From assembly GCA_903905455.1 (NCBI GenBank), contig CAIVGN010000225.1, positions 1 through 64,000 on the forward strand: a stretch of 64,000 nt of DNA, written 5' to 3'. The position numbers and the translations under genes are program-made. Source of the stretch: an uncultured Archangium sp. (GTDB taxonomy: Bacteria; Myxococcota; Myxococcia; Myxococcales; Myxococcaceae). Shown here one piece after another: positions 1 to 64,000 of the stretch. Below the pieces are notes generated by a model, which was not told the origin of the DNA, did not search any database, and was given only the letters and a program-made list of their open reading frames with translations. Position 1 is the stretch's first letter. Each line of letters opens with the position of its first letter.

Positions 1-39
1 AGGAAGGACTGTCGGCGCGCGCTCGCGCACACTGCGTCG

Positions 40-945
40 ATGACGGAGCCCCAGGCCACCTGCGCGCTGCACTTCGATGCCCCGGCGGCGGCGACGTGCA
101 GTCGCTGTGGGCGCTTCTCGTGCGTGAGCTGCCTCGTCTCCACCGAGCCTGCGCTGTGTACGGCCTGCGCACCGGCGGTGATGGACCCCTTCGACGTGCA
201 GCGCAGGCCCTTCGAATTGGGGCACGCGCTGGTGGCCTCGCTGCGCATCACCTGGGCCGAACTGCCGAAACTCTTCGTGTTGGCCTTCGTCTTCGCGATT
301 CCCGCCGCGGCGCTGCAGGTGGCGCTGGTGCCCGAGGGCGACGACTTCAAGGCGGTGGCGGCGTCGATCCGGGTGAGCAACTTCTACGATCTCGTCGTCG
401 GCGAACTCGGCGCGCAGGCGATGGTGGCGCTGTTCATCGCACGGGCCGAGGGCCGGGTACTCTCGCTGGGGGCGTCACTCAGAGAGAGCGCCGCGTGCTG
501 GACCCGGGCGGTGGGCGCGCAGTTCCGCTCGTCGTTGTGGGTCGTCTTCGGGCTGGTGCTGCTGATCATCCCCGGGCTGTGGAAGCTGACGACGCTGATG
601 TTCGTCTCGGTGGCGGTGTTGCGCGTGCCGGGCCGCGACGCGCTCAAGGTGTCGGAGGCGCTGGTGGAAGGCCGCTTCGCCCGCTGCTTCGGCTTCGGCG
701 CGGTGCTGGTGGGCGTGTTCCTGCTGCCGCAGTTCATCGGGTCGGTGGTGATGGGCATCGTGACCGAGGGGCTCGAGACGCCGCGTTTCCTGGCCGAGTT
801 CGTCGATGACCTGCTGGGTCGGCTGTTGCTGAACGGGGCACTCACCAGCGCGCTCTACGTGGGTTTCCTCATGCTGCACCGGTCGGCGGGCCTCGAGTTG
901 CCGGCGATGCAGTGGCGAGAACAACCTCCGCTGAGCCAGGGGTGA
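40..945 (+). CDS. B-box zinc-finger-like integral membrane protein
   Basis: The first 45 residues carry a zinc-binding pattern (Cys8, His11, Cys20, Cys23, Cys28, Cys31, Cys40, Cys43) resembling the B-box-like finger found at the N-terminus of many bacterial membrane proteins. The rest is a hydrophobic body with several predicted membrane segments, including ones near residues 75-95, 165-190 and 225-245. The arrangement suggests a cytoplasmic metal-binding head on a membrane domain. No catalytic motif is visible. The ATG at 40 is the first good start and follows a purine-rich stretch. The gene is followed by the long-inverted-repeat element and not by a close partner gene. Function is unknown; a sensor or scaffold role would be a guess. 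Confidence 0.8.
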   Translation: MTEPQATCALHFDAPAAATCSRCGRFSCVSCLVSTEPALCTACAPAVMDPFDVQRRPFELGHALVASLRITWAELPKLFVLAFVFAIPAAALQVALVPEGDDFKAVAASIRVSNFYDLVVGELGAQAMVALFIARAEGRVLSLGASLRESAACWTRAVGAQFRSSLWVVFGLVLLIIPGLWKLTTLMFVSVAVLRVPGRDALKVSEALVEGRFARCFGFGAVLVGVFLLPQFIGSVVMGIVTEGLETPRFLAEFVDDLLGRLLLNGALTSALYVGFLMLHRSAGLELPAMQWREQPPLSQG

Positions 946-971
946 CCGCCTCTTCGATGACGGAGAACAGG

Positions 972-1422
972 CATGGGGAGCGCGGGGCGTGACGGGTGCG
1001 GTAGCCCTGCTCAACCCGGGCGTGCCCCTCGATTTGGGGGGCGCTGACGCACCGGGAGGGGCAGGGGGCCCGTTGTTTTCCGACCGTCATCACGGATGAC
1101 CAAGTCGTCATCCCGAGTCTACGCGCTCAAACGTGCGCTGGTGGGTCACGGTCGAAATCCGTGCGTTTGGTGCGGCGGGGACGACGGCACTGGCGTTCGC
1201 GTTTCCACGAGGCGACGTGGCGCGCAGGAGACCCTCTGCGCGGCGGCCGCGGAGCCCGAAAACACGGTCTGTATACCCGGGATTACACATTGGTCATCCG
1301 TGATGACGGTCGGAAACGAGTGGGCCACCACCCTGCCTCTCGTGCGTGAAGCGGGCCCCGATTCGAGGGGCACGCCCGGGTCGAGCAGCGCGCAAGACCC
1401 CCTCACCCCCACGCTCCCCATG
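972..1422. repeat. Long-inverted-repeat element, copy A
   Basis: The ends are inverted copies (CATGGGGAGCG at 972-982 and its complement at 1412-1422). The arms pair along most of about 160 bp, including a perfect 27-bp inverted match between 1077-1103 and 1290-1316. Each inner arm holds the palindrome GTCATC-N3-GATGAC, starting at 1086 and 1293. A related element lies at 49199-49640 with the same 207-bp palindrome spacing, and a third relative at 21651-21953 shares the outer arms. No convincing coding frame runs through it. It fills most of the 540-bp gap between two plus-strand genes. It could be a fold-back/MITE-like element or the gene of a structured RNA. Confidence 0.8.
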
Positions 1423-1487
1423 GCCGTTGCCTTCGCGCCACCCCACGCCGGTTCTTCAGCGGCCCTCGATGAGGTAAGCGCACGCTC

Positions 1488-2159
1488 ATGAAGCCGCTGC
1501 GTACCATCGACTCCGTGCAGGCCCCTGATGGCACCCTCGCGCTCAAGCAGCGCGACGAGCGTGACTTCCTCATCACCATCGACGGCCGGGTGCTGATGTC
1601 CAGCACCGCCAACCGCTCCGAGCGGGCCCTGGGCATCGTCGCCACCCGTCGCCTCGCGACCTACGCGCAGCCCAAGGTGCTCATCGGTGGCCTGGGCATG
1701 GGCTTCACGCTCCAGGCGGTGCTCGAGGAAGTGCCGAAGACCGCGAAGGTGCTGGTGGCCGAGCTGAACCCGGTGACCGAGAAGTGGTGCCGCGGCCCGC
1801 TGGCCGAGATGACCGCCCACGCCGTGGAAGACCCGCGGGTCACGGTGGAGATCATCGACGTCGCGAAGGCCATCTCGCGCGCGGCCGAGGGCCCGCCGGA
1901 TCATCGCTTCGACGCCATCGTCATCGACCTCTACGTGGGGCCCGACGCCAACACCAAGCGCGACGACCCGCTGTACGGGAAGAAGGCGTGCTCGAAGGCG
2001 TCGCAGGCGCTCACCGCGGGCGGCATCTACAGCGTGTGGGGCGAGGCCCCCGACGCGGCCTACGTGAAGCGCCTCGAGGGCTCGGGCTTCACGGTGCGCC
2101 TCGAGCGGCCGGGCAAGGGCGGCTTGCGGCACGTGGTCTACATCGCCACCAAGCGCTGA
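1488..2159 (+). CDS. Spermidine-synthase-like SAM-dependent methyltransferase
   Basis: This 223-residue protein has the Rossmann glycine motif GGLGMG near residue 67, followed by an acidic residue at the end of the next strand (VLVAELNPV) and a DAIVIDLYVGP segment. That is the layout of the spermidine synthase/SpeE-like methyltransferase fold. The N-terminal beta domain that spermidine synthases use for oligomerisation is reduced, so the substrate is unlikely to be a polyamine with certainty. It is soluble, with no signal peptide. It ends just before a strong hairpin terminator at 2186-2214 and appears to be a single-gene unit. The fold call is firm; the substrate is unknown. Confidence 0.75.
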   Translation: MKPLRTIDSVQAPDGTLALKQRDERDFLITIDGRVLMSSTANRSERALGIVATRRLATYAQPKVLIGGLGMGFTLQAVLEEVPKTAKVLVAELNPVTEKWCRGPLAEMTAHAVEDPRVTVEIIDVAKAISRAAEGPPDHRFDAIVIDLYVGPDANTKRDDPLYGKKACSKASQALTAGGIYSVWGEAPDAAYVKRLEGSGFTVRLERPGKGGLRHVVYIATKR

Positions 2160-2185
2160 CCGTCCTCGCACCGGGCTCAAAACAA

Positions 2186-2214
2186 AAGCGCCCCGGCTGA
2201 TCACCGGGGCGCTT
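2186..2214. terminator. Bidirectional intrinsic terminator-like hairpin
   Basis: A perfect 11-bp stem (AAGCGCCCCGG, 2186-2196, with its complement at 2204-2214) encloses a 7-base loop. It lies between two convergent genes, the methyltransferase ending at 2159 and the lipoprotein ending at 2238. A short A run precedes it and T-rich sequence follows, so it could serve both strands. Confidence 0.75.
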
Positions 2215-2237
2215 CGTGTTTCCGAGGGAGCTCGGAA

Positions 2238-2750
2238 TTACTTCTTCGCGGGCACCGCGTCTTCAGCGTCGGCCATCGCCTTCTTCGCGGCGTCGAGCGC
2301 GGCGGCGACCTTCGCCGAGACCTCGGCGAACGCGGTCGGCTCGGCGGCCGTCTCGGCGTCGGTCTTCGCGGCGATCAGCGCCGTCTTGGCGGCCTCGAAC
2401 GCGGTGAGGGCGGCCACGGCCTTCTCCTTCGCCGCCTTGGGGAGCTTGTCGGCCTTCGCCTTGAGCTCGGTGAACTTCGTGTCCATCGCGCCGATGGCCT
2501 CGGTCACCTTGGCGAGGAGGTCCTTCTTCTCCGTCTCCATTGCTTCCTTCGCCTTGACGGCGAGCTCAGCGGCTTCCTTGTCGGCCTTGGCCTTCGCCTC
2601 GGCGGCGGCCTTCTCGGCGGTCGCCTTCGCGTCCGCGGCGGCCTTCTCGGCGAGCACCTTGGCCTCGGCGGCCTTCTTCTCGGCGTCGTTGCAGCCGGTG
2701 AACGCGGTGAGGGCAAAAGCGAGGGTGGCCAGGGTCAGGGTCTTGCGCAT
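2238..2750 (-). CDS. Ala/Lys-rich coiled-coil lipoprotein
   Basis: The start was set at the ATG at 2750 because GGAGAA lies just upstream on the minus strand and the product then begins with a clean lipoprotein signal (MRKTLTLATLAFALTAFTGC, lipid-modified Cys at 20). The mature part is almost entirely Ala, Lys and Glu in heptad-like order, repeating units such as AEKAAAEAKAKAD, so it should form a long alpha-helical coiled coil. Such Lpp- or histone-like tails are found in many envelope lipoproteins; a structural or spacer role is the likely reading. The longer open frame upstream of this start is not coding. Confidence 0.8.
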   Translation of the reverse strand: MRKTLTLATLAFALTAFTGCNDAEKKAAEAKVLAEKAAADAKATAEKAAAEAKAKADKEAAELAVKAKEAMETEKKDLLAKVTEAIGAMDTKFTELKAKADKLPKAAKEKAVAALTAFEAAKTALIAAKTDAETAAEPTAFAEVSAKVAAALDAAKKAMADAEDAVPAKK

Positions 2751-2872
2751 GGGTTTCTCCGGGGTGGTGCCGCGGTCGCGGCGGAAGTGAGGGCTGCAAG
2801 TGCTCTGTCTGGCGCCCGAGGTCAAGTGACAGGTAGCCCCGGGGCCTGGAAGGCGTGCGTGGACCGACGCAA

Positions 2873-3703
2873 TCAGTGCGCGGCGGTCTTTCGCGAGGCG
2901 AGCACCTGCGCGGCGAGCAACACCGCCAGGCACGCGAGCCCGAGCCCCAGGTAGCGCATCACCAGCTGGTGCGCGCCCCAGCCGGCGCCGTCCACGAGGC
3001 GCGACGGGTCGGAGAGCCCGACGCCCTCGATGCGCCCGAAGGGGATCTCGTCGGCGTCGCGCCACGCACGCAGCCACTGCACGAGGACCGCGCTGAACCC
3101 GCCCGCGCCGATGACCAGGAACCCCCAGCGCAACCCCCCGCGCGACAGCCGCGCGTCGTCGGGCAGGAACACGGTGAGCATCAACAGCGTGCCCAGCACC
3201 AGGGCGCCGCCGTCGCCGCCGAAGATGACCAGGGTCTCCATCGCCCGCGCCGGCAACAGCAGGCCGGCCAGCAGCAGCGCCCCGAGCGTGCCCACCAGCG
3301 GCAGGTGCGCGCGGCGAAAGAAGCCCCACGCGCCGAGGCCCGCCAGCTCGAGGGCGATGAACACCGCGCTGCGCTCGCTCCCGCCCAGCGTCACCCACGA
3401 CAGGGGCACCGCGAAGGCACCGCACAGCCACGCCGTCGCCGCGTGACCCAGCTCGTGCAGCCACATGGCGAAGAAGAGCTGCAACACGAAGCGCGCCGGC
3501 GTCCACGCCACGAGCAGCATCACCCCGAGCACCAGCGGCAGCGCGAAGCGACGGGCCTGTCCGAACGGCACGTCGATGGCGGGAACGGGCTGCGCCACGG
3601 CCGGCGAAGGAGGCGGCAGGCCTCCGATGGGGCAGTCGAAGAAGTGCCCCCGCTCGGCCCCGCACTGCGCGCAGGTGCCTGGTGGTGGGAGTGGGCTACT
3701 CAT
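2873..3703 (-). CDS. M50-like (site-2-protease-type) membrane metallopeptidase
   Basis: The protein (276 residues) starts with a small zinc-ribbon-like region (CAQC at 11-14, a further Cys at 24), then several hydrophobic segments. The first membrane segment region carries HELGH at 83-87, the HExxH zinc site that M50 peptidases place inside the membrane. The second conserved M50 motif near the C-terminus is not obvious, so activity is not certain. The ATG at 3703 overlaps the end of the upstream Sel1-repeat gene by 8 bases (ATGAGTAG), indicating translational coupling. Other HELGH-bearing membrane proteins (M50B-like) would look the same. Confidence 0.7.
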   Translation of the reverse strand: MSSPLPPPGTCAQCGAERGHFFDCPIGGLPPPSPAVAQPVPAIDVPFGQARRFALPLVLGVMLLVAWTPARFVLQLFFAMWLHELGHAATAWLCGAFAVPLSWVTLGGSERSAVFIALELAGLGAWGFFRRAHLPLVGTLGALLLAGLLLPARAMETLVIFGGDGGALVLGTLLMLTVFLPDDARLSRGGLRWGFLVIGAGGFSAVLVQWLRAWRDADEIPFGRIEGVGLSDPSRLVDGAGWGAHQLVMRYLGLGLACLAVLLAAQVLASRKTAAH

Positions 3704-4481
3704 CGAGGTCTGGCGGGGGCAGGCCCTTCTCGCCGCAGGCCGCCTCGTCGCCCAGCTTGCAGGCCCGCGCCTTCGCCTTCTGCGCGCGCTCGCCTTCGCC
3801 CTTGAGCTCGAAGGCATGACCGAGGTTGGCGCAGGCGCTCGCGTTGCGGTCGCGGCAGGCCTTCGCCCACACCGTCATCGCGCGCTCGAGGTCCTTCTTC
3901 ACGCCTTCCCCGGCCGCGTACGCCATGCCCACCTGGTTGCAGCCCGACGCGCTGCCGCCGTCGCAAGCCTTGACGAGGTAGCCCAGCGCCTTCGCGGGGT
4001 CCTTCTTGCCCAGCTCGCCCTGGGACCAGAGGCTGCCCAGCGTGCCGCACGCGAACGCGTCGCCGGCGGTGCAGGCCTTCTTGGCGTACTGCGCGGCCTT
4101 CTTCGGGTCTCGCGGCACGCCCTCGCCGTCCCAGGTGAAGCTCGCGAGGTTCGAGCAGCCGAGCGCGTCGTTGCCGTCGCAGGCCCGGGTGAAGAGCGCG
4201 ATGGCCCGCTTCACCACCGCGGGGTCGCGCGAAGACTCCACGAGGCGGAAGCCGGCCTTGGCGCACGCCCGCAGCACGCCGCGTTTGCAGCCGAGCTCGT
4301 AGCGGGCCATGGCCACGTCGCGGCAGCCGGCCTCGGTGATCAACAGGTCGCCCGCCCTGAGGCACGCCTCGGCGGGCTTGCCGTCACAGGGTCCCACGTC
4401 GAAGAACGGGTCCTTCGCCGTCTTCGGGCAGTCGGGCGCAGCGGCGAGCAACACGAGGAGGGCGGCGAGCGGCAGGGCCAT
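3696..4481 (-). CDS. Sel1-repeat (SLR/TPR-like) exported protein
   Basis: A short hydrophobic N-terminus (MALPLAALLVLLAAAPDC) acts as a signal peptide, possibly of lipoprotein type. It is followed by about six repeats of the Sel1 kind, recognisable by paired Cys residues and the recurring pattern KKAC-x-GDAFAC-x2-LG. Cys pairs in each repeat suggest disulfide-stabilised helices outside the cytoplasm, as in the Helicobacter Hcp proteins. The repeats normally bind partner proteins or peptides. It is coupled to the downstream M50-like peptidase and lies 38 bp downstream of the POT-like transporter start-to-stop direction, so the three may form one operon. Confidence 0.8.
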   Translation of the reverse strand: MALPLAALLVLLAAAPDCPKTAKDPFFDVGPCDGKPAEACLRAGDLLITEAGCRDVAMARYELGCKRGVLRACAKAGFRLVESSRDPAVVKRAIALFTRACDGNDALGCSNLASFTWDGEGVPRDPKKAAQYAKKACTAGDAFACGTLGSLWSQGELGKKDPAKALGYLVKACDGGSASGCNQVGMAYAAGEGVKKDLERAMTVWAKACRDRNASACANLGHAFELKGEGERAQKAKARACKLGDEAACGEKGLPPPDLDE

Positions 4482-4519
4482 GCGCGCATCCTCCCCCGGT
4501 TCGGCGGGCGCGGCGACCG

Positions 4520-6019
4520 CTACGGCGCGGCGGGAGCCGGCACCACCCCGGCCTCGACCTCGGGCGCCTTGTCGGTGATCAGCTTGCGCAGGAAGGGGAT
4601 GAGCATCACGAGCGCCACGCCCACCACCACGCTGCCCCAGCCCAGTCGGGCGAAGAGCGTCGCGTAGTCGGGGTTGGTGGTCAGCGCCGTCGAGCCCGTC
4701 GGCTCGGGGACCATGCCCGAGAGGTCGCCGGCGAAGAGCGAGGCGAGGCCGGTCACCAGCATCCAGCTCCCCATCATCACGCCCTGGTGCTGCCTGGGCG
4801 CGAGCTTGCCGATCATCGCGTAGCCCACCGGGGAGATGAGCAGCTCACCGATGCTCTGGAACACGTAGCTGATGAAGAGCCACACGAAGGCGCTCTTGCC
4901 GTCGGCGTCGGCCAGCGAGATGCCCACCGGCAATACCAGGAACCCCGCGCCCATCAACAGCAGCGAGACCGAGAACTGCCGGGGCACGTCGATGTTCCAG
5001 CCGCGCGCGCGCAGGCGGGTGAAGAGCGCCGCCATCAACGGCCCGCCGATGACGATGACCACGGTGTTGATGTTCTGGATCCACTGCGGCTGCACCCGCA
5101 CCCCGCGGATGACGAGGTCGACGTTGTGGTCCGCGAAGAGCTGCAGGCCGCTGGGGGCCATCTGGTACAGCGACCAGAACGCGAGGGACCCCAGGGTGAG
5201 CACCAGGTACGCGATCATGTTGCGCTGCTCGCGCCGGTCGGGGTGCTTGAAGGTCAGGTAGATCAACGCCACGGCCACCAGCGCGCAGATGCCCTTGACC
5301 ATCAGCCCCGTCGACGAGGGGGTCTGCAGCAGGTACCAGAGCACCGGCACCAGGCCGACGAGGATCGCGAGGCCCACCAGCAACCGCATCCTGAACTGCG
5401 ACGGAGTGGCCAGCAGCAGCGGGGTGTTCAGGTCGCGGATGCTCTTCCAGGTGAGCGCGGCGAGCACGATGGCGAGGAAGTTCCCCAGCGTCGCGAACAT
5501 GAAGAGCTCCGAGTAGCTCTCGGTGGCCTGGAAGTACCCGGCGACGGAGAAGCCCACGAAGAAGCCGATGTTCATGCCCGCGTAGTTCCAGAGGAACGCG
5601 CCTTCGCGGCGGGGGTCCTCCGGGGCGAAGCGCTGGGTGAGCATCATGTTGAGGCAGGTGACGTTGAGGCCGCTCCCGGTGAGGAACAGCGCCAGGCCCC
5701 AGTAGAAGAGGGTCGGCGTGCCGATGGCCATGGAGCCACAGCCGAACATCTGCAGCACCATGCCGCCCACGAAGAGGTTGCGGTTGCTCAGGAACCGCCC
5801 GCCCAGGTACCCGCCGAAGAGGTGCAGCCCGTAGTTGAAGGCGCCGAACACGCCCATCAAGGCGGTGGCGTCCTTGGCGCTCAGGTGCAGGTGCTTGGTC
5901 GCGTAGAGCACCAGCGTCGAATAGAGGACCGCGAAGCCGAGGGTGGCGAAGGTCTGGATGAAGAAGAGCGCGCCCGTCCCCTGGGGCATCGCGGCCAGCT
6001 TTTTCTTGAGAAATTCCAC
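4520..6019 (-). CDS. POT/PTR-like MFS transporter
   Basis: This 499-residue protein has about 12-14 hydrophobic segments and the MFS/POT layout, including the segment DPRREGAFLWNYAGMNIG, which matches the POT signature region where peptide transporters have DxRxxGAFxxYYxxxNxG. The first helix reads FFIQTFATLGFAVLYSTLVLY and lacks the ExxER proton-coupling motif found in classical di/tripeptide symporters. It therefore belongs to the family by overall pattern, but its substrate and coupling may differ. The N-terminus (MEFLKKKL) is a convincing start. It lies 75 bp after the dihydrouridine synthase gene on the same strand. Confidence 0.8.
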   Translation of the reverse strand: MEFLKKKLAAMPQGTGALFFIQTFATLGFAVLYSTLVLYATKHLHLSAKDATALMGVFGAFNYGLHLFGGYLGGRFLSNRNLFVGGMVLQMFGCGSMAIGTPTLFYWGLALFLTGSGLNVTCLNMMLTQRFAPEDPRREGAFLWNYAGMNIGFFVGFSVAGYFQATESYSELFMFATLGNFLAIVLAALTWKSIRDLNTPLLLATPSQFRMRLLVGLAILVGLVPVLWYLLQTPSSTGLMVKGICALVAVALIYLTFKHPDRREQRNMIAYLVLTLGSLAFWSLYQMAPSGLQLFADHNVDLVIRGVRVQPQWIQNINTVVIVIGGPLMAALFTRLRARGWNIDVPRQFSVSLLLMGAGFLVLPVGISLADADGKSAFVWLFISYVFQSIGELLISPVGYAMIGKLAPRQHQGVMMGSWMLVTGLASLFAGDLSGMVPEPTGSTALTTNPDYATLFARLGWGSVVVGVALVMLIPFLRKLITDKAPEVEAGVVPAPAAP

Positions 6020-6094
6020 CGCGGACTCCTGGTTCGACGACGTGTCGGAGGGGCGACTTACTCGATCACGGGCGGCAGGTGCGGCGCTCGAAGG

Positions 6095-7066
6095 TCACGC
6101 CTCGTCGAGCGCTTCGATGGCCTCGCAGAACGCGGCGACGGTCTTCGCCTTGCGCAGCGCCTTGAACGGCCCGGGCTGCTCGGGTGACTCCATCACGGCC
6201 AGCGAGCTCTTCAGCTTGGCCAACACCTGCGCGTCGCCGCAGAAAATGGCCCCGTAGCGTTCGGCAAGCGCGCGGAGGTACCGCTGGTGCGCCCGCACCA
6301 CTTCTCCCGCGGATGGCGTGCCCGGAGCCCGCCCGCGGAGCCGCTCGAAGAGCACCGGGTCGCGCAGGGCGCCGCGGCCGAGCATCAGCCCCGCAGCCCC
6401 GGTCTGCTCGAGCACCCGGGCGCCGCCCTCTGCGGTGTTGATGTCTCCGTTGGCGATGACGGGCACGCGGGTCTGCTTCACCACCCGGGCGGTCAGCGCG
6501 TGGTCGGCGAAGCCCTCGTAGCGCTGCGCCACCGTGCGCGCGTGCAGCACGAGGAAGTCGACGCCGACCGACTCGAAGAGCGGCAGGAGCGAGAAGATCT
6601 GCTCGGGGTCGTCGTAGCCGGCCCGCACCTTGATGGAGAAGGTCCCGAGGATGGTCTGCCTCAACGCGCCGAGGATCTCCGGCAACGCCTCGGGACGCTC
6701 GAGCATGCCGCCGCCACAGCCCACGTTCATGCGCCCGTAGGGGCAGCCCATGTTGAGGTTCAGGTGAATCGCGCCGGCGTCCTGCGCAGCGCGCGCCGCT
6801 TCGACCAGGGGGCCGAGATCGCGGCCGATGAGCTGCACCACCAACGGGACGCCGTGCTCCTGGGCCCGGGCGTCATCGAGATCGCCTTGCGACAGCCGCC
6901 CCGCGTCTCCCGGCGCGGCCCCCGGCTTGACCCGCATGAACTCGGTGAAGACCACGTCGGGGCGCACCCACTGCACGAAGACCTGCCGCACCGCGCGGTT
7001 GGTGATGCCCTGCATCGGGGCGAGCATCAGGGGGCGTTCACCCGGGGTCCACGGCAACGTGCGCAT
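6095..7066 (-). CDS. dus: tRNA-dihydrouridine synthase
   Basis: This FMN-dependent TIM-barrel enzyme reduces uridines in the D-loop of tRNA. Visible signatures include LAPMQGITN near residue 15, the active-site region LNLNMGCPYGRM with catalytic Cys108, SIKVRAGYDD with the conserved Lys, HARTVAQRYEG, and VIANGDI followed by GLMLGRGALRDP for phosphate binding. At 323 residues it is the normal family length. Which of the DusA/B/C groups it belongs to cannot be fixed by eye. The gene could be co-transcribed with the POT-like transporter downstream, though the 75-bp gap leaves that open. Confidence 0.93.
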   Translation of the reverse strand: MRTLPWTPGERPLMLAPMQGITNRAVRQVFVQWVRPDVVFTEFMRVKPGAAPGDAGRLSQGDLDDARAQEHGVPLVVQLIGRDLGPLVEAARAAQDAGAIHLNLNMGCPYGRMNVGCGGGMLERPEALPEILGALRQTILGTFSIKVRAGYDDPEQIFSLLPLFESVGVDFLVLHARTVAQRYEGFADHALTARVVKQTRVPVIANGDINTAEGGARVLEQTGAAGLMLGRGALRDPVLFERLRGRAPGTPSAGEVVRAHQRYLRALAERYGAIFCGDAQVLAKLKSSLAVMESPEQPGPFKALRKAKTVAAFCEAIEALDEA

Positions 7067-7160
7067 CGGTTCTTGCGGCTCTTACCACTCTGGGCGCCGC
7101 ATCGAAGGCGCCGTGGGCTGCGTGTGACTCGGCACGACGGCGTCGCTACGCTTCCCCGCG

Positions 7161-7322
7161 ATGAAGAGCCTCGCCGTCACCTACGCCGAGTACCTGGCTC
7201 GCGAAGCGACCAGCGAGGTGAAGCACGAGTTCCTGCGCGGTGACGTCTGGGCGATGGCGGGCGGGACTCCGAGTCATGCGCGCCTCTGCGCGGCGCTGTC
7301 GCGGGTCATCGGGCCCGGCTGA
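7161..7322 (+). pseudogene. Truncated Uma2-family (DUF820) endonuclease-like remnant
   Basis: A 53-codon frame reads MKSLAVTYAEYLAREATSEV then KHEFLRGDVWAMAGGTP and stops. This matches the N-terminus of Uma2/DUF820 PD-(D/E)xK-like proteins, which typically begin with a TYAEYLA-like helix, then KHEFLRGEVWAMAGGTPEHA. Complete members run to about 180-200 residues; everything after the first quarter is missing and the following sequence shows no continuation in any frame. It is best read as a degraded copy. These genes occur in many copies in some genomes and are often broken. Confidence 0.7.
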
Positions 7323-7383
7323 CAGGCAAACGCCGGGCTTACCGTCCGCCTCGTCGAGCCCGCCCCCTTCCGGTTGTGCGCCT

Positions 7384-7785
7384 TCAGGGCTCGAAACGGA
7401 AAGGGTACGTGACGAGGACCTGGCCGCCACCCCTGGGCTTCGGGAATCTCAACGCCGTGACGATGCCGACCACGCAGGCGGCCAGCCGCTCGTCCCGCAC
7501 CGTCTGCGCTGCGAGGTCGGCGCTGATGACTTCGCCGGTCGGGCCAATCGTGAAGCGCACCGCCACCTCGCCCTGCGTCTCCCGTTGCCGCTCGAGCGCC
7601 GCCGCGTAGCAGGACCTGATCAGCGGGAGGTTGCGCTTCAGCGTCCTCGAGATCTCCTCCTTCGACAGCGGTCCGACCCGGGTGGGGCTCCCGACTCCGA
7701 GGTCCGCAAAGCAACAGGTGGCCGTGAGCACCGCTCCGACGACCAGGTGCAGGTGGACCCTCGAGTTCCGAACCTCCGCGCACAT
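7384..7785 (-). CDS. AgmX/PglI C-terminal (TonB-C-like) domain protein
   Basis: After a hydrophobic N-terminus (roughly residues 12-27, a signal peptide or anchor) comes a compact domain: EISRTLKRNLPLIRSCYAAAL, then GEVAVRFTIGPTGEVISADL, then a final ALRFPKPRGGGQVLVTYPFRF. That order (helix with Ile-Arg-x-Cys-Tyr, beta hairpin with GxG, C-terminal F-P strand) is the AgmX/PglI C-terminal domain, a TonB-C relative common in myxobacterial gliding and energy-coupling proteins. Here it stands alone at about 133 residues. The start could be the GTG at 7788 or the ATG at 7785. Probably a periplasmic partner protein. Confidence 0.75.
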   Translation of the reverse strand: MCAEVRNSRVHLHLVVGAVLTATCCFADLGVGSPTRVGPLSKEEISRTLKRNLPLIRSCYAAALERQRETQGEVAVRFTIGPTGEVISADLAAQTVRDERLAACVVGIVTALRFPKPRGGGQVLVTYPFRFEP

Positions 7786-7864
7786 CACAGGATCCTCGGA
7801 CTCGCGCGGAGCGTTGGAAAGGACGCAGGAGAGCGCCTCGAGCGCTCGTCCGCGCTCGGAGTCG

Positions 7865-9160
7865 TCACTTCAGGTTCAGCAACGCCTCCACGACCCGCAC
7901 CGCCCCGTCACCTTCGGGCAACCGCGCCGCCAGCGCGCGCGACGCCTGCTTCCGCGAAGGCTCCAGCGCCGAGCGCACCGCGCGTTCGACCTGCTCCGCG
8001 TGGAGCGCATCCACGCGCAGCCACGTCGCGACCCCGAGCGACTGTGCGCGCTGGGCGTTCGAGACCTGCTCGCCACCGAAGGGCACCAGCACCAGCGGCG
8101 TGCCCGCGCGCAGGGCCTCGTTGGTGCTGTTGTTGCCGCCGTGGCTGATGAACGCGCCGACCTTCGGGAGCAGCGCCACCTGCGGCACGAAGCGCTGCAC
8201 CACGTCATCGGGCTTCGCCACCTCTCGCACGGCCTCGAGCGACGCCCCGGCGGCCACCACCGCCCGGGCACCCGCGCGGTGCACTCCTTCGAGCAGCGTC
8301 CGGTACAGCGCCGGCTGCGCGTTGAAGACCGTGCCCAGCGAGACGTAGACCACGGGCTTCTCGCCCTCGAGCGCCGCCCAGGGAAAGTCGTCGGCCGTGC
8401 TCATCACCCGCGCCCCAAGACATGGCCCGGCCCAGAGCAAGGGCCCGGCGGCGCGTGACGCGAGCTCGGGCCGCGGCAGCTCCATGGCCTCGAAGGTGGT
8501 GAGCACGTTGAGCCCCGTGGCGTAGGGGCGGGCGAGCACGCGCGGGGCGGCGGGCGGCAGGCCCATCCCGCTACGCGCCTCGCCGAGCCACCCATCGACG
8601 CGGCCCACGAGCGCGTCCAGGCGCCGCTGCGGCTCGACCCAGGCGGCGCGCGTGCTGCCTTCGCCCAGCCCGCTGCCGAACGGCGGGTGTCCCGCGGCCG
8701 CGAAGGGGAGCCCCGAGTGAAAGACCGCGACGTGCCGCACCCCCGCGGCCTCGGCTGCGAGCCAGGCCCCGAAGAAGGCGTAGTCGGCGACCACCACGTC
8801 GGTCGGTACGCGCTTCAAGTGCGCGAGCAGCACCCGGGCCGCGGCGAGCGCATCGGCGGTGAACAGCCGGCAGGCCCACTCGAGCTCGTCGTAGCCGCGG
8901 GTGCGGGCGATGCGCGCCGCGGCCAGGGCGGTGGTCAGCGACACCGGCGTGGTGATGAGCCCAAGGCCCTCGCTGGCCATCGCCTCGACGAGGCTGGCCC
9001 CGGCGCGCAGGGCTTCGGGCACCGGGAGAAACGACGGCACCTTCGGCACGCGGGAGATGGCGAAGTCCGTCGCGTGGCCCCGCGCGCGCAGCTCACCCGC
9101 AATGGCTCTCAACGCCTGGGTGTGACCGACCGTGGGGTGGGCAGCGAACAACGCGCGCAT
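7865..9160 (-). CDS. GT1-type glycosyltransferase (macrolide/UGT-like)
   Basis: This is a GT-B fold enzyme of 431 residues. The N-terminus has the loop [12 protein letters not shown], where GT1 enzymes place the catalytic His. The C-terminal half carries [29 protein letters not shown] and [21 protein letters not shown], which is the nucleotide-sugar-binding signature of UDP-glucuronosyltransferase, macrolide and zeaxanthin glycosyltransferases. The acceptor is likely a small lipophilic molecule or natural product, but there are no biosynthetic genes beside it to say which. It is probably cytoplasmic. Confidence 0.88.
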
Positions 9161-9208
9161 CTGGAGCGCAGTGTCTCATCACTCGGGCCGGGGAACAGGA
9201 ACTGCGCG

Positions 9209-9646
9209 CTACGCGTGCGACGCCCACCTCCCACCGCCGTGGCGCGGCGGCAGGTCGGGCCAGGTGGCGGCCGCCAGCGTGAGGATGAGCAGGCCCAGCA
9301 ACAGGTACATCACCTGGATGCCGGCGCTCAGGCCGATGAGCCACACCTGCACCCCCATCCACCCCGTGAGCAGCGCCCCCACCAGCACGTGCGCGTACCG
9401 AACCCACCACGCGCGCATCAGCTCGGCGATGGCCACCACCAGCGGGAACACGCCGTTGACCGCGAACAACACCACGCCGGGAACGAGGAAGTTCGCGAAC
9501 GGCGTGCCGGCGAGCACCGTCTGCGAGGGCATCGACAACGCGGCCCCGGTGGGGTCGCTGATCAACGAAAGGCCCCCATACAGACCACCGGCCGCGAGGA
9601 ACAACTCGAGCACCACCAGGGACCACGTCAACGCAGAGCGTCTCAT
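9209..9646 (-). CDS. Small four-helix integral membrane protein
   Basis: The 145 residues contain four hydrophobic segments (about 8-28, 50-75, 88-105, 108-130) separated by short loops, with a charged C-terminal tail. No catalytic or ligand motif is visible and I do not recognise the family. The ATG at 9646 gives a clean N-terminus ([16 protein letters not shown]) with positive charges inside. It is divergent from the arsenite permease gene and could share a promoter region with it, but nothing ties it to arsenic. Confidence 0.65.
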
Positions 9647-9818
9647 GGCGACACCTCCACCTGGACTTCATGCAAGGCGCGAGCGCCCGAGTGTCGTGGC
9701 GTACCTGCGCGCGTCGAGGGGTGTCACCCACGCAACGCCTGCGGCCTCGCAACGCGAACCTTGCGGGGGCACGGTGCGGTATTCACCGGTGCATGCACGC
9801 GCTTCCGGGGATGAGACC

Positions 9819-10913
9819 ATGAGTACCTTGACCACGCGCCTCTCGTTCCTCGACCGCTACCTCACGCTGTGGATCTTCCTCGCCATGGGCCTGGGCATCG
9901 GGCTGGGCTTCTTCGCGCCGGGCGTGGTCCCCCTGCTCAACCAGGCGCGCGTGGGCACCACCTCCATCCCCATCGCCCTGGGCCTGGTGCTGATGATGTA
10001 CCCGCCGCTGGCGAAGGTCCGCTACGAGGAGCTGCCCCGCGTCTTCCGCAACTGGAAGGTGCTGGTGCTCTCGCTGGTGCAGAACTGGATCATCGGGCCG
10101 GTGCTGATGTTCGCCCTGGCGGTGCTCTTCCTGCGCGAGAAGCCCGAGTACATGGTGGGGCTCATCCTCATCGGGCTCGCGCGCTGCATCGCCATGGTCA
10201 TCGTGTGGAACGACCTGGCGGCGGGTGACACCGAGTACTGCGCGGGCCTGGTGGCCTTCAACTCCATCTTCCAGGTGCTCTTCTTCTCGGTCTACGCGTG
10301 GCTGTTCATCACCGTGCTGCCGGGCTGGCTCGGCATCCAGGGCGCCGAGGTGCACTTCACCATCCAGGACATCGCGCAGAGCGTCTTCATCTACCTGGGC
10401 ATCCCCTTCCTCGCGGGCATCGCCAGCCGCTTCGGGCTGCGCGCGCTCAAGGGTGAAGCCTGGTACCGCACGGTCTTCATCCCCCGCATCTCGCCCATCA
10501 CCCTCGTGGCGTTGCTGCTGACCATCGTCTTGATGTTCTCGCTCAAGGGCGAGGCCATCGTGCACGTGCCCTTCGACGTGGTGCGCATCGCGGCGCCGCT
10601 GCTCGTCTACTTCGTCATCATGTTCTTCGTGTCGTTCTTCATGAGCCGCAAGGTGGGCGCCACCTACGGCCAGACCGCCACGCTGTCCTTCACCGCGGCG
10701 TCGAACAACTTCGAGCTCGCCATCGCCGTGGCCGTCGCCACCTTCGGCATGGCCCACGGCGCGGCCTTCGCGGCGGTCATCGGGCCGCTGGTCGAGGTGC
10801 CGGTGCTCATCGGCCTGGTGAACGTGGCCCTGCGGCTGCGCACGAAGTACTTCCCCGACGACCCGGGCGAGCGGGCCCGCGTCGCCAACGGCGTGGTCGA
10901 CGTCAGGCCCTGA
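9819..10913 (+). CDS. acr3: ACR3-family arsenite efflux permease
   Basis: The protein (364 residues from the ATG at 9819) has about ten membrane segments. It carries family signatures: [18 protein letters not shown] with the conserved Cys123 required for As(III) export in characterised ACR3 proteins, the segment [20 protein letters not shown], and [15 protein letters not shown] plus [13 protein letters not shown] near the C-terminus. It should export arsenite from the cytoplasm using the proton gradient. Unusually, no arsR repressor or arsC reductase lies beside it, so it stands alone. Its stop overlaps the convergent SRPBCC gene by 11 bp. Confidence 0.92.
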
Positions 10914-11337
10914 CGCCCTGCAGCGCGCGACGCAGCCCTTCCGCGGCCCGATCTCCGATGCGTCGAAACGCGAGCCGCAGCAGGGGGTCGAACAGCCCCA
11001 GCGGCCCCTTGAGCTTCAGCTGCGCGTCGTAGGTGACACGGGAGCCCTGCGGCGTGGGGTCCACGCGGATCTCGTCGATGGACTCGAGGAACGCAGTCTT
11101 CGCCACCAGCAACAGGCGGCGCGGCGCCTCGAAGGCGGTCACCTCGTAGCGCATCACCGTCGTGCCTCCGGCGACCACGGTGAGCTCGTAGGCCGTGCCC
11201 ACGCCGCCCTCGCCGGTGACCCGCACCGCGCGCTTCACGCCCGGGTCCCAGGCCGCGAAGTGCGTGACGTCCGCCATGTAGGCGAACGCCACTTCAGGAG
11301 CCCAGGGGGTCGCCACGGAGGTCACGTACTTCGCCAT
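10903..11337 (-). CDS. SRPBCC/polyketide cyclase-dehydrase-like protein
   Basis: At 144 residues this fits the helix-grip (START/Bet v1) family: [23 protein letters not shown] at the start is the classical PxxxVFxxxxDxxxxxxWxP opening, followed by seven beta strands and a long C-terminal helix. Such proteins bind small hydrophobic ligands or act as cyclases; no catalytic residue can be assigned. It is cytoplasmic. The 3' end overlaps the arsenite permease 3' end on the other strand, which limits how either gene can be terminated. It may share transcription with the CBS-domain gene upstream on the same strand. Confidence 0.8.
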
Positions 11338-11390
11338 GCGGTGGACTAACTGCGCCGCCCCGCATCCGCCCGGCGCACTTCACCCGCACT

Positions 11391-11798
11391 TCAGGGCTGC
11401 GACTTGAGCCACTGCCGCATCACGTCGATGGGCGTGATGATGCCCACCAAGCGGCCCTGGTCCATCACCGGCAGGCCGCCGTACTTCTTCTCCACGAAGA
11501 GGTGCACCGCGTCGCGGAGCGGCTGGTTGGGCCCGATGGTCTCCGGCGAACGCACCATCACGCGCTCGACGGTGGCGTTCACCATGGCCTCTTCGGCATT
11601 CACCCCGCGCCCGAAGAGCGGCGACGGCGCGGCGCGGCGGAGATCACGATCGGTCACGATGCCCACCAGCAGGCCCTGGTCGTCGACCACCGGCAGGTGG
11701 CGGATGTGCTTGCGGAGCATCAGCTCCATCGCGTCCTGGAGCGACTCGCTCAAGGTGATGGTGATGGGGTTCTTCGTCATCGTGTCGCGGACGTGCAC
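11391..11798 (-). CDS. Tandem CBS-domain protein
   Basis: The whole protein is one Bateman module: a first CBS domain (about residues 7-60, with LRKHIRHLPVVDDQGLLVGI and VTDRDLR) and a second (about 78-132, with VEKKYGGLPVMDQGRLVGII and TPIDVM). Such pairs bind adenine nucleotides such as AMP, ATP or SAM and usually act as energy-state sensors. With no effector domain attached it must act through a partner, as in AcuB-like and stress CBS proteins. The partner cannot be identified from the neighbours. Confidence 0.9.
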   Translation of the reverse strand: MHVRDTMTKNPITITLSESLQDAMELMLRKHIRHLPVVDDQGLLVGIVTDRDLRRAAPSPLFGRGVNAEEAMVNATVERVMVRSPETIGPNQPLRDAVHLFVEKKYGGLPVMDQGRLVGIITPIDVMRQWLKSQP

Positions 11799-11885
11799 AG
11801 GGAGCTCCCACCGGGGTGATCAAATTTCAGCGAATCCCCAATAGACCATCACCGCCTCGTGGCGTCACTCACCTTCGGGCGCGGC

Positions 11886-13139
11886 TCAGCGCGTGGACGG
11901 CCACCCTGCGTCGCCGGTGGCCCAGGCGTTGATCCACGCGCGGAGGTTCGTCCCTCCGTCTCGCGAGGGCAGGGGCGCCGTCACGCCGCCGTCGCCGAGC
12001 ACCACGCCGTAGCCCGCGAAGAGCACGTGTTCGCCACCGGGCACCACGAAGTACCGCGTGTTCGCCGCCTGGTCGTAGCGGCCCTCGAGGGCGCCGAGGT
12101 TGGCCTGGAAGGTGCCCGTCGGCGGGTTGAGGAAGTTCGCCGCGCCAGGAGGGGCGTAGAAGAACCACGAGATGACCTTGTCCTCGTCGTACGAGAGCAG
12201 GGCGATGCGGCGCCCGGCGGACGTGGCCTGCAGGTGCGTCGCGATGCTCGGGAAGCCCGCGTCGCAACCGGCGCAGCCCGCGGGGAACTGGAGGTTCCAG
12301 GCCGCCACCCACTCGTTGAAGCGCGGGGTCTCGACGAAGGGCGCCGAGTCGGCCAGCAGGTGCACCTCGGCGTCGGGGAAGGCGCGCGCGACGCGATCGA
12401 AGTTGAGCGTCGCGCCGTAGGCCCCGCCGCTGACGCCCACCACCCAGATGCGCTTGAGGTGCGGGAAGGTGACCTGCAGCCGCGCGAGGTACGCGTCCAT
12501 GTTCTTCGCGCCGGAGAAGTGCATCTGGAAGGTGCTCGGCGGGGCGAACGCGTCGTAGTGGTAGGCGTAGCTGCGCACCGCCGCGCCCGCGTGCAGGTCG
12601 CCCGTGCAGTACGGGACGTAGACGTAGTTCGCGTCTCGGAAGGGGTTGTCGGTGCGCGTGCGGTCGAGCGCCAGCGAGCTCTTGAGCTGGGCGATCTCCG
12701 CGGGGAACGCGCCGCCCCCGTCGGCCGGGAAGGGGTCGCGCTCGATGACGTGGGTCGCCGTGGGCTGCGTGCCACCGACGTTGTCCACGAGGCACACGTT
12801 GCCGTAGTCGCACAGGGGCCCGAACTGCTGCCACGAGGGCACGCAGGTCCCGGTGTTCCAGCAGGCCCCGCCGCCCTGCAGGAAGAGGAAGAGCTCGTCG
12901 TCGGTCCCCGCGCGGTTGAGGCCGATGCCTGCGCGTGCGCCGCTCCCGCACTCGGAGCCATCCACGGGGATCCACGTCCAGGTGTTCGCGGGGCTGACGA
13001 TGGGGAGGCCCGCGTCGGTGGGACCCGCGTCGGGGAGCCCCGCGTCGCCCCGACCGGCGTCGGGTGCCGGCGGCGTGGTGAAGACCGGCGTGGGACCGCA
13101 GGCGCTGATCAGCAGGCAGGCCAGGAACCGAAGTCGCAT
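11886..13139 (-). CDS. Pectinacetylesterase-like lipoprotein with PDAG linker
   Basis: The start at 13139 gives a lipoprotein signal (MRLRFLACLLISAC, lipidated Cys14) followed by a low-complexity linker with several DAG units, a pattern typical of myxobacterial surface lipoproteins. The mature domain matches the pectinacetylesterase/Notum family: LFLFLQGGGACWN for the oxyanion loop, GVSGGAYGATLN with the GxSxG-type nucleophile Ser, DSAPFVE, and a C-terminal PGGEHVL with a possible catalytic His. It should be an outer-membrane or surface serine esterase. It begins 18 bp after the nucleotidyltransferase gene on the same strand, so it is likely in the same operon as the radical SAM and dioxygenase genes. 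Confidence 0.78.
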   Translation of the reverse strand: MRLRFLACLLISACGPTPVFTTPPAPDAGRGDAGLPDAGPTDAGLPIVSPANTWTWIPVDGSECGSGARAGIGLNRAGTDDELFLFLQGGGACWNTGTCVPSWQQFGPLCDYGNVCLVDNVGGTQPTATHVIERDPFPADGGGAFPAEIAQLKSSLALDRTRTDNPFRDANYVYVPYCTGDLHAGAAVRSYAYHYDAFAPPSTFQMHFSGAKNMDAYLARLQVTFPHLKRIWVVGVSGGAYGATLNFDRVARAFPDAEVHLLADSAPFVETPRFNEWVAAWNLQFPAGCAGCDAGFPSIATHLQATSAGRRIALLSYDEDKVISWFFYAPPGAANFLNPPTGTFQANLGALEGRYDQAANTRYFVVPGGEHVLFAGYGVVLGDGGVTAPLPSRDGGTNLRAWINAWATGDAGWPSTR

Positions 13140-13156
13140 TGCGCGAGTGTACCCCT

Positions 13157-13582
13157 TCAAAAGGTGCGCGCGCCTTCGGGGTCCTTCCGAAACTTCCCCG
13201 CCCACAGCTCGCGCTCGGGGCACACGGGGATGCCGTCCAGCCACCGCGCGTCGCGCACCAGGGCGTCGATGTCGAAGTCGGGGTCTTCGAAGCTCGCGTC
13301 GAGCTGCAATTCCCCGAAGCGCGCGCGCACGTAGTGCTTGCCCGTCACGTCGAGCTGGGGCGTCCACGGCTCGCCCCACACCGTCACCACGCCGCCGCGG
13401 CCCTGCGCCCAGGCCACGAGCGCGCCCAGTTCGCCGCGCGGCAACAACACGTCGACGTCGGCCAGCGCGTAGCCGTGCTCCTCGTACGCGAGCACCAGGC
13501 CCGCGCTGCCCACCGTCACGAAGCGCACCCCGTGCCCGGCCAGCGAGCGCAGCAACTCGAAGTGGCGCGCGTGGTCGTTCAC
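13157..13582 (-). CDS. Small nucleotidyltransferase-fold protein
   Basis: The N-terminal half shows the polymerase-beta-like pattern: GVRFVTVGSAGLVLAYEEHG, then ALADVDVLLP, giving the GS and DxD metal-site elements (Asp42 and Asp44), with a later acidic residue in LQLDASF as a possible third ligand. This is the arrangement in small nucleotidyltransferases related to the MNT/AbiEii group. At 141 residues it is minimal. It begins at a GTG that overlaps the stop of the radical SAM gene (GTGA), so it is translationally coupled to it. An antitoxin or a modification role are both possible; neither is shown. Confidence 0.65.
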   Translation of the reverse strand: MNDHARHFELLRSLAGHGVRFVTVGSAGLVLAYEEHGYALADVDVLLPRGELGALVAWAQGRGGVVTVWGEPWTPQLDVTGKHYVRARFGELQLDASFEDPDFDIDALVRDARWLDGIPVCPERELWAGKFRKDPEGARTF

Positions 13583-14658
13583 GGCTCGAAGTAGTTCCCG
13601 ATGACCTGCGCGTTGGGCACCCAGTCACCGCACAGGTCGCCGGTGGAGTGGAAGACCAGCTTCTGCAGCACGCCGCCCTGCACCCCGTCGAGGTGGGCCA
13701 CGTAGCTCGCGCCCTCGAGCACCACCTCCACGCCGCGGCGCCGGTAGACCTCGTTGTAATAGTAGTAGCCCGAGGTCACGCCCTCGAAGGTCCAGCCCGC
13801 GCGCGGCTCGCCTTCCTCCGGCAACAGCACGTCCATCAAGGCGCGCACCGGCACGCGGTGCTTCGCCATCCACCGGGTCTCGCGGTTGTCCCGGTAGAGG
13901 TCGCCCAGCTCGCTGAGCCCGCGGAACACCACGCGCCGCACCCCCAGCGCCTCGGCTTCTCCCACGTAGCGCTCGACGTCCTCCACCGACGCCACGGCCT
14001 GGGTGTTGAGGATGCACACCAGCTTCAGCTCGAGGCCCGCGGCCAGCACCTGGCGCACCGTGGCCTCGAACGCAGTCCGGGTGCGAATGGGCTGATCCGC
14101 GTCGAAGCGCATCACGAGGTGATTCACGCGCTCGTCGAAGTGCACCCGCGACAGCTCCACGCGGTCGAAGTGGGCCTCGGCCAGCGCGTCGATGAGGGCG
14201 GGCGCAGTGCACAGCCCGGAGCCATTCGTGTACAGCACCCGCTCGGCAAACAGCGTGTCGTGCGCTCGCACCAGCGTCAGCAACCGCGACATCCACGCGG
14301 GGTCCGAGGTCGCCTCCAGCCCGCTCAGGCTCAGGCCCAGCTCGAAGCCCGCGAGCTCCTGCCAGGCGCGCGCGAGGCCCGCGAAGTAGCGGCCGTGAGC
14401 GCCGATGGGCGTCTTCGCCGAGAGCCGCGTCGCGTCCAGCCGCAGCAGCTCCTCGGAGCAGAACGAGCAGTGCGCGTTGCAGGGCGTGGGGTTCGCGTAG
14501 GGCGTGAAGGTGAGCCCCGGCCGCAGCAGGAAGCGCTGGCCCCGCAGCACCTTCTCCACCGGCGCGCGCGGCTCGAAGGTGCGCCAGCGACCCTCGCGGT
14601 ACTCGCCGGGGCTGGGCACCAGGCTGGCGTGGCGAAACTGGTTGGGCCGGAAGCTCAC
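13579..14658 (-). CDS. Radical SAM enzyme (CX3CX2C)
   Basis: The region TPCNAHCSFCSEE places Cys60, Cys64 and Cys67 in the standard CX3CX2C spacing that binds a [4Fe-4S] cluster and SAM. The glycine-rich SAM element is weaker, but the 359-residue length and beta/alpha pattern (LGLSLSGLEATS, RVLYTNGSGLC, LVCILNTQAV) fit a radical SAM barrel. No SPASM/twitch Cys cluster is obvious at the C-terminus. The start is a GTG at 14658 sharing GTGA with the stop of the tandem dioxygenase gene, and the 3' end is coupled to the nucleotidyltransferase. The substrate is unknown. Confidence 0.82.
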   Translation of the reverse strand: MSFRPNQFRHASLVPSPGEYREGRWRTFEPRAPVEKVLRGQRFLLRPGLTFTPYANPTPCNAHCSFCSEELLRLDATRLSAKTPIGAHGRYFAGLARAWQELAGFELGLSLSGLEATSDPAWMSRLLTLVRAHDTLFAERVLYTNGSGLCTAPALIDALAEAHFDRVELSRVHFDERVNHLVMRFDADQPIRTRTAFEATVRQVLAAGLELKLVCILNTQAVASVEDVERYVGEAEALGVRRVVFRGLSELGDLYRDNRETRWMAKHRVPVRALMDVLLPEEGEPRAGWTFEGVTSGYYYYNEVYRRRGVEVVLEGASYVAHLDGVQGGVLQKLVFHSTGDLCGDWVPNAQVIGNYFEP

Positions 14659-16607
14659 AGGTGCACCGCGCCGGCCATGGCCACGCCCAGCGTCCGCGGC
14701 CCCTCGAAGGCCTCGCGCGAGTGGCCGTAGCGCACGTTGTCCACCAGCAGCAGGTCGCCGGGCCCGTAGTGCACGCCCTCCCTCGTCGCGAGGAAGCCGT
14801 TGAGCAGCAGGTCGAGCTCCCCGTCGGTGAACTCGCTGCCGTCGCCGCGCGGGTAGCAGCGGTAGCCGTTGCGCAGGGCCGGCGCGTCGAGCGCGATGCG
14901 GGGGAACAGCAGGCGCCCCTGGTGGAACGCGGGCACGCAGATGCGGGTCATCAACGTCGCGCAGCCGCCGTCTTCTTCGCGCCACCAGCAGGTGTCGAAC
15001 TGCAGCGTGGAGGCCCGGCAGCGCGCCTCGGCCTCGTCGCGGTCGTCGGTGGCGAAGCGGTCCTGCCACGAGCGGAAGTAGTTGTTCGCCTTCTCCGGGT
15101 GGCGCTCGTCGAGGAAGCCCATCTCGATGCGCAGGCCGTGCCGCCGCAGCGACTCGAGCAGCGCGTCGCCCCGGCCGCCCTGCGCGCGGAGCCACGCCTC
15201 GAGGTGCTCCGCCGCGTGCACGAAGGTGCGGCCCCCGCGCGCGACGTCGCCGCCGCTCGCCGAGAAGAACAACAACCGCGCGGGCATGGTGCGTTGGTAC
15301 AGCACCTCGTTGTGCGGGAGCAGCCAGAGGTGCGCGGGGTAGGCGTCGGTCGCGCGCAGGTCACGGCTCAGGGCGGCGCGCGTGGTGCGGCCGCTGCTCA
15401 GCCCACCCCAGGGAAACGCCTCGTCTGCCCCGAAGCCGAGGTCGCGCAGCACGTCCTCGGGTAGCTCGCCCGGCAGCCCCGTGTGGCGCACGTGGAGCGC
15501 ACCGTGGCGTTCGAACTCGCGGCGCACCACGTCGGCGTCGAGCGTCCCCTTCGCGTCGAAGGTGCGCGCGCTGAAGCGGGCCTCGAAGTCGGGGGGCACG
15601 GTGAAGCGCGGGGGCTTCGTCTCGTGGGCGAAGGGCTTCACGGGCGGCACCGGGGGCGGCGTCAGCGGCACGCCGCACTTCGGGTCCCACACCGCGCCGG
15701 CCATGCCCACCACCAGCTCGCGGGGGCCCGAGAATGATTCGCGCGAGTGGCCGAAGCGCAGGTTGTCGAAGAGCACCAGGTCGCCTTCCTGCAGCGCCAC
15801 GCCTTGCCGGGTCGCGAGGTACGCCGCGCGGAGGAGTTCCTGGTCCGCCGCGCCGAGCTCCTCGCCGTGGCCCAGGGGGAAGCGCCGGTAGCCGTTGCGC
15901 GGGGCCGGCCCGTCGAGCGCGATGCGGGGAAAGCGCAGGTGCTCGTGCCACCACGCGCTGAGCGTGATGCGCGTCATCAACGTCTGCTCGGGGCCCCACC
16001 AGCACGCGTCGTACTCGTCGACCTGCGCGCGGGCCCGGGCCAACGCCTCGTCCGCGTCGTCGGTCTCGAAGCGCTCCTGCCACGACTGGAAGTAGTTCTC
16101 GGCCTTGAGCGGGTGGCGCCGGTCGAGGAACCCGGTCTCGATGCACAGGCCCTCGCGCGCCAGGCGCTCCAGCAAGGTACGCCCCGGTTCGCTGCTCGCG
16201 AGTTCGGCCTCGACCGCCTGCGCGCGGTGCAGGAACACGCGGCCGCCGTCCCCCGGCGCCGCGAGGCAGGCGAAGAGCACCCAGCGCGGGGAGCAGCGGC
16301 GGTACTGCACCTCGTTGTTCGGCAGCAGGTAGAGCGACGGCGGGTAGTGGTCCATGCGGCGCAGGCCCGGGGCCACCCACTTCTCCTGCCACGCGGCGCT
16401 GGTGCGGCCCCCCAGCGAGAACCGCGCGCCCTCCCCGAAGCCCAGCGGCTCCAGCACCTGCGTCACGTCGGCGAGGCCCGCCAGCCCGGTGTGCTGCACG
16501 TGCACCGCGCCGAAGGTCTCGAGCGCCTCCCGCACTGCTTCGAGCCGCGGCGCGTCGAGGGTGCCGCCCGCGTCGAGCGTGCGCGCGCTGAAGTGCTCGC
16601 TGCGCAT
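14655..16607 (-). CDS. Fused tandem TauD/TfdA-type Fe(II)/2-oxoglutarate dioxygenase
   Basis: The 650-residue protein has two homologous halves (about 5-310 and 345-650) joined by a Pro-rich linker (residues 312-338). In the second half HNE (His432, Glu434) and DNVRYGHSREAF with His629 give the 2-His-1-carboxylate iron site, and Arg638 could bind 2-oxoglutarate. In the first half the matching triplet is NNE (Asn97, Glu99) although His287 and Arg296 are kept, so one iron ligand is missing. Both halves share many blocks, such as LDxRHPxKAxNYFxSWQxRF, so the gene arose by internal duplication. It leads an operon with the radical SAM gene (GTGA overlap). An upstream in-frame GTG start is possible. 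Confidence 0.82.
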   Translation of the reverse strand: MRSEHFSARTLDAGGTLDAPRLEAVREALETFGAVHVQHTGLAGLADVTQVLEPLGFGEGARFSLGGRTSAAWQEKWVAPGLRRMDHYPPSLYLLPNNEVQYRRCSPRWVLFACLAAPGDGGRVFLHRAQAVEAELASSEPGRTLLERLAREGLCIETGFLDRRHPLKAENYFQSWQERFETDDADEALARARAQVDEYDACWWGPEQTLMTRITLSAWWHEHLRFPRIALDGPAPRNGYRRFPLGHGEELGAADQELLRAAYLATRQGVALQEGDLVLFDNLRFGHSRESFSGPRELVVGMAGAVWDPKCGVPLTPPPVPPVKPFAHETKPPRFTVPPDFEARFSARTFDAKGTLDADVVRREFERHGALHVRHTGLPGELPEDVLRDLGFGADEAFPWGGLSSGRTTRAALSRDLRATDAYPAHLWLLPHNEVLYQRTMPARLLFFSASGGDVARGGRTFVHAAEHLEAWLRAQGGRGDALLESLRRHGLRIEMGFLDERHPEKANNYFRSWQDRFATDDRDEAEARCRASTLQFDTCWWREEDGGCATLMTRICVPAFHQGRLLFPRIALDAPALRNGYRCYPRGDGSEFTDGELDLLLNGFLATREGVHYGPGDLLLVDNVRYGHSREAFEGPRTLGVAMAGAVHL

Positions 16608-16733
16608 CGCGGCCGCGCGCTCCGTCCACGAGTCCAGGGATGAACGCACCCGCGAAGACCTACTGGAGGCCCCTGGCCCTGTGTAGAGAGAAAGACGAGC
16701 GCGCCGACCGTGGCGATGTGAACCTTCATCGTA

Positions 16734-19316
16734 GTGATGCCAACGCGTGCAGTCTCGACTGCCCTGAGTGGCAGGCGGAGGTATTCGCTGCTGGGTGGCC
16801 TGGGCGCCGTGCTCCTGGTCCTGGTGGGGTTGTCGTGGTGCTGGGTGCGGCATCAAGAAGACCTGGGGCTTGCGGCGGTCTTCGAGGTCGAGACGGAGCG
16901 GGTCGAGGCCAAACTGGCCGAGCGCATGCGGGGCTACACCGAGCTGCTGCGCGCCGCGTCGGGCCTGTTCCACGCTTCGAACGTCGTCTCGCCCGAGGAG
17001 TTTGGCCGCTTCGTGCAGAGCCTGGAGCTCGAGCTCATCTACCCCGGTATCCAGGGGGTGGGTTTCGCGCAGCGCATCCCCGGGGAAGAGCTCCAGGCCC
17101 ACCTCGCGTCGATGCGGGCCTCGGGGTTCCCGGACTACGTGGTGACCCCAGAGGGCGCGCGGCCCGTCTACGCCAGCGTCATCTACCTCGAGCCCTTCGC
17201 CGGCCGGAACATGCGGGCGTTCGGCTACGACATGTACACCGAGCCCGTGCGCCGTGCGGCGCTCGACGAGGCCCGGGACACCGGCTCCGTGGCGCTGTCT
17301 GCGCCCCTGCACCTGCTCCAGGAGACGAAGTCGGCTCCCGAGGTCGGGCTGCTCTCGTTCCAGCCGGTGTACCGGCATGGCGCGCTCCTGCAGACGGTCG
17401 AGCAGCGGCGCGCGGCGCTGGTGGGGTGGACCTTCAGCCCCTACCGCATGAACGACCTGGTGGAGGGCATCCTCCGCGACGACCTGCGTGACGTGCGCCT
17501 CGAGCTCTTCGACGGCGATTCCACCGCGCCGGCGGCGCTGCTCTTCGACAGCCACGTCGGCCACCCGGCCCCCGCGGCGGGCGACGTCGTGGTCACCCGA
17601 CGCACGGGCATCGAGGGGCACCCGTGGACGATGCGCCTCACCGCCCAGCCCGGCTTCGCGAGGGCCGTCGGCCGCCCCATGCCGTGGTGGGCGCTCGTCG
17701 CCATGCTGGCCATCGCGGCGCTGGTGTGGGGTCTCGCCGCCACGGGCTTGAGCACGCAAGACCGCGCGCGGGTCCTCGCCGCCCAGCTCAGCACTTCGCT
17801 GGGCGAGAGCGAGGCCCGCTACCGGTCGATCGTCGACAACGTGAACGAGGTCGTCTTCCAGACCGACCGCGAGGGGCGGTGGAGCTTCCTCAACAAGGCC
17901 TGGACCACGCTGACCGGGGGCCCGGTGGGTGCCGCCCTCGGGCGACGCCTGGTCGACTCCTTGAGCGCGGAGCACGACGCGCTGGTGAGCCCCGGGCTGG
18001 CAGCGTTGCTCGCCGGAAGACAGGAGTCGTTCCGCGCGTCGGTGCGGCTGCGCTGCGAGCAGGGGAATTTCAAGTGGGTGCAGCTGGAGCTGCGACCCAG
18101 CACCACCGAGACCGGGGTGACGGGCCTGTTGGGCACGCTGGTGGACGTCACCGAGCTGCGCGAGGCGGAGGCGGCCGCCAACCGCGCCCGCGAGGCGGCC
18201 GAGCAGGCGAACCAATCGAAGGGAGAGTTCCTCGCCATCATGAGCCACGAGATCCGCACCCCGATGAACGGGGTGATGGGCATGGCCCAGGTGCTGTTGG
18301 GCACGTCGCTTTCCAATGACCAGCGCAGCCTCACCACCACCATCGTCCACAGCGCCGAGTCGCTGCTGGTCGTGCTCAACGACATCCTCGACTACTCGAA
18401 GGTCGAGGCCGGGCGCATGGAGGTCGAGCGCAACGGGGTCAGCGTGCGCGCGCTGACCGACGACGTGGTGCAGTTGCTGCGCGCCCAGGCCGCGGCCAAG
18501 CAGCTCGTGCTCGAGTCGCGCGTGGACCCCGAGGTGCCGGAGTGGATCGTCGGCGACGGGATGCGCCTGCGCCAGGTGCTGCTCAACCTGGTGGGCAACG
18601 CCCTCAAGTTCACCAGCGTGGGCCGCGTGACCATCGAGGTGAAGGTCGAGGCGGGGCGGTGGATGGTCAGCGTGACCGACACCGGCATCGGCATTTCGTC
18701 GGAGGTGCTCAGCCGCCTCTTCACGCCCTTCACCCAGGGCGAGCAGTCGACGGCGCGTCGCTTCGGGGGCACCGGGCTGGGCCTGTCGATCTCCAAGCGC
18801 CTGGTGCTGCTCATGGGCGGGGAACTCACCGTGGAGTCGTCCGTGGGCCAGGGCTCGCGCTTCGTCGTCTCGTTGCCCCTCGAGGTGGGCATGCCCGGGA
18901 GCCGCGTCTCGCCCGTGCCGCGCTCCAGGGTTTCGGGCAACGCCAGCGCGCTCATCGTGGACGACAACGCCACCAACCGGTTGGTGCTCGAGCGGTTGCT
19001 GCAGCGGCTGGGCATCGCGACCACCTCGGCCGCCGACGGCGGCGAGGCCCTGGAGTTGCTGCGGCAGGGGGCCTTCGACCTCGTGCTGATGGACATCCAG
19101 ATGCCGATGATGGACGGCGACGAGGCCACCCGCCGCATTCGCGCGGGGGAAGCCGGGGCGGCGCGCGTGGGGGTGCCCATCGTGGCCATGACCGCCGATG
19201 CCACCCTCAAGACCCGGGAGCGGTGCCTGGTCGCGGGCATGAACGATTACCTCACCAAGCCGGTGCAGCTCGACGCGTTGCACGGCTGCGTCGACCGGTG
19301 GCTCCCCGAGCCGTGA
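16734..19316 (+). CDS. CHASE-PAS hybrid sensor histidine kinase
   Basis: Domain order in 860 residues: membrane segment (about 17-38), an extracytoplasmic CHASE-like domain (about 60-240, with YPGIQGVGFAQRIP and the FGYDMYTEP block), second membrane segment (about 320-342), a PAS domain (about 360-475), HisKA with MSHEIRTPMNG (His505), HATPase with NLVGNALKFT, DTGIGIS and GTGLGLSI, and a C-terminal receiver (LMDIQMPMMDGDEA, Asp787, with Lys in TKPV). The CHASE domain senses small molecules outside the membrane in other bacteria. No cognate regulator gene is adjacent. It converges with a second hybrid kinase 14 bp away. The ATG lies in the 126-bp gap divergent from the dioxygenase operon. Confidence 0.92.
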   Translation: MMPTRAVSTALSGRRRYSLLGGLGAVLLVLVGLSWCWVRHQEDLGLAAVFEVETERVEAKLAERMRGYTELLRAASGLFHASNVVSPEEFGRFVQSLELELIYPGIQGVGFAQRIPGEELQAHLASMRASGFPDYVVTPEGARPVYASVIYLEPFAGRNMRAFGYDMYTEPVRRAALDEARDTGSVALSAPLHLLQETKSAPEVGLLSFQPVYRHGALLQTVEQRRAALVGWTFSPYRMNDLVEGILRDDLRDVRLELFDGDSTAPAALLFDSHVGHPAPAAGDVVVTRRTGIEGHPWTMRLTAQPGFARAVGRPMPWWALVAMLAIAALVWGLAATGLSTQDRARVLAAQLSTSLGESEARYRSIVDNVNEVVFQTDREGRWSFLNKAWTTLTGGPVGAALGRRLVDSLSAEHDALVSPGLAALLAGRQESFRASVRLRCEQGNFKWVQLELRPSTTETGVTGLLGTLVDVTELREAEAAANRAREAAEQANQSKGEFLAIMSHEIRTPMNGVMGMAQVLLGTSLSNDQRSLTTTIVHSAESLLVVLNDILDYSKVEAGRMEVERNGVSVRALTDDVVQLLRAQAAAKQLVLESRVDPEVPEWIVGDGMRLRQVLLNLVGNALKFTSVGRVTIEVKVEAGRWMVSVTDTGIGISSEVLSRLFTPFTQGEQSTARRFGGTGLGLSISKRLVLLMGGELTVESSVGQGSRFVVSLPLEVGMPGSRVSPVPRSRVSGNASALIVDDNATNRLVLERLLQRLGIATTSAADGGEALELLRQGAFDLVLMDIQMPMMDGDEATRRIRAGEAGAARVGVPIVAMTADATLKTRERCLVAGMNDYLTKPVQLDALHGCVDRWLPEP

Positions 19317-19329
19317 GCGGACCGCTGCG

Positions 19330-21000
<1,671 letters not shown>

Positions 21001-21038
21001 CCGCCAAGGGTAGCAGCCCGCGTCCGCCCCGGCCCTCG

Positions 21039-21176
21039 TCAGGGGGGTGACGCCGCCGGCGGGCGCGAGAGGCTCCACGGCGGCACCCCGGGGAAGGGCT
21101 CGACCCGCTCGCGCACCTCGAAGCCGAAGCGCTCAGAGAGGGGTAGATTTCGGGTCGTGTCCGTCTCGAGGTACAC
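21039..21176 (-). pseudogene. GNAT acetyltransferase C-terminal remnant
   Basis: The frame reads VYLETDTTRNLPLSERFGFE and then PFPGVPPWSL. This is the last strand-helix-strand of a GNAT fold, where full proteins read like VYLETxxxRNxxFYExxGFE. Only about 45 codons of homologous sequence remain; the acetyl-CoA-binding part (RxxGxG/A) is absent upstream. A frame is open further upstream but is composed of arginine-rich non-coding sequence. It is therefore a 3' fragment of a lost gene. Confidence 0.6.
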
Positions 21177-21285
21177 CGCGCGTCGGGTCGCATCGGCCGG
21201 ACGGCGACGGGGTCTGTGGCCGAGGGGGCGCTCACGAACGTGCAGTTCATCGCGCCATCGGTGAAACGCAAGCGCGTGCCCACGC

Positions 21286-21582
21286 GCCCTCATCGGCTAC
21301 GGCCCGTGCCACTACCGCTCCGAGAGCGGCACCGAGGGCGACTCGTTTCGCGTCTGCCTCGCGGCAAGGAAGACCGGCCTCTCCAACGACGTCGCCGCCG
21401 TCGATGATGGCGGCTGGCTCGCCGGACAGGCGAAGGCCTCGCTGGGCAAGGCCCGTGTCGGGAAGAACTGCCTCGCCGTGAAGCGGCTCGAGGACCTCGA
21501 CCTGGCGGCCCTCGAGAAGTTGCTGAAGCGCGCCCGGAAGGTGAAGGCTCCGGGCGAGGTGAAGGTCAGCCCCTCACGATGA
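21286..21582 (+). pseudogene. DUF1801-family C-terminal remnant
   Basis: From 21286 the plus strand reads ALIGYGPCHYRSESGTEGDS, then RVCLAARKTGLSN, and later LGKARVGKNCLAVKRLEDL, ending at the TGA at 21580-21582. Complete DUF1801 proteins have GFGxYHYKYxSGxEGDW and LGKHKTGKSCLYIKRLxDVD in this order. The N-terminal third is missing and an in-frame stop at 21262 closes the frame upstream. So this is a truncated copy. It lies next to the GNAT remnant and before a long-inverted-repeat element, marking this kilobase as decayed. Confidence 0.65.
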
Positions 21583-21650
21583 ACCTGTCTTGGATGTGCT
21601 GGGCTGCGCTCGGGCGATGGGACGTCGGCCTGTCCGTGAGCGACCACAGC

Positions 21651-21953
21651 CTGGAGGGTGGTGGGCGTGCAGGGGGCGTGGCCCTGCCCGTCACGCGCGT
21701 GCCCCTCTGCTCCTGGGGAAGTGAGGCCACTTCAAGAGGCGCGTGGGGCGCGGGGGTCTCCCAGTGCCTCATCAAAATTGACAACGACAAGTTGTAGCCG
21801 CAGCGGTTGTCAATTTTGATGACGCACTCGCCGACCCCGACAGGCGCCGCTCGCCTCGAAGGGTGAGTCACCGCGTCACGAGGCGGTGGCGCCGCGAGGC
21901 TGCCGGGATCGAGCAGGGCGCCCAACCCAGTCCCGCCCGCGCACCCCAATGCT
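21651..21953. repeat. Long-inverted-repeat element, copy C
   Basis: The outer arms match those of copy A: the left arm shares GTGGCCCTGC...GCGTGCCCCTC with GTAGCCCTGC...GCGTGCCCCTC at 1010-1040, and the right arm shares ATCGAGCAGGGCGCCCAACCC with GTCGAGCAGCGCGCAAGACC near 1380. The centre differs: instead of the GTCATC palindromes it contains an AT-rich hairpin at 21764-21827. The element covers most of the 460-bp gap between the DUF1801 remnant and the next gene. No plausible coding frame was found. Exact ends are uncertain by tens of bases. Confidence 0.65.
21764..21827. repeat. AT-rich hairpin inside inverted-repeat copy C
   Basis: Arms 21764-21785 and 21806-21827 pair over 22 positions with one mismatch, 17 of them (TCATCAAAATTGACAAC and its complement) in a perfect run. 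The loop is 20 bases. The arms are strongly AT-rich in surroundings of very high GC, so the hairpin stands out as foreign in composition. It is not a typical terminator since no T run follows directly. It could be a recombination or protein-binding site, or the apical stem of a transcribed RNA. Confidence 0.8.
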
Positions 21954-22042
21954 GTTTGAACTCCGGGCGCCATGGCCTGGCCGTGTCGTTTCATCTCAAC
22001 AATTGCTTCTCAACCCATCATCCGCGTGAGACGTCTCGGCCC

Positions 22043-23896
22043 ATGCTCACTGCTCTCGCTGTGATGGTGTTGGCCTACGGCCCGCCCTCTTACGAAGAGA
22101 AGTACCTCACCGGCTGCTACGACCAGGAAGAGGCTGATCGCTGTGCCGATCGCCAGCGGCGGTGGAAGGCCGACATCAAGCGCTACGAAGACGAACTGGC
22201 GTCCGTCGAAGACAGCCAGTTCCAGGCCTTCGCGAAGGAACAGGAGCAGACCATCGCCCCGGCGCCCGGCGCGGCGAAGATCGCCCCCCAGCGCCCCTCG
22301 TGGTGTGCGGGCTTCACCGTCGACCAGAATTGGACTTGGAGCTCCGTGGGCCGCTCCCTCCGCTCGCACACCGAGGGCCGCTTCTTGAACCTCGGTGGCC
22401 TCGCTTCGGCCGCCCAGGTGCTGTGCCGCAAGCCTGAAGACCCGGTGGTGCAGAAGGTCACCGCCTCGGTGCTGCAGGCCTACGTCAACACCACCGGCGT
22501 CTCCGCCGACGAGGCCCCGCGAAACATGACCTGGCGCCTCGACGAAAAGCTCGTGGCCGCGAAGAAGGCCCTCTGCGGCGCGCTGCCCTACGACGAAGAG
22601 ATGCTGGGCGCCGAGAAGACCTTCGCCGAGACCCGGCTGACCTTCTTCGGCTGCAGCCCCTCGACCAACGACAAGACCGACGACGCCCAGTGGACCGGCG
22701 GCCACGGCCAGTTCGGCTTCAAGAAGGTGCTCTGGTACCTCGACACCGACGCCCAGCCCGCCTCCGAGCTGGTGCGCCTGGCGTACCTGCTGGACACCGT
22801 GTCCGCGCCGGCCGACGACTACAGCTACAAGGCCTCCATCGCCGCGACGTACGCGTGGCTGCAGTACGACATGAAGAACCTCGACGTGGCGAAGCTCCAG
22901 AAGGAGTTCGCCGAGGCGCCCTACAAGGACAACGCCTGGGCGCAGCTCATCCTGTCCGAGTCGCTGGGCCGCTACCGCACCAGCGCCGCCGAGTTCGAGG
23001 CCTTCGTGAAGAAGACCGCCAAGGACGAAGACTGGAAGAACATCATCTCCGGCGCGCCCGAGAAGGCCGTCAAGGAATGGACGGCCCAGGCCGAGAAGAA
23101 CAAGGCCGCGATGCAGGACGCGCGCGACTTCGAGGGCAAGCTCTTCGCCCCGTCGCTCAAGGCTGGCAAGGGCTGCTCCGCGAAGCTGCGCCCCGCATTC
23201 AACGCCTGGCTCAAGGGCCTCAAGGCCAGGCCCTCCGAGTTCGACAACGCCGTCGCCGGCGACATGGTGGGCAGCTTCCTGCTGCAGCACCTCGCGGCGT
23301 GTGAGGCCGTCGAGGGCAACGAGGGCTTCGCGCGGTTGCTGGAGCAGGTGCGCGGCAAGGCCCGCCTGGTGCGAGGCCCGCGGCTCGCTTCGTACTACGC
23401 GGCGGTGGAAGCGGTGGGCCAGGCCAAGGCCGACCGCCCCAAGTTCCCCCTCGAGCCCAACCAGCTCTGGAGCCCCGCGGCCACCGACATCGAGGAGCGC
23501 GCCGGCGAGGCGATGAAGGGCAACAGCTACCTCAACGACACCAACGGCAGCGTCGTGAAGGCCGTGCAGAAGGGCCCCAAGGTCACCAAGGTGACCTTCA
23601 TCACCGAGTCGTACCAATTCATGGGCCAGAGCTGCGTGGCGACCAACCGCATCTTCCGCATCAACTCCAGCGGCGTCGTCGAGTACTACTCGTCGTGCAA
23701 GGACACCGGCATGCAGACGGCGACCAAGCGCGTGGGGGACATCACCGTGCCCAACGAGTTCGCCGCCGGCATCGCCCCCGGGCGGTACGTCGACTTCGCG
23801 GGCCCCATCGACCCGCGCGAGCCGCACTTCCCCGTGGCCGTCTACGCCGACAAGTCGAAGTCGAAGCTCGTCAACTGGCGCGGCTTCGGGCTGTAG
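22043..23896 (+). CDS. Large exported protein of unknown function
   Basis: The start chosen is the ATG at 22043, giving a short hydrophobic N-terminus (MLTALAVMVLAYG) like a signal peptide; the longer open frame before it runs through the inverted-repeat element. The 617-residue product has about a dozen Cys residues, charged helical stretches (about 35-65, 380-420) and a C-terminal region with YYSSCKDTG and VDFAGPIDP that looks beta-rich. I do not recognise the family. Neighbouring codon use and amino-acid order (Lys/Asp/Glu-rich with few Arg) are clearly coding. It is convergent with the next gene, 4 bp away. Confidence 0.75.
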   Translation: MLTALAVMVLAYGPPSYEEKYLTGCYDQEEADRCADRQRRWKADIKRYEDELASVEDSQFQAFAKEQEQTIAPAPGAAKIAPQRPSWCAGFTVDQNWTWSSVGRSLRSHTEGRFLNLGGLASAAQVLCRKPEDPVVQKVTASVLQAYVNTTGVSADEAPRNMTWRLDEKLVAAKKALCGALPYDEEMLGAEKTFAETRLTFFGCSPSTNDKTDDAQWTGGHGQFGFKKVLWYLDTDAQPASELVRLAYLLDTVSAPADDYSYKASIAATYAWLQYDMKNLDVAKLQKEFAEAPYKDNAWAQLILSESLGRYRTSAAEFEAFVKKTAKDEDWKNIISGAPEKAVKEWTAQAEKNKAAMQDARDFEGKLFAPSLKAGKGCSAKLRPAFNAWLKGLKARPSEFDNAVAGDMVGSFLLQHLAACEAVEGNEGFARLLEQVRGKARLVRGPRLASYYAAVEAVGQAKADRPKFPLEPNQLWSPAATDIEERAGEAMKGNSYLNDTNGSVVKAVQKGPKVTKVTFITESYQFMGQSCVATNRIFRINSSGVVEYYSSCKDTGMQTATKRVGDITVPNEFAAGIAPGRYVDFAGPIDPREPHFPVAVYADKSKSKLVNWRGFGL

Positions 23897-23900
23897 GCCG

Positions 23901-24542
23901 TCACTTGCTCGACACGCCGACCGAGGCGCCTTCCGAGGCTTCGGTCACCAGCGCGCGGGCCTTGCCGTCGAGGGCCTCCAGCGACGGGGTGAGGGTGGCC
24001 ACGAAGGCCTGGCTCGAGGTGTCCGTCAGGCCCGGCGCCGCGCAGAACGTCGCGTAGCGCTCCAGCACGTCCGAGTAGCCCGCGACGCCCGCGGTGTAGC
24101 TCTCGAGCAGGTCGGCGACGCGGCCCAGCGGGGCGACGTAGTCCTGGGACAGGCGCTCGAGGTAGTGGCGCTCCTTGGCCTCGCGCTCTTCCACGCTCTC
24201 GTGCTTGAGGTGGTGGCCGGCCTCGATGCGCGTGCGCGCGGCCTCGAGCTGGCGGCGGAACGCCTCGGTCTCGCGGCGCCCCTTCTCGAGCGTCTTGCGC
24301 GAGGCCTCGAGCCGGGTGAGCGCCGACGAGAACGCCAGCTGGGCTCTCCCGTTCTGGCAGCTGCGCAGCGAGGCGTGGGCCTTGCTGACGGCGGCCTGCG
24401 CGGTGCTGAGGCCCGCGGCGGCCCGGTGGTAGCGCGCACGGGCGGCGCCCAGTTGCTGCGCGACGGAGGTCGGCTCCGCGGCGAACGAAGGAGCGGCGGT
24501 GAAGCAGAGTGCGGCGACGAGGGACTGCACGAGGGAGCGCAT
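23901..24542 (-). CDS. Exported helical/coiled-coil protein
   Basis: A standard signal peptide (MRSLVQSLVAALCFTAAPSF ending in AxA near residue 22) is followed by about 190 residues of mostly helix, with a run of Ala, Glu, Arg and Leu (RLEASRKTLEKGRRETEAFR and onward to about 140) expected to coil. Two Cys residues are visible in the mature part. No enzyme motif is seen. The ATG at 24542 is preceded by a weak ribosome site. It sits upstream of the AlkA-like gene on the same strand but with a 160-bp gap. The family is unknown to me; an envelope structural role is likely. Confidence 0.7.
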   Translation of the reverse strand: MRSLVQSLVAALCFTAAPSFAAEPTSVAQQLGAARARYHRAAAGLSTAQAAVSKAHASLRSCQNGRAQLAFSSALTRLEASRKTLEKGRRETEAFRRQLEAARTRIEAGHHLKHESVEEREAKERHYLERLSQDYVAPLGRVADLLESYTAGVAGYSDVLERYATFCAAPGLTDTSSQAFVATLTPSLEALDGKARALVTEASEGASVGVSSK

Positions 24543-24703
24543 GCGTTGGGTTCTTTTCAGGAAGAGAGCCCGCGCGAGTGCGGGCACGCGTCGCTGTGCA
24601 TCGCCGGTGCCACAGGTGCGTTGCGTCTCGAGGCACGAAGCCTGCGCGGCGCCACGCACGCACGGGCCCGTGGCTGAATCGAGACACGTGTGGCTGGGGT
24701 TGA

Positions 24704-25654
24704 TCACCCGGGCAGCCGCAGCTGCTCCGGGGCCGGTGCTGGACGCCCCCGCCGCTCGAAGTCGCTGGGCACGGCGGCCCACTGCCCTTCGCGCGCGAGG
24801 TTCCGCACCAGCACGATGCACGCCCAGGTGCGCAGCGGCCGCCACGCCTCGGCCACCCGGGCGAAGTGCGAGGCGGGGCGCTGGTAGGCCAGCTCGAAGG
24901 CCCTCAGCACCCGCGGCTCGGCCAGGGGCAACACGTCTCGCGTCGACGCGCCGCGCACCAGCATGTGGGTCGCCGTCCACGGGCCGATGCCGTGAAGGCG
25001 TTGCAGCGCCTCGAGGGCTTGCTCCGGTGGCAGGGCGCGCAGCCGTTCGGCGTCGAGGTGCCCCGCGAGCGCCGCCCGCGCCAGCCCGTGCAGCACCTCG
25101 AGCTTCGGCGCCGGAACGCCGGGGAAGGCGCGCACCCGCAGCAACTGCTCCGGCGAGGGCACCACGAAGAGCCCGCCCACCTGCGCCCCGTGGGCCTCCG
25201 AGAGCTTGCGCCGCAGCACCCCCGCCTGGGCCACCGAGCTGCGCTGGGACAACACCCCGCCCAGGCCCGCCTCCCAGGGCGACGGAAAGCCGGCCGTGAA
25301 GAACCCGGGGTATTGGGCCTGCACCGCGCCGAAGACCGGGTCCCGCGCGCCCACCTCCGCCCACGCGGCGCCCTCGACGTCGAGCCCCAACATGCGCGAG
25401 AGCTGCCGGGTCACCCGCGCCACGTCCGCCGAGCCCTCGAACTCGACGTGGAGTCGACTCCCGGCCTGGCGCAGCGTGGCGCTCACCGCCTCGAAGCCCC
25501 CGTCGAGGCGGAAGGCGAGCTGCAGCCGCGCCTGCCGCTGGCGCGCCGCCCCGCCCATGGGCGTGAAGCCCGCGTAGAACCCGGCCGCGGCCGCGAGGGA
25601 GAAGCCGTGCGGCGCCGGGACGTCGAAGGAGGTCGTGGTCATGGGCGCATCCAA
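24704..25654 (-). CDS. AlkA-like DNA-3-methyladenine glycosylase with altered catalytic residue
   Basis: The protein has the AlkA layout: an N-terminal AlkA_N beta domain (to about 120), then the helix-hairpin-helix base-excision fold with LQRLHGIGPWTATHMLVRG. In E. coli AlkA the loop after this reads DVFLPDDYL with catalytic Asp238; here the aligned stretch is DVLPLAEPRV, so the first Asp is Ala245 and the catalytic position is Glu246. Excision could still work with Glu, but the change suggests altered specificity or loss of glycosylase activity. Length (316) is close to normal. It probably acts in repair of alkylated bases; certainty on activity is low. Confidence 0.8.
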   Translation of the reverse strand: MDAPMTTTSFDVPAPHGFSLAAAAGFYAGFTPMGGAARQRQARLQLAFRLDGGFEAVSATLRQAGSRLHVEFEGSADVARVTRQLSRMLGLDVEGAAWAEVGARDPVFGAVQAQYPGFFTAGFPSPWEAGLGGVLSQRSSVAQAGVLRRKLSEAHGAQVGGLFVVPSPEQLLRVRAFPGVPAPKLEVLHGLARAALAGHLDAERLRALPPEQALEALQRLHGIGPWTATHMLVRGASTRDVLPLAEPRVLRAFELAYQRPASHFARVAEAWRPLRTWACIVLVRNLAREGQWAAVPSDFERRGRPAPAPEQLRLPG

Positions 25655-25735
25655 CCCGCGGCGCGTGACACACGGCTGTCAGGGTTCTGTCAGCGAATAG
25701 GGGCCGCGGCTGATTGCGAATAGGCTCGGCAGCCC

Positions 25736-26425
<690 letters not shown>

Positions 26426-26455
26426 TTGTCCGGCGCGCGAGTAGAACCGGCGCCC

Positions 26456-27559
26456 ATGAGCATCAAGCGAATCGCCATCAACACGGGCGGCGGCGACGCC
26501 CCGGGCCTCAACGCCGTCATCCGCGCTGCGACTCTCGCGGCCCTCAACCGGGGCTGGGAGTGCTACGGCATCCGTGACGGCTTCAACGGAATCTTTTTCC
26601 CCGAGCGCTACGAAGACAACGGGGTGATGCGGCTGACCCGAGACCGGGTGCGCGGCATCGCCCACCTCGGTGGCACCATGTTGGGCACCACCAACAAGGG
26701 CAACCCCATGCGGTTCCCCCTGCACATGCCCGACGGCACCACCCGGGAGATCGACCGCACCGGGGAGATTCTCGAGTACTTCGCCAAGAAGCAGATCGAC
26801 GCGTTGATCAGCATCGGCGGGGACGGCTCGCTCACCATCGCCCACGCGCTGGCCAAGCAGGGCCTCAAGGTGGTCGGGGTGCCCAAGACCATCGACAACG
26901 ACCTCGACAAGACCTTCACCACCTTCGGCTTCGACACCGCGGTGTCCTTCGCCACCGAGTGCCTCGACCGCCTGCACACCACGGCCGAGAGCCACCAGCG
27001 CCTGATGGTGGTGGAGATGATGGGGCGCTACGCCGGGTGGATCGCCCTGCACTCGGGCATCTCCGGCGGGGCGCACGCCATCCTCATCCCCGAGATCCCC
27101 TTCGACCTCGACAAGGTGGCCGAGAAGATCCGCCAGCGCGACGAGTACGGCCGCGCCTATTCGCTGGTGGTGGTGGCCGAGGGCGCCAGCGTCATCGACG
27201 GGCAGCGCGCGGTGATGGCGCCGGCCGAGGCAGGCCAGGCCGAGCGCCTGGGCGGCGTGGGCGAGCAGGTGGCCCGCGCGCTGGCCAAGAAGACCGGCAA
27301 GGACACCCGCACCGTGGTGCTGGGTCACCTGGTGCGCGGCGGCTCGCCCACCTCGTTCGATCGCCTCGCGGCCCTGCGCTTCGGCGCGGCGGCGGTGCGC
27401 GCGCTCAACGAAGGCCAGACCGACGTGATGGTCTCGCTCGCCTTCCCCAACGTGCAGTACGTGCCCCTGGAGCAGGTCGCCGGGCGCATGAAGGCCGTGC
27501 CGCTCGACTGCGACACGCTCACCACCGGCCGCGACATGGGCATCTGCTTCGGCGACTGA
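26456..27559 (+). CDS. pfkA: 6-phosphofructokinase
   Basis: A glycolytic enzyme that phosphorylates fructose 6-phosphate. Motifs: NTGGGDAPGLNAVIR at the start, GGDGS (121-125), VPKTIDNDLD (142-151), and MMGRYAGWIALHSGI with HLVRGGSPTSFDRLAA in the allosteric/substrate regions. Glycine in GGDGS points to ATP as donor, since PPi-using enzymes have Asp there, but the Lys in PKTIDND is found in PPi-type and in some ATP-using group III enzymes. The ATG at 26456 was preferred over TTG 26426. At 367 residues it is somewhat longer than E. coli PfkA. Confidence 0.93.
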   Translation: MSIKRIAINTGGGDAPGLNAVIRAATLAALNRGWECYGIRDGFNGIFFPERYEDNGVMRLTRDRVRGIAHLGGTMLGTTNKGNPMRFPLHMPDGTTREIDRTGEILEYFAKKQIDALISIGGDGSLTIAHALAKQGLKVVGVPKTIDNDLDKTFTTFGFDTAVSFATECLDRLHTTAESHQRLMVVEMMGRYAGWIALHSGISGGAHAILIPEIPFDLDKVAEKIRQRDEYGRAYSLVVVAEGASVIDGQRAVMAPAEAGQAERLGGVGEQVARALAKKTGKDTRTVVLGHLVRGGSPTSFDRLAALRFGAAAVRALNEGQTDVMVSLAFPNVQYVPLEQVAGRMKAVPLDCDTLTTGRDMGICFGD

Positions 27560-28567
27560 TCAGCGCGGCACCAGCGCGCGGGGCACCTGCACCTGGGCGA
27601 TGGTCACCGCGACCACCGCCCCCGAGGCCGACAGGTAGCGCTGCACGCCCGGCCGCCGTTGCACCACCGCCTGCGCCGCCGATTCCTCGCGGCGACAGGC
27701 GGCGTCGACCTCTTCGAAGAGCTTGAGCGCGTGGACCAGGGCCTCGGTGGCCACGGCCTCGCGCTGCGCCGCGGTCTGCCGCCAGCTCGCCACCTCCTGC
27801 AGGCGCTCCAGCATCCACGCGCGGCGCTGCAGCGGGTCCATGCCCAGCCAGGCGCCCCACAGCCCGGTACCCACCGCCCCCACCGCCGTCGACCAGCGCA
27901 GCGCCGGCAGCCCCGCGAACCACTGGGCGATGAGCCCCGGCTGGCGCACCACCACCCCCAGCACCCCGAGGCTGGCCACGGCCACCAGCGCGCCCAGCAC
28001 CCGCAGCCATCCCGGCCGCGGCGTCGAAGGGAGCCTCGAGAGCAGCTGCTCGTGGCGCACCACGTCTTGTTGCAGCCGCTCCACCACCACCCGTTCGCGG
28101 GTCTCGTCGCGGGCCGCCGAGGCGCGGGTCTCGGAGGCCACGGTGCGCTCGTGGCTCTTCTGCTCGAAGCGCAGCAGCGTCTCCAGGTCCACCCGGGCCG
28201 CGTCGTCGAGGTAGATGAAGGACTGCTCCTCGGCGCCGCGCAGCGCGTGGAGCAGGTCGCGCGCGTACACCTGGTCGTCGGCCTCGCTGAGCTGCGCGGG
28301 GTCGAAGCCGCTGTCACCCACCCCCCGGTTCAGGGCCTTGAACCCCAGGTGCTTGGCCAGCGGGTCTTCTTCGGTCTCTACCCGGGCCCAGGTCTCGCGA
28401 ATGGTCACCACCGCGTCGCGCAGGGCCTGCTCGAAGGGGTGTGGCACGGTGCGCCGGGTGGCCACGGCCTCGACGCTCTCGACGGGGCCGAGGCCCCGGA
28501 CGGGCGGCAGCTCAGGGATGGCCCTGATCCGCGAGATGGGTTCGGCGCCGAGGACGGGCTTCAGCAT
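27560..28567 (-). CDS. Two-helix membrane protein of unknown function
   Basis: About 335 residues from the ATG at 28567. The first 190 residues are hydrophilic and helical, with a long charged stretch (SETRASAARDETRERVVVER); then two hydrophobic segments (about 205-225 and 240-260) and a second helical region rich in Arg/Glu. The pattern suggests a protein anchored in the inner membrane with both ends in the cytoplasm. No enzyme motif is visible and I do not recognise the family. It ends directly against the phosphofructokinase stop and diverges from the NmrA-like gene. Confidence 0.65.
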   Translation of the reverse strand: MLKPVLGAEPISRIRAIPELPPVRGLGPVESVEAVATRRTVPHPFEQALRDAVVTIRETWARVETEEDPLAKHLGFKALNRGVGDSGFDPAQLSEADDQVYARDLLHALRGAEEQSFIYLDDAARVDLETLLRFEQKSHERTVASETRASAARDETRERVVVERLQQDVVRHEQLLSRLPSTPRPGWLRVLGALVAVASLGVLGVVVRQPGLIAQWFAGLPALRWSTAVGAVGTGLWGAWLGMDPLQRRAWMLERLQEVASWRQTAAQREAVATEALVHALKLFEEVDAACRREESAAQAVVQRRPGVQRYLSASGAVVAVTIAQVQVPRALVPR

Positions 28568-28657
28568 CGGCTCCAACGCTAACGGCGGGCCCCGGTTTCG
28601 CCGCACAACGTGGGTGTTTTCGCGGGTGTCGGGGGCGTTGCAGGCGCATGGTGCGCG

Positions 28658-28671
28658 GAATTTCGAAATTC
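28658..28671. promoter_or_regulatory. 14-bp palindrome beside the NmrA-gene ribosome site
   Basis: GAATTTCGAAATTC is a perfect palindrome in an otherwise GC-rich region and ends one base before the GGAGG ribosome site of the gene starting at 28682. A dimeric repressor bound here could block transcription or ribosome entry. It is an inferred operator; there is no regulator gene next to it. Confidence 0.5.
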
Positions 28672-28681
28672 GGAGGCATCC

Positions 28682-29539
28682 ATGTTCGCTGTCGCTGGTG
28701 TGTCAGGTCGTGTCGGAGCCGCAACCGCGGAAGGTCTCATCAGGCGTGGGCAGAAGGTGCGCGTGCTGGTGCGCAACGAAGCGCAGGGGGAGCCGTGGCT
28801 CCGCCGGCACTGCGAGGTCGCGGTGGTGGACCTCAACGACAGCGCGGCGCTGGCCGCCTCGTTGAAGGGGCTGACCGGCGCGTTCTTGTTGCTGCCCCCG
28901 TCGCAGGCCGCTGATCCGCTCGCGGCCCAGGCCGAGATGCTCTCCAAGATGGTCGCCGGGGTGAAGAAGGCCACCGGACTCAAGAGCCTGGCGTTCCTCT
29001 CGTCGGCCGGTGCCCAGCACCCCGCGGGTACGGGCCCCATCGTCTCGCTCTACAAGGCCGAGAAGGCGCTGACCAACATCGTGCCCTCCGTGACCTTCGT
29101 GCGCGCGGCGTACTTCCTCGAGAACTGGGTGCCGTCGTTCATGCCCGCGCTCGAGACGGGGGAGCTGCCCTTCTTCGGGCACGTGCACCTCAAGTTCTCG
29201 CAGGTCTGCGCCCACGACATCGGTGACGCGGCCGCCGCGGCCCTCGAGGAGCAGGTGCACGGCACGCGCTACATCGAAGTCGCCGGCAAGGAGAACTGGT
29301 CGGTCGAAGACGTGGCCGCGGTGCTCACTTCGTTGCTGGGCACGAACATCAAGGCCGTGGAGCTGCCCGTGGAGGCGGCGAAGGAAGGCCTCGAGCGTGC
29401 CGGCCTGCCCCCGGTGATGGCCGGCCTCTACGCCGAGCTGTACCAGGCGATGTCGCGCGGGCTCTTGCACTTCGCCCACCCGCACCAGGTCAAGCGCGGG
29501 CCGACCAGCCTGTTCGACGCCATCAAGCCGATGGTCTGA
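28682..29539 (+). CDS. NmrA-like NAD(P)-binding oxidoreductase
   Basis: This 285-residue protein starts with MFAVAGVSGRVGAATAEGLI, a Rossmann dinucleotide loop of the NmrA/atypical short-chain dehydrogenase kind (GxxGxxG-like). It continues with VRVLVRNE, then LLLPPS, FLSSAGAQ and YKAEKAL at the place where catalytic Tyr-x3-Lys is found in classical enzymes (here Y-K-A-E-K). NmrA-like proteins use NADP(H) and either reduce quinones or sense redox state. It starts after a good ribosome site (GGAGG) and a palindrome, and stands apart from the other genes. The substrate is unknown. Confidence 0.85.
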   Translation: MFAVAGVSGRVGAATAEGLIRRGQKVRVLVRNEAQGEPWLRRHCEVAVVDLNDSAALAASLKGLTGAFLLLPPSQAADPLAAQAEMLSKMVAGVKKATGLKSLAFLSSAGAQHPAGTGPIVSLYKAEKALTNIVPSVTFVRAAYFLENWVPSFMPALETGELPFFGHVHLKFSQVCAHDIGDAAAAALEEQVHGTRYIEVAGKENWSVEDVAAVLTSLLGTNIKAVELPVEAAKEGLERAGLPPVMAGLYAELYQAMSRGLLHFAHPHQVKRGPTSLFDAIKPMV

Positions 29540-29566
29540 GTGTCACCGGGCGCCGCACCAGCCCCC

Positions 29567-31066
29567 TCAGGGGTTGGTGCACGTCGTGGTGACCACGACT
29601 GCGATTCGACGACCCATCTCGTCGCTCGCTTCTCCGACGACGTAGAGCACGCCGTCGGAATGGCCTGCGACCGCGTGGAATTGGGTGCTCTTCCCCTGGA
29701 CGAACTGCGTGGCGAGGCCAGCATCGGCCGGCTTCACCTCTTGCCAGTCTGCTCCGTCTCCGGTCGGTGACGCGTGGATGTGCCCCGCTGTGGGCTGAGT
29801 ACCGCAGTTCCCCAGCGCGAAGACCCCGAAGGGCGTCGCGGCCATGCCGGTGGCGGTACATGACTCGGTGTCGTCGCGTAATCGAGTGCCTTGGTAGCTC
29901 GAGCCTTCGTCGTCGCTCTTTTGCAGCCACCATCGAGGGGTCGGTGCGGTTGTGGGGGTTGTGCTGTCGAAGGTGTTGACGAAGACTCCTCCGCCCGCCA
30001 CGGCGACGCCGCCGCTGGGGATGGTGTGACCACCATCACTGCTACCATTGGCAACCGGCGCAGATGATTCTGGGAATTGGTAGGTCCACCAGGATTGCGC
30101 GGAGCCTGGGTTCAAAGACCCGGTGCTGATCACGGTTCCGCGGGAGGTCACCAGGGTCACCAGGGGCACGAAGGAACCCGTGGGCTGCGCTGCGCCAAGC
30201 GTCATCGCCTTCCAAGTAGCCCCGTGGTCGTCGCTCATGAAGGTGACTGCATCTGCAGAGGTGCCCTGCGTCCCGCTGATGAAGAGCCGGCCGTCTGGAC
30301 CCACCGCGAGGTTGGTGTTCGATAGCGGGGCGGAAGGAAAGGTGGATGTGAGCCCAGTGAAGGTCGCCTCGCTCGCCATGCGTCGTCGAATGGGCATGCT
30401 CAGAGTGGTGATTTGGGCAGGCCATCCACGAGTGAAGAAGACGTTGTCGCAGCCATCGACCGTGACTTGCGGTGCTCCTTTCATTGGATCGATTGCATCC
30501 GTTGGCTCGTCGATGGTGTTCCACTTCGTCCCCTGATCGCTGCTCACCATCAAGACCGCATGCGGCTGGGCACCATTGAAGCTCTTGACTCCGGAGACGT
30601 ACACGGAGCCCGTCGAATCGACGGCGACCCCGGTCGCGTAACTGTACGTACAGCCTCCATCGCAGAACGGGTCGCCGATCCAGTTGAAGGGCGCGCAGGA
30701 GACGGTGCCTGTCGTGGGAAGCGAAGGGTACGAAGCGCCGCAGGAGCCCCCGTCGCGGAGCCCACCATCGCTCTCCGTGCCGCCGCCCGTCGCGCTCCCT
30801 CCGCCCATCGCCGTGCCGCCGCCCATCGCCGTGCCGCCGCCCATCGCCGTGCCGCCGCCCATCGCACTGCCGCCACCCGTCGCAGTACCGCCACCCGTCC
30901 TGAGGACGCACCTCCTGGTCGCAGGGCTGCAAACCAACTCCCCCCTGTCATCACAGGGGTACGTCGCGCCCGGCTCACAGCTGGCACCGACGAGGTCCGC
31001 CACCGGCGGCTGGCAGCCGACGGCGAGAAGGAGACCCGCCCCGACCATCAACAAGCGCGTTCGCAT
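29567..31066 (-). CDS. Lipoprotein with tandem GGGxAM repeats and BNR-like domain
   Basis: A lipoprotein signal (MRTRLLMVGAGLLLAVGC) is followed by a Cys-rich short domain, a low-complexity Gly-rich linker of GGGTAM-type repeats (30779-30894) and then a 370-residue beta-propeller-like region with repeated Asp-box patterns such as SSDQGTKWNT, SDDHGATWKA and SDDEGSSYQG. These S-x-D-x-G-x-T-W units are the BNR/sialidase repeats seen in glycosidases and many surface propellers. No catalytic sialidase residues are obvious. The ATG at 31066 shares one base with the stop of the upstream gene (TGATG), so the two are coupled. Composition is less GC-biased than in neighbours. Confidence 0.8.
   Translation of the reverse strand: MRTRLLMVGAGLLLAVGCQPPVADLVGASCEPGATYPCDDRGELVCSPATRRCVLRTGGGTATGGGSAMGGGTAMGGGTAMGGGTAMGGGSATGGGTESDGGLRDGGSCGASYPSLPTTGTVSCAPFNWIGDPFCDGGCTYSYATGVAVDSTGSVYVSGVKSFNGAQPHAVLMVSSDQGTKWNTIDEPTDAIDPMKGAPQVTVDGCDNVFFTRGWPAQITTLSMPIRRRMASEATFTGLTSTFPSAPLSNTNLAVGPDGRLFISGTQGTSADAVTFMSDDHGATWKAMTLGAAQPTGSFVPLVTLVTSRGTVISTGSLNPGSAQSWWTYQFPESSAPVANGSSDGGHTIPSGGVAVAGGGVFVNTFDSTTPTTAPTPRWWLQKSDDEGSSYQGTRLRDDTESCTATGMAATPFGVFALGNCGTQPTAGHIHASPTGDGADWQEVKPADAGLATQFVQGKSTQFHAVAGHSDGVLYVVGEASDEMGRRIAVVVTTTCTNP
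30779..30894 (-). repeat. 18-bp tandem repeat coding GGGTAM units
   Basis: About six copies of an 18-bp unit (plus-strand form GTGCCGCCGCCCATCGCC) lie within the lipoprotein gene. They encode Gly-Gly-Gly-x-Ala-Met in frame, so changes in copy number keep the frame and only lengthen or shorten the linker. The inner copies are nearly identical. Confidence 0.85.
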
Positions 31067-32007
31067 CAGAAGCTCCCCTGGACGACGACGCTGCCCGGAC
31101 CGATGGAGACCATCGGCTGCTGTGACTCACGACCCGTTATCAACCACACGATGCCCGTGGCCAGCGCCGCGACACCCATTCCGCCGACGATGCCGCCCAC
31201 CAGCATCGCGGTGTCCGCCGTCCCGAGCTGGCGATACGCGACGTCGTAAGTCGGAGGAGGAGGGTCCGTGACCGTGCTCGCGAGGCTCGTCATGGTCGTC
31301 TCGCGCAGACCCTTGCCGGCCACGAGCAGCACCGCGCCACCGACAGCCGCCGCGCCGCCCGCGGACATCATGACGATCGGCGCGACCCGCACCGGCTTCG
31401 GCTCGACCGTCACCGCCTCGATCGGCGCGGGTCTCGGCTCGGGCTGCTGCACCACCACGGGCTCGGGTTTCGGCTTGGGAGCCACCACCACGGGCGTCGG
31501 CGCGGTGGCCGGCGCCGTCTTGAGGTCCATCTTCGGGACCATGCGCTTGACGATGGCGGTCACCAGCTCGAACAGGTCCGACTCGTCCTTGAAGTTCACC
31601 CCGTCGCGGAAGATGGCCTTCCCGTCCTTCGCGCGGATGAGCTTGATGTCGAGGCGCGTGGTCTTGCCGAACTGCGCGAGGCTCCCGGTGACCACCCACG
31701 GGGCGCCCAGGGCCGAAGACATCTCCGCGAGGCATGAGTTGGAGGCCTCGGAGCAACCGAGCAACGTTTTCTGTCGTTCCATGCCCAGCAACAACTGCAC
31801 GTCCGACGACCCCATGGCCTCCACGAGCTCGGTCCTGCCCAGCTCGGTCAAGATCTGCTCGGAGATCGAACTCCCGATGCGCACCAGCGACTCGGTCGAG
31901 CCCTCCATCGGCAAGACCACCACCTTGGGCTTCTCGGCGGCGGCCGCGGCTCCGGTGGTGAGGCAGACAGCGAGGGCGGACCAGCAGGCGAGGCGAGGTT
32001 GAGACAC
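31066..32007 (-). CDS. TolB/CsgG-like exported protein with C-terminal membrane segments
   Basis: The GTG at 32007 was chosen because GGAGGACACC sits immediately upstream and gives a signal peptide start (MSQPRLACWSALAVCLTTGA). After cleavage the region KVVVLPMEGSTES...ISEQILTELGRT and ALGAPWVVTGSLAQFGKTTR matches the TolB-N/CsgG-like fold (alternating beta-alpha, nucleotide-like). A Pro-rich segment (about 185-215) leads to two hydrophobic helices at the C-terminus. Myxobacterial proteins of this kind assemble in the envelope; the exact role is unknown. It shares one base with the downstream lipoprotein start. Confidence 0.72.
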   Translation of the reverse strand: MSQPRLACWSALAVCLTTGAAAAAEKPKVVVLPMEGSTESLVRIGSSISEQILTELGRTELVEAMGSSDVQLLLGMERQKTLLGCSEASNSCLAEMSSALGAPWVVTGSLAQFGKTTRLDIKLIRAKDGKAIFRDGVNFKDESDLFELVTAIVKRMVPKMDLKTAPATAPTPVVVAPKPKPEPVVVQQPEPRPAPIEAVTVEPKPVRVAPIVMMSAGGAAAVGGAVLLVAGKGLRETTMTSLASTVTDPPPPTYDVAYRQLGTADTAMLVGGIVGGMGVAALATGIVWLITGRESQQPMVSIGPGSVVVQGSF

Positions 32008-32077
32008 GGTGTCCTCCGAGGGCGCGGAGCTTACGCGCGAACTCCCCCGCTCAGAAGGACGACCTCCAGACACGACT

Positions 32078-32111
32078 CGGCCCCGCGCATCTCTTCGATG
32101 CCACGGGGCCG
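32078..32111 (-). terminator. Strong compound hairpin downstream of the pilin gene
   Basis: Outer stem CGGCCCCG (32078-32085) pairs with 32104-32111 and an inner stem GCATC (32087-32091) pairs with 32097-32101, leaving a 5-base loop. It lies just past the stop codon of the minus-strand pilin gene, so it should end that transcript. No T run follows. A 14-bp palindrome TGATCAGCTGATCA (32119-32132) spans the pilin stop codon beside it. Confidence 0.65.
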
Positions 32112-32129
32112 TTGCGGTTGATCAGCTGA

Positions 32130-32390
32130 TCAGTAACCGGTGTTGTTCTTCGCGAAGTCGGTGAGCTTCTTCTTCTCGAGCTTGCCCTGCGACTTGCTGG
32201 TGCGCTTCTCGACCGTGGTGTCACCGGCCAGGGCGTCGGCCGACATGCCGAAGAGGGCCTTGATGTTGTCGCCGAAGAGGGTGATGACCCCGATGGCGGC
32301 GATGGCGATGAGCGCGACGATGATGATGTATTCCGTCATGCCCTGACCGCGAGCCTTCTTGAGCGACATCTGCTTCTGCATCTTGGCCAT
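32130..32390 (-). CDS. Flp-type (class III) prepilin-like small protein
   Basis: The protein is 86 residues from the ATG at 32390 (ribosome site GGAGAAACACC just upstream). It has the short leader KKARGQG directly followed by MTEYIIIVALIAIAAIGVI, matching the Flp/Fap prepilin pattern of Gly then hydrophobic helix with Glu at position 5 (here Glu3 after the cleavage-like site, with a Tyr next). The tail is Lys-rich and longer than in most Flp pilins. No tad/cpa or prepilin peptidase genes are in the window, so it is an orphan here. The precise cleavage site and whether it assembles are unknown. Confidence 0.78.
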   Translation of the reverse strand: MAKMQKQMSLKKARGQGMTEYIIIVALIAIAAIGVITLFGDNIKALFGMSADALAGDTTVEKRTSKSQGKLEKKKLTDFAKNNTGY

Positions 32391-32544
32391 GGTGTTTCTC
32401 CTCGTGGGTCCGGGGCGCTGCGTGGACAAAGAGAGTATCGATTCGACCCGAATTTCCCGACATCGGTCATCGGGAGGATGGGGGCAATCTGCCGTAACTG
32501 ACTGATCTTTCAGGCCGAACGCGCCCGGGTGCTACAGAGCGGCG

Positions 32545-33942
32545 ATGAAACTGGCCCTGCCCACCGCGCTTTTCGCCCTGTGCGCCTGCGTCCCCACCCC
32601 GCTGATCAAGCCGACCCGCGGTCCTCCCGACGAAGTCTCGCAGCTCCAGGGCTCGGCGAGCGAGGCCACGGCGTTGGCGACCTCGTTGTGTGACGCCGCG
32701 GGGCCGCGGTTGACGGGCTCCCCGGGGGACGCGCTGGCCGTGGCGTGGGCCGTGGAGACCATGACCCGGCTCGGCTTTTCCAACGTGCACACCGAGCCGG
32801 TGACGGTGACGCGGTGGGTGCGCGGGCTCGAGGAGGCCGAGGTGGTCTCCCCGGTGCGCCAGGTGCTGCAGCTCTCGGCCCTGGGGAACAGCGTGTCCAC
32901 GCCCGAGGGCGGGCTCGAGGCCGAGGTGGTGGAGGTGCCGTCGCTCGACGCCCTCACCGCGCTCCCCGACGGCAGCCTCGCCGGCAAGCTGCTCTTCGTG
33001 AACGTGGTGATGCGGCGCACCGTCGACGGGCAGGGCTACGGCGAGGCGGCCCCGGTGCGGCGCCTGGCCGGCGTGCATGGCGTGCGGGCCGGCGCGGTGG
33101 GCGTGTTGATCCGCTCCGTGGGTACCGACAGCAACCGCCTCGCGCACACCGGCGGGCAGGGCGCGGAGGCCTCGAAGCTCCCGGTGGCGGCGCTGTCCAT
33201 TCCCGACGCGGAGCTGGTGCACCGCCTCGTCGCGCGCGGCCCGGTGCGCCTGCGCCTGAAGCTGACCATGAAGCTCGAGGGCCCGGTGCAGAGCGCGAAC
33301 GTGGTGGGCGAGGTGCTCGGCCGCGAGAAGCCCGACGAAGTGGTGCTGCTCGGCGCGCACCTCGACTCGTGGGACCAGGGCACCGGCGCGCTCGACGACG
33401 GCGCGGGCGTGGGCCTGGTGCTCGACGTGGCGCGGCTGATGAAGACGCTGCCCCACGTGCCGCGGCGCACCGTGCGCGTGGTGCTCTTCGCCAACGAAGA
33501 GAACGGGCTGTCGGGCGCGAAGGCCTACGGCGCGGCTCACGCCGACGAGTTGCCCAGGCACGTGCTGGCCCTGGAGGCTGACCTCGGCTCCGACCGCGTG
33601 CGCACCGTGCGGCTGCTGTCGGGCACCAGGGCGTCGCGCGAGGCGCTGCACACCTGGGGCCCGTGGCTGCGGCCGCTCACCGTGACCCTCGACGATGACG
33701 ACGCGATGGGCGGCGCCGACCTGAGCGTGCTGCGCGCGGCGGGCGTGCCGATGCTCGACCTGCGGCAGGACGCGTCGCGGTACTTCGATCTCCACCACAC
33801 CGCGAACGACACGGTGGACAAGCTCGACTTCGAGCAGCTCACCCAGGCCACGCGCGCCTTCGCCACCATGACGTGGCTGGCCGCAGAGCAGGGCGTCGAC
33901 TTCGGGCGCGTGCCCGAGGGCAAGCGGGTGCGCGCGCACTGA
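32545..33942 (+). CDS. M28-family Zn aminopeptidase-like lipoprotein
   Basis: The N-terminus MKLALPTALFALCAC is a lipoprotein signal with Cys13 or Cys15 as the lipidated residue. The mature protein has the M28 layout: a protease-associated-like insert (VGTDSNRLAHTG region), then GAHLDSWDQGTGALDDGAGV providing His and Asp zinc ligands, NEENGLSG with the catalytic/ligand Glu pair, LEADLGSD and a final FDLHHTANDTVDK with the last zinc-binding His. It should hydrolyse peptides outside the inner membrane. Length 465 is normal for bacterial members. It diverges from the pilin gene and is followed 110 bp later by maeB. Confidence 0.9.
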   Translation: MKLALPTALFALCACVPTPLIKPTRGPPDEVSQLQGSASEATALATSLCDAAGPRLTGSPGDALAVAWAVETMTRLGFSNVHTEPVTVTRWVRGLEEAEVVSPVRQVLQLSALGNSVSTPEGGLEAEVVEVPSLDALTALPDGSLAGKLLFVNVVMRRTVDGQGYGEAAPVRRLAGVHGVRAGAVGVLIRSVGTDSNRLAHTGGQGAEASKLPVAALSIPDAELVHRLVARGPVRLRLKLTMKLEGPVQSANVVGEVLGREKPDEVVLLGAHLDSWDQGTGALDDGAGVGLVLDVARLMKTLPHVPRRTVRVVLFANEENGLSGAKAYGAAHADELPRHVLALEADLGSDRVRTVRLLSGTRASREALHTWGPWLRPLTVTLDDDDAMGGADLSVLRAAGVPMLDLRQDASRYFDLHHTANDTVDKLDFEQLTQATRAFATMTWLAAEQGVDFGRVPEGKRVRAH

Positions 33943-34053
33943 AGGGGCATCAACCAGCGGACGTTCTGCGGACCATTCGTGGCCTTTTGACCTGACGCGC
34001 CGCGCCGCCTGAATTCGCTCGACAGGAGCGCCGCGCGGGAGGACTCAACCGGC

Positions 34054-36345
34054 ATGGCCACCAGCTTCAAGCCCATGTCCAAGAAGATCCGCCGGGAAGA
34101 CGCCCTCGACTACCACTCGCAGGGGCGGCCTGGAAAAATCGAGGTCATCCCCACCAAGCCCACGGCCACCGCGCGTGACCTGGGGCTCGCGTACACGCCG
34201 GGCGTCGCCGAGCCCTGCCTGGAGATCGCCAAGGACCCGGACCTCTCGTACCTCTACACGGCGCGCAGCAACCTCGTGGCCGTCATCTCCAACGGCACCG
34301 CGGTGCTGGGCCTGGGCGACATCGGTCCCTACGCCGGCAAGCCGGTGATGGAGGGCAAGGGCGTGCTCTTCAAGAAGTTCGCCGACATCGACGTGTTCGA
34401 CATCGAGGTCGACGCCAAGGAGGTCGACGCGTTCTGCGCGGTGGTGAAGGCCCTCGAGCCCACCTTCGGCGGCATCAACCTGGAAGACATCAAGGCCCCG
34501 GAGTGCTTCGTCATCGAGCGCCGGCTCCAGGAGCAGATGAACATCCCGGTGTTCCACGATGACCAGCACGGCACGGCCATCATCTCCGGCGCCGCGATGC
34601 TCAACGCGCTGGAGCTGGCGGGCAAGAAGATCGGCGAGGTGCGCGTGGTCGTCTCGGGCGCCGGCGCCGCGGCCATCGCCTGCACCAACTTCTGGGTCAG
34701 CCTCGGGGTGAAGCTCGAGAACGTGCTCATGGTGGACACCAAGGGCGTGCTCCACACCGGCCGCAAGGACGCCAACGAGTGGAAGCAGCCCTTCGTGCGC
34801 GAGACGAAGGCCCGCACCCTGGCCGATGCCCTGGTCGGCGCCGACATCTTCCTGGGCGCGTCGGTCAAGGGCCTGCTCACCGGTGAGCTGCTCAAGCCCA
34901 TGGCGAAGAACCCCATCATCTTCGCGCTCGCCAACCCCGACCCGGAGATCGACTACCACGAGGCGAAGGCCGCCCGGCCCGACGCCATCGTGGCCACCGG
35001 CCGCAGCGACTTCCCCAACCAGGTGAACAACGTCCTGGGGTTCCCCTTCATCTTCCGCGGCGCCCTCGACGTGCGCGCGCGGCGCATCAACGAAGAGATG
35101 AAGCTCGCCGCGGCCCGGGCCCTGGCGGCGCTGGCGCGGGAAGACGTGCCCGACGCGGTGAGCCACGCCTACGGCGGTGAGCACTTCGCCTTCGGCCCCG
35201 ACTACATCATCCCCAAGCCGTTCGACGCGCGCGTGCTCCTGTGGGTCGCGCCGGCCGTGGCCAAGGCGGCCATGGACACCGGCGTGGCGCGCATGCCCGT
35301 GGACCTCGCCGAGTACCGCGAGAAGTTGCACCGCATGCAGTCGCGCAGTTACCAGGTGATGGAGTCGGTCATCGAGCGCGCGCGGGCCAAGCAGAAGGCC
35401 GTGGTGCTCAACGACGGAGAGCACCCCCGGGTGCTGCAGGCGGCGCGCATCCTCCGCGAAGAAGGCGTGTGCCAGCCGGTGCTGCTGGGCGACGTGACGG
35501 CCATCAAGAAGGGCATCGTCGACCTGCGCCTCGAGGACGAGCTCAAGGACGTCACCATCATCGACCCGCGGCAGCACGCGGACCTCGAGCGCTTCACCCA
35601 GGAGTACTACCTCGCCAAGCAGCGCAAGGGCGTCTCGCTGGAGCACGCGCAGGCGAGCATGCGGCGGCGCAACTACTTCGGCTCGATGCTGGTGAAGACC
35701 GGCGGGGCCGATGGCTTCGTCACCGGGCTCACCCAGAGCTACCCCGAGGCCGTGCGCCCGCTGCTGGAGGTCATCGGCACGCGCGAGGGCCGGCGCGCCG
35801 GCGGCGTGTACATCGTGGTGCAGCGCAACGGCTTCAAGTTCTTCGCCGACTGCACCATGAACCCGGTGCCGAGCTCGGAGTACCTGGCCGACATCGCCAT
35901 CGCCACGGCCGACCTCGCGCGCAGCTTCGACGTGGTGCCGCGCATCGCGTTCCTCTCGTACTCGAACTTCGGTTCGGCCTCGGGCGGCCCCAGCCCGGCG
36001 CGCATGCGCGAGGCGATGGAGCTGGCCCACGCGCGTCGTCCCGAGCTGGAGATGGACGGCGAGATGCAGGTGGACAGCGCGCTGGTGACCGAGGAGCGCG
36101 AGAGCCGCTTCCCCTTCAGCCGGCTCACCGCTGACGCCAACGTGCTCATCTTCCCGTCGCTCGACGCGGCGAACACGGCCTACAAGCTGCTGTGGCGCTT
36201 CGGTGGCGCGGAGGTCATCGGGCCCTTGCTGCTGGGCATGAACCAGCCGGTCAACGTGCTGCAGAACAACGCCTCGGTGCAGGACATCGTCAACCTCGCG
36301 GCCGTCACGGCGATGCGCGCGCAGGGTGGCGAGTTCCTCTTCTGA
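34054..36345 (+). CDS. maeB: NADP-dependent malic enzyme with phosphotransacetylase-like domain
   Basis: The enzyme oxidatively decarboxylates malate to pyruvate. At 763 residues it has three parts: malic N-terminal domain ([27 protein letters not shown]), NAD(P)-binding domain ([35 protein letters not shown]), and from about residue 430 a phosphate acetyl/butyryltransferase-like domain that in MaeB regulates activity by acetyl-CoA. The known catalytic Tyr/Lys region is present. It is preceded by a good ribosome site (GGGAGGA) and followed by a hairpin at 36353-36380. Expected role: anaplerosis and NADPH supply. Confidence 0.95.
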
Positions 36346-36352
36346 TCAACCT

Positions 36353-36380
36353 CCCTCTCCCTGCGCGAGCGGGGAGAGGG
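36353..36380 (+). terminator. Hairpin after maeB, GC-rich dispersed-repeat type
   Basis: CCCTCTCCC (36353-36361) pairs with GGGAGAGGG (36372-36380) around a 10-base loop, followed by CCGGGGTGAGGGG. It lies 8 bp after the maeB stop and should terminate it. The sequence resembles a short GC-rich repeat that is common in proteobacterial-like genomes (recalled, not checked). Confidence 0.65.
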
Positions 36381-36454
36381 CCGGGGTGAGGGGCCGAAAT
36401 CCCCCGGCTTTCCCCGCTTCCGCCGCGTGAGGCAGTGACGCTACGGTGCCCCCC

Positions 36455-37414
36455 GTGAGAACCCCTTTCCTGATCCTCGTGCTCGCAGCCGTGGGCTGCA
36501 CCCCGACGCCTCCGCCCGAGCTGACGATCATCGCGCGGCCCACGGAGATCAACGACACCGGCGAGGTCACCACCCTGAGCGTCACGGCCACCGACGGCAA
36601 CGGCGCGGTCGGCAAGGGCCAGGTGCGCATCTCCTCGACGGCGGGCACGCTCAAGGAAGGCGGGAGCTTCGACCTCGACGCGTACGGCGTGGTGCGCACC
36701 CCGTACTCGTGCAAGCTCGCCGACGACCCGCAGTGCCGGGAGCAGGTGCGCCTCATCGCCTCGTGGACCACGGACGGGCAGACGGCCACCACCGACACCC
36801 ACGTGACCATCATCCCGCCGCCCCCCGCGCCCTGGGAAGACAAGGTCTCGTGGGATCCCGGCGCGCGCATCACCTCCTGCAGCGGCGCGGGTGCCCCGGC
36901 GGCGGCTCCGTGCACCGGCGGCATGTGCGCCCACGGCTTCACCTGCATCAACGACCAGTGCGTTCTCAACGGTGGTGGCGGTGGGCTGCAGTACACGCTG
37001 CGCTTCAACCCCTCGGTCGACGTCGACCTCCACGTGGTGGAGCCGTCGAGCGCGACCGACGCCGGCGTGTGCGAGGTCTTCTGGGGCGCCCCGTCCAACA
37101 GCAACCGCCCGACGATGTGCGGCGCGCTCAGTTCGCTGGACCTCGACTCGAACGCGGCCTGCAACCTGGACAACGTCAACATCGAGAACGTCATCTTCCC
37201 CAACAACCAGGTCCGGCCGCCCCCGGGCGTCTACGTCGCGCGCGTCGACCTGTGGAGCGCGTGCACGCTGTCCACGCCCATCAACTGGGAGCTGCAGGTG
37301 CGCGCCGGCCGCATCTCCCGCTACTACTGCGGCACCTTCGACCCCATGCAGGAGGACCGCGGTGGCCCGATGGCGGGCCTCACCGTGAGCACCATCGTCA
37401 TCCCGGCCCCGTGA
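36455..37414 (+). CDS. Cys-containing lipoprotein of unknown function
   Basis: From the GTG at 36455 the product has a lipoprotein signal (MRTPFLILVLAAVGC, Cys15). An Ig-like region follows (about 25-110, VTATDGNGAVGKGQVRISST as in big-domain proteins), then a short Cys-rich element (GGMCAHGFTCINDQCVLNGG) and a C-terminal domain with pairs of Cys (VDVDLHVVEPSS, NACNLDNVNIENV). Comparable arrangements occur in myxobacterial surface lipoproteins, but no function is known to me. GTG at 36446 is an alternative start. Its stop overlaps the next gene by GTGA. Confidence 0.75.
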   Translation: MRTPFLILVLAAVGCTPTPPPELTIIARPTEINDTGEVTTLSVTATDGNGAVGKGQVRISSTAGTLKEGGSFDLDAYGVVRTPYSCKLADDPQCREQVRLIASWTTDGQTATTDTHVTIIPPPPAPWEDKVSWDPGARITSCSGAGAPAAAPCTGGMCAHGFTCINDQCVLNGGGGGLQYTLRFNPSVDVDLHVVEPSSATDAGVCEVFWGAPSNSNRPTMCGALSSLDLDSNAACNLDNVNIENVIFPNNQVRPPPGVYVARVDLWSACTLSTPINWELQVRAGRISRYYCGTFDPMQEDRGGPMAGLTVSTIVIPAP

Positions 37415-38169
37415 CCCCGGTCACGGCGTCAGACGTCGAGCGCCACCTCCAGTCGATGTTCATCGACGCGGCGGGCACCTCGCTGCGCCGGGAAGACCTG
37501 AAGAAGGCGGTGGAGGTCGCCGCGCTGCTCGACGAGCTGGGGCGGCTCGGGCGCAGGGGGCCGTTGGTCGACGTGGCCGCGGGCAAGGCCTACCTCGGGC
37601 TGCTGGCCGTCGAGCTCCTCGGCTTCGAGCAGTTGGTGATCATCGAGCGCAACCCGGCCCGCCTCGCCGACGCGCGCCACGCGATGACCCGGCTCACCCG
37701 GGCGGCGAACATCACGCTCCAGCAGGGCGACGTGGGTGACCGCGCCCTGTGGCCGGGCGAGCCCTCGGCGGTGGTGGCGCTGCACGCCTGCGGGCCGGCC
37801 TCCGACGCGGTGATCGACGCCACCATCGGCAGCGAGGCGAAGTGGTTGCTGCTCGTGCCCTGCTGCTACTCGGCCGAGGTGCCCTTCTTCGCCGCGGCCC
37901 AGGCGCACGCCGAGCGCCTCGGGTTGCCGCGTCACGCCGAGGTGCAGAAGCGCTTCGTGCAGTCGCTCATCGACGCCGAGCGCACGCTGCGCCTCGAGGC
38001 CGCGGGCTGGGAGACCACGGTGGTGCCCTTCGTCGCGCCCACCGTCACGCCGCACAACCTGCTCTTCCGGGCGCGGCGCGTGCGGGAACCCCGGCGCATG
38101 GCCGAGGCCGCGCGCCGCCGGGAGCAGCTCGTCTCAGGGGGCGAGGAGCGGCTCGAGCAGGCTCCATGA
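37411..38169 (+). CDS. SAM-dependent methyltransferase (Methyltransf_32-like)
   Basis: The 252-residue protein begins at the GTG overlapping the lipoprotein stop. It has a Rossmann-type SAM site: LVDVAAGKAYLGLLAVELLG then VIIERNPARL with the acidic residue that binds the ribose, and the block VVALHACGPASDAVIDATI followed by LLLVPCCYSAEVPF. HACG and PCCY are the signatures of the GSTCD/Methyltransf_32 type that modifies tRNA or other RNA in other organisms. Here the substrate is unknown. The 3' end overlaps a possible minus-strand gene. Confidence 0.85.
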   Translation: MTPVTASDVERHLQSMFIDAAGTSLRREDLKKAVEVAALLDELGRLGRRGPLVDVAAGKAYLGLLAVELLGFEQLVIIERNPARLADARHAMTRLTRAANITLQQGDVGDRALWPGEPSAVVALHACGPASDAVIDATIGSEAKWLLLVPCCYSAEVPFFAAAQAHAERLGLPRHAEVQKRFVQSLIDAERTLRLEAAGWETTVVPFVAPTVTPHNLLFRARRVREPRRMAEAARRREQLVSGGEERLEQAP

Positions 38170-38466
38170 GCCTTCGCGGAAGTGCACGATGACCAACTCC
38201 AGCCGGTAGGCGGGCTCGCCGTCGACGACCTCCGTCGTCACCCCGGCCACGCGCACCGCGAGCGTCAGCAGGAGATCGAGGTGCTGGGGGTCGAGGACGT
38301 CGACGTCCATCAACGCGTCGACCGCGTAGGGTTCGCTGCTCCACACCACGAGACCGTCGGAGAAGAAGGTCTTCTGGGTGACTGGCAGCCCCAGGATGCT
38401 GCGGCGAGCCGAACGGCAGACGCTCGGCGCCCTCAACGACCTGAAGCGGTGAGCAGGACCTCCCAC
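38134..38466 (-). CDS. Possible small protein, family unknown
   Basis: A 110-residue frame opposite the end of the methyltransferase gene. The C-terminal 80 residues (from TQKTFFSDGLVVWSSEPYAV to the end) look protein-like: mixed hydrophobic strands, few Arg and no low-complexity. The first 25 residues are Arg/Ser-rich and may not belong. The GTG start at 38466 has no convincing ribosome site. It could be a truncated gene remnant or a true small protein. It overlaps the 3' end of the previous gene by 36 bp. Confidence 0.35.
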   Translation of the reverse strand: MGGPAHRFRSLRAPSVCRSARRSILGLPVTQKTFFSDGLVVWSSEPYAVDALMDVDVLDPQHLDLLLTLAVRVAGVTTEVVDGEPAYRLELVIVHFREGSWSLLEPLLAP

Positions 38467-38564
38467 GAGGGCTGATCAAGCGCGCCTCACCGCCAGTTGG
38501 GTAGCGAAACCTTTGCATCTGCGCAGAGGTGGGCGCGTGTCGAGGCATGGTACACACCACCTCG

Positions 38565-39791
38565 ATGAGGCAGTTCACGGCCCGCCTGCGACGCCTGTTT
38601 CCGCTGCGAGTCGGGGCGTTGGTGCTGCTGCTCATCGCGCTGGGCGTGGTCTTCCTCTGGAGCTCGAAGGAGGCCGACTTCCTGCTCTACCCCGCGGGAC
38701 TGGTGGCCATGGGCCTGGTGGGCGCGTGTGCGTTGCTGGTGACCTTCGGCACGCTGGCGCTGCGCGCCGAGGTGAAGAAGCTCGCGGCCGGGTTGCCCGA
38801 GAGCCTCGAGACCTTGAGCGCCACGGGTACCGGCTTCCGCTTCTCGGGCCTGCGCGGCTGGCCGTTGCTCGACGTGTCGCTGTCGTGGGTCGCGCCTTCG
38901 GGCATCGAGGTGGGCCTCGAGACCATCGACGCGCAGCTCTGCGAGGTGGTGACCGCGAAGGAACGGGGCCGCTACACGCGCGTGGTGCGCCGCTTCACCG
39001 TCGACGACGTCTTCGGGTTGTGCCGCGTCAGCTTCGACGTCGCGTGGGACGCCGCGCTGCGCATCGCGCCCGCCGCGGCGAAGCAGGGCGCCGAGCTCGC
39101 CGCGGGCCGCGCGCAGGGGGAGACCCTCGCCAACCCCGCGGGCCGGGCCGAGGGCGACCTGGTGGAGATGCGCCAGTACGCGCACGGCGACTCGATGCGC
39201 CACGTGTTGTGGAAGGTCTACGCGCGCACCCGCAAGCTCCTGGTGCGCATGCCCGAGCGCGCGCTGTCTCCGGGGCCGGTGAGCGTGGCCTTCTTCGTGG
39301 CCGGGCCCGACGACGAGGCGAGCGCGGGCGCGGCGCGGCTGTACGTGGAGGCGGGCCTGCTGGGAGCGGATCTCCTGTTCTCCGCCGACGGGGTGAGCGC
39401 ACCGGCGCGGTCGGCCCGCGACGCCCTGGAGCAACTGGTCGACTCCAAGGTGCAGCGCGCGCGCGGCGGTGACGCCCTCGACGACATGGCCTCGCAGATG
39501 GACCCCGCGCGCCTCACCTCGTGCCTCTTCTTCGCGCCCCCCGTCGACGGCCCGTGGCGGGAGAAGGTGGTGGGCTTCGTGCGGCGCCACCAGCTCGACG
39601 CGAGCATCATCATCGGCGTCGACGAAGGAGGCGAAGCACCGCCGCCGCCCTCGCGCCTGCAGTCGTGGCTCTTCCGGCCCGACGAGACCCTCGACGTGGC
39701 GCGGCCCACGCTGGGCAAGCTGCGCGCGGCGCTGGAGGCCGAAGGCCTGCCGGTCACCGTGCTCCACCGCGGCACGGGGCAGGTGCTGTGA
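38565..39791 (+). CDS. DUF58-domain protein of the MoxR cluster
   Basis: The 408-residue protein starts with two hydrophobic segments (about 13-60) and has the DUF58 core motif EMRQYAHGDSMRHVLWKVYA followed by RKLLVRMPE, which marks this family. DUF58 proteins are von Willebrand A-like factors found next to MoxR ATPases and transglutaminases in a conserved operon. The start was set at the ATG at 38565; an upstream ATG at 38547 is possible. Its stop shares GTGA with the next gene, so translation is coupled. Confidence 0.9.
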   Translation: MRQFTARLRRLFPLRVGALVLLLIALGVVFLWSSKEADFLLYPAGLVAMGLVGACALLVTFGTLALRAEVKKLAAGLPESLETLSATGTGFRFSGLRGWPLLDVSLSWVAPSGIEVGLETIDAQLCEVVTAKERGRYTRVVRRFTVDDVFGLCRVSFDVAWDAALRIAPAAAKQGAELAAGRAQGETLANPAGRAEGDLVEMRQYAHGDSMRHVLWKVYARTRKLLVRMPERALSPGPVSVAFFVAGPDDEASAGAARLYVEAGLLGADLLFSADGVSAPARSARDALEQLVDSKVQRARGGDALDDMASQMDPARLTSCLFFAPPVDGPWREKVVGFVRRHQLDASIIIGVDEGGEAPPPPSRLQSWLFRPDETLDVARPTLGKLRAALEAEGLPVTVLHRGTGQVL

Positions 39792-41845
39792 AGGACTCGC
39801 GCGCCATCGTCTTCTTGAAGGGCGCGCTCTTGTGCGGCGCGGTGGTGCTCTACCTGTGGTCCCTGGCCACGCCGCCGGGCCTCGTGGCCGCCGTGGTGGG
39901 CACCCTGGGCGCCGCGCTCGTGGCGCACCGCCTCGAAGACGCGAAGCTGCGCCTGCTCAGCTGGGTGGTGCTGGGGGCGGGCCTGGGGCTCACGGGCCAG
40001 CTCGCCGCGGGCGTGCTCTCGGCGTTCGGCTCCTTCCTGCCGCCGTGGTTCACGCTGATGACGGCCGACGCGCTGGTGCTCGGGCTGACCACCTTCGGCT
40101 TCTTCCTCGCGCTGCGGCTGCTCTCGTCGCGGTGGCACGTCTTCTCCATCGTGGAGCTGGCGGTGGTGGTGGGCGCGGTGGCCCACGCCTTCGCGGATCA
40201 CCGGCACATGCGCATCCACCAGCCGCGCTTCCTGAGCGACTGGGCGTGGTCCCACGGCATCGAGCCCGAGCCGGTGCTCTCGGTGCTGGGCGTGACGGCG
40301 ATGGCGGTGTCGGCGCTGCTGTTGCTCCGCGCGAGCCGGGCGCGGCGGCTGCTGGCGATGGTGGCGTTGTTCCTCGGCGGCATCCTGGTGTTGTTGCTCG
40401 GCGAGCAGCCGCGCCTCGACGTGCCGAAGGCCGACGAGCTGGGCGTGCGCTCGAACAACAGCGACGACGACCAGAACAAGAACGACGACCCGAAGAACCA
40501 GAACAAGCGCAACAAGCCGCCCGAGCCCATCGCCATCGCGGTGCTCCACGACGACCTGCCCGAGACCGACGTCCTCTACTTCCGCCAGGCGGTGCGCTCG
40601 AAGCTGGTGGGGGACCGGCTGGTGGAAGACCCCTCGGGGACCTTCGACAGCGACGTGCCCACGCGCTTCCCCGCGGGCTCGCCGGTGCAGGTGCAGACGC
40701 CGCAGGTGCCCGAGTTCCACCGCAAGCTGCACACCTCGATGTTCCTGCTGGTGGACCACGCGCAGCTCTTCGGCGTGGGCTTCCCCGAGGCGTTGACCCC
40801 GGTGCCCAACCCCAACCCGCGGCGCTTCGTGGCGGCCTACGACGTGGACTCGCAGTTCCTCATCCGACCCATCGAGCGAATGTTGGGCCGCGGCACGGTG
40901 CCCGCCGAGTGGTCGCCAGCGCAGCGCGCGCACTACACCGAGTACCCGCCGGACCCCCGCTACGCCGAGCTGTCCGAGCGGTTGGTGCGCGACGTGGACC
41001 CGCGCTTCGTGGGCGACGACGTGGTCAAGGCGCTGGCCATCAAGCAGTACCTCGAGAAGGAAGGGTTCTACTCGCTCAAGGACAAGACGCTGGAGGGCAG
41101 CGACCCGGTGGCGCAGTTCCTCTTCGGAGACCTGCACGGGTACTGCGTGCACTTCGCCCACGCGGCGGTGTTCCTGTTGCGCAGCCAGGGCATCCCCGCG
41201 CGGGTGGCCATCGGCTACGGGGTGCAGACGCAGCAGCGCGGCGCGGGCTCGGCGGTGCTCATCTTCGCCAACGAGGCCCACGCGTGGCCCGAGATGTTCA
41301 TCGAGGGCGTGGGTTGGGTGACCTTCGACATCGCCCCCGAGCGCTCCGACGAGCCGCCCTCCCCGCACGTCGACCAGGACCTCGAGGCCGCGCTCGGCGA
41401 GCTGGCGCGCAAGCCCCCGCCCGACACGCTCGAAGACAGCACGCCCTTCGTCATTCCCTGGGCGCTGCTGGGCTTCGGGTCCCTCGCGCTGGTCAGCGGC
41501 GCGTTGGTGCTGGCCTTCGGGGTGAAGCTGGTGCGCCGCTTCGGCCGGGGCTCGCATCGCCGCGTGTACCGCGCGGTGCTCGACGCGCTCTCCGACGTGG
41601 GCCAGCCGCGGCGCTACGGCGAGAGCCGCGAGCACCACGCGCAGCGCCTCGCCGCCCGCGCGCCGAGCTTCGTGCCATTGACCTCGGCGCACCTCGCGCT
41701 GGCCTTTGGCCACGACGACGCGCAGGCCCGCGCGCAGGTCGACGCGCTCGCCCGGGCCACGCGGCAGGAGCTGCGCCGCAGCACCCCTTTCCTTCTTCGA
41801 CTCGCGGGCTTCTTCAATCCCGTGGGTTGGTGGTTCACCCGATGA
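39788..41845 (+). CDS. TgpA-like membrane transglutaminase
   Basis: The 685-residue protein has several membrane helices in the first 200 residues, a hydrophilic loop, the transglutaminase-like domain and a final membrane segment (about 555-580). The catalytic triad is visible: Cys453 in HGYCVHFAHAAVFLL, His498 in NEAHAWPEMFIEG and Asp514 in TFDIAPE. A short Asn/Asp/Lys-rich loop (RSNNSDDDQNKNDDPKNQNK) between membrane part and catalytic domain is unusual in this genome. Family members process proteins or cross-link envelope components. It is coupled to DUF58 and MoxR genes by 4-bp overlaps. Confidence 0.9.
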   Translation: MKDSRAIVFLKGALLCGAVVLYLWSLATPPGLVAAVVGTLGAALVAHRLEDAKLRLLSWVVLGAGLGLTGQLAAGVLSAFGSFLPPWFTLMTADALVLGLTTFGFFLALRLLSSRWHVFSIVELAVVVGAVAHAFADHRHMRIHQPRFLSDWAWSHGIEPEPVLSVLGVTAMAVSALLLLRASRARRLLAMVALFLGGILVLLLGEQPRLDVPKADELGVRSNNSDDDQNKNDDPKNQNKRNKPPEPIAIAVLHDDLPETDVLYFRQAVRSKLVGDRLVEDPSGTFDSDVPTRFPAGSPVQVQTPQVPEFHRKLHTSMFLLVDHAQLFGVGFPEALTPVPNPNPRRFVAAYDVDSQFLIRPIERMLGRGTVPAEWSPAQRAHYTEYPPDPRYAELSERLVRDVDPRFVGDDVVKALAIKQYLEKEGFYSLKDKTLEGSDPVAQFLFGDLHGYCVHFAHAAVFLLRSQGIPARVAIGYGVQTQQRGAGSAVLIFANEAHAWPEMFIEGVGWVTFDIAPERSDEPPSPHVDQDLEAALGELARKPPPDTLEDSTPFVIPWALLGFGSLALVSGALVLAFGVKLVRRFGRGSHRRVYRAVLDALSDVGQPRRYGESREHHAQRLAARAPSFVPLTSAHLALAFGHDDAQARAQVDALARATRQELRRSTPFLLRLAGFFNPVGWWFTR

Positions 41846-42855
41846 TGACGACGAAAGACCCCATGTCCGCTCCGCTTTCGACCCTCGACGAGGTGCGCGC
41901 CATCGCCGCCCGGCTGCGCGACCGCATGCGCTACGACGTCATCGGCCGCGACGACATCATCGAGCTGGTGCTCATCTCGCTCTTCGCCGACGGCCACGTG
42001 CTGCTCGAGGACTACCCGGGCTCCGGCAAGACCACGCTGGCCAAGGCGCTGGGCCACGCCTTCGTGGAAGAGCCGGAGGACGCCCACGGCATCGCCACCT
42101 TCCGCCGCGTGCAGTTCACCCCGGACCTGCTGCCGTCCGACATCACCGGCGTCACCATCTTCGACACCACCACCAATGTCTTCACCTTCCGCCGCGGGCC
42201 GGTGTTCGCCTCGGTGCTGCTGGTCGACGAGATCAACCGCACCTCGCCCAAGGTGCAGTCGGCGCTGCTCGAGGCCATGGCCGAGAAGCAGGTGACGGTG
42301 GACAACGTGAGCCACCGCCTCGGCGACCTCTTCTTCGTGATGGCCACCCAGAACCCGCTCGACTCGGTGGGCACCTACCCGCTGCCGCTGGCGCAGCTGG
42401 ACCGCTTCCTCTTCAAGCTGACGATGAAGCACATCGACCCGGTGTCCGAGCTGCAGGTGCTCAAGACCTGGGGCCACCCGCGCGTGGCGATGGAGTTGCC
42501 GAAGGTGCACCGCGCCGAGGTCGTCGCCGGGCGGGCCTTGCTGCGCGAGAAGGTCTTCGTGTCGCAGGAGGTGCAGCAGTGCCTCGTGGACATCGCCACG
42601 GCGCTGCGTGACACCAAGCGCACCCGGCAGGGCGTCTCCACCCGCTCGCTGGTGCAGGCCATTCCCGCGCTGCAGACCCGGGCGCTGCTCAAGGGTCGCG
42701 ACTACGTGTCGTCGGACGACGTGGAGGCCCTCGCGTTCCCCCTCTTCGCGCACCGCCTCGAGCTGATGCCCGGGGTGAACGCGGACGCGCTGGTGAGGGA
42801 CGCGCTGCGCGGCCCGGTGGACAAGCTGGCGCGCTCGACCATCGGGGTGGAGTGA
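41842..42855 (+). CDS. MoxR-type AAA+ ATPase
   Basis: A chaperone-like ATPase of 337 residues with Walker A (LLEDYPGSGKTTLAKAL, near 57-64), Walker B (VLLVDEINRTSP), sensor 1 (FFVMATQNPLDS) and MoxR-specific segments RRGPVFASVLLVDE and LPLAQLDRFLFKL. These proteins act with vWA/DUF58 partners to mature or insert other proteins. The start overlaps the transglutaminase stop by ATGA. It is therefore the third gene of a coupled operon, DUF58-transglutaminase-MoxR. Confidence 0.95.
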   Translation: MMTTKDPMSAPLSTLDEVRAIAARLRDRMRYDVIGRDDIIELVLISLFADGHVLLEDYPGSGKTTLAKALGHAFVEEPEDAHGIATFRRVQFTPDLLPSDITGVTIFDTTTNVFTFRRGPVFASVLLVDEINRTSPKVQSALLEAMAEKQVTVDNVSHRLGDLFFVMATQNPLDSVGTYPLPLAQLDRFLFKLTMKHIDPVSELQVLKTWGHPRVAMELPKVHRAEVVAGRALLREKVFVSQEVQQCLVDIATALRDTKRTRQGVSTRSLVQAIPALQTRALLKGRDYVSSDDVEALAFPLFAHRLELMPGVNADALVRDALRGPVDKLARSTIGVE

Positions 42856-42859
42856 GGTG

Positions 42860-44722
42860 ATGCGCCTGCTCGCCGCGGCCGTGGGGCTCTGGAGCCTGGC
42901 GTCGTTCGCCGGGTACGAGGAGACCTTCACGCCCGATGAGCGCGCGCTGATCGACGAGGTGGACCAGCAGCACTTCATCAAGGCCCGCGACCAGGCCGAG
43001 AAGCTGCTGAGGAAGAACCCCGAGTCCTTCCCCGCCACGTGGGCCATGGCGCGGGTGCACCACGACGAAGAAGGCAACCACGCGCGTGCCCTCTCGTGGG
43101 TGCGCCGGGCCCAGAAGCTGCTCGACGACGCCGACCGCGAGTGGGGCATCAAGCTGCTGCTCGAGGAGCACTTCATCCTGGCGGAGATGAACCGCAACGA
43201 AGAGGCCCTCGAGGTGCTCGACCGCTACGACGCGCAGTTCGGCCCGGCGCCCGCGTACCTGCGCATCTGGCCGCTCTTCAAGTCGGGCCACGGCGCCGAG
43301 GCGCGGATCATCGCCGAGCGCCTGGCCACCGGCGACGACGAGGGAGATCGCGCCGACGGGTACAACGGACTGCTGAGCATCGCCTTCGAGGAGCACGACC
43401 GCGAGGCCACCTACCGCTGGGCGCTGGCCGGCGTCGACGCCACCGGGGGGAAGAACTGCACCATCGTGCGCAACGCCTCGAGCGCGGCCTTCACCCGGCT
43501 GCGGCTGGAAGAGGCCGAGGAGCTCTCCACGAAGGCGCGCAAGTTGAAGGACTGCATCGACCCCGTGGACAACCAGATCGCCAGCCTGGCCATCATCATG
43601 GGGCAGTTCCAGCAGGCGGTGTCGGCCCTCGAGTCGTCGCGCTCGGCCTTCATCGAGAAGCGCTACCGGCCCCACTTCTCGCTGGTGCGCCGCGGGGTGC
43701 TGGTGGACTTGCTGGAGGCCGTGGGCCAGCCAGCCGAGGCAGTGAAGCTCGCCGCGGAGCTGTACGGGCAGGCGCAGCGCATGGGCGCCTCGAGCAGCTC
43801 GCCCGAGGTGGAGCGCCTGAGCCGAACCCTGCGCTACACATGGGCGCTCGACGGGCGCATCGCGCAGCTGGAGGAGCAGGCCTCGTACGCGGAGCTGCCC
43901 ACCGGGCCGGCGGCGTTCTCGGCCGAGCTGGCGCGCACCGCGGCGACGCGCTGGGAGGTGCGCCGCGCGCTGGTGATGCTGCTCGCCGGCGGAGAGCGCC
44001 TGCTGCTGATGACGCGCCCGGCGATGGGCGAGGTCTCGGACTGGTCGAGCTGGCGCACCGGCGATCTCATCGAGGTGGTGGGCACCGGGGTGATGCGCGC
44101 GTCGCTGAAGCGGGCGCGGGCCATCGACGCGAAGTTCCCCGAGGCGCAGGGGCCGCTCGACGCGCTCGAGGGCGAGGTGGCGTACCGCGAGCACGCGTGG
44201 GCCGACGCGGTGAAGCTCGCCGACGCGGCGCTCGAGGCGCTGCCCAAGCGCGAGGCGATGTGGCGCTGGCGGGTGATGGCCTGGCGCGGCGAGGCGCTGC
44301 GCAAGCTGGGCCGGGCGAGCGAGTCCCGCGCCGACTTCCAGGAGGTATTGCAGCGCTGGCCCACCGCGTTCCGCATGCTGGGGCTGACGGTGCCGGTGAA
44401 GGTGTCGCACGACGGCTCGGCGCTGGCGAAGGACACCGAGGCGAGGCTGCGGCGCTCCACGCGCTTCTCCACCGAGGCGAAGGCTCCCTTCGTGCTCAAC
44501 GTCACCAGCCATGGCGCGACCGTGGATATCTGCCTGCTCGACGACAACGGGGCGCAGCTCGCGTGCGCGTCGGGCGAAGGCGCGAGCAAGGCCCTCGACG
44601 CGTTCCACGCCGCCGCCTTCGCGCCCAGGGTGTCGCTGACCCAGAGCGACCTGAAGAGCCTCGACGGGAGCCCGGTGCGGGTGGGGGCGGATCAGGCGCT
44701 CAAGAAGTTGCTCGGCCCGTAG
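42860..44722 (+). CDS. Exported TPR-like repeat protein of the MoxR operon
   Basis: The start ATG at 42860 (or GTG at 42857) lies right after the MoxR stop, with GGAGTGA as ribosome site. A signal peptide (MRLLAAAVGLWSLASFAG) leads into about 500 residues of helical repeats, with pairs of charged helices (e.g. ALSWVRRAQKLLDD, EALEVLDRYDAQF, AVKLAAELYGQA) of the TPR/SEL kind. The last 100 residues (from about 520) are beta-rich and resemble an extracellular domain. It is likely a scaffold for whatever the MoxR/DUF58/transglutaminase proteins modify. Confidence 0.8.
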   Translation: MRLLAAAVGLWSLASFAGYEETFTPDERALIDEVDQQHFIKARDQAEKLLRKNPESFPATWAMARVHHDEEGNHARALSWVRRAQKLLDDADREWGIKLLLEEHFILAEMNRNEEALEVLDRYDAQFGPAPAYLRIWPLFKSGHGAEARIIAERLATGDDEGDRADGYNGLLSIAFEEHDREATYRWALAGVDATGGKNCTIVRNASSAAFTRLRLEEAEELSTKARKLKDCIDPVDNQIASLAIIMGQFQQAVSALESSRSAFIEKRYRPHFSLVRRGVLVDLLEAVGQPAEAVKLAAELYGQAQRMGASSSSPEVERLSRTLRYTWALDGRIAQLEEQASYAELPTGPAAFSAELARTAATRWEVRRALVMLLAGGERLLLMTRPAMGEVSDWSSWRTGDLIEVVGTGVMRASLKRARAIDAKFPEAQGPLDALEGEVAYREHAWADAVKLADAALEALPKREAMWRWRVMAWRGEALRKLGRASESRADFQEVLQRWPTAFRMLGLTVPVKVSHDGSALAKDTEARLRRSTRFSTEAKAPFVLNVTSHGATVDICLLDDNGAQLACASGEGASKALDAFHAAAFAPRVSLTQSDLKSLDGSPVRVGADQALKKLLGP

Positions 44723-44856
44723 CGCGGTCATTCTCGCGGGCCGGGAGCGCGGGCTGCGGCGTCCGTGTTCCATCGCCCAGGCGCGTCGGCTCGCCATCGA
44801 CGGCGGCGTGGATGCGCGGACTTGGCGTCGGCACGCGGGCTGCCTGTGCGCGTGAC

Positions 44857-45828
44857 GTGGGCTCACACGACAAGGCGTTCCGAAAGCTGATGAAGGAGGA
44901 AGGGGTCGCCGAGGCGTTGCTGCGCGAGCGACTGCCCGCTTCGTTGGTGGCGCGCTTCGCGGGGCCGCCGACGCACCTCTCGGAGTCCTTCGTCGACGGG
45001 GCGCTCAAGGGCAGCCTCGCAGACGTGGTGTTGGGCGTACCGCTGCTCGGGGGGGAAGAGGCGTGGGTCCTCTGCCTGGTGGAGCACAAGCGCACCCAGG
45101 GCGATCTCGTGCTGGTGCAGATGCTTCGCTACATGGCTTCGCTCTACGAGGAGTTGGCTCGCAAGCCGAGGAAGGGACTGCTGGCGGCCGTGGTGCCGCT
45201 GCTCATCTACAACGGCGACGAAGCCTGGGCCGGGCCGCGGCGCTTCTCCGACCTGCTGGACGCGTCGCCCGAGGTGAAGCGGCTCTGCGTGGACTTCGAG
45301 GCGGTGCTCCTCGACGTCGGAGCGGAGCCGACCGGGAGGTTGTCTTCACACCCGACGCTCAAGGGCGGACTGCTGGGCCTCAAGGCGGCGGCCACTCCGT
45401 TGTCGGAGCTCGAGCCGGTGCTTCGGGAGATGGTGGACGCGCTGGCCGAGGAGCAGTCGACGCTGCGCCTGTTCCTCCAGTACCTTATGACCGTGGTGGG
45501 ACGAGACGCGTTGCCGCTGGTCGCGCGCGCGGCGCACACGCAGGAACAAGGGAAGGAGAAGGCCATGCAGACCATCGCCGAATTTCTCGAGTCCAAGGGG
45601 TACCGTCGCGGGCGACGCCAGGGCCTCAAGCGAGGACTCGAGCAAGGACTCGAGCAAGGACTCGAGGCGCTCCGCGTCGCGACCCGCCGGGTGCTGGTGA
45701 AGCGCTTCAAGAAGGTTCCCGCGGAGACTGAGGAGAAGATCGCCGAGGCAGATGCCGCCACGCTCACGCGATGGCTCGAGGCCTCGCTCGACGCGAAGTC
45801 TCTCAAGCAGGTCTTCGCACCACACTGA
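44857..45828 (+). CDS. Rpn-family PD-(D/E)xK nuclease/transposase-like protein
   Basis: The N-terminus SHDKAFRKLMKEEGVAEALL is the usual opening of Rpn/YhgA-like proteins. The nuclease residues are Asp56 (in ADVVL), Glu76-x-Lys78 (in CLVEHKR) and Gln88 (in VQMLRYM). The C-terminus has the typical GLEQGLEQGLE repeats, encoded by three copies of a 12-bp unit (45634-45666). RpnA-type proteins cut DNA and promote recombination independent of RecA. The GTG at 44857 is preferred; an ATG at 44812 would add a non-conserved extension. It stands alone with no terminal repeats, so it is not shown to move. Confidence 0.88.
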   Translation: MGSHDKAFRKLMKEEGVAEALLRERLPASLVARFAGPPTHLSESFVDGALKGSLADVVLGVPLLGGEEAWVLCLVEHKRTQGDLVLVQMLRYMASLYEELARKPRKGLLAAVVPLLIYNGDEAWAGPRRFSDLLDASPEVKRLCVDFEAVLLDVGAEPTGRLSSHPTLKGGLLGLKAAATPLSELEPVLREMVDALAEEQSTLRLFLQYLMTVVGRDALPLVARAAHTQEQGKEKAMQTIAEFLESKGYRRGRRQGLKRGLEQGLEQGLEALRVATRRVLVKRFKKVPAETEEKIAEADAATLTRWLEASLDAKSLKQVFAPH

Positions 45829-45836
45829 GCCCGGGG

Positions 45837-46603
45837 TCAGGGCACCGCGAGTCGCTCGACGACCACGGTGCTCCAGGAGGGCAGGTTGGTGGCCGCCGAT
45901 GCCTGACGGTCGAGCGTCACCTTGTACACGCCGGGGTAGAGCAGGCCGGTGAAGGTGAAGGCCGAGGTGTTGGCGTTGAAGTCGCAGGGGACGCTGAGGA
46001 TGCGGTTGAAGCGGGTGTCGGTGAGGTGCTCGAAGTTCAGGAAGCCACCGCGGCCGCCGTGGACGAAGGCCCATTGCAACCGGTGATGGTGGGCGACACC
46101 CCGTTGCGATGCACCACGCCAGAGACGAGGTGCTCGGGAGGCACGGGCACGTCGAGCACCAGGCCCGTCGGGTTTCCCCCGGCGCAGACGCCCTGGGCAT
46201 CGCACGCGTAGCTCGCGGGGCAGGTGCCCACGCACCTCGCGCCGCAGACGTTCAGCTGGCCTCCGGCGCCGCAGCTCTCACCGGCGACCTCGCAGGCGCC
46301 GCAGGTGAGCGTGCCGCCGCAGCCGTCGAGCACCATGCCGCAGTTCTTCCCTTCGGCCGCACAGCTCGTGGGCCGGCAGGTATTGGTGGGGGTGCACTGG
46401 CCGAACTGGCACGTGGCCGTGAGCGCGCAGGCCGAGCAGGTCGAGCCCGCGGCTCCGCAGAACTGGGTCGACGGCGCGTCGCAGAGGCCGGCGGCGTCGC
46501 AGCAGCCCGCGCAGTTCGCCGCGTCGCACTTCTGGGGCTCGGTGGGGGCGGGGCCACAGGCTGCGACGAGCAACAGCAAGAGGGCCGGGCGGAGGGTACG
46601 CAT
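45837..46603 (-). pseudogene. Cys-rich lipoprotein gene with a frameshift
   Basis: The first frame (from ATG 46603) gives a lipoprotein signal (MRTLRPALLLLLVAAC) and a Cys-rich region of about 140 residues (GCCDAAGLC, CACALTATCQFGQC, CGGTLTCGAC), then stops soon after VSPTITGC near 46037. The other frame continues from AFVHGGRGGFLNFEHLTDTRF to LAVP at 45837 and forms a plausible beta-sandwich (carboxypeptidase-regulatory-like) end. Adding one G to the GGG/CCC run at 46070-46072 would join the frames. It may be a true loss, phase variation or an assembly error in a homopolymer. Close to the Rpn gene 3' end. Confidence 0.7.
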
Positions 46604-46730
46604 GCCGGGCATGACACCCGGGCCGGTCACCGAGGGCAATGAATCTGCTCGGTACGTTCCTCGCTGACGGATGGCGATTGTGTGCTCGTGCCCCAATGGG
46701 GCGAGCGCTCCCGGTAGAGTCTGCCCACGC

Positions 46731-47273
46731 GTGTCGAAGGTCACCGCCCAGGGCAGCATGTTCGAGGGCCTCTTCGTGCTCTCGTTGCGAGTGCCGCCGG
46801 AGTCGGCCTTCGCCCACGAGCTGCGCGCCGTGGGTTTCGACGTCAGCGACGTGCAGTCGAAGTACGACAAGGACATCTGGACGGCGTCGCTCGACGTGGC
46901 GCACCGCTACCGCTACCCGGAGCTGGAGCGCTTCGTGGCGTGGCGCCGGCTGGGGCGCGACTTCATCCGGGGCTACCTGCAAACGGTGGTGGGCCGCTTC
47001 ATCGGCGCGGTGTTGCCGTTGATCGGCACCACCCGCTTCATCGAGCGCGTGCCGGCCTTCGTGCGCACCGGGCTGGGAGGCACGATGTGCGAGGTCGAGC
47101 TGGTCGGCCCCACCTCGGCGCTGCTCTCGTTCGACGGCCCGCATGTCGGCTCGAGCGCGGTGATGGCCGGGGTGCTCGACGAGTGCTTCGAGCGCATGCA
47201 CGTCAACGCCACGCTCACCGCCCACCAGCTCGGTGGCACCACGTCGTCGCTCGACGTGCGCTGGGACGCCTGA
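46731..47273 (+). CDS. DUF2378-like (TIGR02265) myxobacterial protein
   Basis: From the GTG at 46731 the product has 180 residues with FEGLFVLSLRV near the start, then DVSDVQSKYDKDIWTASLDV and RYPELERFVAWRRLGRDFI, RGYLQTVVGRFIG. This pattern (FEGLF, LRAxGxD, then YRRLGxRFxxGYxQT) is the DUF2378 family, known mainly from myxobacteria, where it occurs in many copies of unknown function. It lacks a signal peptide. It supports the phylum call. Confidence 0.8.
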   Translation: MSKVTAQGSMFEGLFVLSLRVPPESAFAHELRAVGFDVSDVQSKYDKDIWTASLDVAHRYRYPELERFVAWRRLGRDFIRGYLQTVVGRFIGAVLPLIGTTRFIERVPAFVRTGLGGTMCEVELVGPTSALLSFDGPHVGSSAVMAGVLDECFERMHVNATLTAHQLGGTTSSLDVRWDA

Positions 47274-47282
47274 CGGCGCTGG

Positions 47283-47738
47283 TCAGGGAACGCAGCGCGC
47301 CAGGCCATCGGAGATCGTGCAACTGCTGCAGCTGAACGTCTTCACGAAGAGGTGGTTCCGGCACTGCACCATGCCCAGGGCGTCGAGGGTGCACGCGGAG
47401 CCTCCTTCAGCGAACGCGGGGCAATAGTCTCCGACGCTGGCGAGCGTCAGGTCGCAGGTCCCCATGCCCAGGCAGCCTCCGGGGCCGCGGCAATGAACGG
47501 CCACCCAGGTGGAGCCCGCGCACTCGAGCGCGCTCGTCGTGCTTTCGCAGGCCAGGAACTGGGAGGCGCAGGAGACGCCCACGGCCGGCGGCGGCGTGCA
47601 CTGGCCGTTGACGAGCGAGCTCCCTGCGTCGCAGCTGGCGACCTCCAGGCCCGCGTCGGCCTGCTGTCCCGGGTCTGGCGTCACGGGCGTCGCACCACAG
47701 CCCAACCACCACACCGCGAAGAAGAGAGGAGCGCGCAC
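47283..47738 (-). CDS. Cys-rich lipoprotein with ADAG-type linker
   Basis: Starting at GTG 47738 the product has a lipoprotein signal (MRAPLFFAVWWLGC, Cys14) followed by a short linker (PVTPDPGQQADAGLEVASCD) and a domain of about 110 residues with ten Cys residues in pairs, some in a CRGPGGCLGMGTC-type block. The longer frame to 47855 would add Arg-rich sequence without a signal and is less likely. It should be a small surface protein held by disulfides. The promoter would lie in the AT-rich gap shared with the protease gene. Confidence 0.7.
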   Translation of the reverse strand: MRAPLFFAVWWLGCGATPVTPDPGQQADAGLEVASCDAGSSLVNGQCTPPPAVGVSCASQFLACESTTSALECAGSTWVAVHCRGPGGCLGMGTCDLTLASVGDYCPAFAEGGSACTLDALGMVQCRNHLFVKTFSCSSCTISDGLARCVP

Positions 47739-47855
47739 CCACGCCCAATAGCGCAGGACGCGGTCGGTGGCGGTCGTTGACCTGCGCCCATGGGCACCGG
47801 CCCCGGCGCTGGAGGCCCTCGCAGAAGGCCCCGTTACTGACCTGTTTCGATTCAC

Positions 47856-48030
47856 TGAGAGTCAGATCTGATTGAAAGCGATACGGCTGTTCTCGATTCA
47901 GACACTGTAACTCTTTGATTCGACGGTATTTGTAAGAGGTCTTATTGACCGGGCTGGATGTAGGAAGACCCACTTCATTCGTAAAATCATAAGGTTGTGG
48001 CTGGCCGGCGGTTTGCTCAGGGGGAGCCGC
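47856..48030. promoter_or_regulatory. AT-rich divergent promoter region
   Basis: This 175-bp gap between the minus-strand lipoprotein and the plus-strand protease is clearly richer in A and T than the surroundings and contains short repeats such as TTGATTCGAC and GATTCAGAC. It likely holds promoters for both directions. I cannot place -35/-10 boxes with confidence. Confidence 0.4.
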
Positions 48031-49167
48031 ATGAAGCACCTCACGGCACTGTTCATTCTGGCGTCGTTCGTTGCCTGCGGCCCCGACCTCGCGGTCATCA
48101 CTTCAGGGGAAGACGAGTTCGACACCGCGGAGGGTCGCATCGTGGGCGGCGTGGACGCCGACATCTCGGCGGTGCCCTGGCAGGTCGCGGTGATGGACAA
48201 CTCGTACTACCAGTACTGCGGCGGCAGCATCGTGAGCGCGTCGTGGGTGCTGACCGCGGCGCACTGCGAAGTGGCGGTGGGCGACAAGATCGGCGCGGGC
48301 CACTCGAAGCTTTCGACCCTGCGCACCGCGGGGCAGATCCGCACGGTGGCGCAGGTCATCACCTTCCCCGGCTACGTCACCAGCGAGGAAGGCAAGGACG
48401 TGATGCTGGTGCGGCTCAACGCGCCCCTCGACCTGAGCGGGCCGAACGCGAAGGCCATCGCCTGGGCCAGCGAGAGCGACGCGGCGGTGTTCGCGGCGGG
48501 CAGCGTGGCGACGGTCAGCGGCTGGGGCACGCGGAGCTCGAATGGCGCCTCGCCCAACCAACTGCAGCGGGTGGACGTGGACGTCTCCACGGTGGCGCAG
48601 GTGCGCGCGGCCTACGGGATGCTGACGGCGGATCAGCTCGGCGCGATGCGCGCGGGCAAGGACTCGTGCCAGGGCGACAGCGGGGGGCCGCTCTTCGTGC
48701 GGACCGCGAGCGGCGCGCCGTTGCTCGTCGGCGTGGTGAGCTGGGGCGAAGGCTGCGCGGTGGCCAACACGCCGGGCCTGTACTCGCGGGTGGCGTCCTT
48801 CTCGTCGTGGATTGGCCAGCAGGTCGGCACCGCGACCACGCCGCCGGTGACGCCTCCGAGCGCGGACCAGACGCTGCTCTCGCTCACCGGGCTCAAGGGC
48901 GCCAAGTCGGCCACGGTGCGGCAGACGTTCACCGTCGCCCCGGGGACGCAGAGCGTGACGGTGGTGATGTCGGGCGGCACGGGCGACGCCGACCTCTACG
49001 TGCGCGTCGGCGCGGCCACCACCACCGCGGCGTACACCTGCCGGCCGTACAAGGAAGGCAACGACGAGACCTGCACCTTCAGCGCCCCGCAGGCGGGCAC
49101 GTGGCACCTCGGCGTGCGCGGCTACACGGCGTTCGCCGGCGTGTCGGTGGTCGTCACCTCGCCCTGA
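48031..49167 (+). CDS. Lipoprotein trypsin-like serine protease with PPC domain
   Basis: After a lipoprotein signal (MKHLTALFILASFVAC, Cys16) and a short pro-segment comes EGRIVGGVDA, the activation site of chymotrypsin-type zymogens (cleavage after Arg36 to free Ile37). The triad is His78 (TAAHC), Asp123 (KDVMLVRL) and Ser217 (CQGDSGGP), with Asp211 for trypsin-like specificity. A C-terminal PPC-type beta domain (about 290-378, ending in YTAFAGVSVVVTSP) follows. A lipid anchor ahead of a zymogen site is unusual because activation would release the enzyme from the membrane. The ATG has a strong ribosome site (GGGGGAG). Confidence 0.92.
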   Translation: MKHLTALFILASFVACGPDLAVITSGEDEFDTAEGRIVGGVDADISAVPWQVAVMDNSYYQYCGGSIVSASWVLTAAHCEVAVGDKIGAGHSKLSTLRTAGQIRTVAQVITFPGYVTSEEGKDVMLVRLNAPLDLSGPNAKAIAWASESDAAVFAAGSVATVSGWGTRSSNGASPNQLQRVDVDVSTVAQVRAAYGMLTADQLGAMRAGKDSCQGDSGGPLFVRTASGAPLLVGVVSWGEGCAVANTPGLYSRVASFSSWIGQQVGTATTPPVTPPSADQTLLSLTGLKGAKSATVRQTFTVAPGTQSVTVVMSGGTGDADLYVRVGAATTTAAYTCRPYKEGNDETCTFSAPQAGTWHLGVRGYTAFAGVSVVVTSP

Positions 49168-49198
49168 GCACGGTCGGTCGCCCACAGGCTCCTCCAGG

Positions 49199-49640
49199 TG
49201 CGTGGGGTTGCTGGGGGCCGGTGCCGTGCTCGACTGCGTGCGTGCCTCGCGACACGACACGGCCGATGGTCAGGTGGGGAGGCGTTGGGCCCGGTGATTT
49301 CCGGCCGTCATCAGGGATGACCAAAGCGTCATCCCGGGTCTACGCGCTGTATGCGTCGCACCGGCGTCGCGGCTGAAATGTGAGTCATTGAGGCTCGGCA
49401 GGCGATTCAATCGAGAACATCGTCAGGCCAGTCCGCCGGGGCCACGGCGGGCGACACGGGCGATCGGCTGCGAGTTGCAAAATGGTGCCCTGTACTCCCG
49501 GGATTACACAGTGGTCATCAGGGATGACGGTCGGAAACCAATGAGCCCCGGGGTGCGCTCCTCGTGAGTCACGGTGGTCCGATGTCGAGGGGCACGCCGA
49601 GGTGCGACCGCTGCAAGGGTCCCCCAGCCCCCGCTTCCCC
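49199..49640. repeat. Long-inverted-repeat element, copy B
   Basis: Two arms face each other around about 190 bp. The left palindrome GTCATC-N3-GATGAC starts at 49307 and the right one at 49514, 207 bp apart as in copy A. Flanking sequence also matches copy A, for instance TCGAGGGGCACGCC (about 49590) and GGAAACCAATG vs GGAAACGAGTG. The outer arms pair with several mismatches. The centre has diverged in sequence but keeps ATCCCGGG and its complement-like CCCGGGATTAC at the same places. No coding frame fits. It fills most of the gap between the protease and the MORN gene. Confidence 0.8.
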
Positions 49641-49694
49641 TTCGGGCCGTTCGGCGCTCCGTAGCGCGCACCCATCGCGTGCTATGCCATCGCC

Positions 49695-51503
49695 GTGTCG
49701 CGCGACTCCGTGAGCCGTACCGGTCTGCTCCTGCTCCTGCTCGCCTCCACGGCCTTCGCCGAACCGCAAGCCGACTGCGCCGCCCGCAAGGGCAAGTGGT
49801 CCACGCTCAACGGCTGGGCCGGCTGCCTCCTCGGGGGCGCGCGCGAAGGCGAGTGGGTGCGCACGCTGCCGGGCGGCCAGGTGCTCGAGCGCTCAACATG
49901 GGTGCACGGCAAGCGCTCCGGCACGTACGAGCGCTGGTACGACAACTGCCTCATCGCCGAGCGCGGCGCCTTCGAGAACGGACTCAAGGAAGGCCCCTGG
50001 GTGACGTGGACCGACGAGGGCAAGAAGGAGCGCGAGGGCGCCTACGAGCGCAACCGCGAGACCGGCGTGTGGGTGGACTACCACCGCGACACCGGCCTCA
50101 AGCACCTCGAGGGCCCGTACGTCCGCGGCAATGCCGAGGGCGTCTTCACCGAGTACCTGCTCCACGGCGAGAAGTGGCGCGAGGTCACCTTCGTCGCCGG
50201 CCGCCGCGCCGGTGAAGCGCAAGACGCCTGCGAGAAGCGCGGGGGCGAATGGCAGGTCGACTTCAAGCAGCGCCGCGAGGGCTGCGTCGTCGAGCTCGAA
50301 GAAGAGGGCCCGTGGTTTGGCTACGACGGCACCGGCAAGCTCCGCTGGCGCACGACGTATGTCAAAGGCCGCATGTCTGGTTTGTACGAAGAGTTCCACC
50401 CCGGGGGCCAGGTCCTGCGCCAGGGTCGCTACGTGAAGGGCGTGCCCGACGGCGAGCACCGCTTCGTCGGCCCCGACGGCGCGCCCTACGGCAGCTCCAC
50501 CCTTCGCGACGGGACCGGCACCTGGCGCACCTGGCACCCCAACGGCCGCCCCGCCGAAGAGGGCGCCTTCGAGAACGGCTGCGCCATCGCCTTCTGGCGC
50601 ACCTGGTCCGAAGAGGGTCGCGTCACCGTCGAGGAGAACTACGCCGGCTGCAAACGCGAGGGCTCCTACGTCTGGTACCACGCCAACGGCCAGCGCCGCC
50701 TCGTCGGCCAGTACCACGAGGGCCGCGCCGTCGGAGCGTGGAAGGCCTTCTACGGCAACGGAGATCCCGACTGGTCCGGCACCTACGCCGACGGCAGCCG
50801 CACCGGCGACTGGAAGTTCTGGCGCTGGGGCAAGCAGTTGCGCGCCGAGGGGCCCATGGTCGAGGACGCGCCCAACGGCGTGTGGACCGAGTACCACCCC
50901 ACCGGGAAGGCCAGCGAACGGGGCTTGCGCGTGGGCCAGAACAACGATGGCCCCTGGGAGACCTTCTGGTCCACCGGCGAGCCCTGGCGCGAGGTGCACT
51001 ACGTCACCGGGCAAGACCAGGAAGATGCCGCCCGGGCCTGCACCCGCATGGCCGGCGCGTGGACCGCGGACGGCGAAAAACGCACCCTCGGCTGCCTGGT
51101 CTGTCGCGCGCGGCCCGGGGACCAGGTCGAGCAGGTCGGCGTCGGCGTGTGGACCTACTGGCACCCCGGCGGCGGCCTCGAGAAGCAGGGCGAGCTCGTC
51201 GAGGGCAAGCCCACCGGGGCGTGGCGGTTCTTCCACGACAACGGCGAGGTGATGATGCGCGGCGCCTTCGACGGCGGCCTGGAGGTCGGCGCCTGGGCTG
51301 GCGCGTACCGCAGCGGCCAGAAGCGCTTCGAGGGCGCCTACCTCGAGGGCCGACCCGACGGCGTGTGGACCAGCTGGCTCCCCGACGGCGGCGTGCTGTC
51401 CGAGGGGCGCTACCTCCAGGGCGCCAAGGTGGGTGCGTGGAGGTACGAGCGCGGCGGCAAGCTGGTCACCGTCACCCAGGCGCCCGACGCGGGACTTCCC
51501 TGA
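49695..51503 (+). CDS. Exported MORN-repeat variant protein
   Basis: A signal peptide (MSRDSVSRTGLLLLLLASTA then FA) is followed by about twenty MORN-like units of roughly 20-25 residues, seen as recurring G-x-W-x2-W/Y-x2-x-G and GxxEGxWxxYxxxG (e.g. REGEWVRTLPGGQV, KEGPWVTWTDEGK, RPDGVWTSWLPDG). Such repeats form a beta-meander that binds lipids or partner proteins. Several Cys pairs, spread at 28-45 and around 445-475, may give disulfides. The start is a GTG. Together with the next gene it is a surface-protein locus, but the stop-to-start gap of 50 bp is not coupled. Confidence 0.85.
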   Translation: MSRDSVSRTGLLLLLLASTAFAEPQADCAARKGKWSTLNGWAGCLLGGAREGEWVRTLPGGQVLERSTWVHGKRSGTYERWYDNCLIAERGAFENGLKEGPWVTWTDEGKKEREGAYERNRETGVWVDYHRDTGLKHLEGPYVRGNAEGVFTEYLLHGEKWREVTFVAGRRAGEAQDACEKRGGEWQVDFKQRREGCVVELEEEGPWFGYDGTGKLRWRTTYVKGRMSGLYEEFHPGGQVLRQGRYVKGVPDGEHRFVGPDGAPYGSSTLRDGTGTWRTWHPNGRPAEEGAFENGCAIAFWRTWSEEGRVTVEENYAGCKREGSYVWYHANGQRRLVGQYHEGRAVGAWKAFYGNGDPDWSGTYADGSRTGDWKFWRWGKQLRAEGPMVEDAPNGVWTEYHPTGKASERGLRVGQNNDGPWETFWSTGEPWREVHYVTGQDQEDAARACTRMAGAWTADGEKRTLGCLVCRARPGDQVEQVGVGVWTYWHPGGGLEKQGELVEGKPTGAWRFFHDNGEVMMRGAFDGGLEVGAWAGAYRSGQKRFEGAYLEGRPDGVWTSWLPDGGVLSEGRYLQGAKVGAWRYERGGKLVTVTQAPDAGLP

Positions 51504-51553
51504 GCCTCCGGACATCGAGGGGGTAGAGTCCGCCCTCTTTCTGGGGGCCTCAC

Positions 51554-54500
51554 ATGAACCGAAGCGCTTCGCGTCGTCCCGCCGTGCTCCGTGCCGTGGT
51601 GCCCCTGGTGCTGCTCCTCGCCGGTTGCCGCAACCTGGAGATCGACCCGCCTCCCCAGCGCGGAGGGCTGACCGCGGTGCTCGACCTCCAGGGCCACCTC
51701 GCGCTCGAGGGCCAGGCCGTCGACGCCCTCGACGCCGCCGGCAGCCGGCTCACCCAGCGCACCGACGCCACCGGGCGCTTCGCGTTCTCCGACCTGCTGC
51801 CCGGCGTCTACACCGTGTCCCTCAAGCTGCCGGGCTTCGCGGCGCTGGTGGTGCCGTCGGTGCGCGTGACCTCCGGCGCGCCCATCGACCTCGGCACGCT
51901 GACCCCCGACTGGCTCGCGGGCACGCCGGCCGAGGCCACGCTGCTGGGCAAGGTGGGCGTCATGGGCGGCAGCGGCGACGTCACCGGCGCGGTGGTGGAG
52001 TTCCTCCTCGCGGGCCAGAAGATCGCCGCCACCTCGGTCACCAGCGACGGCAACTTCGTGCAGCGGTTGCCCCCGGGCACGTACACCCTGCGCGCCTCGC
52101 ACCCCTGGTACCAGGTGGGCACGCTGGCCGACGTGGTGCTGGGCGAAGGCGAGACGAAGGACCTCACGGCCACGCCGGTGCTCATGGCGTTGAACCCGGC
52201 GACCCTCGTCGGCGCCCTGCTCATCGAGCGTGAGGGCCTGGCGCCCGTGCCGGCCGCGAACGTCACCGTCAACTTCGGCACCGGCACCCAGCCCAGCGAC
52301 GCCCAGGGCCGCTTCTCCATCGGCGGCCTGGCCCCGGGCCCGCGCGAGGTGCGCTTCGGGCTCGATCGCTACCACGACGTCGTCCCCTTCCGCTCGGTGG
52401 TGCTCGAGCCGGGCAAGACCGCCGACCTGGGCACCATCACCCTGCGCCTGGTGCGCGGCACCATCGTCGGCTCGGTGAAGATGGCCGACAACAGCTCGGC
52501 GGCGGGCGTGGCCATCGAAGTCAGCGGCCGGACCTACTCCACCACCGCGGCCTCCGACCTGACCGACCCGTCGCTGGGCCGCTTCGAGCTGCGCGACATT
52601 CCTTCCGGCAGCTACGACGTCGTGGCGCGCCGCGAGAAGTTCAGCCCCGCCACGGCCAACGTCACCGTCGTCGACGACACCCCGGTCGACACCGGCCTGC
52701 TCACGCTCACCCTGTTGCAGGGCGACTTCGACATCGACGACGGCGACTCCCTCAACCTGGGCGGCTTCACCCGCACCCAGCCGGTGACGCTCGACTTCAA
52801 CAAGTTCCCCAGCACCGGCGTGGCCAGCTACCGCGCGTCGGAAGACTCGACCTTCGGGGCCGACACCCAGGCCTTCGCGCCGTACACCGGCAGCACCCAG
52901 CCCTTCGTGCTCTCGGCCGTCGACGGGCTCAAGACGGTCTACGCGCAGTACAAGGACGGCGCCGGGGCCATCAGCCGCGTCTTCAGCAGCTCCATCAAGC
53001 TCGACACCGTGGCCCCCACGCTGAGCCAGGTGCTCTTCGACGCCACCAGCCCCACGGGCACCACGCCGCGCTTCACCCGCTTCTCGCAGAACCTCTCGCT
53101 GCAGATCTCCGGCTCCGACGTCGGCTCGACGCTGGCGCGCATGCGCGTGGGGGAGACGGTCAACGGCGCCGGCACCGTGCAGGGCGTGCCCGACGCCTAC
53201 CGCTCGCCCACCACGCTGGTGCGCAGCTCGCTGCTCGACGGCCCGCAGCCGGTGTGGGTGCAGCTCATCGACGGTGCGGGCAACGTCAGCCCGGCCCGCA
53301 GCGACACCATCATCGTCGACACCCAGGAGCCGTCCGGCTCCATCACCATTCCGCGCGGCGCGCTGGCCGAGGTCGACGGCTTCACCAACCAGGTCATCAC
53401 CACCATCAACGTCACCACCAGCGCCGAGCCCGACGGGGGCACGGTGTTCATCAAGCTGGCCAACGCCAACGGCAGCGACCTCAACGCGGCGCTGCTCCAG
53501 CCCTCGCGCTCGCAGCTCTCGTGGTTCCTCGACCCGGTGGACGGCGCGAAGACGGTCTACGCGCTCTTCCAGGACGCCGCGGGCAACGTGGCCGTCACCG
53601 AGGCCAGCGCCAGCATCACCCTCGACCGCGTCGCGCCCAACCCGGCGAGCGCGACGCTCACCTCGCCTTCCATCACCAACTCGCGGGACGCGGGCCTCAC
53701 GCTGACCACCAACGCCGCCGACCTCGCGCCGCGGCCGCTGACGGTGTCCGAGAACCCGTACTTCCAGGGGGCCGACGCCGGCGCCTTCCCCGCGCTCTCC
53801 ACGCTGCAGTACCTGCTGTCGGACAGCGACGGCGACAAGACGCTCTACGTGCGCTTCCGCGACCGCGCCGGCAACGACGCCTTCTCGTCGGTGGGCGTGC
53901 GCCTCGACCGCGTCGCCCCCACGCTCTCGCTCTCGGTGCTGGGCACGCTCGCCGACGGGGCGCGCAGCGCCGAGTTGACGGCCCAGGCCACCGTCGACGT
54001 CACCCTGCTGACCAACGAGACCGCCTGGTACGTGCTGGGCAACGAGACCCTCACCTGTCCCCAGGCCAGCTCCGCCACCTGGCTGCCGCTCAGCCAGTCG
54101 ACGCTCACCGCCCAGTCGCTGACCGGCGCCCTCTCGCCGCGCCAGGTGAAGGCCTGCGTGCGTGACGCGGCGGGCAACGTCACCGGCCCGGTGTCGGCCA
54201 GCATCGCGCTCGACGCCAGCACCCCCACCGGCTGCGGCCTGACGCTCAGCGGTTCCCGCGCCGACACCACCGCTGCGCCGCCCGCGGGCTTCACCGCCAA
54301 GCCCAACGTGCGCGTGGCGCTCACCGGCTGCAGCGAGGTGCCCTACGAGATCGCCCTCACCCAGGACGTGAGCATCTCGTGCAGCAGCGCCTCGTCGCTC
54401 TCGTGGCAGCGCTACTCGGCGACCTCCTCGCTCAACTACCTGCTCTCGGGTGGCGAAGGCAGCAACACCGTGCGCGGCTGCGTGCGCGACCAGGCGCGCA

Positions 54501-57500
54501 ACACCGGGAGCATCGCCGCCTCGAGCATCACCCTCGACACCGTGCCCCCGCAGTCGCCGTACCTCTCCATCGACACCGGGGCCGCGTACATCAACGACGC
54601 CACCGCGCTCGTTCGGGGGGGCAACATCGGCAGCGTGGTGGGCCTCGTCTCGGGCGCCACCGAGTGGTCCCTGAGCGAAGACGCCACGGGCGCGGGATTC
54701 ACCACCTGGGACCCGTACGCCGCGACCCCGCGCGACTTCCGCTTCGCGGGCACCGGGGTGCGCAACCTCTACGCCGTGTTCCGCGACGCGGTGGGCAACT
54801 GGAGCGCGGTGGCCTTCGACGCCATCGACATCGACCGCACGCCGCCCGACGTGAGCGCGGCCACGGTGTCGCTCTCGTCGACCGCGCCCAACGTCGACTT
54901 CACCAACAGCGTCTCGGTGACCGCCGAGCTGCGCGGCACCTCGGCCGACACCTGGCAGGTGAAGCTCGCGGAGGCCTCGACCACCGCGTGCTCCGCGGCC
55001 ACCGTCAGCGGCGTCAACGCGGTGCCGGCGACGCGCTTCTACACGTTCCTCCTGAGCTCCGGCGACGGGCTCAAGCGCCTGTGCGTGCAGTACCTCGATC
55101 TCGCGGGCAACGCGTCCACGACGCTGGTCACCGACACCATCACCCTCGACACCACGCCGCCCACCACGATGCGCATCGTCACCCAGCCCTCGGTGGTCAG
55201 CCTGGACGCGGGCACCGGCTTCCCGGTGGAGGTCGCGGCGCTTTCCACCGACACCTCCACCGTCACCTACGAGCAGCTGGGCGGCACGCTCACCTCGTGG
55301 ACCACCACCAGCACCACCGCGACCACGCCGAAGATCCTCTTCTCGTTCACCCTGGCCAACACCGGCGCGCAGCTGGGCACGGCCAACGACCTGCAGCTGC
55401 GGGCCCGCGACGAAGCGGGCAACGTCAGCGGCGTGTCGTCGGTGCTGGTGACGGCGGACACCGTGCCGCCCGCGCAGGTGCAGACCGACCCGTCGTGGGT
55501 GGACAACACCAACGGCGCCTCGACGCTCTACTGGCAGAGCTCGACCCAGGCCGACGTGGCCTACGACCTCGTGGCCTACGGCAGCAGCGCGGTGGACCTC
55601 ACCGGCAGCTTCGCCTCGCAGGGCATCTCGCCGGTGCGCACCCCGCCGGTGACCAACTTCACCTTGAGCAACCTCCCCAACGGCTCGCCGGTCTACGTGA
55701 GCGTGACGCCCGTCGACGCGGCGGGGAACAAGGGCACGCCGAGCACCTCGCTGCTGCTCCAGGCCAACGAGGTGTCGCCGAACATCATCACCACGCTCTC
55801 CCTGGGCAACTTCGCCGCGGGGCGCCTGGCGTCGCTGGGCACGGCCCTCTACGTGGCGGGCACCGAGATGACCGCGGCCGAAGGCGGGACGTGCACCGGC
55901 AACAGCGCGCTGCAGGTGGTCGACATGCGCTCGATGACCGCGCCGGTGCAGAACGGCGGCATCGTGACCAGCCCGGCCGTGCCGCGAAAGGTCGGAGCGG
56001 TGAAGGTCTTCGTCGACCAGGTGACGTGCACCGCCAACGCGCAGAACGTGGACGTGCTGGTCGACGGCATCCACCTCTTCCTCGTCGCCGGCAAGCGGGT
56101 GCACATCTTCGACCTGAGCGACCCGCTGTCGCCGGTGGAGTTGACGGCCGTGGGCGGGGTCGACCTCTCGAGCCTGGGGGCCACCTTCAATGCCAGCAGC
56201 GCCTCGGTGCAGGGAGACCGGTTGTTCATCAACTCCCTCACCCCCAACACCATGGCGGTGCTCAGCCTGGCCAGGTTGTACGACGACGTCGCTGCGACGC
56301 GCCCGACGTCGGCAGATCTCATGGCCTCGGCTTCCGCCGGGGGGACGGCCTCGGCGATGGTGCTCAGCCGCAACCGCGCGATGGCCTTCGGCAGCAGCGG
56401 AGGTGGCGGGAGCACGCACTACAACGTGGGCGGCGTGCTCGATGGAGGCCTGCCCGACGCGGGCACCGCGGTCACCGGGAGCATCGCGGTCGTCGGCACG
56501 GGCAACGCCATCAACGTGTCGTCGCGGCCGGTGGTCTCGGGCAACTACCTCTACGGGGTCGGCGGGAGCTTCGGCTTCAGCGTCTTCGACCTCACCACCT
56601 CGTGGTCGGCGACGGGCTCACCGGTCAACTTCCCCGCGGTCGGGGTCTCGACCACCTACGGCAGCGGGCAGTTCGAGGTGCACGGCACCGAGGCCTTCGC
56701 GGTCGACCTGAACAAGTACCTCCACGGCATCGACCTGACCGACGCGACGCTGCACCGCGAGACGTCGGGGTACACGCTCGACCCCGCCTTCGATGGGCAC
56801 GGCTTCGGCTCGCACGTGCTGACGCACGGCAACTACCTCGCCGTGGCCGCGGGCAGCATGGTGACCTTCCTCGAGACGGCGACGCCCCGCGCGATGCGGC
56901 TGCGCAGTTCGCTGGTGGGCACGGGCTACCGTCCGGCGCTGCAGGGTGGCTTCGTGGTGACCTCGGGGCAGTACACCGCCTACGACGTGCAGTCCGGCAC
57001 GCAACCGGTGCTCGTCTCGCAGACGGGCACTTCGCTCACCTGCTCGTCGGGGTTCGCCATGCTCGACGACACCGAGGTGCTCGCGGTGGGCCCCCGCGTG
57101 ATGTTGATCAACCACGAGGCCGAGTTCGACCGCAACGCGACCACCTTCCACGCGCCGCTCGACGTGGCCATGATGTCGCTGGCTGGCCGGGTCACCGACG
57201 CGGACGCCGTGGGCAACCGGCTCGTCGTCACCCAGGTGCGCACCACCGCGCCGGCGGGCGTGTACCTCGAGGTGTTCGACGCGCGAAAGCAACGCGATCG
57301 AAACGTGCTCACCAGCCTGGCCGCCACCGACACCCGGGGCGCGTTCCTGCTCGCGGGCTCCTCGTCGTCCGTGTTGGCGGTGCCCGAGACGACCATGTGG
57401 GGCTCCTACGCCGTGGTGACCATCGACGGCGTGAGCAGCGCGACCAACGTGTTCGTCGTCGACCTGCGTGCACTCCTCGACGACGACGCGACGACCACCA

Positions 57501-57976
57501 CGCCGGTGCTGACGAGCTCGTTCACCATCAACGACGGCCTGAGCTACCCACGGCCCCGCACCACGAGCATCTTCTACCCGTACGCGGCCATCGCGACCTC
57601 CGCCGGCGTGTACGTCTACGACCTGAGCGGCTCGCTCGACACCAACGCCTCGACCACGCAGAAGCTGACGCCGGAGAAGGTCTTCGCCTCGGGCTTCCAG
57701 TTCGACTCGACCGCGGTCTTCGGCAGCTACCTCTTCGCGGTGCCCAGCAGCGCCACCTCCGGGATCCTGCCCACGGGCATGCCGGTCTACGACCTGAGCG
57801 CCCCGAGCCCGACGAACTGGGTCCAGACGACGAGCATGCCCATCATCCTCAAGGCCGGCAGCCAGTGCGTCATCATCGGCGACACCGCTCGCCTGCCGAA
57901 AAACGGCATCGTGGTGAAGGGCTCACGGGCGTGGATGAACATCGAGAACACGCTCCGGGAGATCTCCCTGGAGTGA
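51554..57976 (+). CDS. Giant multidomain surface lipoprotein
   Basis: The 2140-residue product begins with a lipoprotein signal (LLLLAGC, Cys25). Residues about 35-400 hold three or four carboxypeptidase-regulatory-like/CNA-B-type beta domains (GRFAFSDLLPGVYTVSLKLP, GRFSIGGLAPGPREV). From about 410 to 1390 run many 80-90-residue Ig-like repeats, recognised by repeated LDTVAP/LDRVAP, VYAQYKDGAG or LYVRFRDRAGN motifs. From about 1400 on a beta-propeller-like end (LVIVD-type repeats, HIFDLSDPLSPVEL) follows. It is an adhesin or matrix protein anchored in the outer membrane. A long antisense open frame over it is not a gene. Confidence 0.88.
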   Translation: MNRSASRRPAVLRAVVPLVLLLAGCRNLEIDPPPQRGGLTAVLDLQGHLALEGQAVDALDAAGSRLTQRTDATGRFAFSDLLPGVYTVSLKLPGFAALVVPSVRVTSGAPIDLGTLTPDWLAGTPAEATLLGKVGVMGGSGDVTGAVVEFLLAGQKIAATSVTSDGNFVQRLPPGTYTLRASHPWYQVGTLADVVLGEGETKDLTATPVLMALNPATLVGALLIEREGLAPVPAANVTVNFGTGTQPSDAQGRFSIGGLAPGPREVRFGLDRYHDVVPFRSVVLEPGKTADLGTITLRLVRGTIVGSVKMADNSSAAGVAIEVSGRTYSTTAASDLTDPSLGRFELRDIPSGSYDVVARREKFSPATANVTVVDDTPVDTGLLTLTLLQGDFDIDDGDSLNLGGFTRTQPVTLDFNKFPSTGVASYRASEDSTFGADTQAFAPYTGSTQPFVLSAVDGLKTVYAQYKDGAGAISRVFSSSIKLDTVAPTLSQVLFDATSPTGTTPRFTRFSQNLSLQISGSDVGSTLARMRVGETVNGAGTVQGVPDAYRSPTTLVRSSLLDGPQPVWVQLIDGAGNVSPARSDTIIVDTQEPSGSITIPRGALAEVDGFTNQVITTINVTTSAEPDGGTVFIKLANANGSDLNAALLQPSRSQLSWFLDPVDGAKTVYALFQDAAGNVAVTEASASITLDRVAPNPASATLTSPSITNSRDAGLTLTTNAADLAPRPLTVSENPYFQGADAGAFPALSTLQYLLSDSDGDKTLYVRFRDRAGNDAFSSVGVRLDRVAPTLSLSVLGTLADGARSAELTAQATVDVTLLTNETAWYVLGNETLTCPQASSATWLPLSQSTLTAQSLTGALSPRQVKACVRDAAGNVTGPVSASIALDASTPTGCGLTLSGSRADTTAAPPAGFTAKPNVRVALTGCSEVPYEIALTQDVSISCSSASSLSWQRYSATSSLNYLLSGGEGSNTVRGCVRDQARNTGSIAASSITLDTVPPQSPYLSIDTGAAYINDATALVRGGNIGSVVGLVSGATEWSLSEDATGAGFTTWDPYAATPRDFRFAGTGVRNLYAVFRDAVGNWSAVAFDAIDIDRTPPDVSAATVSLSSTAPNVDFTNSVSVTAELRGTSADTWQVKLAEASTTACSAATVSGVNAVPATRFYTFLLSSGDGLKRLCVQYLDLAGNASTTLVTDTITLDTTPPTTMRIVTQPSVVSLDAGTGFPVEVAALSTDTSTVTYEQLGGTLTSWTTTSTTATTPKILFSFTLANTGAQLGTANDLQLRARDEAGNVSGVSSVLVTADTVPPAQVQTDPSWVDNTNGASTLYWQSSTQADVAYDLVAYGSSAVDLTGSFASQGISPVRTPPVTNFTLSNLPNGSPVYVSVTPVDAAGNKGTPSTSLLLQANEVSPNIITTLSLGNFAAGRLASLGTALYVAGTEMTAAEGGTCTGNSALQVVDMRSMTAPVQNGGIVTSPAVPRKVGAVKVFVDQVTCTANAQNVDVLVDGIHLFLVAGKRVHIFDLSDPLSPVELTAVGGVDLSSLGATFNASSASVQGDRLFINSLTPNTMAVLSLARLYDDVAATRPTSADLMASASAGGTASAMVLSRNRAMAFGSSGGGGSTHYNVGGVLDGGLPDAGTAVTGSIAVVGTGNAINVSSRPVVSGNYLYGVGGSFGFSVFDLTTSWSATGSPVNFPAVGVSTTYGSGQFEVHGTEAFAVDLNKYLHGIDLTDATLHRETSGYTLDPAFDGHGFGSHVLTHGNYLAVAAGSMVTFLETATPRAMRLRSSLVGTGYRPALQGGFVVTSGQYTAYDVQSGTQPVLVSQTGTSLTCSSGFAMLDDTEVLAVGPRVMLINHEAEFDRNATTFHAPLDVAMMSLAGRVTDADAVGNRLVVTQVRTTAPAGVYLEVFDARKQRDRNVLTSLAATDTRGAFLLAGSSSSVLAVPETTMWGSYAVVTIDGVSSATNVFVVDLRALLDDDATTTTPVLTSSFTINDGLSYPRPRTTSIFYPYAAIATSAGVYVYDLSGSLDTNASTTQKLTPEKVFASGFQFDSTAVFGSYLFAVPSSATSGILPTGMPVYDLSAPSPTNWVQTTSMPIILKAGSQCVIIGDTARLPKNGIVVKGSRAWMNIENTLREISLE

Positions 57977-58089
57977 GCGGGCCCGCGAAGCCCACCATTC
58001 GGGCTGGCGGCGGGCGAGGGGAGGACGGGCGCCGCGAAGCTTGCTGAGCTCCCGTGAGCCGTGGCGGGGGGCCCGCGGCCCCAGCCCGC

Positions 58090-58686
58090 ATGATCCGATG
58101 GCTGGCGATGGCGGGGCTGTGCGTGGCGGCGACGGTGCAGGCCGAGGAGCCGTGGCGCGCGGTGCGCCGCGATGGCGCGTTGTCCGTCGAATCGCGGCCC
58201 GCGGGCGCCGGCGGGTACCTCGAGTTCCGGGTCATCACCCACAGCGCCGCGCCCCCGCTGGCCCTGGCCGACGCCGTGTGGCGCTGGAATGCCCAGGGCG
58301 TCGAGGGGCGCATGGTGGAGCAGCGCCTGGTGCTCAGCGAGGCGCCCCGGGAGAAGCTGGTGTGGCAGCTGCTGCACCCCCCGGTGGTGGAGCGCCGCGA
58401 GGCCCTGGTGCGCTTTCGCCGGGACGACGCCAACGACGCGGTGCACATCGCCTACGAGTCGGAGGCCGGCCCCACGCCCCTGGGGCAGCGCGCGCAACCG
58501 GCGGTGCGGGTGACGGTGCGCGGCTCGTGGCGCTTCGAGGTCGAGGGCGCAGGCTCGACCCGCGTGGAGCACCGCTGCCTGAGTGACCCCGGCGGCGGCC
58601 TGCCCTCGTGGCTGGTGAAGGGCGCGCAGGAGGACATGGCCGTGGCCCTCGTCCGCGAAGCGGTGCAGCGCGCCGAAGGGCGCTGA
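58090..58686 (+). CDS. START/SRPBCC-like exported protein
   Basis: The ATG at 58090 gives a signal peptide (MIRWLAMAGLCVAATVQAEE). The 175-residue mature part has a beta-rich helix-grip look (GYLEFRVITHS, WQLLHPPVVERREALVRFRR, VRVTVRGSWRFEVEG, THRVEHRCLSD) and ends with a helix (MAVALVREAVQRAE) as in START domains. Lipid or sterol binding is the family's usual property. A GTG at 58054 would lengthen the N-terminus without need. The cyclase gene follows 14 bp later and could be co-transcribed. Confidence 0.75.
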   Translation: MIRWLAMAGLCVAATVQAEEPWRAVRRDGALSVESRPAGAGGYLEFRVITHSAAPPLALADAVWRWNAQGVEGRMVEQRLVLSEAPREKLVWQLLHPPVVERREALVRFRRDDANDAVHIAYESEAGPTPLGQRAQPAVRVTVRGSWRFEVEGAGSTRVEHRCLSDPGGGLPSWLVKGAQEDMAVALVREAVQRAEGR

Positions 58687-58700
58687 GGCATCATCGGGGC

Positions 58701-59873
58701 ATGCCCTTTCACCCCACGGTGCAGTCCCTCTTCGACTGGTTGGTGGACGGCGCGCCCGGGGCCTCGACGCCCATGGCGGTGCTGGAGCGCTTCGGGCCGG
58801 ACCTGGTGAGCGCCGGCGTGCCGCTGGAGCGCATGGCCGCCTTCGTGCGCACGCTGCACCCCTCGGTGATGGGCCGCCGCTTCCTGTGGGAGCGCGGCGT
58901 GGACAAGGTGCAGGCGCAAGAGGCCTCGTGGGAGCTGCTCTCGTCGCCGATGTTCCTCCAGAGCCCGGTGGCCCAGGTCTTCGCCAGCGCCGAGGTGCTG
59001 CGGCAGAAGCTCGAGCCCGGCGCGCGCCTCACCTCGTCGGACACGCTGGCGTTACGCGACGCGGGCTTCACCGAGTTGGTGGTCTTCCCCCTCAAGTTCA
59101 TGGGCGGCTCGACGCACGCCATCACCTTCGCCACGCGCTTTCCCGGCGGCTTCCTCGACGAGCACCTCGCGGCCCTCGGTCACGTGGTGCGCCCGCTCTC
59201 GCGCGTGGGCGAGACGCTGGCGCTGATGCGCACCGCGGTGAACCTGCTCAACGCCTACGTGGGCAACGACGCGGGCGATCGCATCTTGAAGGGGCAGATC
59301 CAACGCGGCGACACCCAGACCATCCGCTGCGTCATCTGGTTCTCCGACCTGCGCGGCTTCACCACGCTGTCCGGGGACCGCACCCCCAGGGACATCATCG
59401 GCATCTTGAACGAGTTCTTCGAGTGCCAGGTGCCGGCCATCGAGCACGAGGGGGGGCAGGTGCTCAAGTTCATCGGCGACGGGCTGCTGGCGATGTTCCC
59501 GGTGACCGACACGGTCGACGCGCGCATGGCCGGCGAGGCCTCGGTGCGCGCCACCACCGCGGCCTTCGCGGCCCTGGGCAAGCTCAACGCGCTGCGGGCC
59601 ACCCGGGGCGAGGAGCCGCTCGCCTTCGGCGTGGCCTTGCACCTGGGCGAGGTGGCCTACGGCAACATCGGCGGCGCCAGCCGGCTCGACTTCACCGCCA
59701 TCGGCCCCGCGGTGAACCTCGCCTCGCGCATCGAGGGCATGACCGGGAAGCTGGGGAAGAAGGTGCTGCTCAGCGCCGCGCTCGCCAGCGCGCTCACCGT
59801 GCCCACCCGCAGCGTGGGCACGCACGAGCTCAAGGGCATCACCGGTCCCGTGGAGTTGTTCGAGCCCGCGTAG
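58701..59873 (+). CDS. Class III nucleotidyl cyclase
   Basis: The C-terminal part (about 205-390) is a class III adenylate/guanylate cyclase catalytic domain. Its signatures are IWFSDLRGFTTLSG with the metal-binding Asp, LKFIGDGLLAMFP with the second Asp, and a substrate end with LDFTAIGPAVNLASRIEG carrying the transition-state Asn/Arg. The N-terminal 200 residues are an unrecognised region with no membrane segment or known sensor. It could make cAMP (or cGMP) for signalling. No phosphodiesterase is near. The start at 58701 is the only good ATG. Confidence 0.9.
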   Translation: MPFHPTVQSLFDWLVDGAPGASTPMAVLERFGPDLVSAGVPLERMAAFVRTLHPSVMGRRFLWERGVDKVQAQEASWELLSSPMFLQSPVAQVFASAEVLRQKLEPGARLTSSDTLALRDAGFTELVVFPLKFMGGSTHAITFATRFPGGFLDEHLAALGHVVRPLSRVGETLALMRTAVNLLNAYVGNDAGDRILKGQIQRGDTQTIRCVIWFSDLRGFTTLSGDRTPRDIIGILNEFFECQVPAIEHEGGQVLKFIGDGLLAMFPVTDTVDARMAGEASVRATTAAFAALGKLNALRATRGEEPLAFGVALHLGEVAYGNIGGASRLDFTAIGPAVNLASRIEGMTGKLGKKVLLSAALASALTVPTRSVGTHELKGITGPVELFEPA

Positions 59874-59940
59874 CCGCCCGCGTCTCGAAGGTCAGGCTTG
59901 TGCGTTGCCGGCGTGAGCCCCGTCACCGACACTGCGCGCC

Positions 59941-60033
59941 ATGAACCTCGACGCCATGAACGAAGTGCACCTGGTGCAGCGCAAGGAACTGGCCGAGGTG
60001 TTGCTGGGCGCCGAGACGCGCAACGTGCCGTGA
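59941..60033 (+). pseudogene. Possible LURP/scramblase-like N-terminal fragment
   Basis: A 30-codon frame, MNLDAMNEVHLVQRKELAEV and LLGAETRNVP, then stops. The part VQRKELAEVLLGAETRN resembles the opening of scramblase/LURP-one-related proteins, where VRQKVEWxExLxGxETRNxYE is usual. The rest of such a protein (about 180 residues) is absent. It may be a remnant or chance similarity. The gap from 59874 to 60092 holds nothing else I recognise. Confidence 0.35.
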
Positions 60034-60092
60034 AATGACCTCCGCGTGAACATTCCGTGGCACTCGTCCGGCCCGTCCCGGCCCGCGCTCCC

Positions 60093-60839
60093 TCAGCGCA
60101 CCTCGGTCTGCCCCGCAGGCCAGCGTGCGCGCAGCGCCTCGGCGTCGAACTGCCCGCTGGCCTCGAGGCTCGCGTCGAAGAAGGCCGGGTCGAGGTCCGC
60201 GTAGGCGCTCGTGGGCCACCAGTGGCCTTCCTTGCCGGCCCACGCCGCGCCGCTGGGCTTGCTCCCCGTCACGTCGAAGGTGTGCGCGGCCTGCACCGCG
60301 ACCTCCGTGCCCGGCACGCCGTCCCCCCGGTTGAGCAGGCCCTCGGTGAAGTCGGCCTTCGTGCCGAAGCGCGTGCGGCCCCACTCGAAGTCGAGGCCCT
60401 CGCCGAGGAACGGGTCGAGCAAGGTGAGGTGCAGGGTGGGGCGCGGGGCCGGCTGCTCGCTCCAGGCCAGCTCGAGCCCGTGCGCCACGTGCGCCCCGGC
60501 GGAGTGCGCGATGACGTGCACGTGCGAGAGCCCGCGGCTGGCGATGACCTCGGCGATGGCCCGCCCTTCGCGGCGCCCGTTGACCGCCGCGCTCAGCTTG
60601 TCCACGGCCGCGTCGTGCCAGTCATAGGCGAGCACCTCGAGGCGGTCGGGCTCGGCGAAGCGCGGGCGCAGGGCCTCGGCCATGCCCGTCGCCCAGCGCC
60701 CGGGGCCGTCGCCGGAGCCGTGGATGATCAACAACCACACGTCGCGCGACGACGCCGCCGGGAGCTGGGCCTCGGAGGTGGGGGGTGGGGCACAGGACAG
60801 CGCGAGGAGAAGGACCGGGAGGAGCTGCCGCTTCGTCAT
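60093..60839 (-). CDS. Alpha/beta-hydrolase lipoprotein
   Basis: The ATG at 60839 gives a lipoprotein signal (MTKRQLLPVLLLALSC, Cys16). The mature domain has WLLIIHGSGDGPGRW for the oxyanion loop and HVHVIAHSAGAHVAHG with the nucleophile elbow AHSAG, then LLDPFLGEG for the acidic residue and a C-terminal GHWWPTSAYA that could supply the catalytic His. Lipase or esterase activity on the outside of the cell is the likely role. It is a lone minus-strand gene between plus-strand neighbours. Residues near 170-200 form an extra segment of unknown use. Confidence 0.82.
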   Translation of the reverse strand: MTKRQLLPVLLLALSCAPPPTSEAQLPAASSRDVWLLIIHGSGDGPGRWATGMAEALRPRFAEPDRLEVLAYDWHDAAVDKLSAAVNGRREGRAIAEVIASRGLSHVHVIAHSAGAHVAHGLELAWSEQPAPRPTLHLTLLDPFLGEGLDFEWGRTRFGTKADFTEGLLNRGDGVPGTEVAVQAAHTFDVTGSKPSGAAWAGKEGHWWPTSAYADLDPAFFDASLEASGQFDAEALRARWPAGQTEVR

Positions 60840-60924
60840 CGCGCGCACGCCGCGTCGATACTCCCGGCGCGCGGCGCTGGCCACGAAGTTGACTTGGGTC
60901 GAGGGCTGGGCCCAAGTCGGCACC

Positions 60925-62115
60925 ATGCTCACCGCCCTCTGCCTGACCGCCGTGGTGCTCGCTGCCCCTGATGCTGGCCCCGTGGCGCCCGATGCCGGGG
61001 TGGCACCCGCGCCCACGAAGACCCAGCTCTCGGTCTCGCAGCAGCCGGCGGTGATGGCCGAGGCCCTCGACGCGGCGCTCACCATCGCCCCCTGGCTGCC
61101 GAGCCCCGGCGCGTTCCGCGACCCGGCCAACCAGAAGGCCATCGGCAGCTCCCTCGAGGTGTTGAGCCGCCTGCGCCACCCCTTCATGCGCGGGCCCGGC
61201 GCGTCGTCCACCGGCGTGGCCGAGCTCTTCACCCAGCAGGCGACGACCGCGCGCCTCGACTTCGCCTCCGGTGGCACCGAGGCCGCGCGTCGCCGGGCGC
61301 AGGGCCTCACCCAGCTGTGCATCGCCTGTCACCTGCGCGAGCCGCGCCGCGACTTCCTCGACCCCGAGAAGCGCGTCGAGGGCCTGCACCTGCCGCCGCT
61401 GCAGCAGGCCCACTTCTACGCCGTCACCCGGCAGTTCGACCGTGCGCTCGAGGTGTGGAAGGCCGAGCTGGCGAAGCCCCGGCCCGAGACCGACGTCTTC
61501 GAGGAGCTCGAGTCGCTGCGCCTGGCCATTCGCGTCGCCGTGCGCGCCCGCGACGACGCGAAGCTGGTGCAGCAGTTGCTCGCCCCGCAGGTCAAGCGCA
61601 CCGAGCTGCCCGGCTTCACCCGCCGCGAGCTCAAGCTGTGGCAGGTGGACGCCGCGGCCTGGGAAAAGGAGAGCTTCGCGCTCGCCACCCAGAAGCCCGA
61701 GGCCCTCGTGGCCCGCGCGAAGCAGCTCGCCGAGGCGAGCGGGGCGCTGACCAACATCACCCCCGCCTCCGAGCACTTCATCAAGCTGCTGCGCGCCGCC
61801 AGCTACCTCGACGAGGCCATGCGCCAGGAGCCGCAGGCCGCGTACCGTGGCGAGGCGCTGTACCTGCTGGGCGTGGTGCACGGCGCGGTGGCCGACCTCT
61901 CGCTGTGGCAGCTCGAGTGGGCCTACTTCGAGAACTGCGTGCGCGAGAACCCGGCCACCACCCTCGCCGTCACCTGCGCCGAGCGCCTCAAGGACCGCAC
62001 CTGGTTCAACTGGCGCTCGGGCAGTGACATGCCCGCCGCCACCCAGGTCGCGCTCAACGAGCTGATGGCCATCGCCAGGGGCGCGGCGAAGGCGCCCGAG
62101 AAGAAGACGAAGTAG
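60925..62115 (+). CDS. Exported CxxCH haem-motif protein
   Basis: The start at 60925 gives a signal peptide (MLTALCLTAVVLAAPDAG) and a PDAG linker. At residues 132-136 the sequence CIACH is the haem-c attachment motif, in a segment LTQLCIACHLREPRRDFLDP. The remainder (about 140-390) is helical with repeats of TPR character (AHFYAVTRQFDRALEVWKAE, YLDEAMRQEPQAAYRGEALYL). So a one-haem domain seems joined to a helical scaffold. A true axial second ligand cannot be placed by eye. It may be a periplasmic electron carrier or a haem-binding sensor. Confidence 0.75.
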   Translation: MLTALCLTAVVLAAPDAGPVAPDAGVAPAPTKTQLSVSQQPAVMAEALDAALTIAPWLPSPGAFRDPANQKAIGSSLEVLSRLRHPFMRGPGASSTGVAELFTQQATTARLDFASGGTEAARRRAQGLTQLCIACHLREPRRDFLDPEKRVEGLHLPPLQQAHFYAVTRQFDRALEVWKAELAKPRPETDVFEELESLRLAIRVAVRARDDAKLVQQLLAPQVKRTELPGFTRRELKLWQVDAAAWEKESFALATQKPEALVARAKQLAEASGALTNITPASEHFIKLLRAASYLDEAMRQEPQAAYRGEALYLLGVVHGAVADLSLWQLEWAYFENCVRENPATTLAVTCAERLKDRTWFNWRSGSDMPAATQVALNELMAIARGAAKAPEKKTK

Positions 62116-62133
62116 CCGCCGGGCGGCGGTGGG

Positions 62134-63990
62134 TCACTGCAGCTTGAGGCGCTTCACCGTCGCCTGGTTGGCGACGATGTCCACCTCGATGGTGTGCTCG
62201 AGGTTCTGCTCGCTGTTGACCAGGCGCAGCGTGTGGCGACCGGCCGGAAGCGAGATGCCCAGCAGCGGCGTGTCGCCCAGCTTCTTGCCGCCGAGGAACA
62301 CCGTGGTCCACGGCACGGTGTCGAGCTTGAGCGTGCCCTTGGCGGTCTTCACGGCCACCGGCTCGGGCTTCTTGACGGTGGTGGGGTCGGGGCTCGCCTC
62401 GACGACCGGCAGGTGCTCCAGCTTGAGGACCACCTCGAGGCGCTCGCCGGATGCCAGGCGCACGGTGCGCTTCTCGGGCACGAGGCCCGCGGCGTCGACC
62501 TCGATGGTGTGCTCGCCCGCGGCCAGGGTGAAGGGGCTGGCGCCGCGGCTCGCGCCGTCGATGCGCACCAGGGCGTCTGCCGGCGTCACCACCACCGCCA
62601 GCGTGGCGCTGGCCGCGACGGGCGTTCCGGCGTCGACCACGGCCGGGAGTTCGGCCTGGGCCGAGCGCATGGCGAACCAGCCGACGACGGCCACGAAGGC
62701 GAGGGCCACGGCAGCGAGCACGAAGGGCAGCGGCCCGCGGCTCCCCTTGGGCAACTCGGGCGGCGCTTCGGGGAAGGGGCTCGGCGTCGGCGCGTGCGTG
62801 GCGTGCCCCGCGACCGGGGGCCGTGACGGCACCGGCAGCGGGAGCCGGGCGGTGGCGTCGAACGAGAGCGAGACCTCTTCGGCCGCGGGCGCTGCGGGCT
62901 TCACCGCGGGGTACAGGCCGCTGGAGCGCGCGCCCTTCGCGACGCTGCTCGACCCGCTCTCGGAGGTGGCGGTGAAGGCGTTGGTGGGGATCTGCCCGGG
63001 CGTCAGCTCGCCGCGCTTGGCCGCCTCGATGAGGTTCTTCCGCGTGGCGATGCGCTCCGCGAAGATCACCCGCATGAAGTCGGCCACGTCGCCGCTGGTG
63101 GTGCGCGCGCCCGTCGACACCAGCCAGTCGTCGAGGGCCACCTGCAGCTCGCGCGCGCTCTGGTACCGGTTCTCGGGGAACGCGGCCATGGCCCGGGCGA
63201 TGATCTCGTCGAGCACCGGCGGCACGTCGGGGCGCCGCTCGCTGGCCCGGGCGAAGGCGAGGGAGGTGGTGATCTTCGTGAGGATCTCCAGCTCGTTCAT
63301 GCGCGGGAAGAGGCGGGTGCGCGTGACCAACTCGAAGAGACAGACCCCCAGGGCGAACACGTCGCTGCGCGCGTCGACGGCCTCGGCCCGGCCCTGCTCG
63401 GGGGCCATGTAGGCCAGCTTGCCCTTGAGCTTGCCGCTCGAGGTGGCGTGCGAGGCCACCTTCGCGATGCCGAAGTCGACCAGCTTGATGGTGCCGTCCA
63501 TCGTGACCAGCAGGTTCTGCGGGCTCACGTCGCGGTGCACGATGCACAAGGGCGTGCCGTCGTCGGAGGTGCGGGTGTGGGCGTAGTGCAGGCCCTCGGC
63601 CGACCAGGCGATCAACCGCGCGGCGAGCTGATCCGACAGCGGCTTCTCCTGGCGGCGTGCTTCCCTGTACACGCCCCACAGGCTCTCGCCGTCGACGAAC
63701 TCCATGACGATGAAGAACGAGCCGTCCTCTTCACCCAGCTCGTAGACCTGCACGATGTGAGGGTGCGTGAGCTGCGCGGCGAGCCTCGCCTCGGTGAGGA
63801 ACATCTCGACGTGGTCGGGGTCCTCTTCCAGCGCGCCCACCATGCGCTTGATGACCACCAGCTTCTCGAAGCCCCGCACCCCGGGTTGCCGCGCCAGCCA
63901 GATCTCCGCCATGCCCCCCGACGCGAGCGGCGTGAGGAGTTGGTAACGACCGACGGTGGTTTGGGGGAGCCAGGGGCCGGCGCGCGACAC
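62134..63990 (-). CDS. Ser/Thr protein kinase with two C-terminal PEGA-like domains
   Basis: The kinase domain fills residues about 15-290: LASGGMAEIWLAR for the Gly loop, VVIKRM with the catalytic Lys, HRDVSPQN with the catalytic Asp and VDFGIAK with DFG. A linker to about 420 is Pro/Ala-rich, one membrane segment (LPFVLAAVALAFVAVVGWF) crosses the inner membrane, and outside lie two PEGA-like domains (LAVVVTPADALVRIDGASRG and GTLKLDTVPWTTVFLGGKKL). This Hanks-type layout is common in myxobacteria. The GTG at 63990 is 10 bp from the window edge; an upstream start cannot be excluded. Confidence 0.92.
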   Translation of the reverse strand: MSRAGPWLPQTTVGRYQLLTPLASGGMAEIWLARQPGVRGFEKLVVIKRMVGALEEDPDHVEMFLTEARLAAQLTHPHIVQVYELGEEDGSFFIVMEFVDGESLWGVYREARRQEKPLSDQLAARLIAWSAEGLHYAHTRTSDDGTPLCIVHRDVSPQNLLVTMDGTIKLVDFGIAKVASHATSSGKLKGKLAYMAPEQGRAEAVDARSDVFALGVCLFELVTRTRLFPRMNELEILTKITTSLAFARASERRPDVPPVLDEIIARAMAAFPENRYQSARELQVALDDWLVSTGARTTSGDVADFMRVIFAERIATRKNLIEAAKRGELTPGQIPTNAFTATSESGSSSVAKGARSSGLYPAVKPAAPAAEEVSLSFDATARLPLPVPSRPPVAGHATHAPTPSPFPEAPPELPKGSRGPLPFVLAAVALAFVAVVGWFAMRSAQAELPAVVDAGTPVAASATLAVVVTPADALVRIDGASRGASPFTLAAGEHTIEVDAAGLVPEKRTVRLASGERLEVVLKLEHLPVVEASPDPTTVKKPEPVAVKTAKGTLKLDTVPWTTVFLGGKKLGDTPLLGISLPAGRHTLRLVNSEQNLEHTIEVDIVANQATVKRLKLQ

Positions 63991-64000
63991 AGGTGGGGGA

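Follow-up and report, generated by a model that had tools for sequence, protein, structure and literature searches.

A dispersed inverted-repeat family of an uncultured Archangium and its association with AbiEi/Vsr-like nuclease genes: candidate mobile DNA

What does an intergenic unit built of nested inverted repeats represent in a myxobacterial genome? The question is raised by a locus near the start of the window (the whole 64,000-nucleotide stretch of DNA analyzed), which the first-pass annotation had drawn at 972-1422 and regarded as possibly a new fold-back element or an RNA gene. The first half of that suggestion stood, since the unit belongs to an element family with about 58 sites in this genome and copies in congeners, whereas the second did not: no Rfam match was obtained, and the arms are not maintained for pairing.

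Anatomy and folding of the unit

Copy A, as the unit is called here, lies entirely in the intergenic region bracketed by the genes at 40-945 and 1488-2159. All the coordinates given in the annotation held, and the natural unit proved to be wider than first drawn, comprising 966-1428 (∼460 bp). It is a non-coding element of subfamily III, delimited in a whole-genome search by two matches to a model of the outer arms (966-1062, plus strand, E = 1e-18, and 1331-1428, minus strand, E = 1e-21). The left outer arm (966-1062, +), defined by the arm alignment and the model, has the consensus start ACAGCCATGGGGAGCGCGGG and contains GGGCGTGCCCCTCGAAT; the right outer arm (1331-1428, -) is the same sequence inverted. 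These arms had been described as pairing, which they do imperfectly, with a complementarity in the repeat search of 77% between 985-1045 and 1350-1410 and of 86% between 966-987 and 1407-1428. The inner arms (1064-1122, +, bearing the subfamily III core TTTCCGACCGTCATCACGGATGACCAAnnCGTCATCCCGGGTCTACG, and 1271-1329, -) were 81% complementary in the repeat search. On direct reading, the 27-mers at 1077-1103 (TTTCCGACCGTCATCACGGATGACCAA) and 1290-1316 are perfect reverse complements of each other, as had been claimed, and both GTCATC-N3-GATGAC palindromes are present, the first at 1086-1100 (GTCATC-ACG-GATGAC, GTCATCACGGATGAC) and the second, 207 bp after it, at 1293-1307 (GTCATC-CGT-GATGAC, GTCATCCGTGATGAC). 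The interior spacer (1123-1270) is non-coding and diverged, with its length apparently kept.

Two further copies in the window had been said to share parts of this unit, and both are real. Copy B (49192-49652) is of the same subfamily and has the same 207-bp palindrome spacing. Copy C (21643-21957), for its part, has the outer arms of copy A around a different core, of type II (GTCATCAAAATTGACAAC ... GTTGTCAATTTTGATGAC).

Folded as a single strand, copy A gave an energy of -311 kcal/mol, versus -224 ± 6 kcal/mol in dinucleotide shuffles (z = -13.9, 0/100), an extreme value that only restates its inverted repeats. The proposed check of covariation gave the opposite outcome, as the two arms within one element had a mean identity of 0.666 in this genome, versus 0.673 with the arms of other elements. 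Because complementarity within elements is no better than that between elements, the pairing of the arms is not maintained; they behave as conserved ends and not as a maintained RNA hairpin. Their conservation as sequence would be expected of protein-binding ends or homology arms. That the long hairpin is a structured RNA gene or a regulatory RNA is therefore very improbable: the stable predicted fold and the overall length conserved in subfamily III speak for it, but there is no Rfam family, the two arms of an element do not coevolve, and the similarity of the interiors is near random in some pairs. A structured RNA was accordingly rejected, there being no covariation of the arms and no Rfam match at the gathering threshold in the window.

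Common ends, diverse cores and genomic positions

The outer-arm model (R2) was built as a sequence-only model from an alignment of 16 outer arms, and the whole genome was searched with it. There were 56 matches at E ≤ 1e-3 and 110 at E ≤ 1, mostly facing pairs with 225 to 470 bp between them. The scattered gene-free copies number about 50 to 60; the 451-bp query alone had already matched some 12 places. The annotation had looked to related genomes for further copies, and these were found. With stricter filters, R2 yielded 19, 48, 23 and 13 matches in four of the five congeners and 13 in G018, of a different genus in the same family. The remaining relatives sampled (a single genome for each species, for the most part draft assemblies) had 0 or 1 match each. 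The inner-arm model (R1) gave 12 strong matches in this genome, every one of them within outer-armed elements, and only chance-level matches (E ∼0.002 to 0.1) in 98 relatives; with R1, subfamily III was found in this genome only. The copies of the family are 65 to 75% identical and are old. No plasmid or phage copies of the element were detected at blastn sensitivity. Small tandem groups of elements, some with near-identical units, were seen at C179:9706-10619, C238:64442-65171 and C125:21083-21845 (L146, L147 and L162, respectively). In the open-licence literature, we found no description of such repeats in myxobacteria or of AbiEi/DUF559 nucleases tied to such inverted repeats.

Across the family, the outer arms are ∼80 to 100 bp long, start with ACNGCCNTGGGG, contain GGGCGTGCCCCTCGA and have ACNGCC ends, with conservation setting in sharply at the arm start. 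The cores between them are shorter palindromes or inverted repeats of several kinds. Type I (CTGACGGACTCCGTGG) was seen at 19 fetched loci, type II (GTCATCAAARTTGACAAC) at 15 and type V (CCTATGACAAAATGTAGG) at 7; copy A has a type III core, as do copy B and the elements at C107, C125 and C32 (five elements in all). In the five type III copies, the palindromes are spaced by 207, 207, 207, 207 and 208 bp. Their interiors are diverged homologues with 29 to 53% identity in register, most pairs aligning best at an offset of 0 or 1 base, and the length seems to be kept while the sequence drifts, to near-random identity in some pairs. A conserved coding frame was rejected for this interior, as every frame is interrupted in at least one of the five copies; nor was any nuclease remnant found in the short cores. 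Core sequences almost never occurred away from the arms, while one copy was almost coreless (C238:23186-23323) and others carried internal deletions (C238a, C203 and C125b). In a type III element at C200 (L033, 4432-5391), a further inverted repeat of the TGTCCTCTTTGATGAC type is nested in the interior, a motif also seen in elements of G003 and G002. A gene for a MarR-type regulator lies between facing arms in two species (L260, 2660-3644, and L287, 2681-3485).

According to our own simple gene caller, 44 of 46 elements did not overlap called genes, and elements were enriched between convergent gene pairs (19/46, versus 14/82 for other gaps; P = 0.003). The element start is often 2 to 25 bp from a stop codon. 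Such a preference for convergent pairs and nearby stop codons would suit bidirectional transcription terminators or chromosome-architecture sites that are common by descent. Against this explanation, which we regard as highly unlikely, stand the length of 225 to 470 bp, the heterogeneous cores, the nuclease genes inside some elements and locations that are not conserved across species.

With respect to the latter, only a handful of loci had one flanking gene in common between species, which is about the chance number by our own estimate, and both flanks were never in common, apart from one conserved nuclease locus. In one cross-species pair (L030/L287), an element lies upstream of the same gene. 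The mostly non-matching positions of elements in different species indicate movement or turnover of the family. In G001, G003, G005 and one uncultured Myxococcales metagenome-assembled genome, the orthologue of the gene to the right of copy A is preceded by a gap of only ∼11 to 55 bp that contains no arm-pair element. On the other side of that gap, most of these genomes have different genes from one another, and in none of them is the gene that of the present genome. Because this opposite flank differs, the short-gap loci do not constitute a clean empty site, and no such site with conservation of both flanks was found. The gene that follows copy A has, in G001, the end of a dnaA-like gene immediately upstream of it (L294 and L032). 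The dnaA gene of this genome, in contrast, adjoins a different element (C238:56780-56914), as would be seen if elements marked a rearrangement.

Nuclease genes between the arms

At C133, arms 1.19 kb apart surround a gene encoding a protein with a match to AbiEi_4 (PF13338) and a weak one to REase_MTES_1575 (PF18741), which has been reported as a novel REase of the Vsr type (PMC3710099). Congener homologues of this nuclease were gathered and then scanned with R2, which had been built without any of their arms. Arms were located beside or around the gene in 10 of 11 members of one nuclease clade (100/99 support), versus 2 of 13 in other clades (Fisher P = 6e-4). In four of the genomes, the gene is nested in the order plus arm, gene, minus arm, at distances of ∼5 to 150 bp (G000 C133, G004 C197, G005 C78 and G003 C6), and at G000 C222 and G002 C724 it is flanked by complete elements. 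In the whole-genome match lists, to which this count is restricted, 9 of 35 nuclease genes lay within 400 bp of an arm, versus 0.20 to 0.26 expected (P = 1e-12 to 1e-11). Furthermore, core palindromes located next to nuclease genes are present again in dispersed copies within the same species: that of G000 C222 at 19 loci and, similarly, GGGTAGTTNNAACTACC in G002, CGTACAGCCNGCTGTACG in G003 and CCGGAGCCGGYTCCGG in G004.

Every genome with arms has the nuclease clade. G022 contains two clade nucleases without recognizable arms, and the clade nuclease at G000 C175 has degenerate arms only. One nuclease occupies the same locus in three species (L195/L201, L235 and L237), with arms that are intact in two of them and degenerate in this genome; its flanks, both named by eye, are a purL-like gene on one side and an MBL-fold-like gene on the other. 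This nuclease has been inherited vertically in the three species, so that it at least is not currently mobile. No nuclease gene belonging to the subfamily III core was found, and the link of copy A to the nucleases passes through its outer arms.

The clade protein has ∼305 residues and, as judged from domain matches, consists of an AbiEi-type winged-helix N terminus and a Vsr-like nuclease C terminus. When 10 clade members were compared with Pfam, AbiEi_4 was found in 8 and the MTES_1575 REase in 8, with no other domain; the N-terminal domain also matched the PADLOC AbiEi models. Residues E204, D237, H248 and D250 are invariant in the clade, while sister clades have ExD in place of HxD. A PDB match to 3r3p, which we take to be the mobile intron protein I-Bth0305I, was weak (E = 0.18). 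The DUF559 Pfam search by itself missed relevant proteins, and a plasmid search with the nuclease gave only partial, weak matches, in two plasmids. Inverted repeats of other sequence flank related AbiEi-nuclease genes at L342, L351, L243 and L242 (G022_C42, G023_C285, G005_C123 and G002_C82, respectively). In other genera, inverted repeats also surround some related nuclease genes, not uniformly; they are suggestive in several cases and too inconsistent for generality to be claimed.

The main rival to a nuclease acting on the arms, which we consider rather unlikely, is that the arms originated otherwise, as an intergenic repeat specific to the genus (for example, a REP/BIME-like unit at gene ends), and that the nuclease gene and the cores are separate selfish insertions into harmless spots. 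The proximity to gene ends and the convergent-pair enrichment noted above would agree with it, as would the quite different cores found within the arms, the MarR-type gene occurring there twice, the nested repeat at C200 and the almost coreless copy. It does not account, however, for the near absence of cores off the arms or for the sharing of one core by the nuclease locus and the dispersed copies within a species, and in an all-against-all comparison of element-flanking genes no family but the nuclease recurred across several species.

A less probable alternative is that the elements are ordinary MITEs, left behind as non-autonomous remnants by a conventional insertion sequence with a DDE transposase, the parent of which has been lost or is unrecognized, and that the nuclease association is a by-product. 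Terminal inverted repeats, intergenic location, internal deletions and species-specific positions are all as this explanation would have them. Nevertheless, 55 paired elements showed no target-site duplication, whatever the offset, matching flank words being no commoner in them than in mismatched pairs; no transposase gene lay between the arms of the inspected copies, nor was a parent DDE transposase with the same ends seen in the fetched arm-bounded loci; and the nuclease statistics would be left unexplained.

Possible mode of spread and comparison with known systems

The reading that we prefer, and to which we give about an even chance, is that copy A belongs, as a non-autonomous member, to a mobile DNA family with terminal inverted repeats, spread in trans by the AbiEi/Vsr-like nuclease via break and copy. 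The outer arms would be the terminal inverted repeats, recognized as DNA sequence; the copies with a nuclease gene between the same arms would be the source, with the short ones, copy A among them, as passengers. The protein would most likely bind the arms and/or the palindromic core and cut there, and repair of the break by copying another member of the family would spread elements and cores in trans, in the style of REPINs on a RAYT. Spread would thus proceed by cut-and-copy and not by cut-and-paste, a route chosen because there is neither a target-site duplication nor a conventional transposase beside the arms. Both this route and the action of the nuclease on the arms are what we infer from sequence comparison. 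A wider proposal, held more tentatively and at somewhat less than an even chance, is that MITE-like inverted-repeat elements may be spread by a fusion of a Vsr-type nuclease with an AbiEi winged-helix domain, with no conventional transposase involved, and that every nuclease lineage may have a matching palindromic core of its own.

If this is true, the gene for a nuclease with a DNA-binding domain of the toxin-antitoxin type can serve for mobility, and the AbiEi/DUF559/MTES_1575 proteins, which are numerous and for the most part unexplained, would gain a testable role. It would also account for a repeat family in one myxobacterial genus of which we found no description.

Like MITEs and ERIC-like intergenic repeats, the elements are non-coding and intergenic, with terminal inverted repeats and internal deletions; unlike MITEs, they lack target-site duplications, and their cores are of several unrelated palindromes. 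The order of the invariant residues of the clade, E, D, H and D, recalls that of the EDxHD homing endonucleases (PMC3943268). With these Vsr-like enzymes, such as I-Bth0305I, the clade also shares the coupling of a nuclease to a DNA-binding domain, but here there is no intron or intein, the N terminus is an AbiEi winged helix and dispersed inverted repeats are associated. AbiEi is described in one source as binding inverted repeats (PMC7319586). The N-terminal domain resembles the AbiEi antitoxins of type IV toxin-antitoxin systems in its matches to AbiEi_4 and the PADLOC models, and differs from them in being fused to a nuclease domain.

To our knowledge, most dispersed intergenic bacterial repeats have no known motor, REPIN-RAYT being the main worked case; if the reading preferred here is correct, the present family would provide a second, unrelated pairing of a repeat with a cognate gene. 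In both systems, as judged from the published organization of REPINs and the REP-associated tyrosine transposase (PMC3116915 and PMC8049555), dozens of palindromic repeats are dispersed between genes, inverted pairs form the spreading unit (spreading in our case being deduced from positions) and decayed single units occur. In both, the repeats also flank a cognate gene of low copy number, here the nuclease, with at least one cognate locus vertically inherited, and the repeat types are species-specific. In contrast, the arms described here measure 80 to 100 bp, versus ∼20 to 60 bp for REPs, and have ACNGCC ends; genes lie inside the arms in four cases; and the linked gene encodes an AbiEi/Vsr-like nuclease, according to Pfam in 10 clade members, and not a Y1 HUH transposase. 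The parallel with REPIN-RAYT is close in organization, while membership fails on the enzyme and on repeat size.
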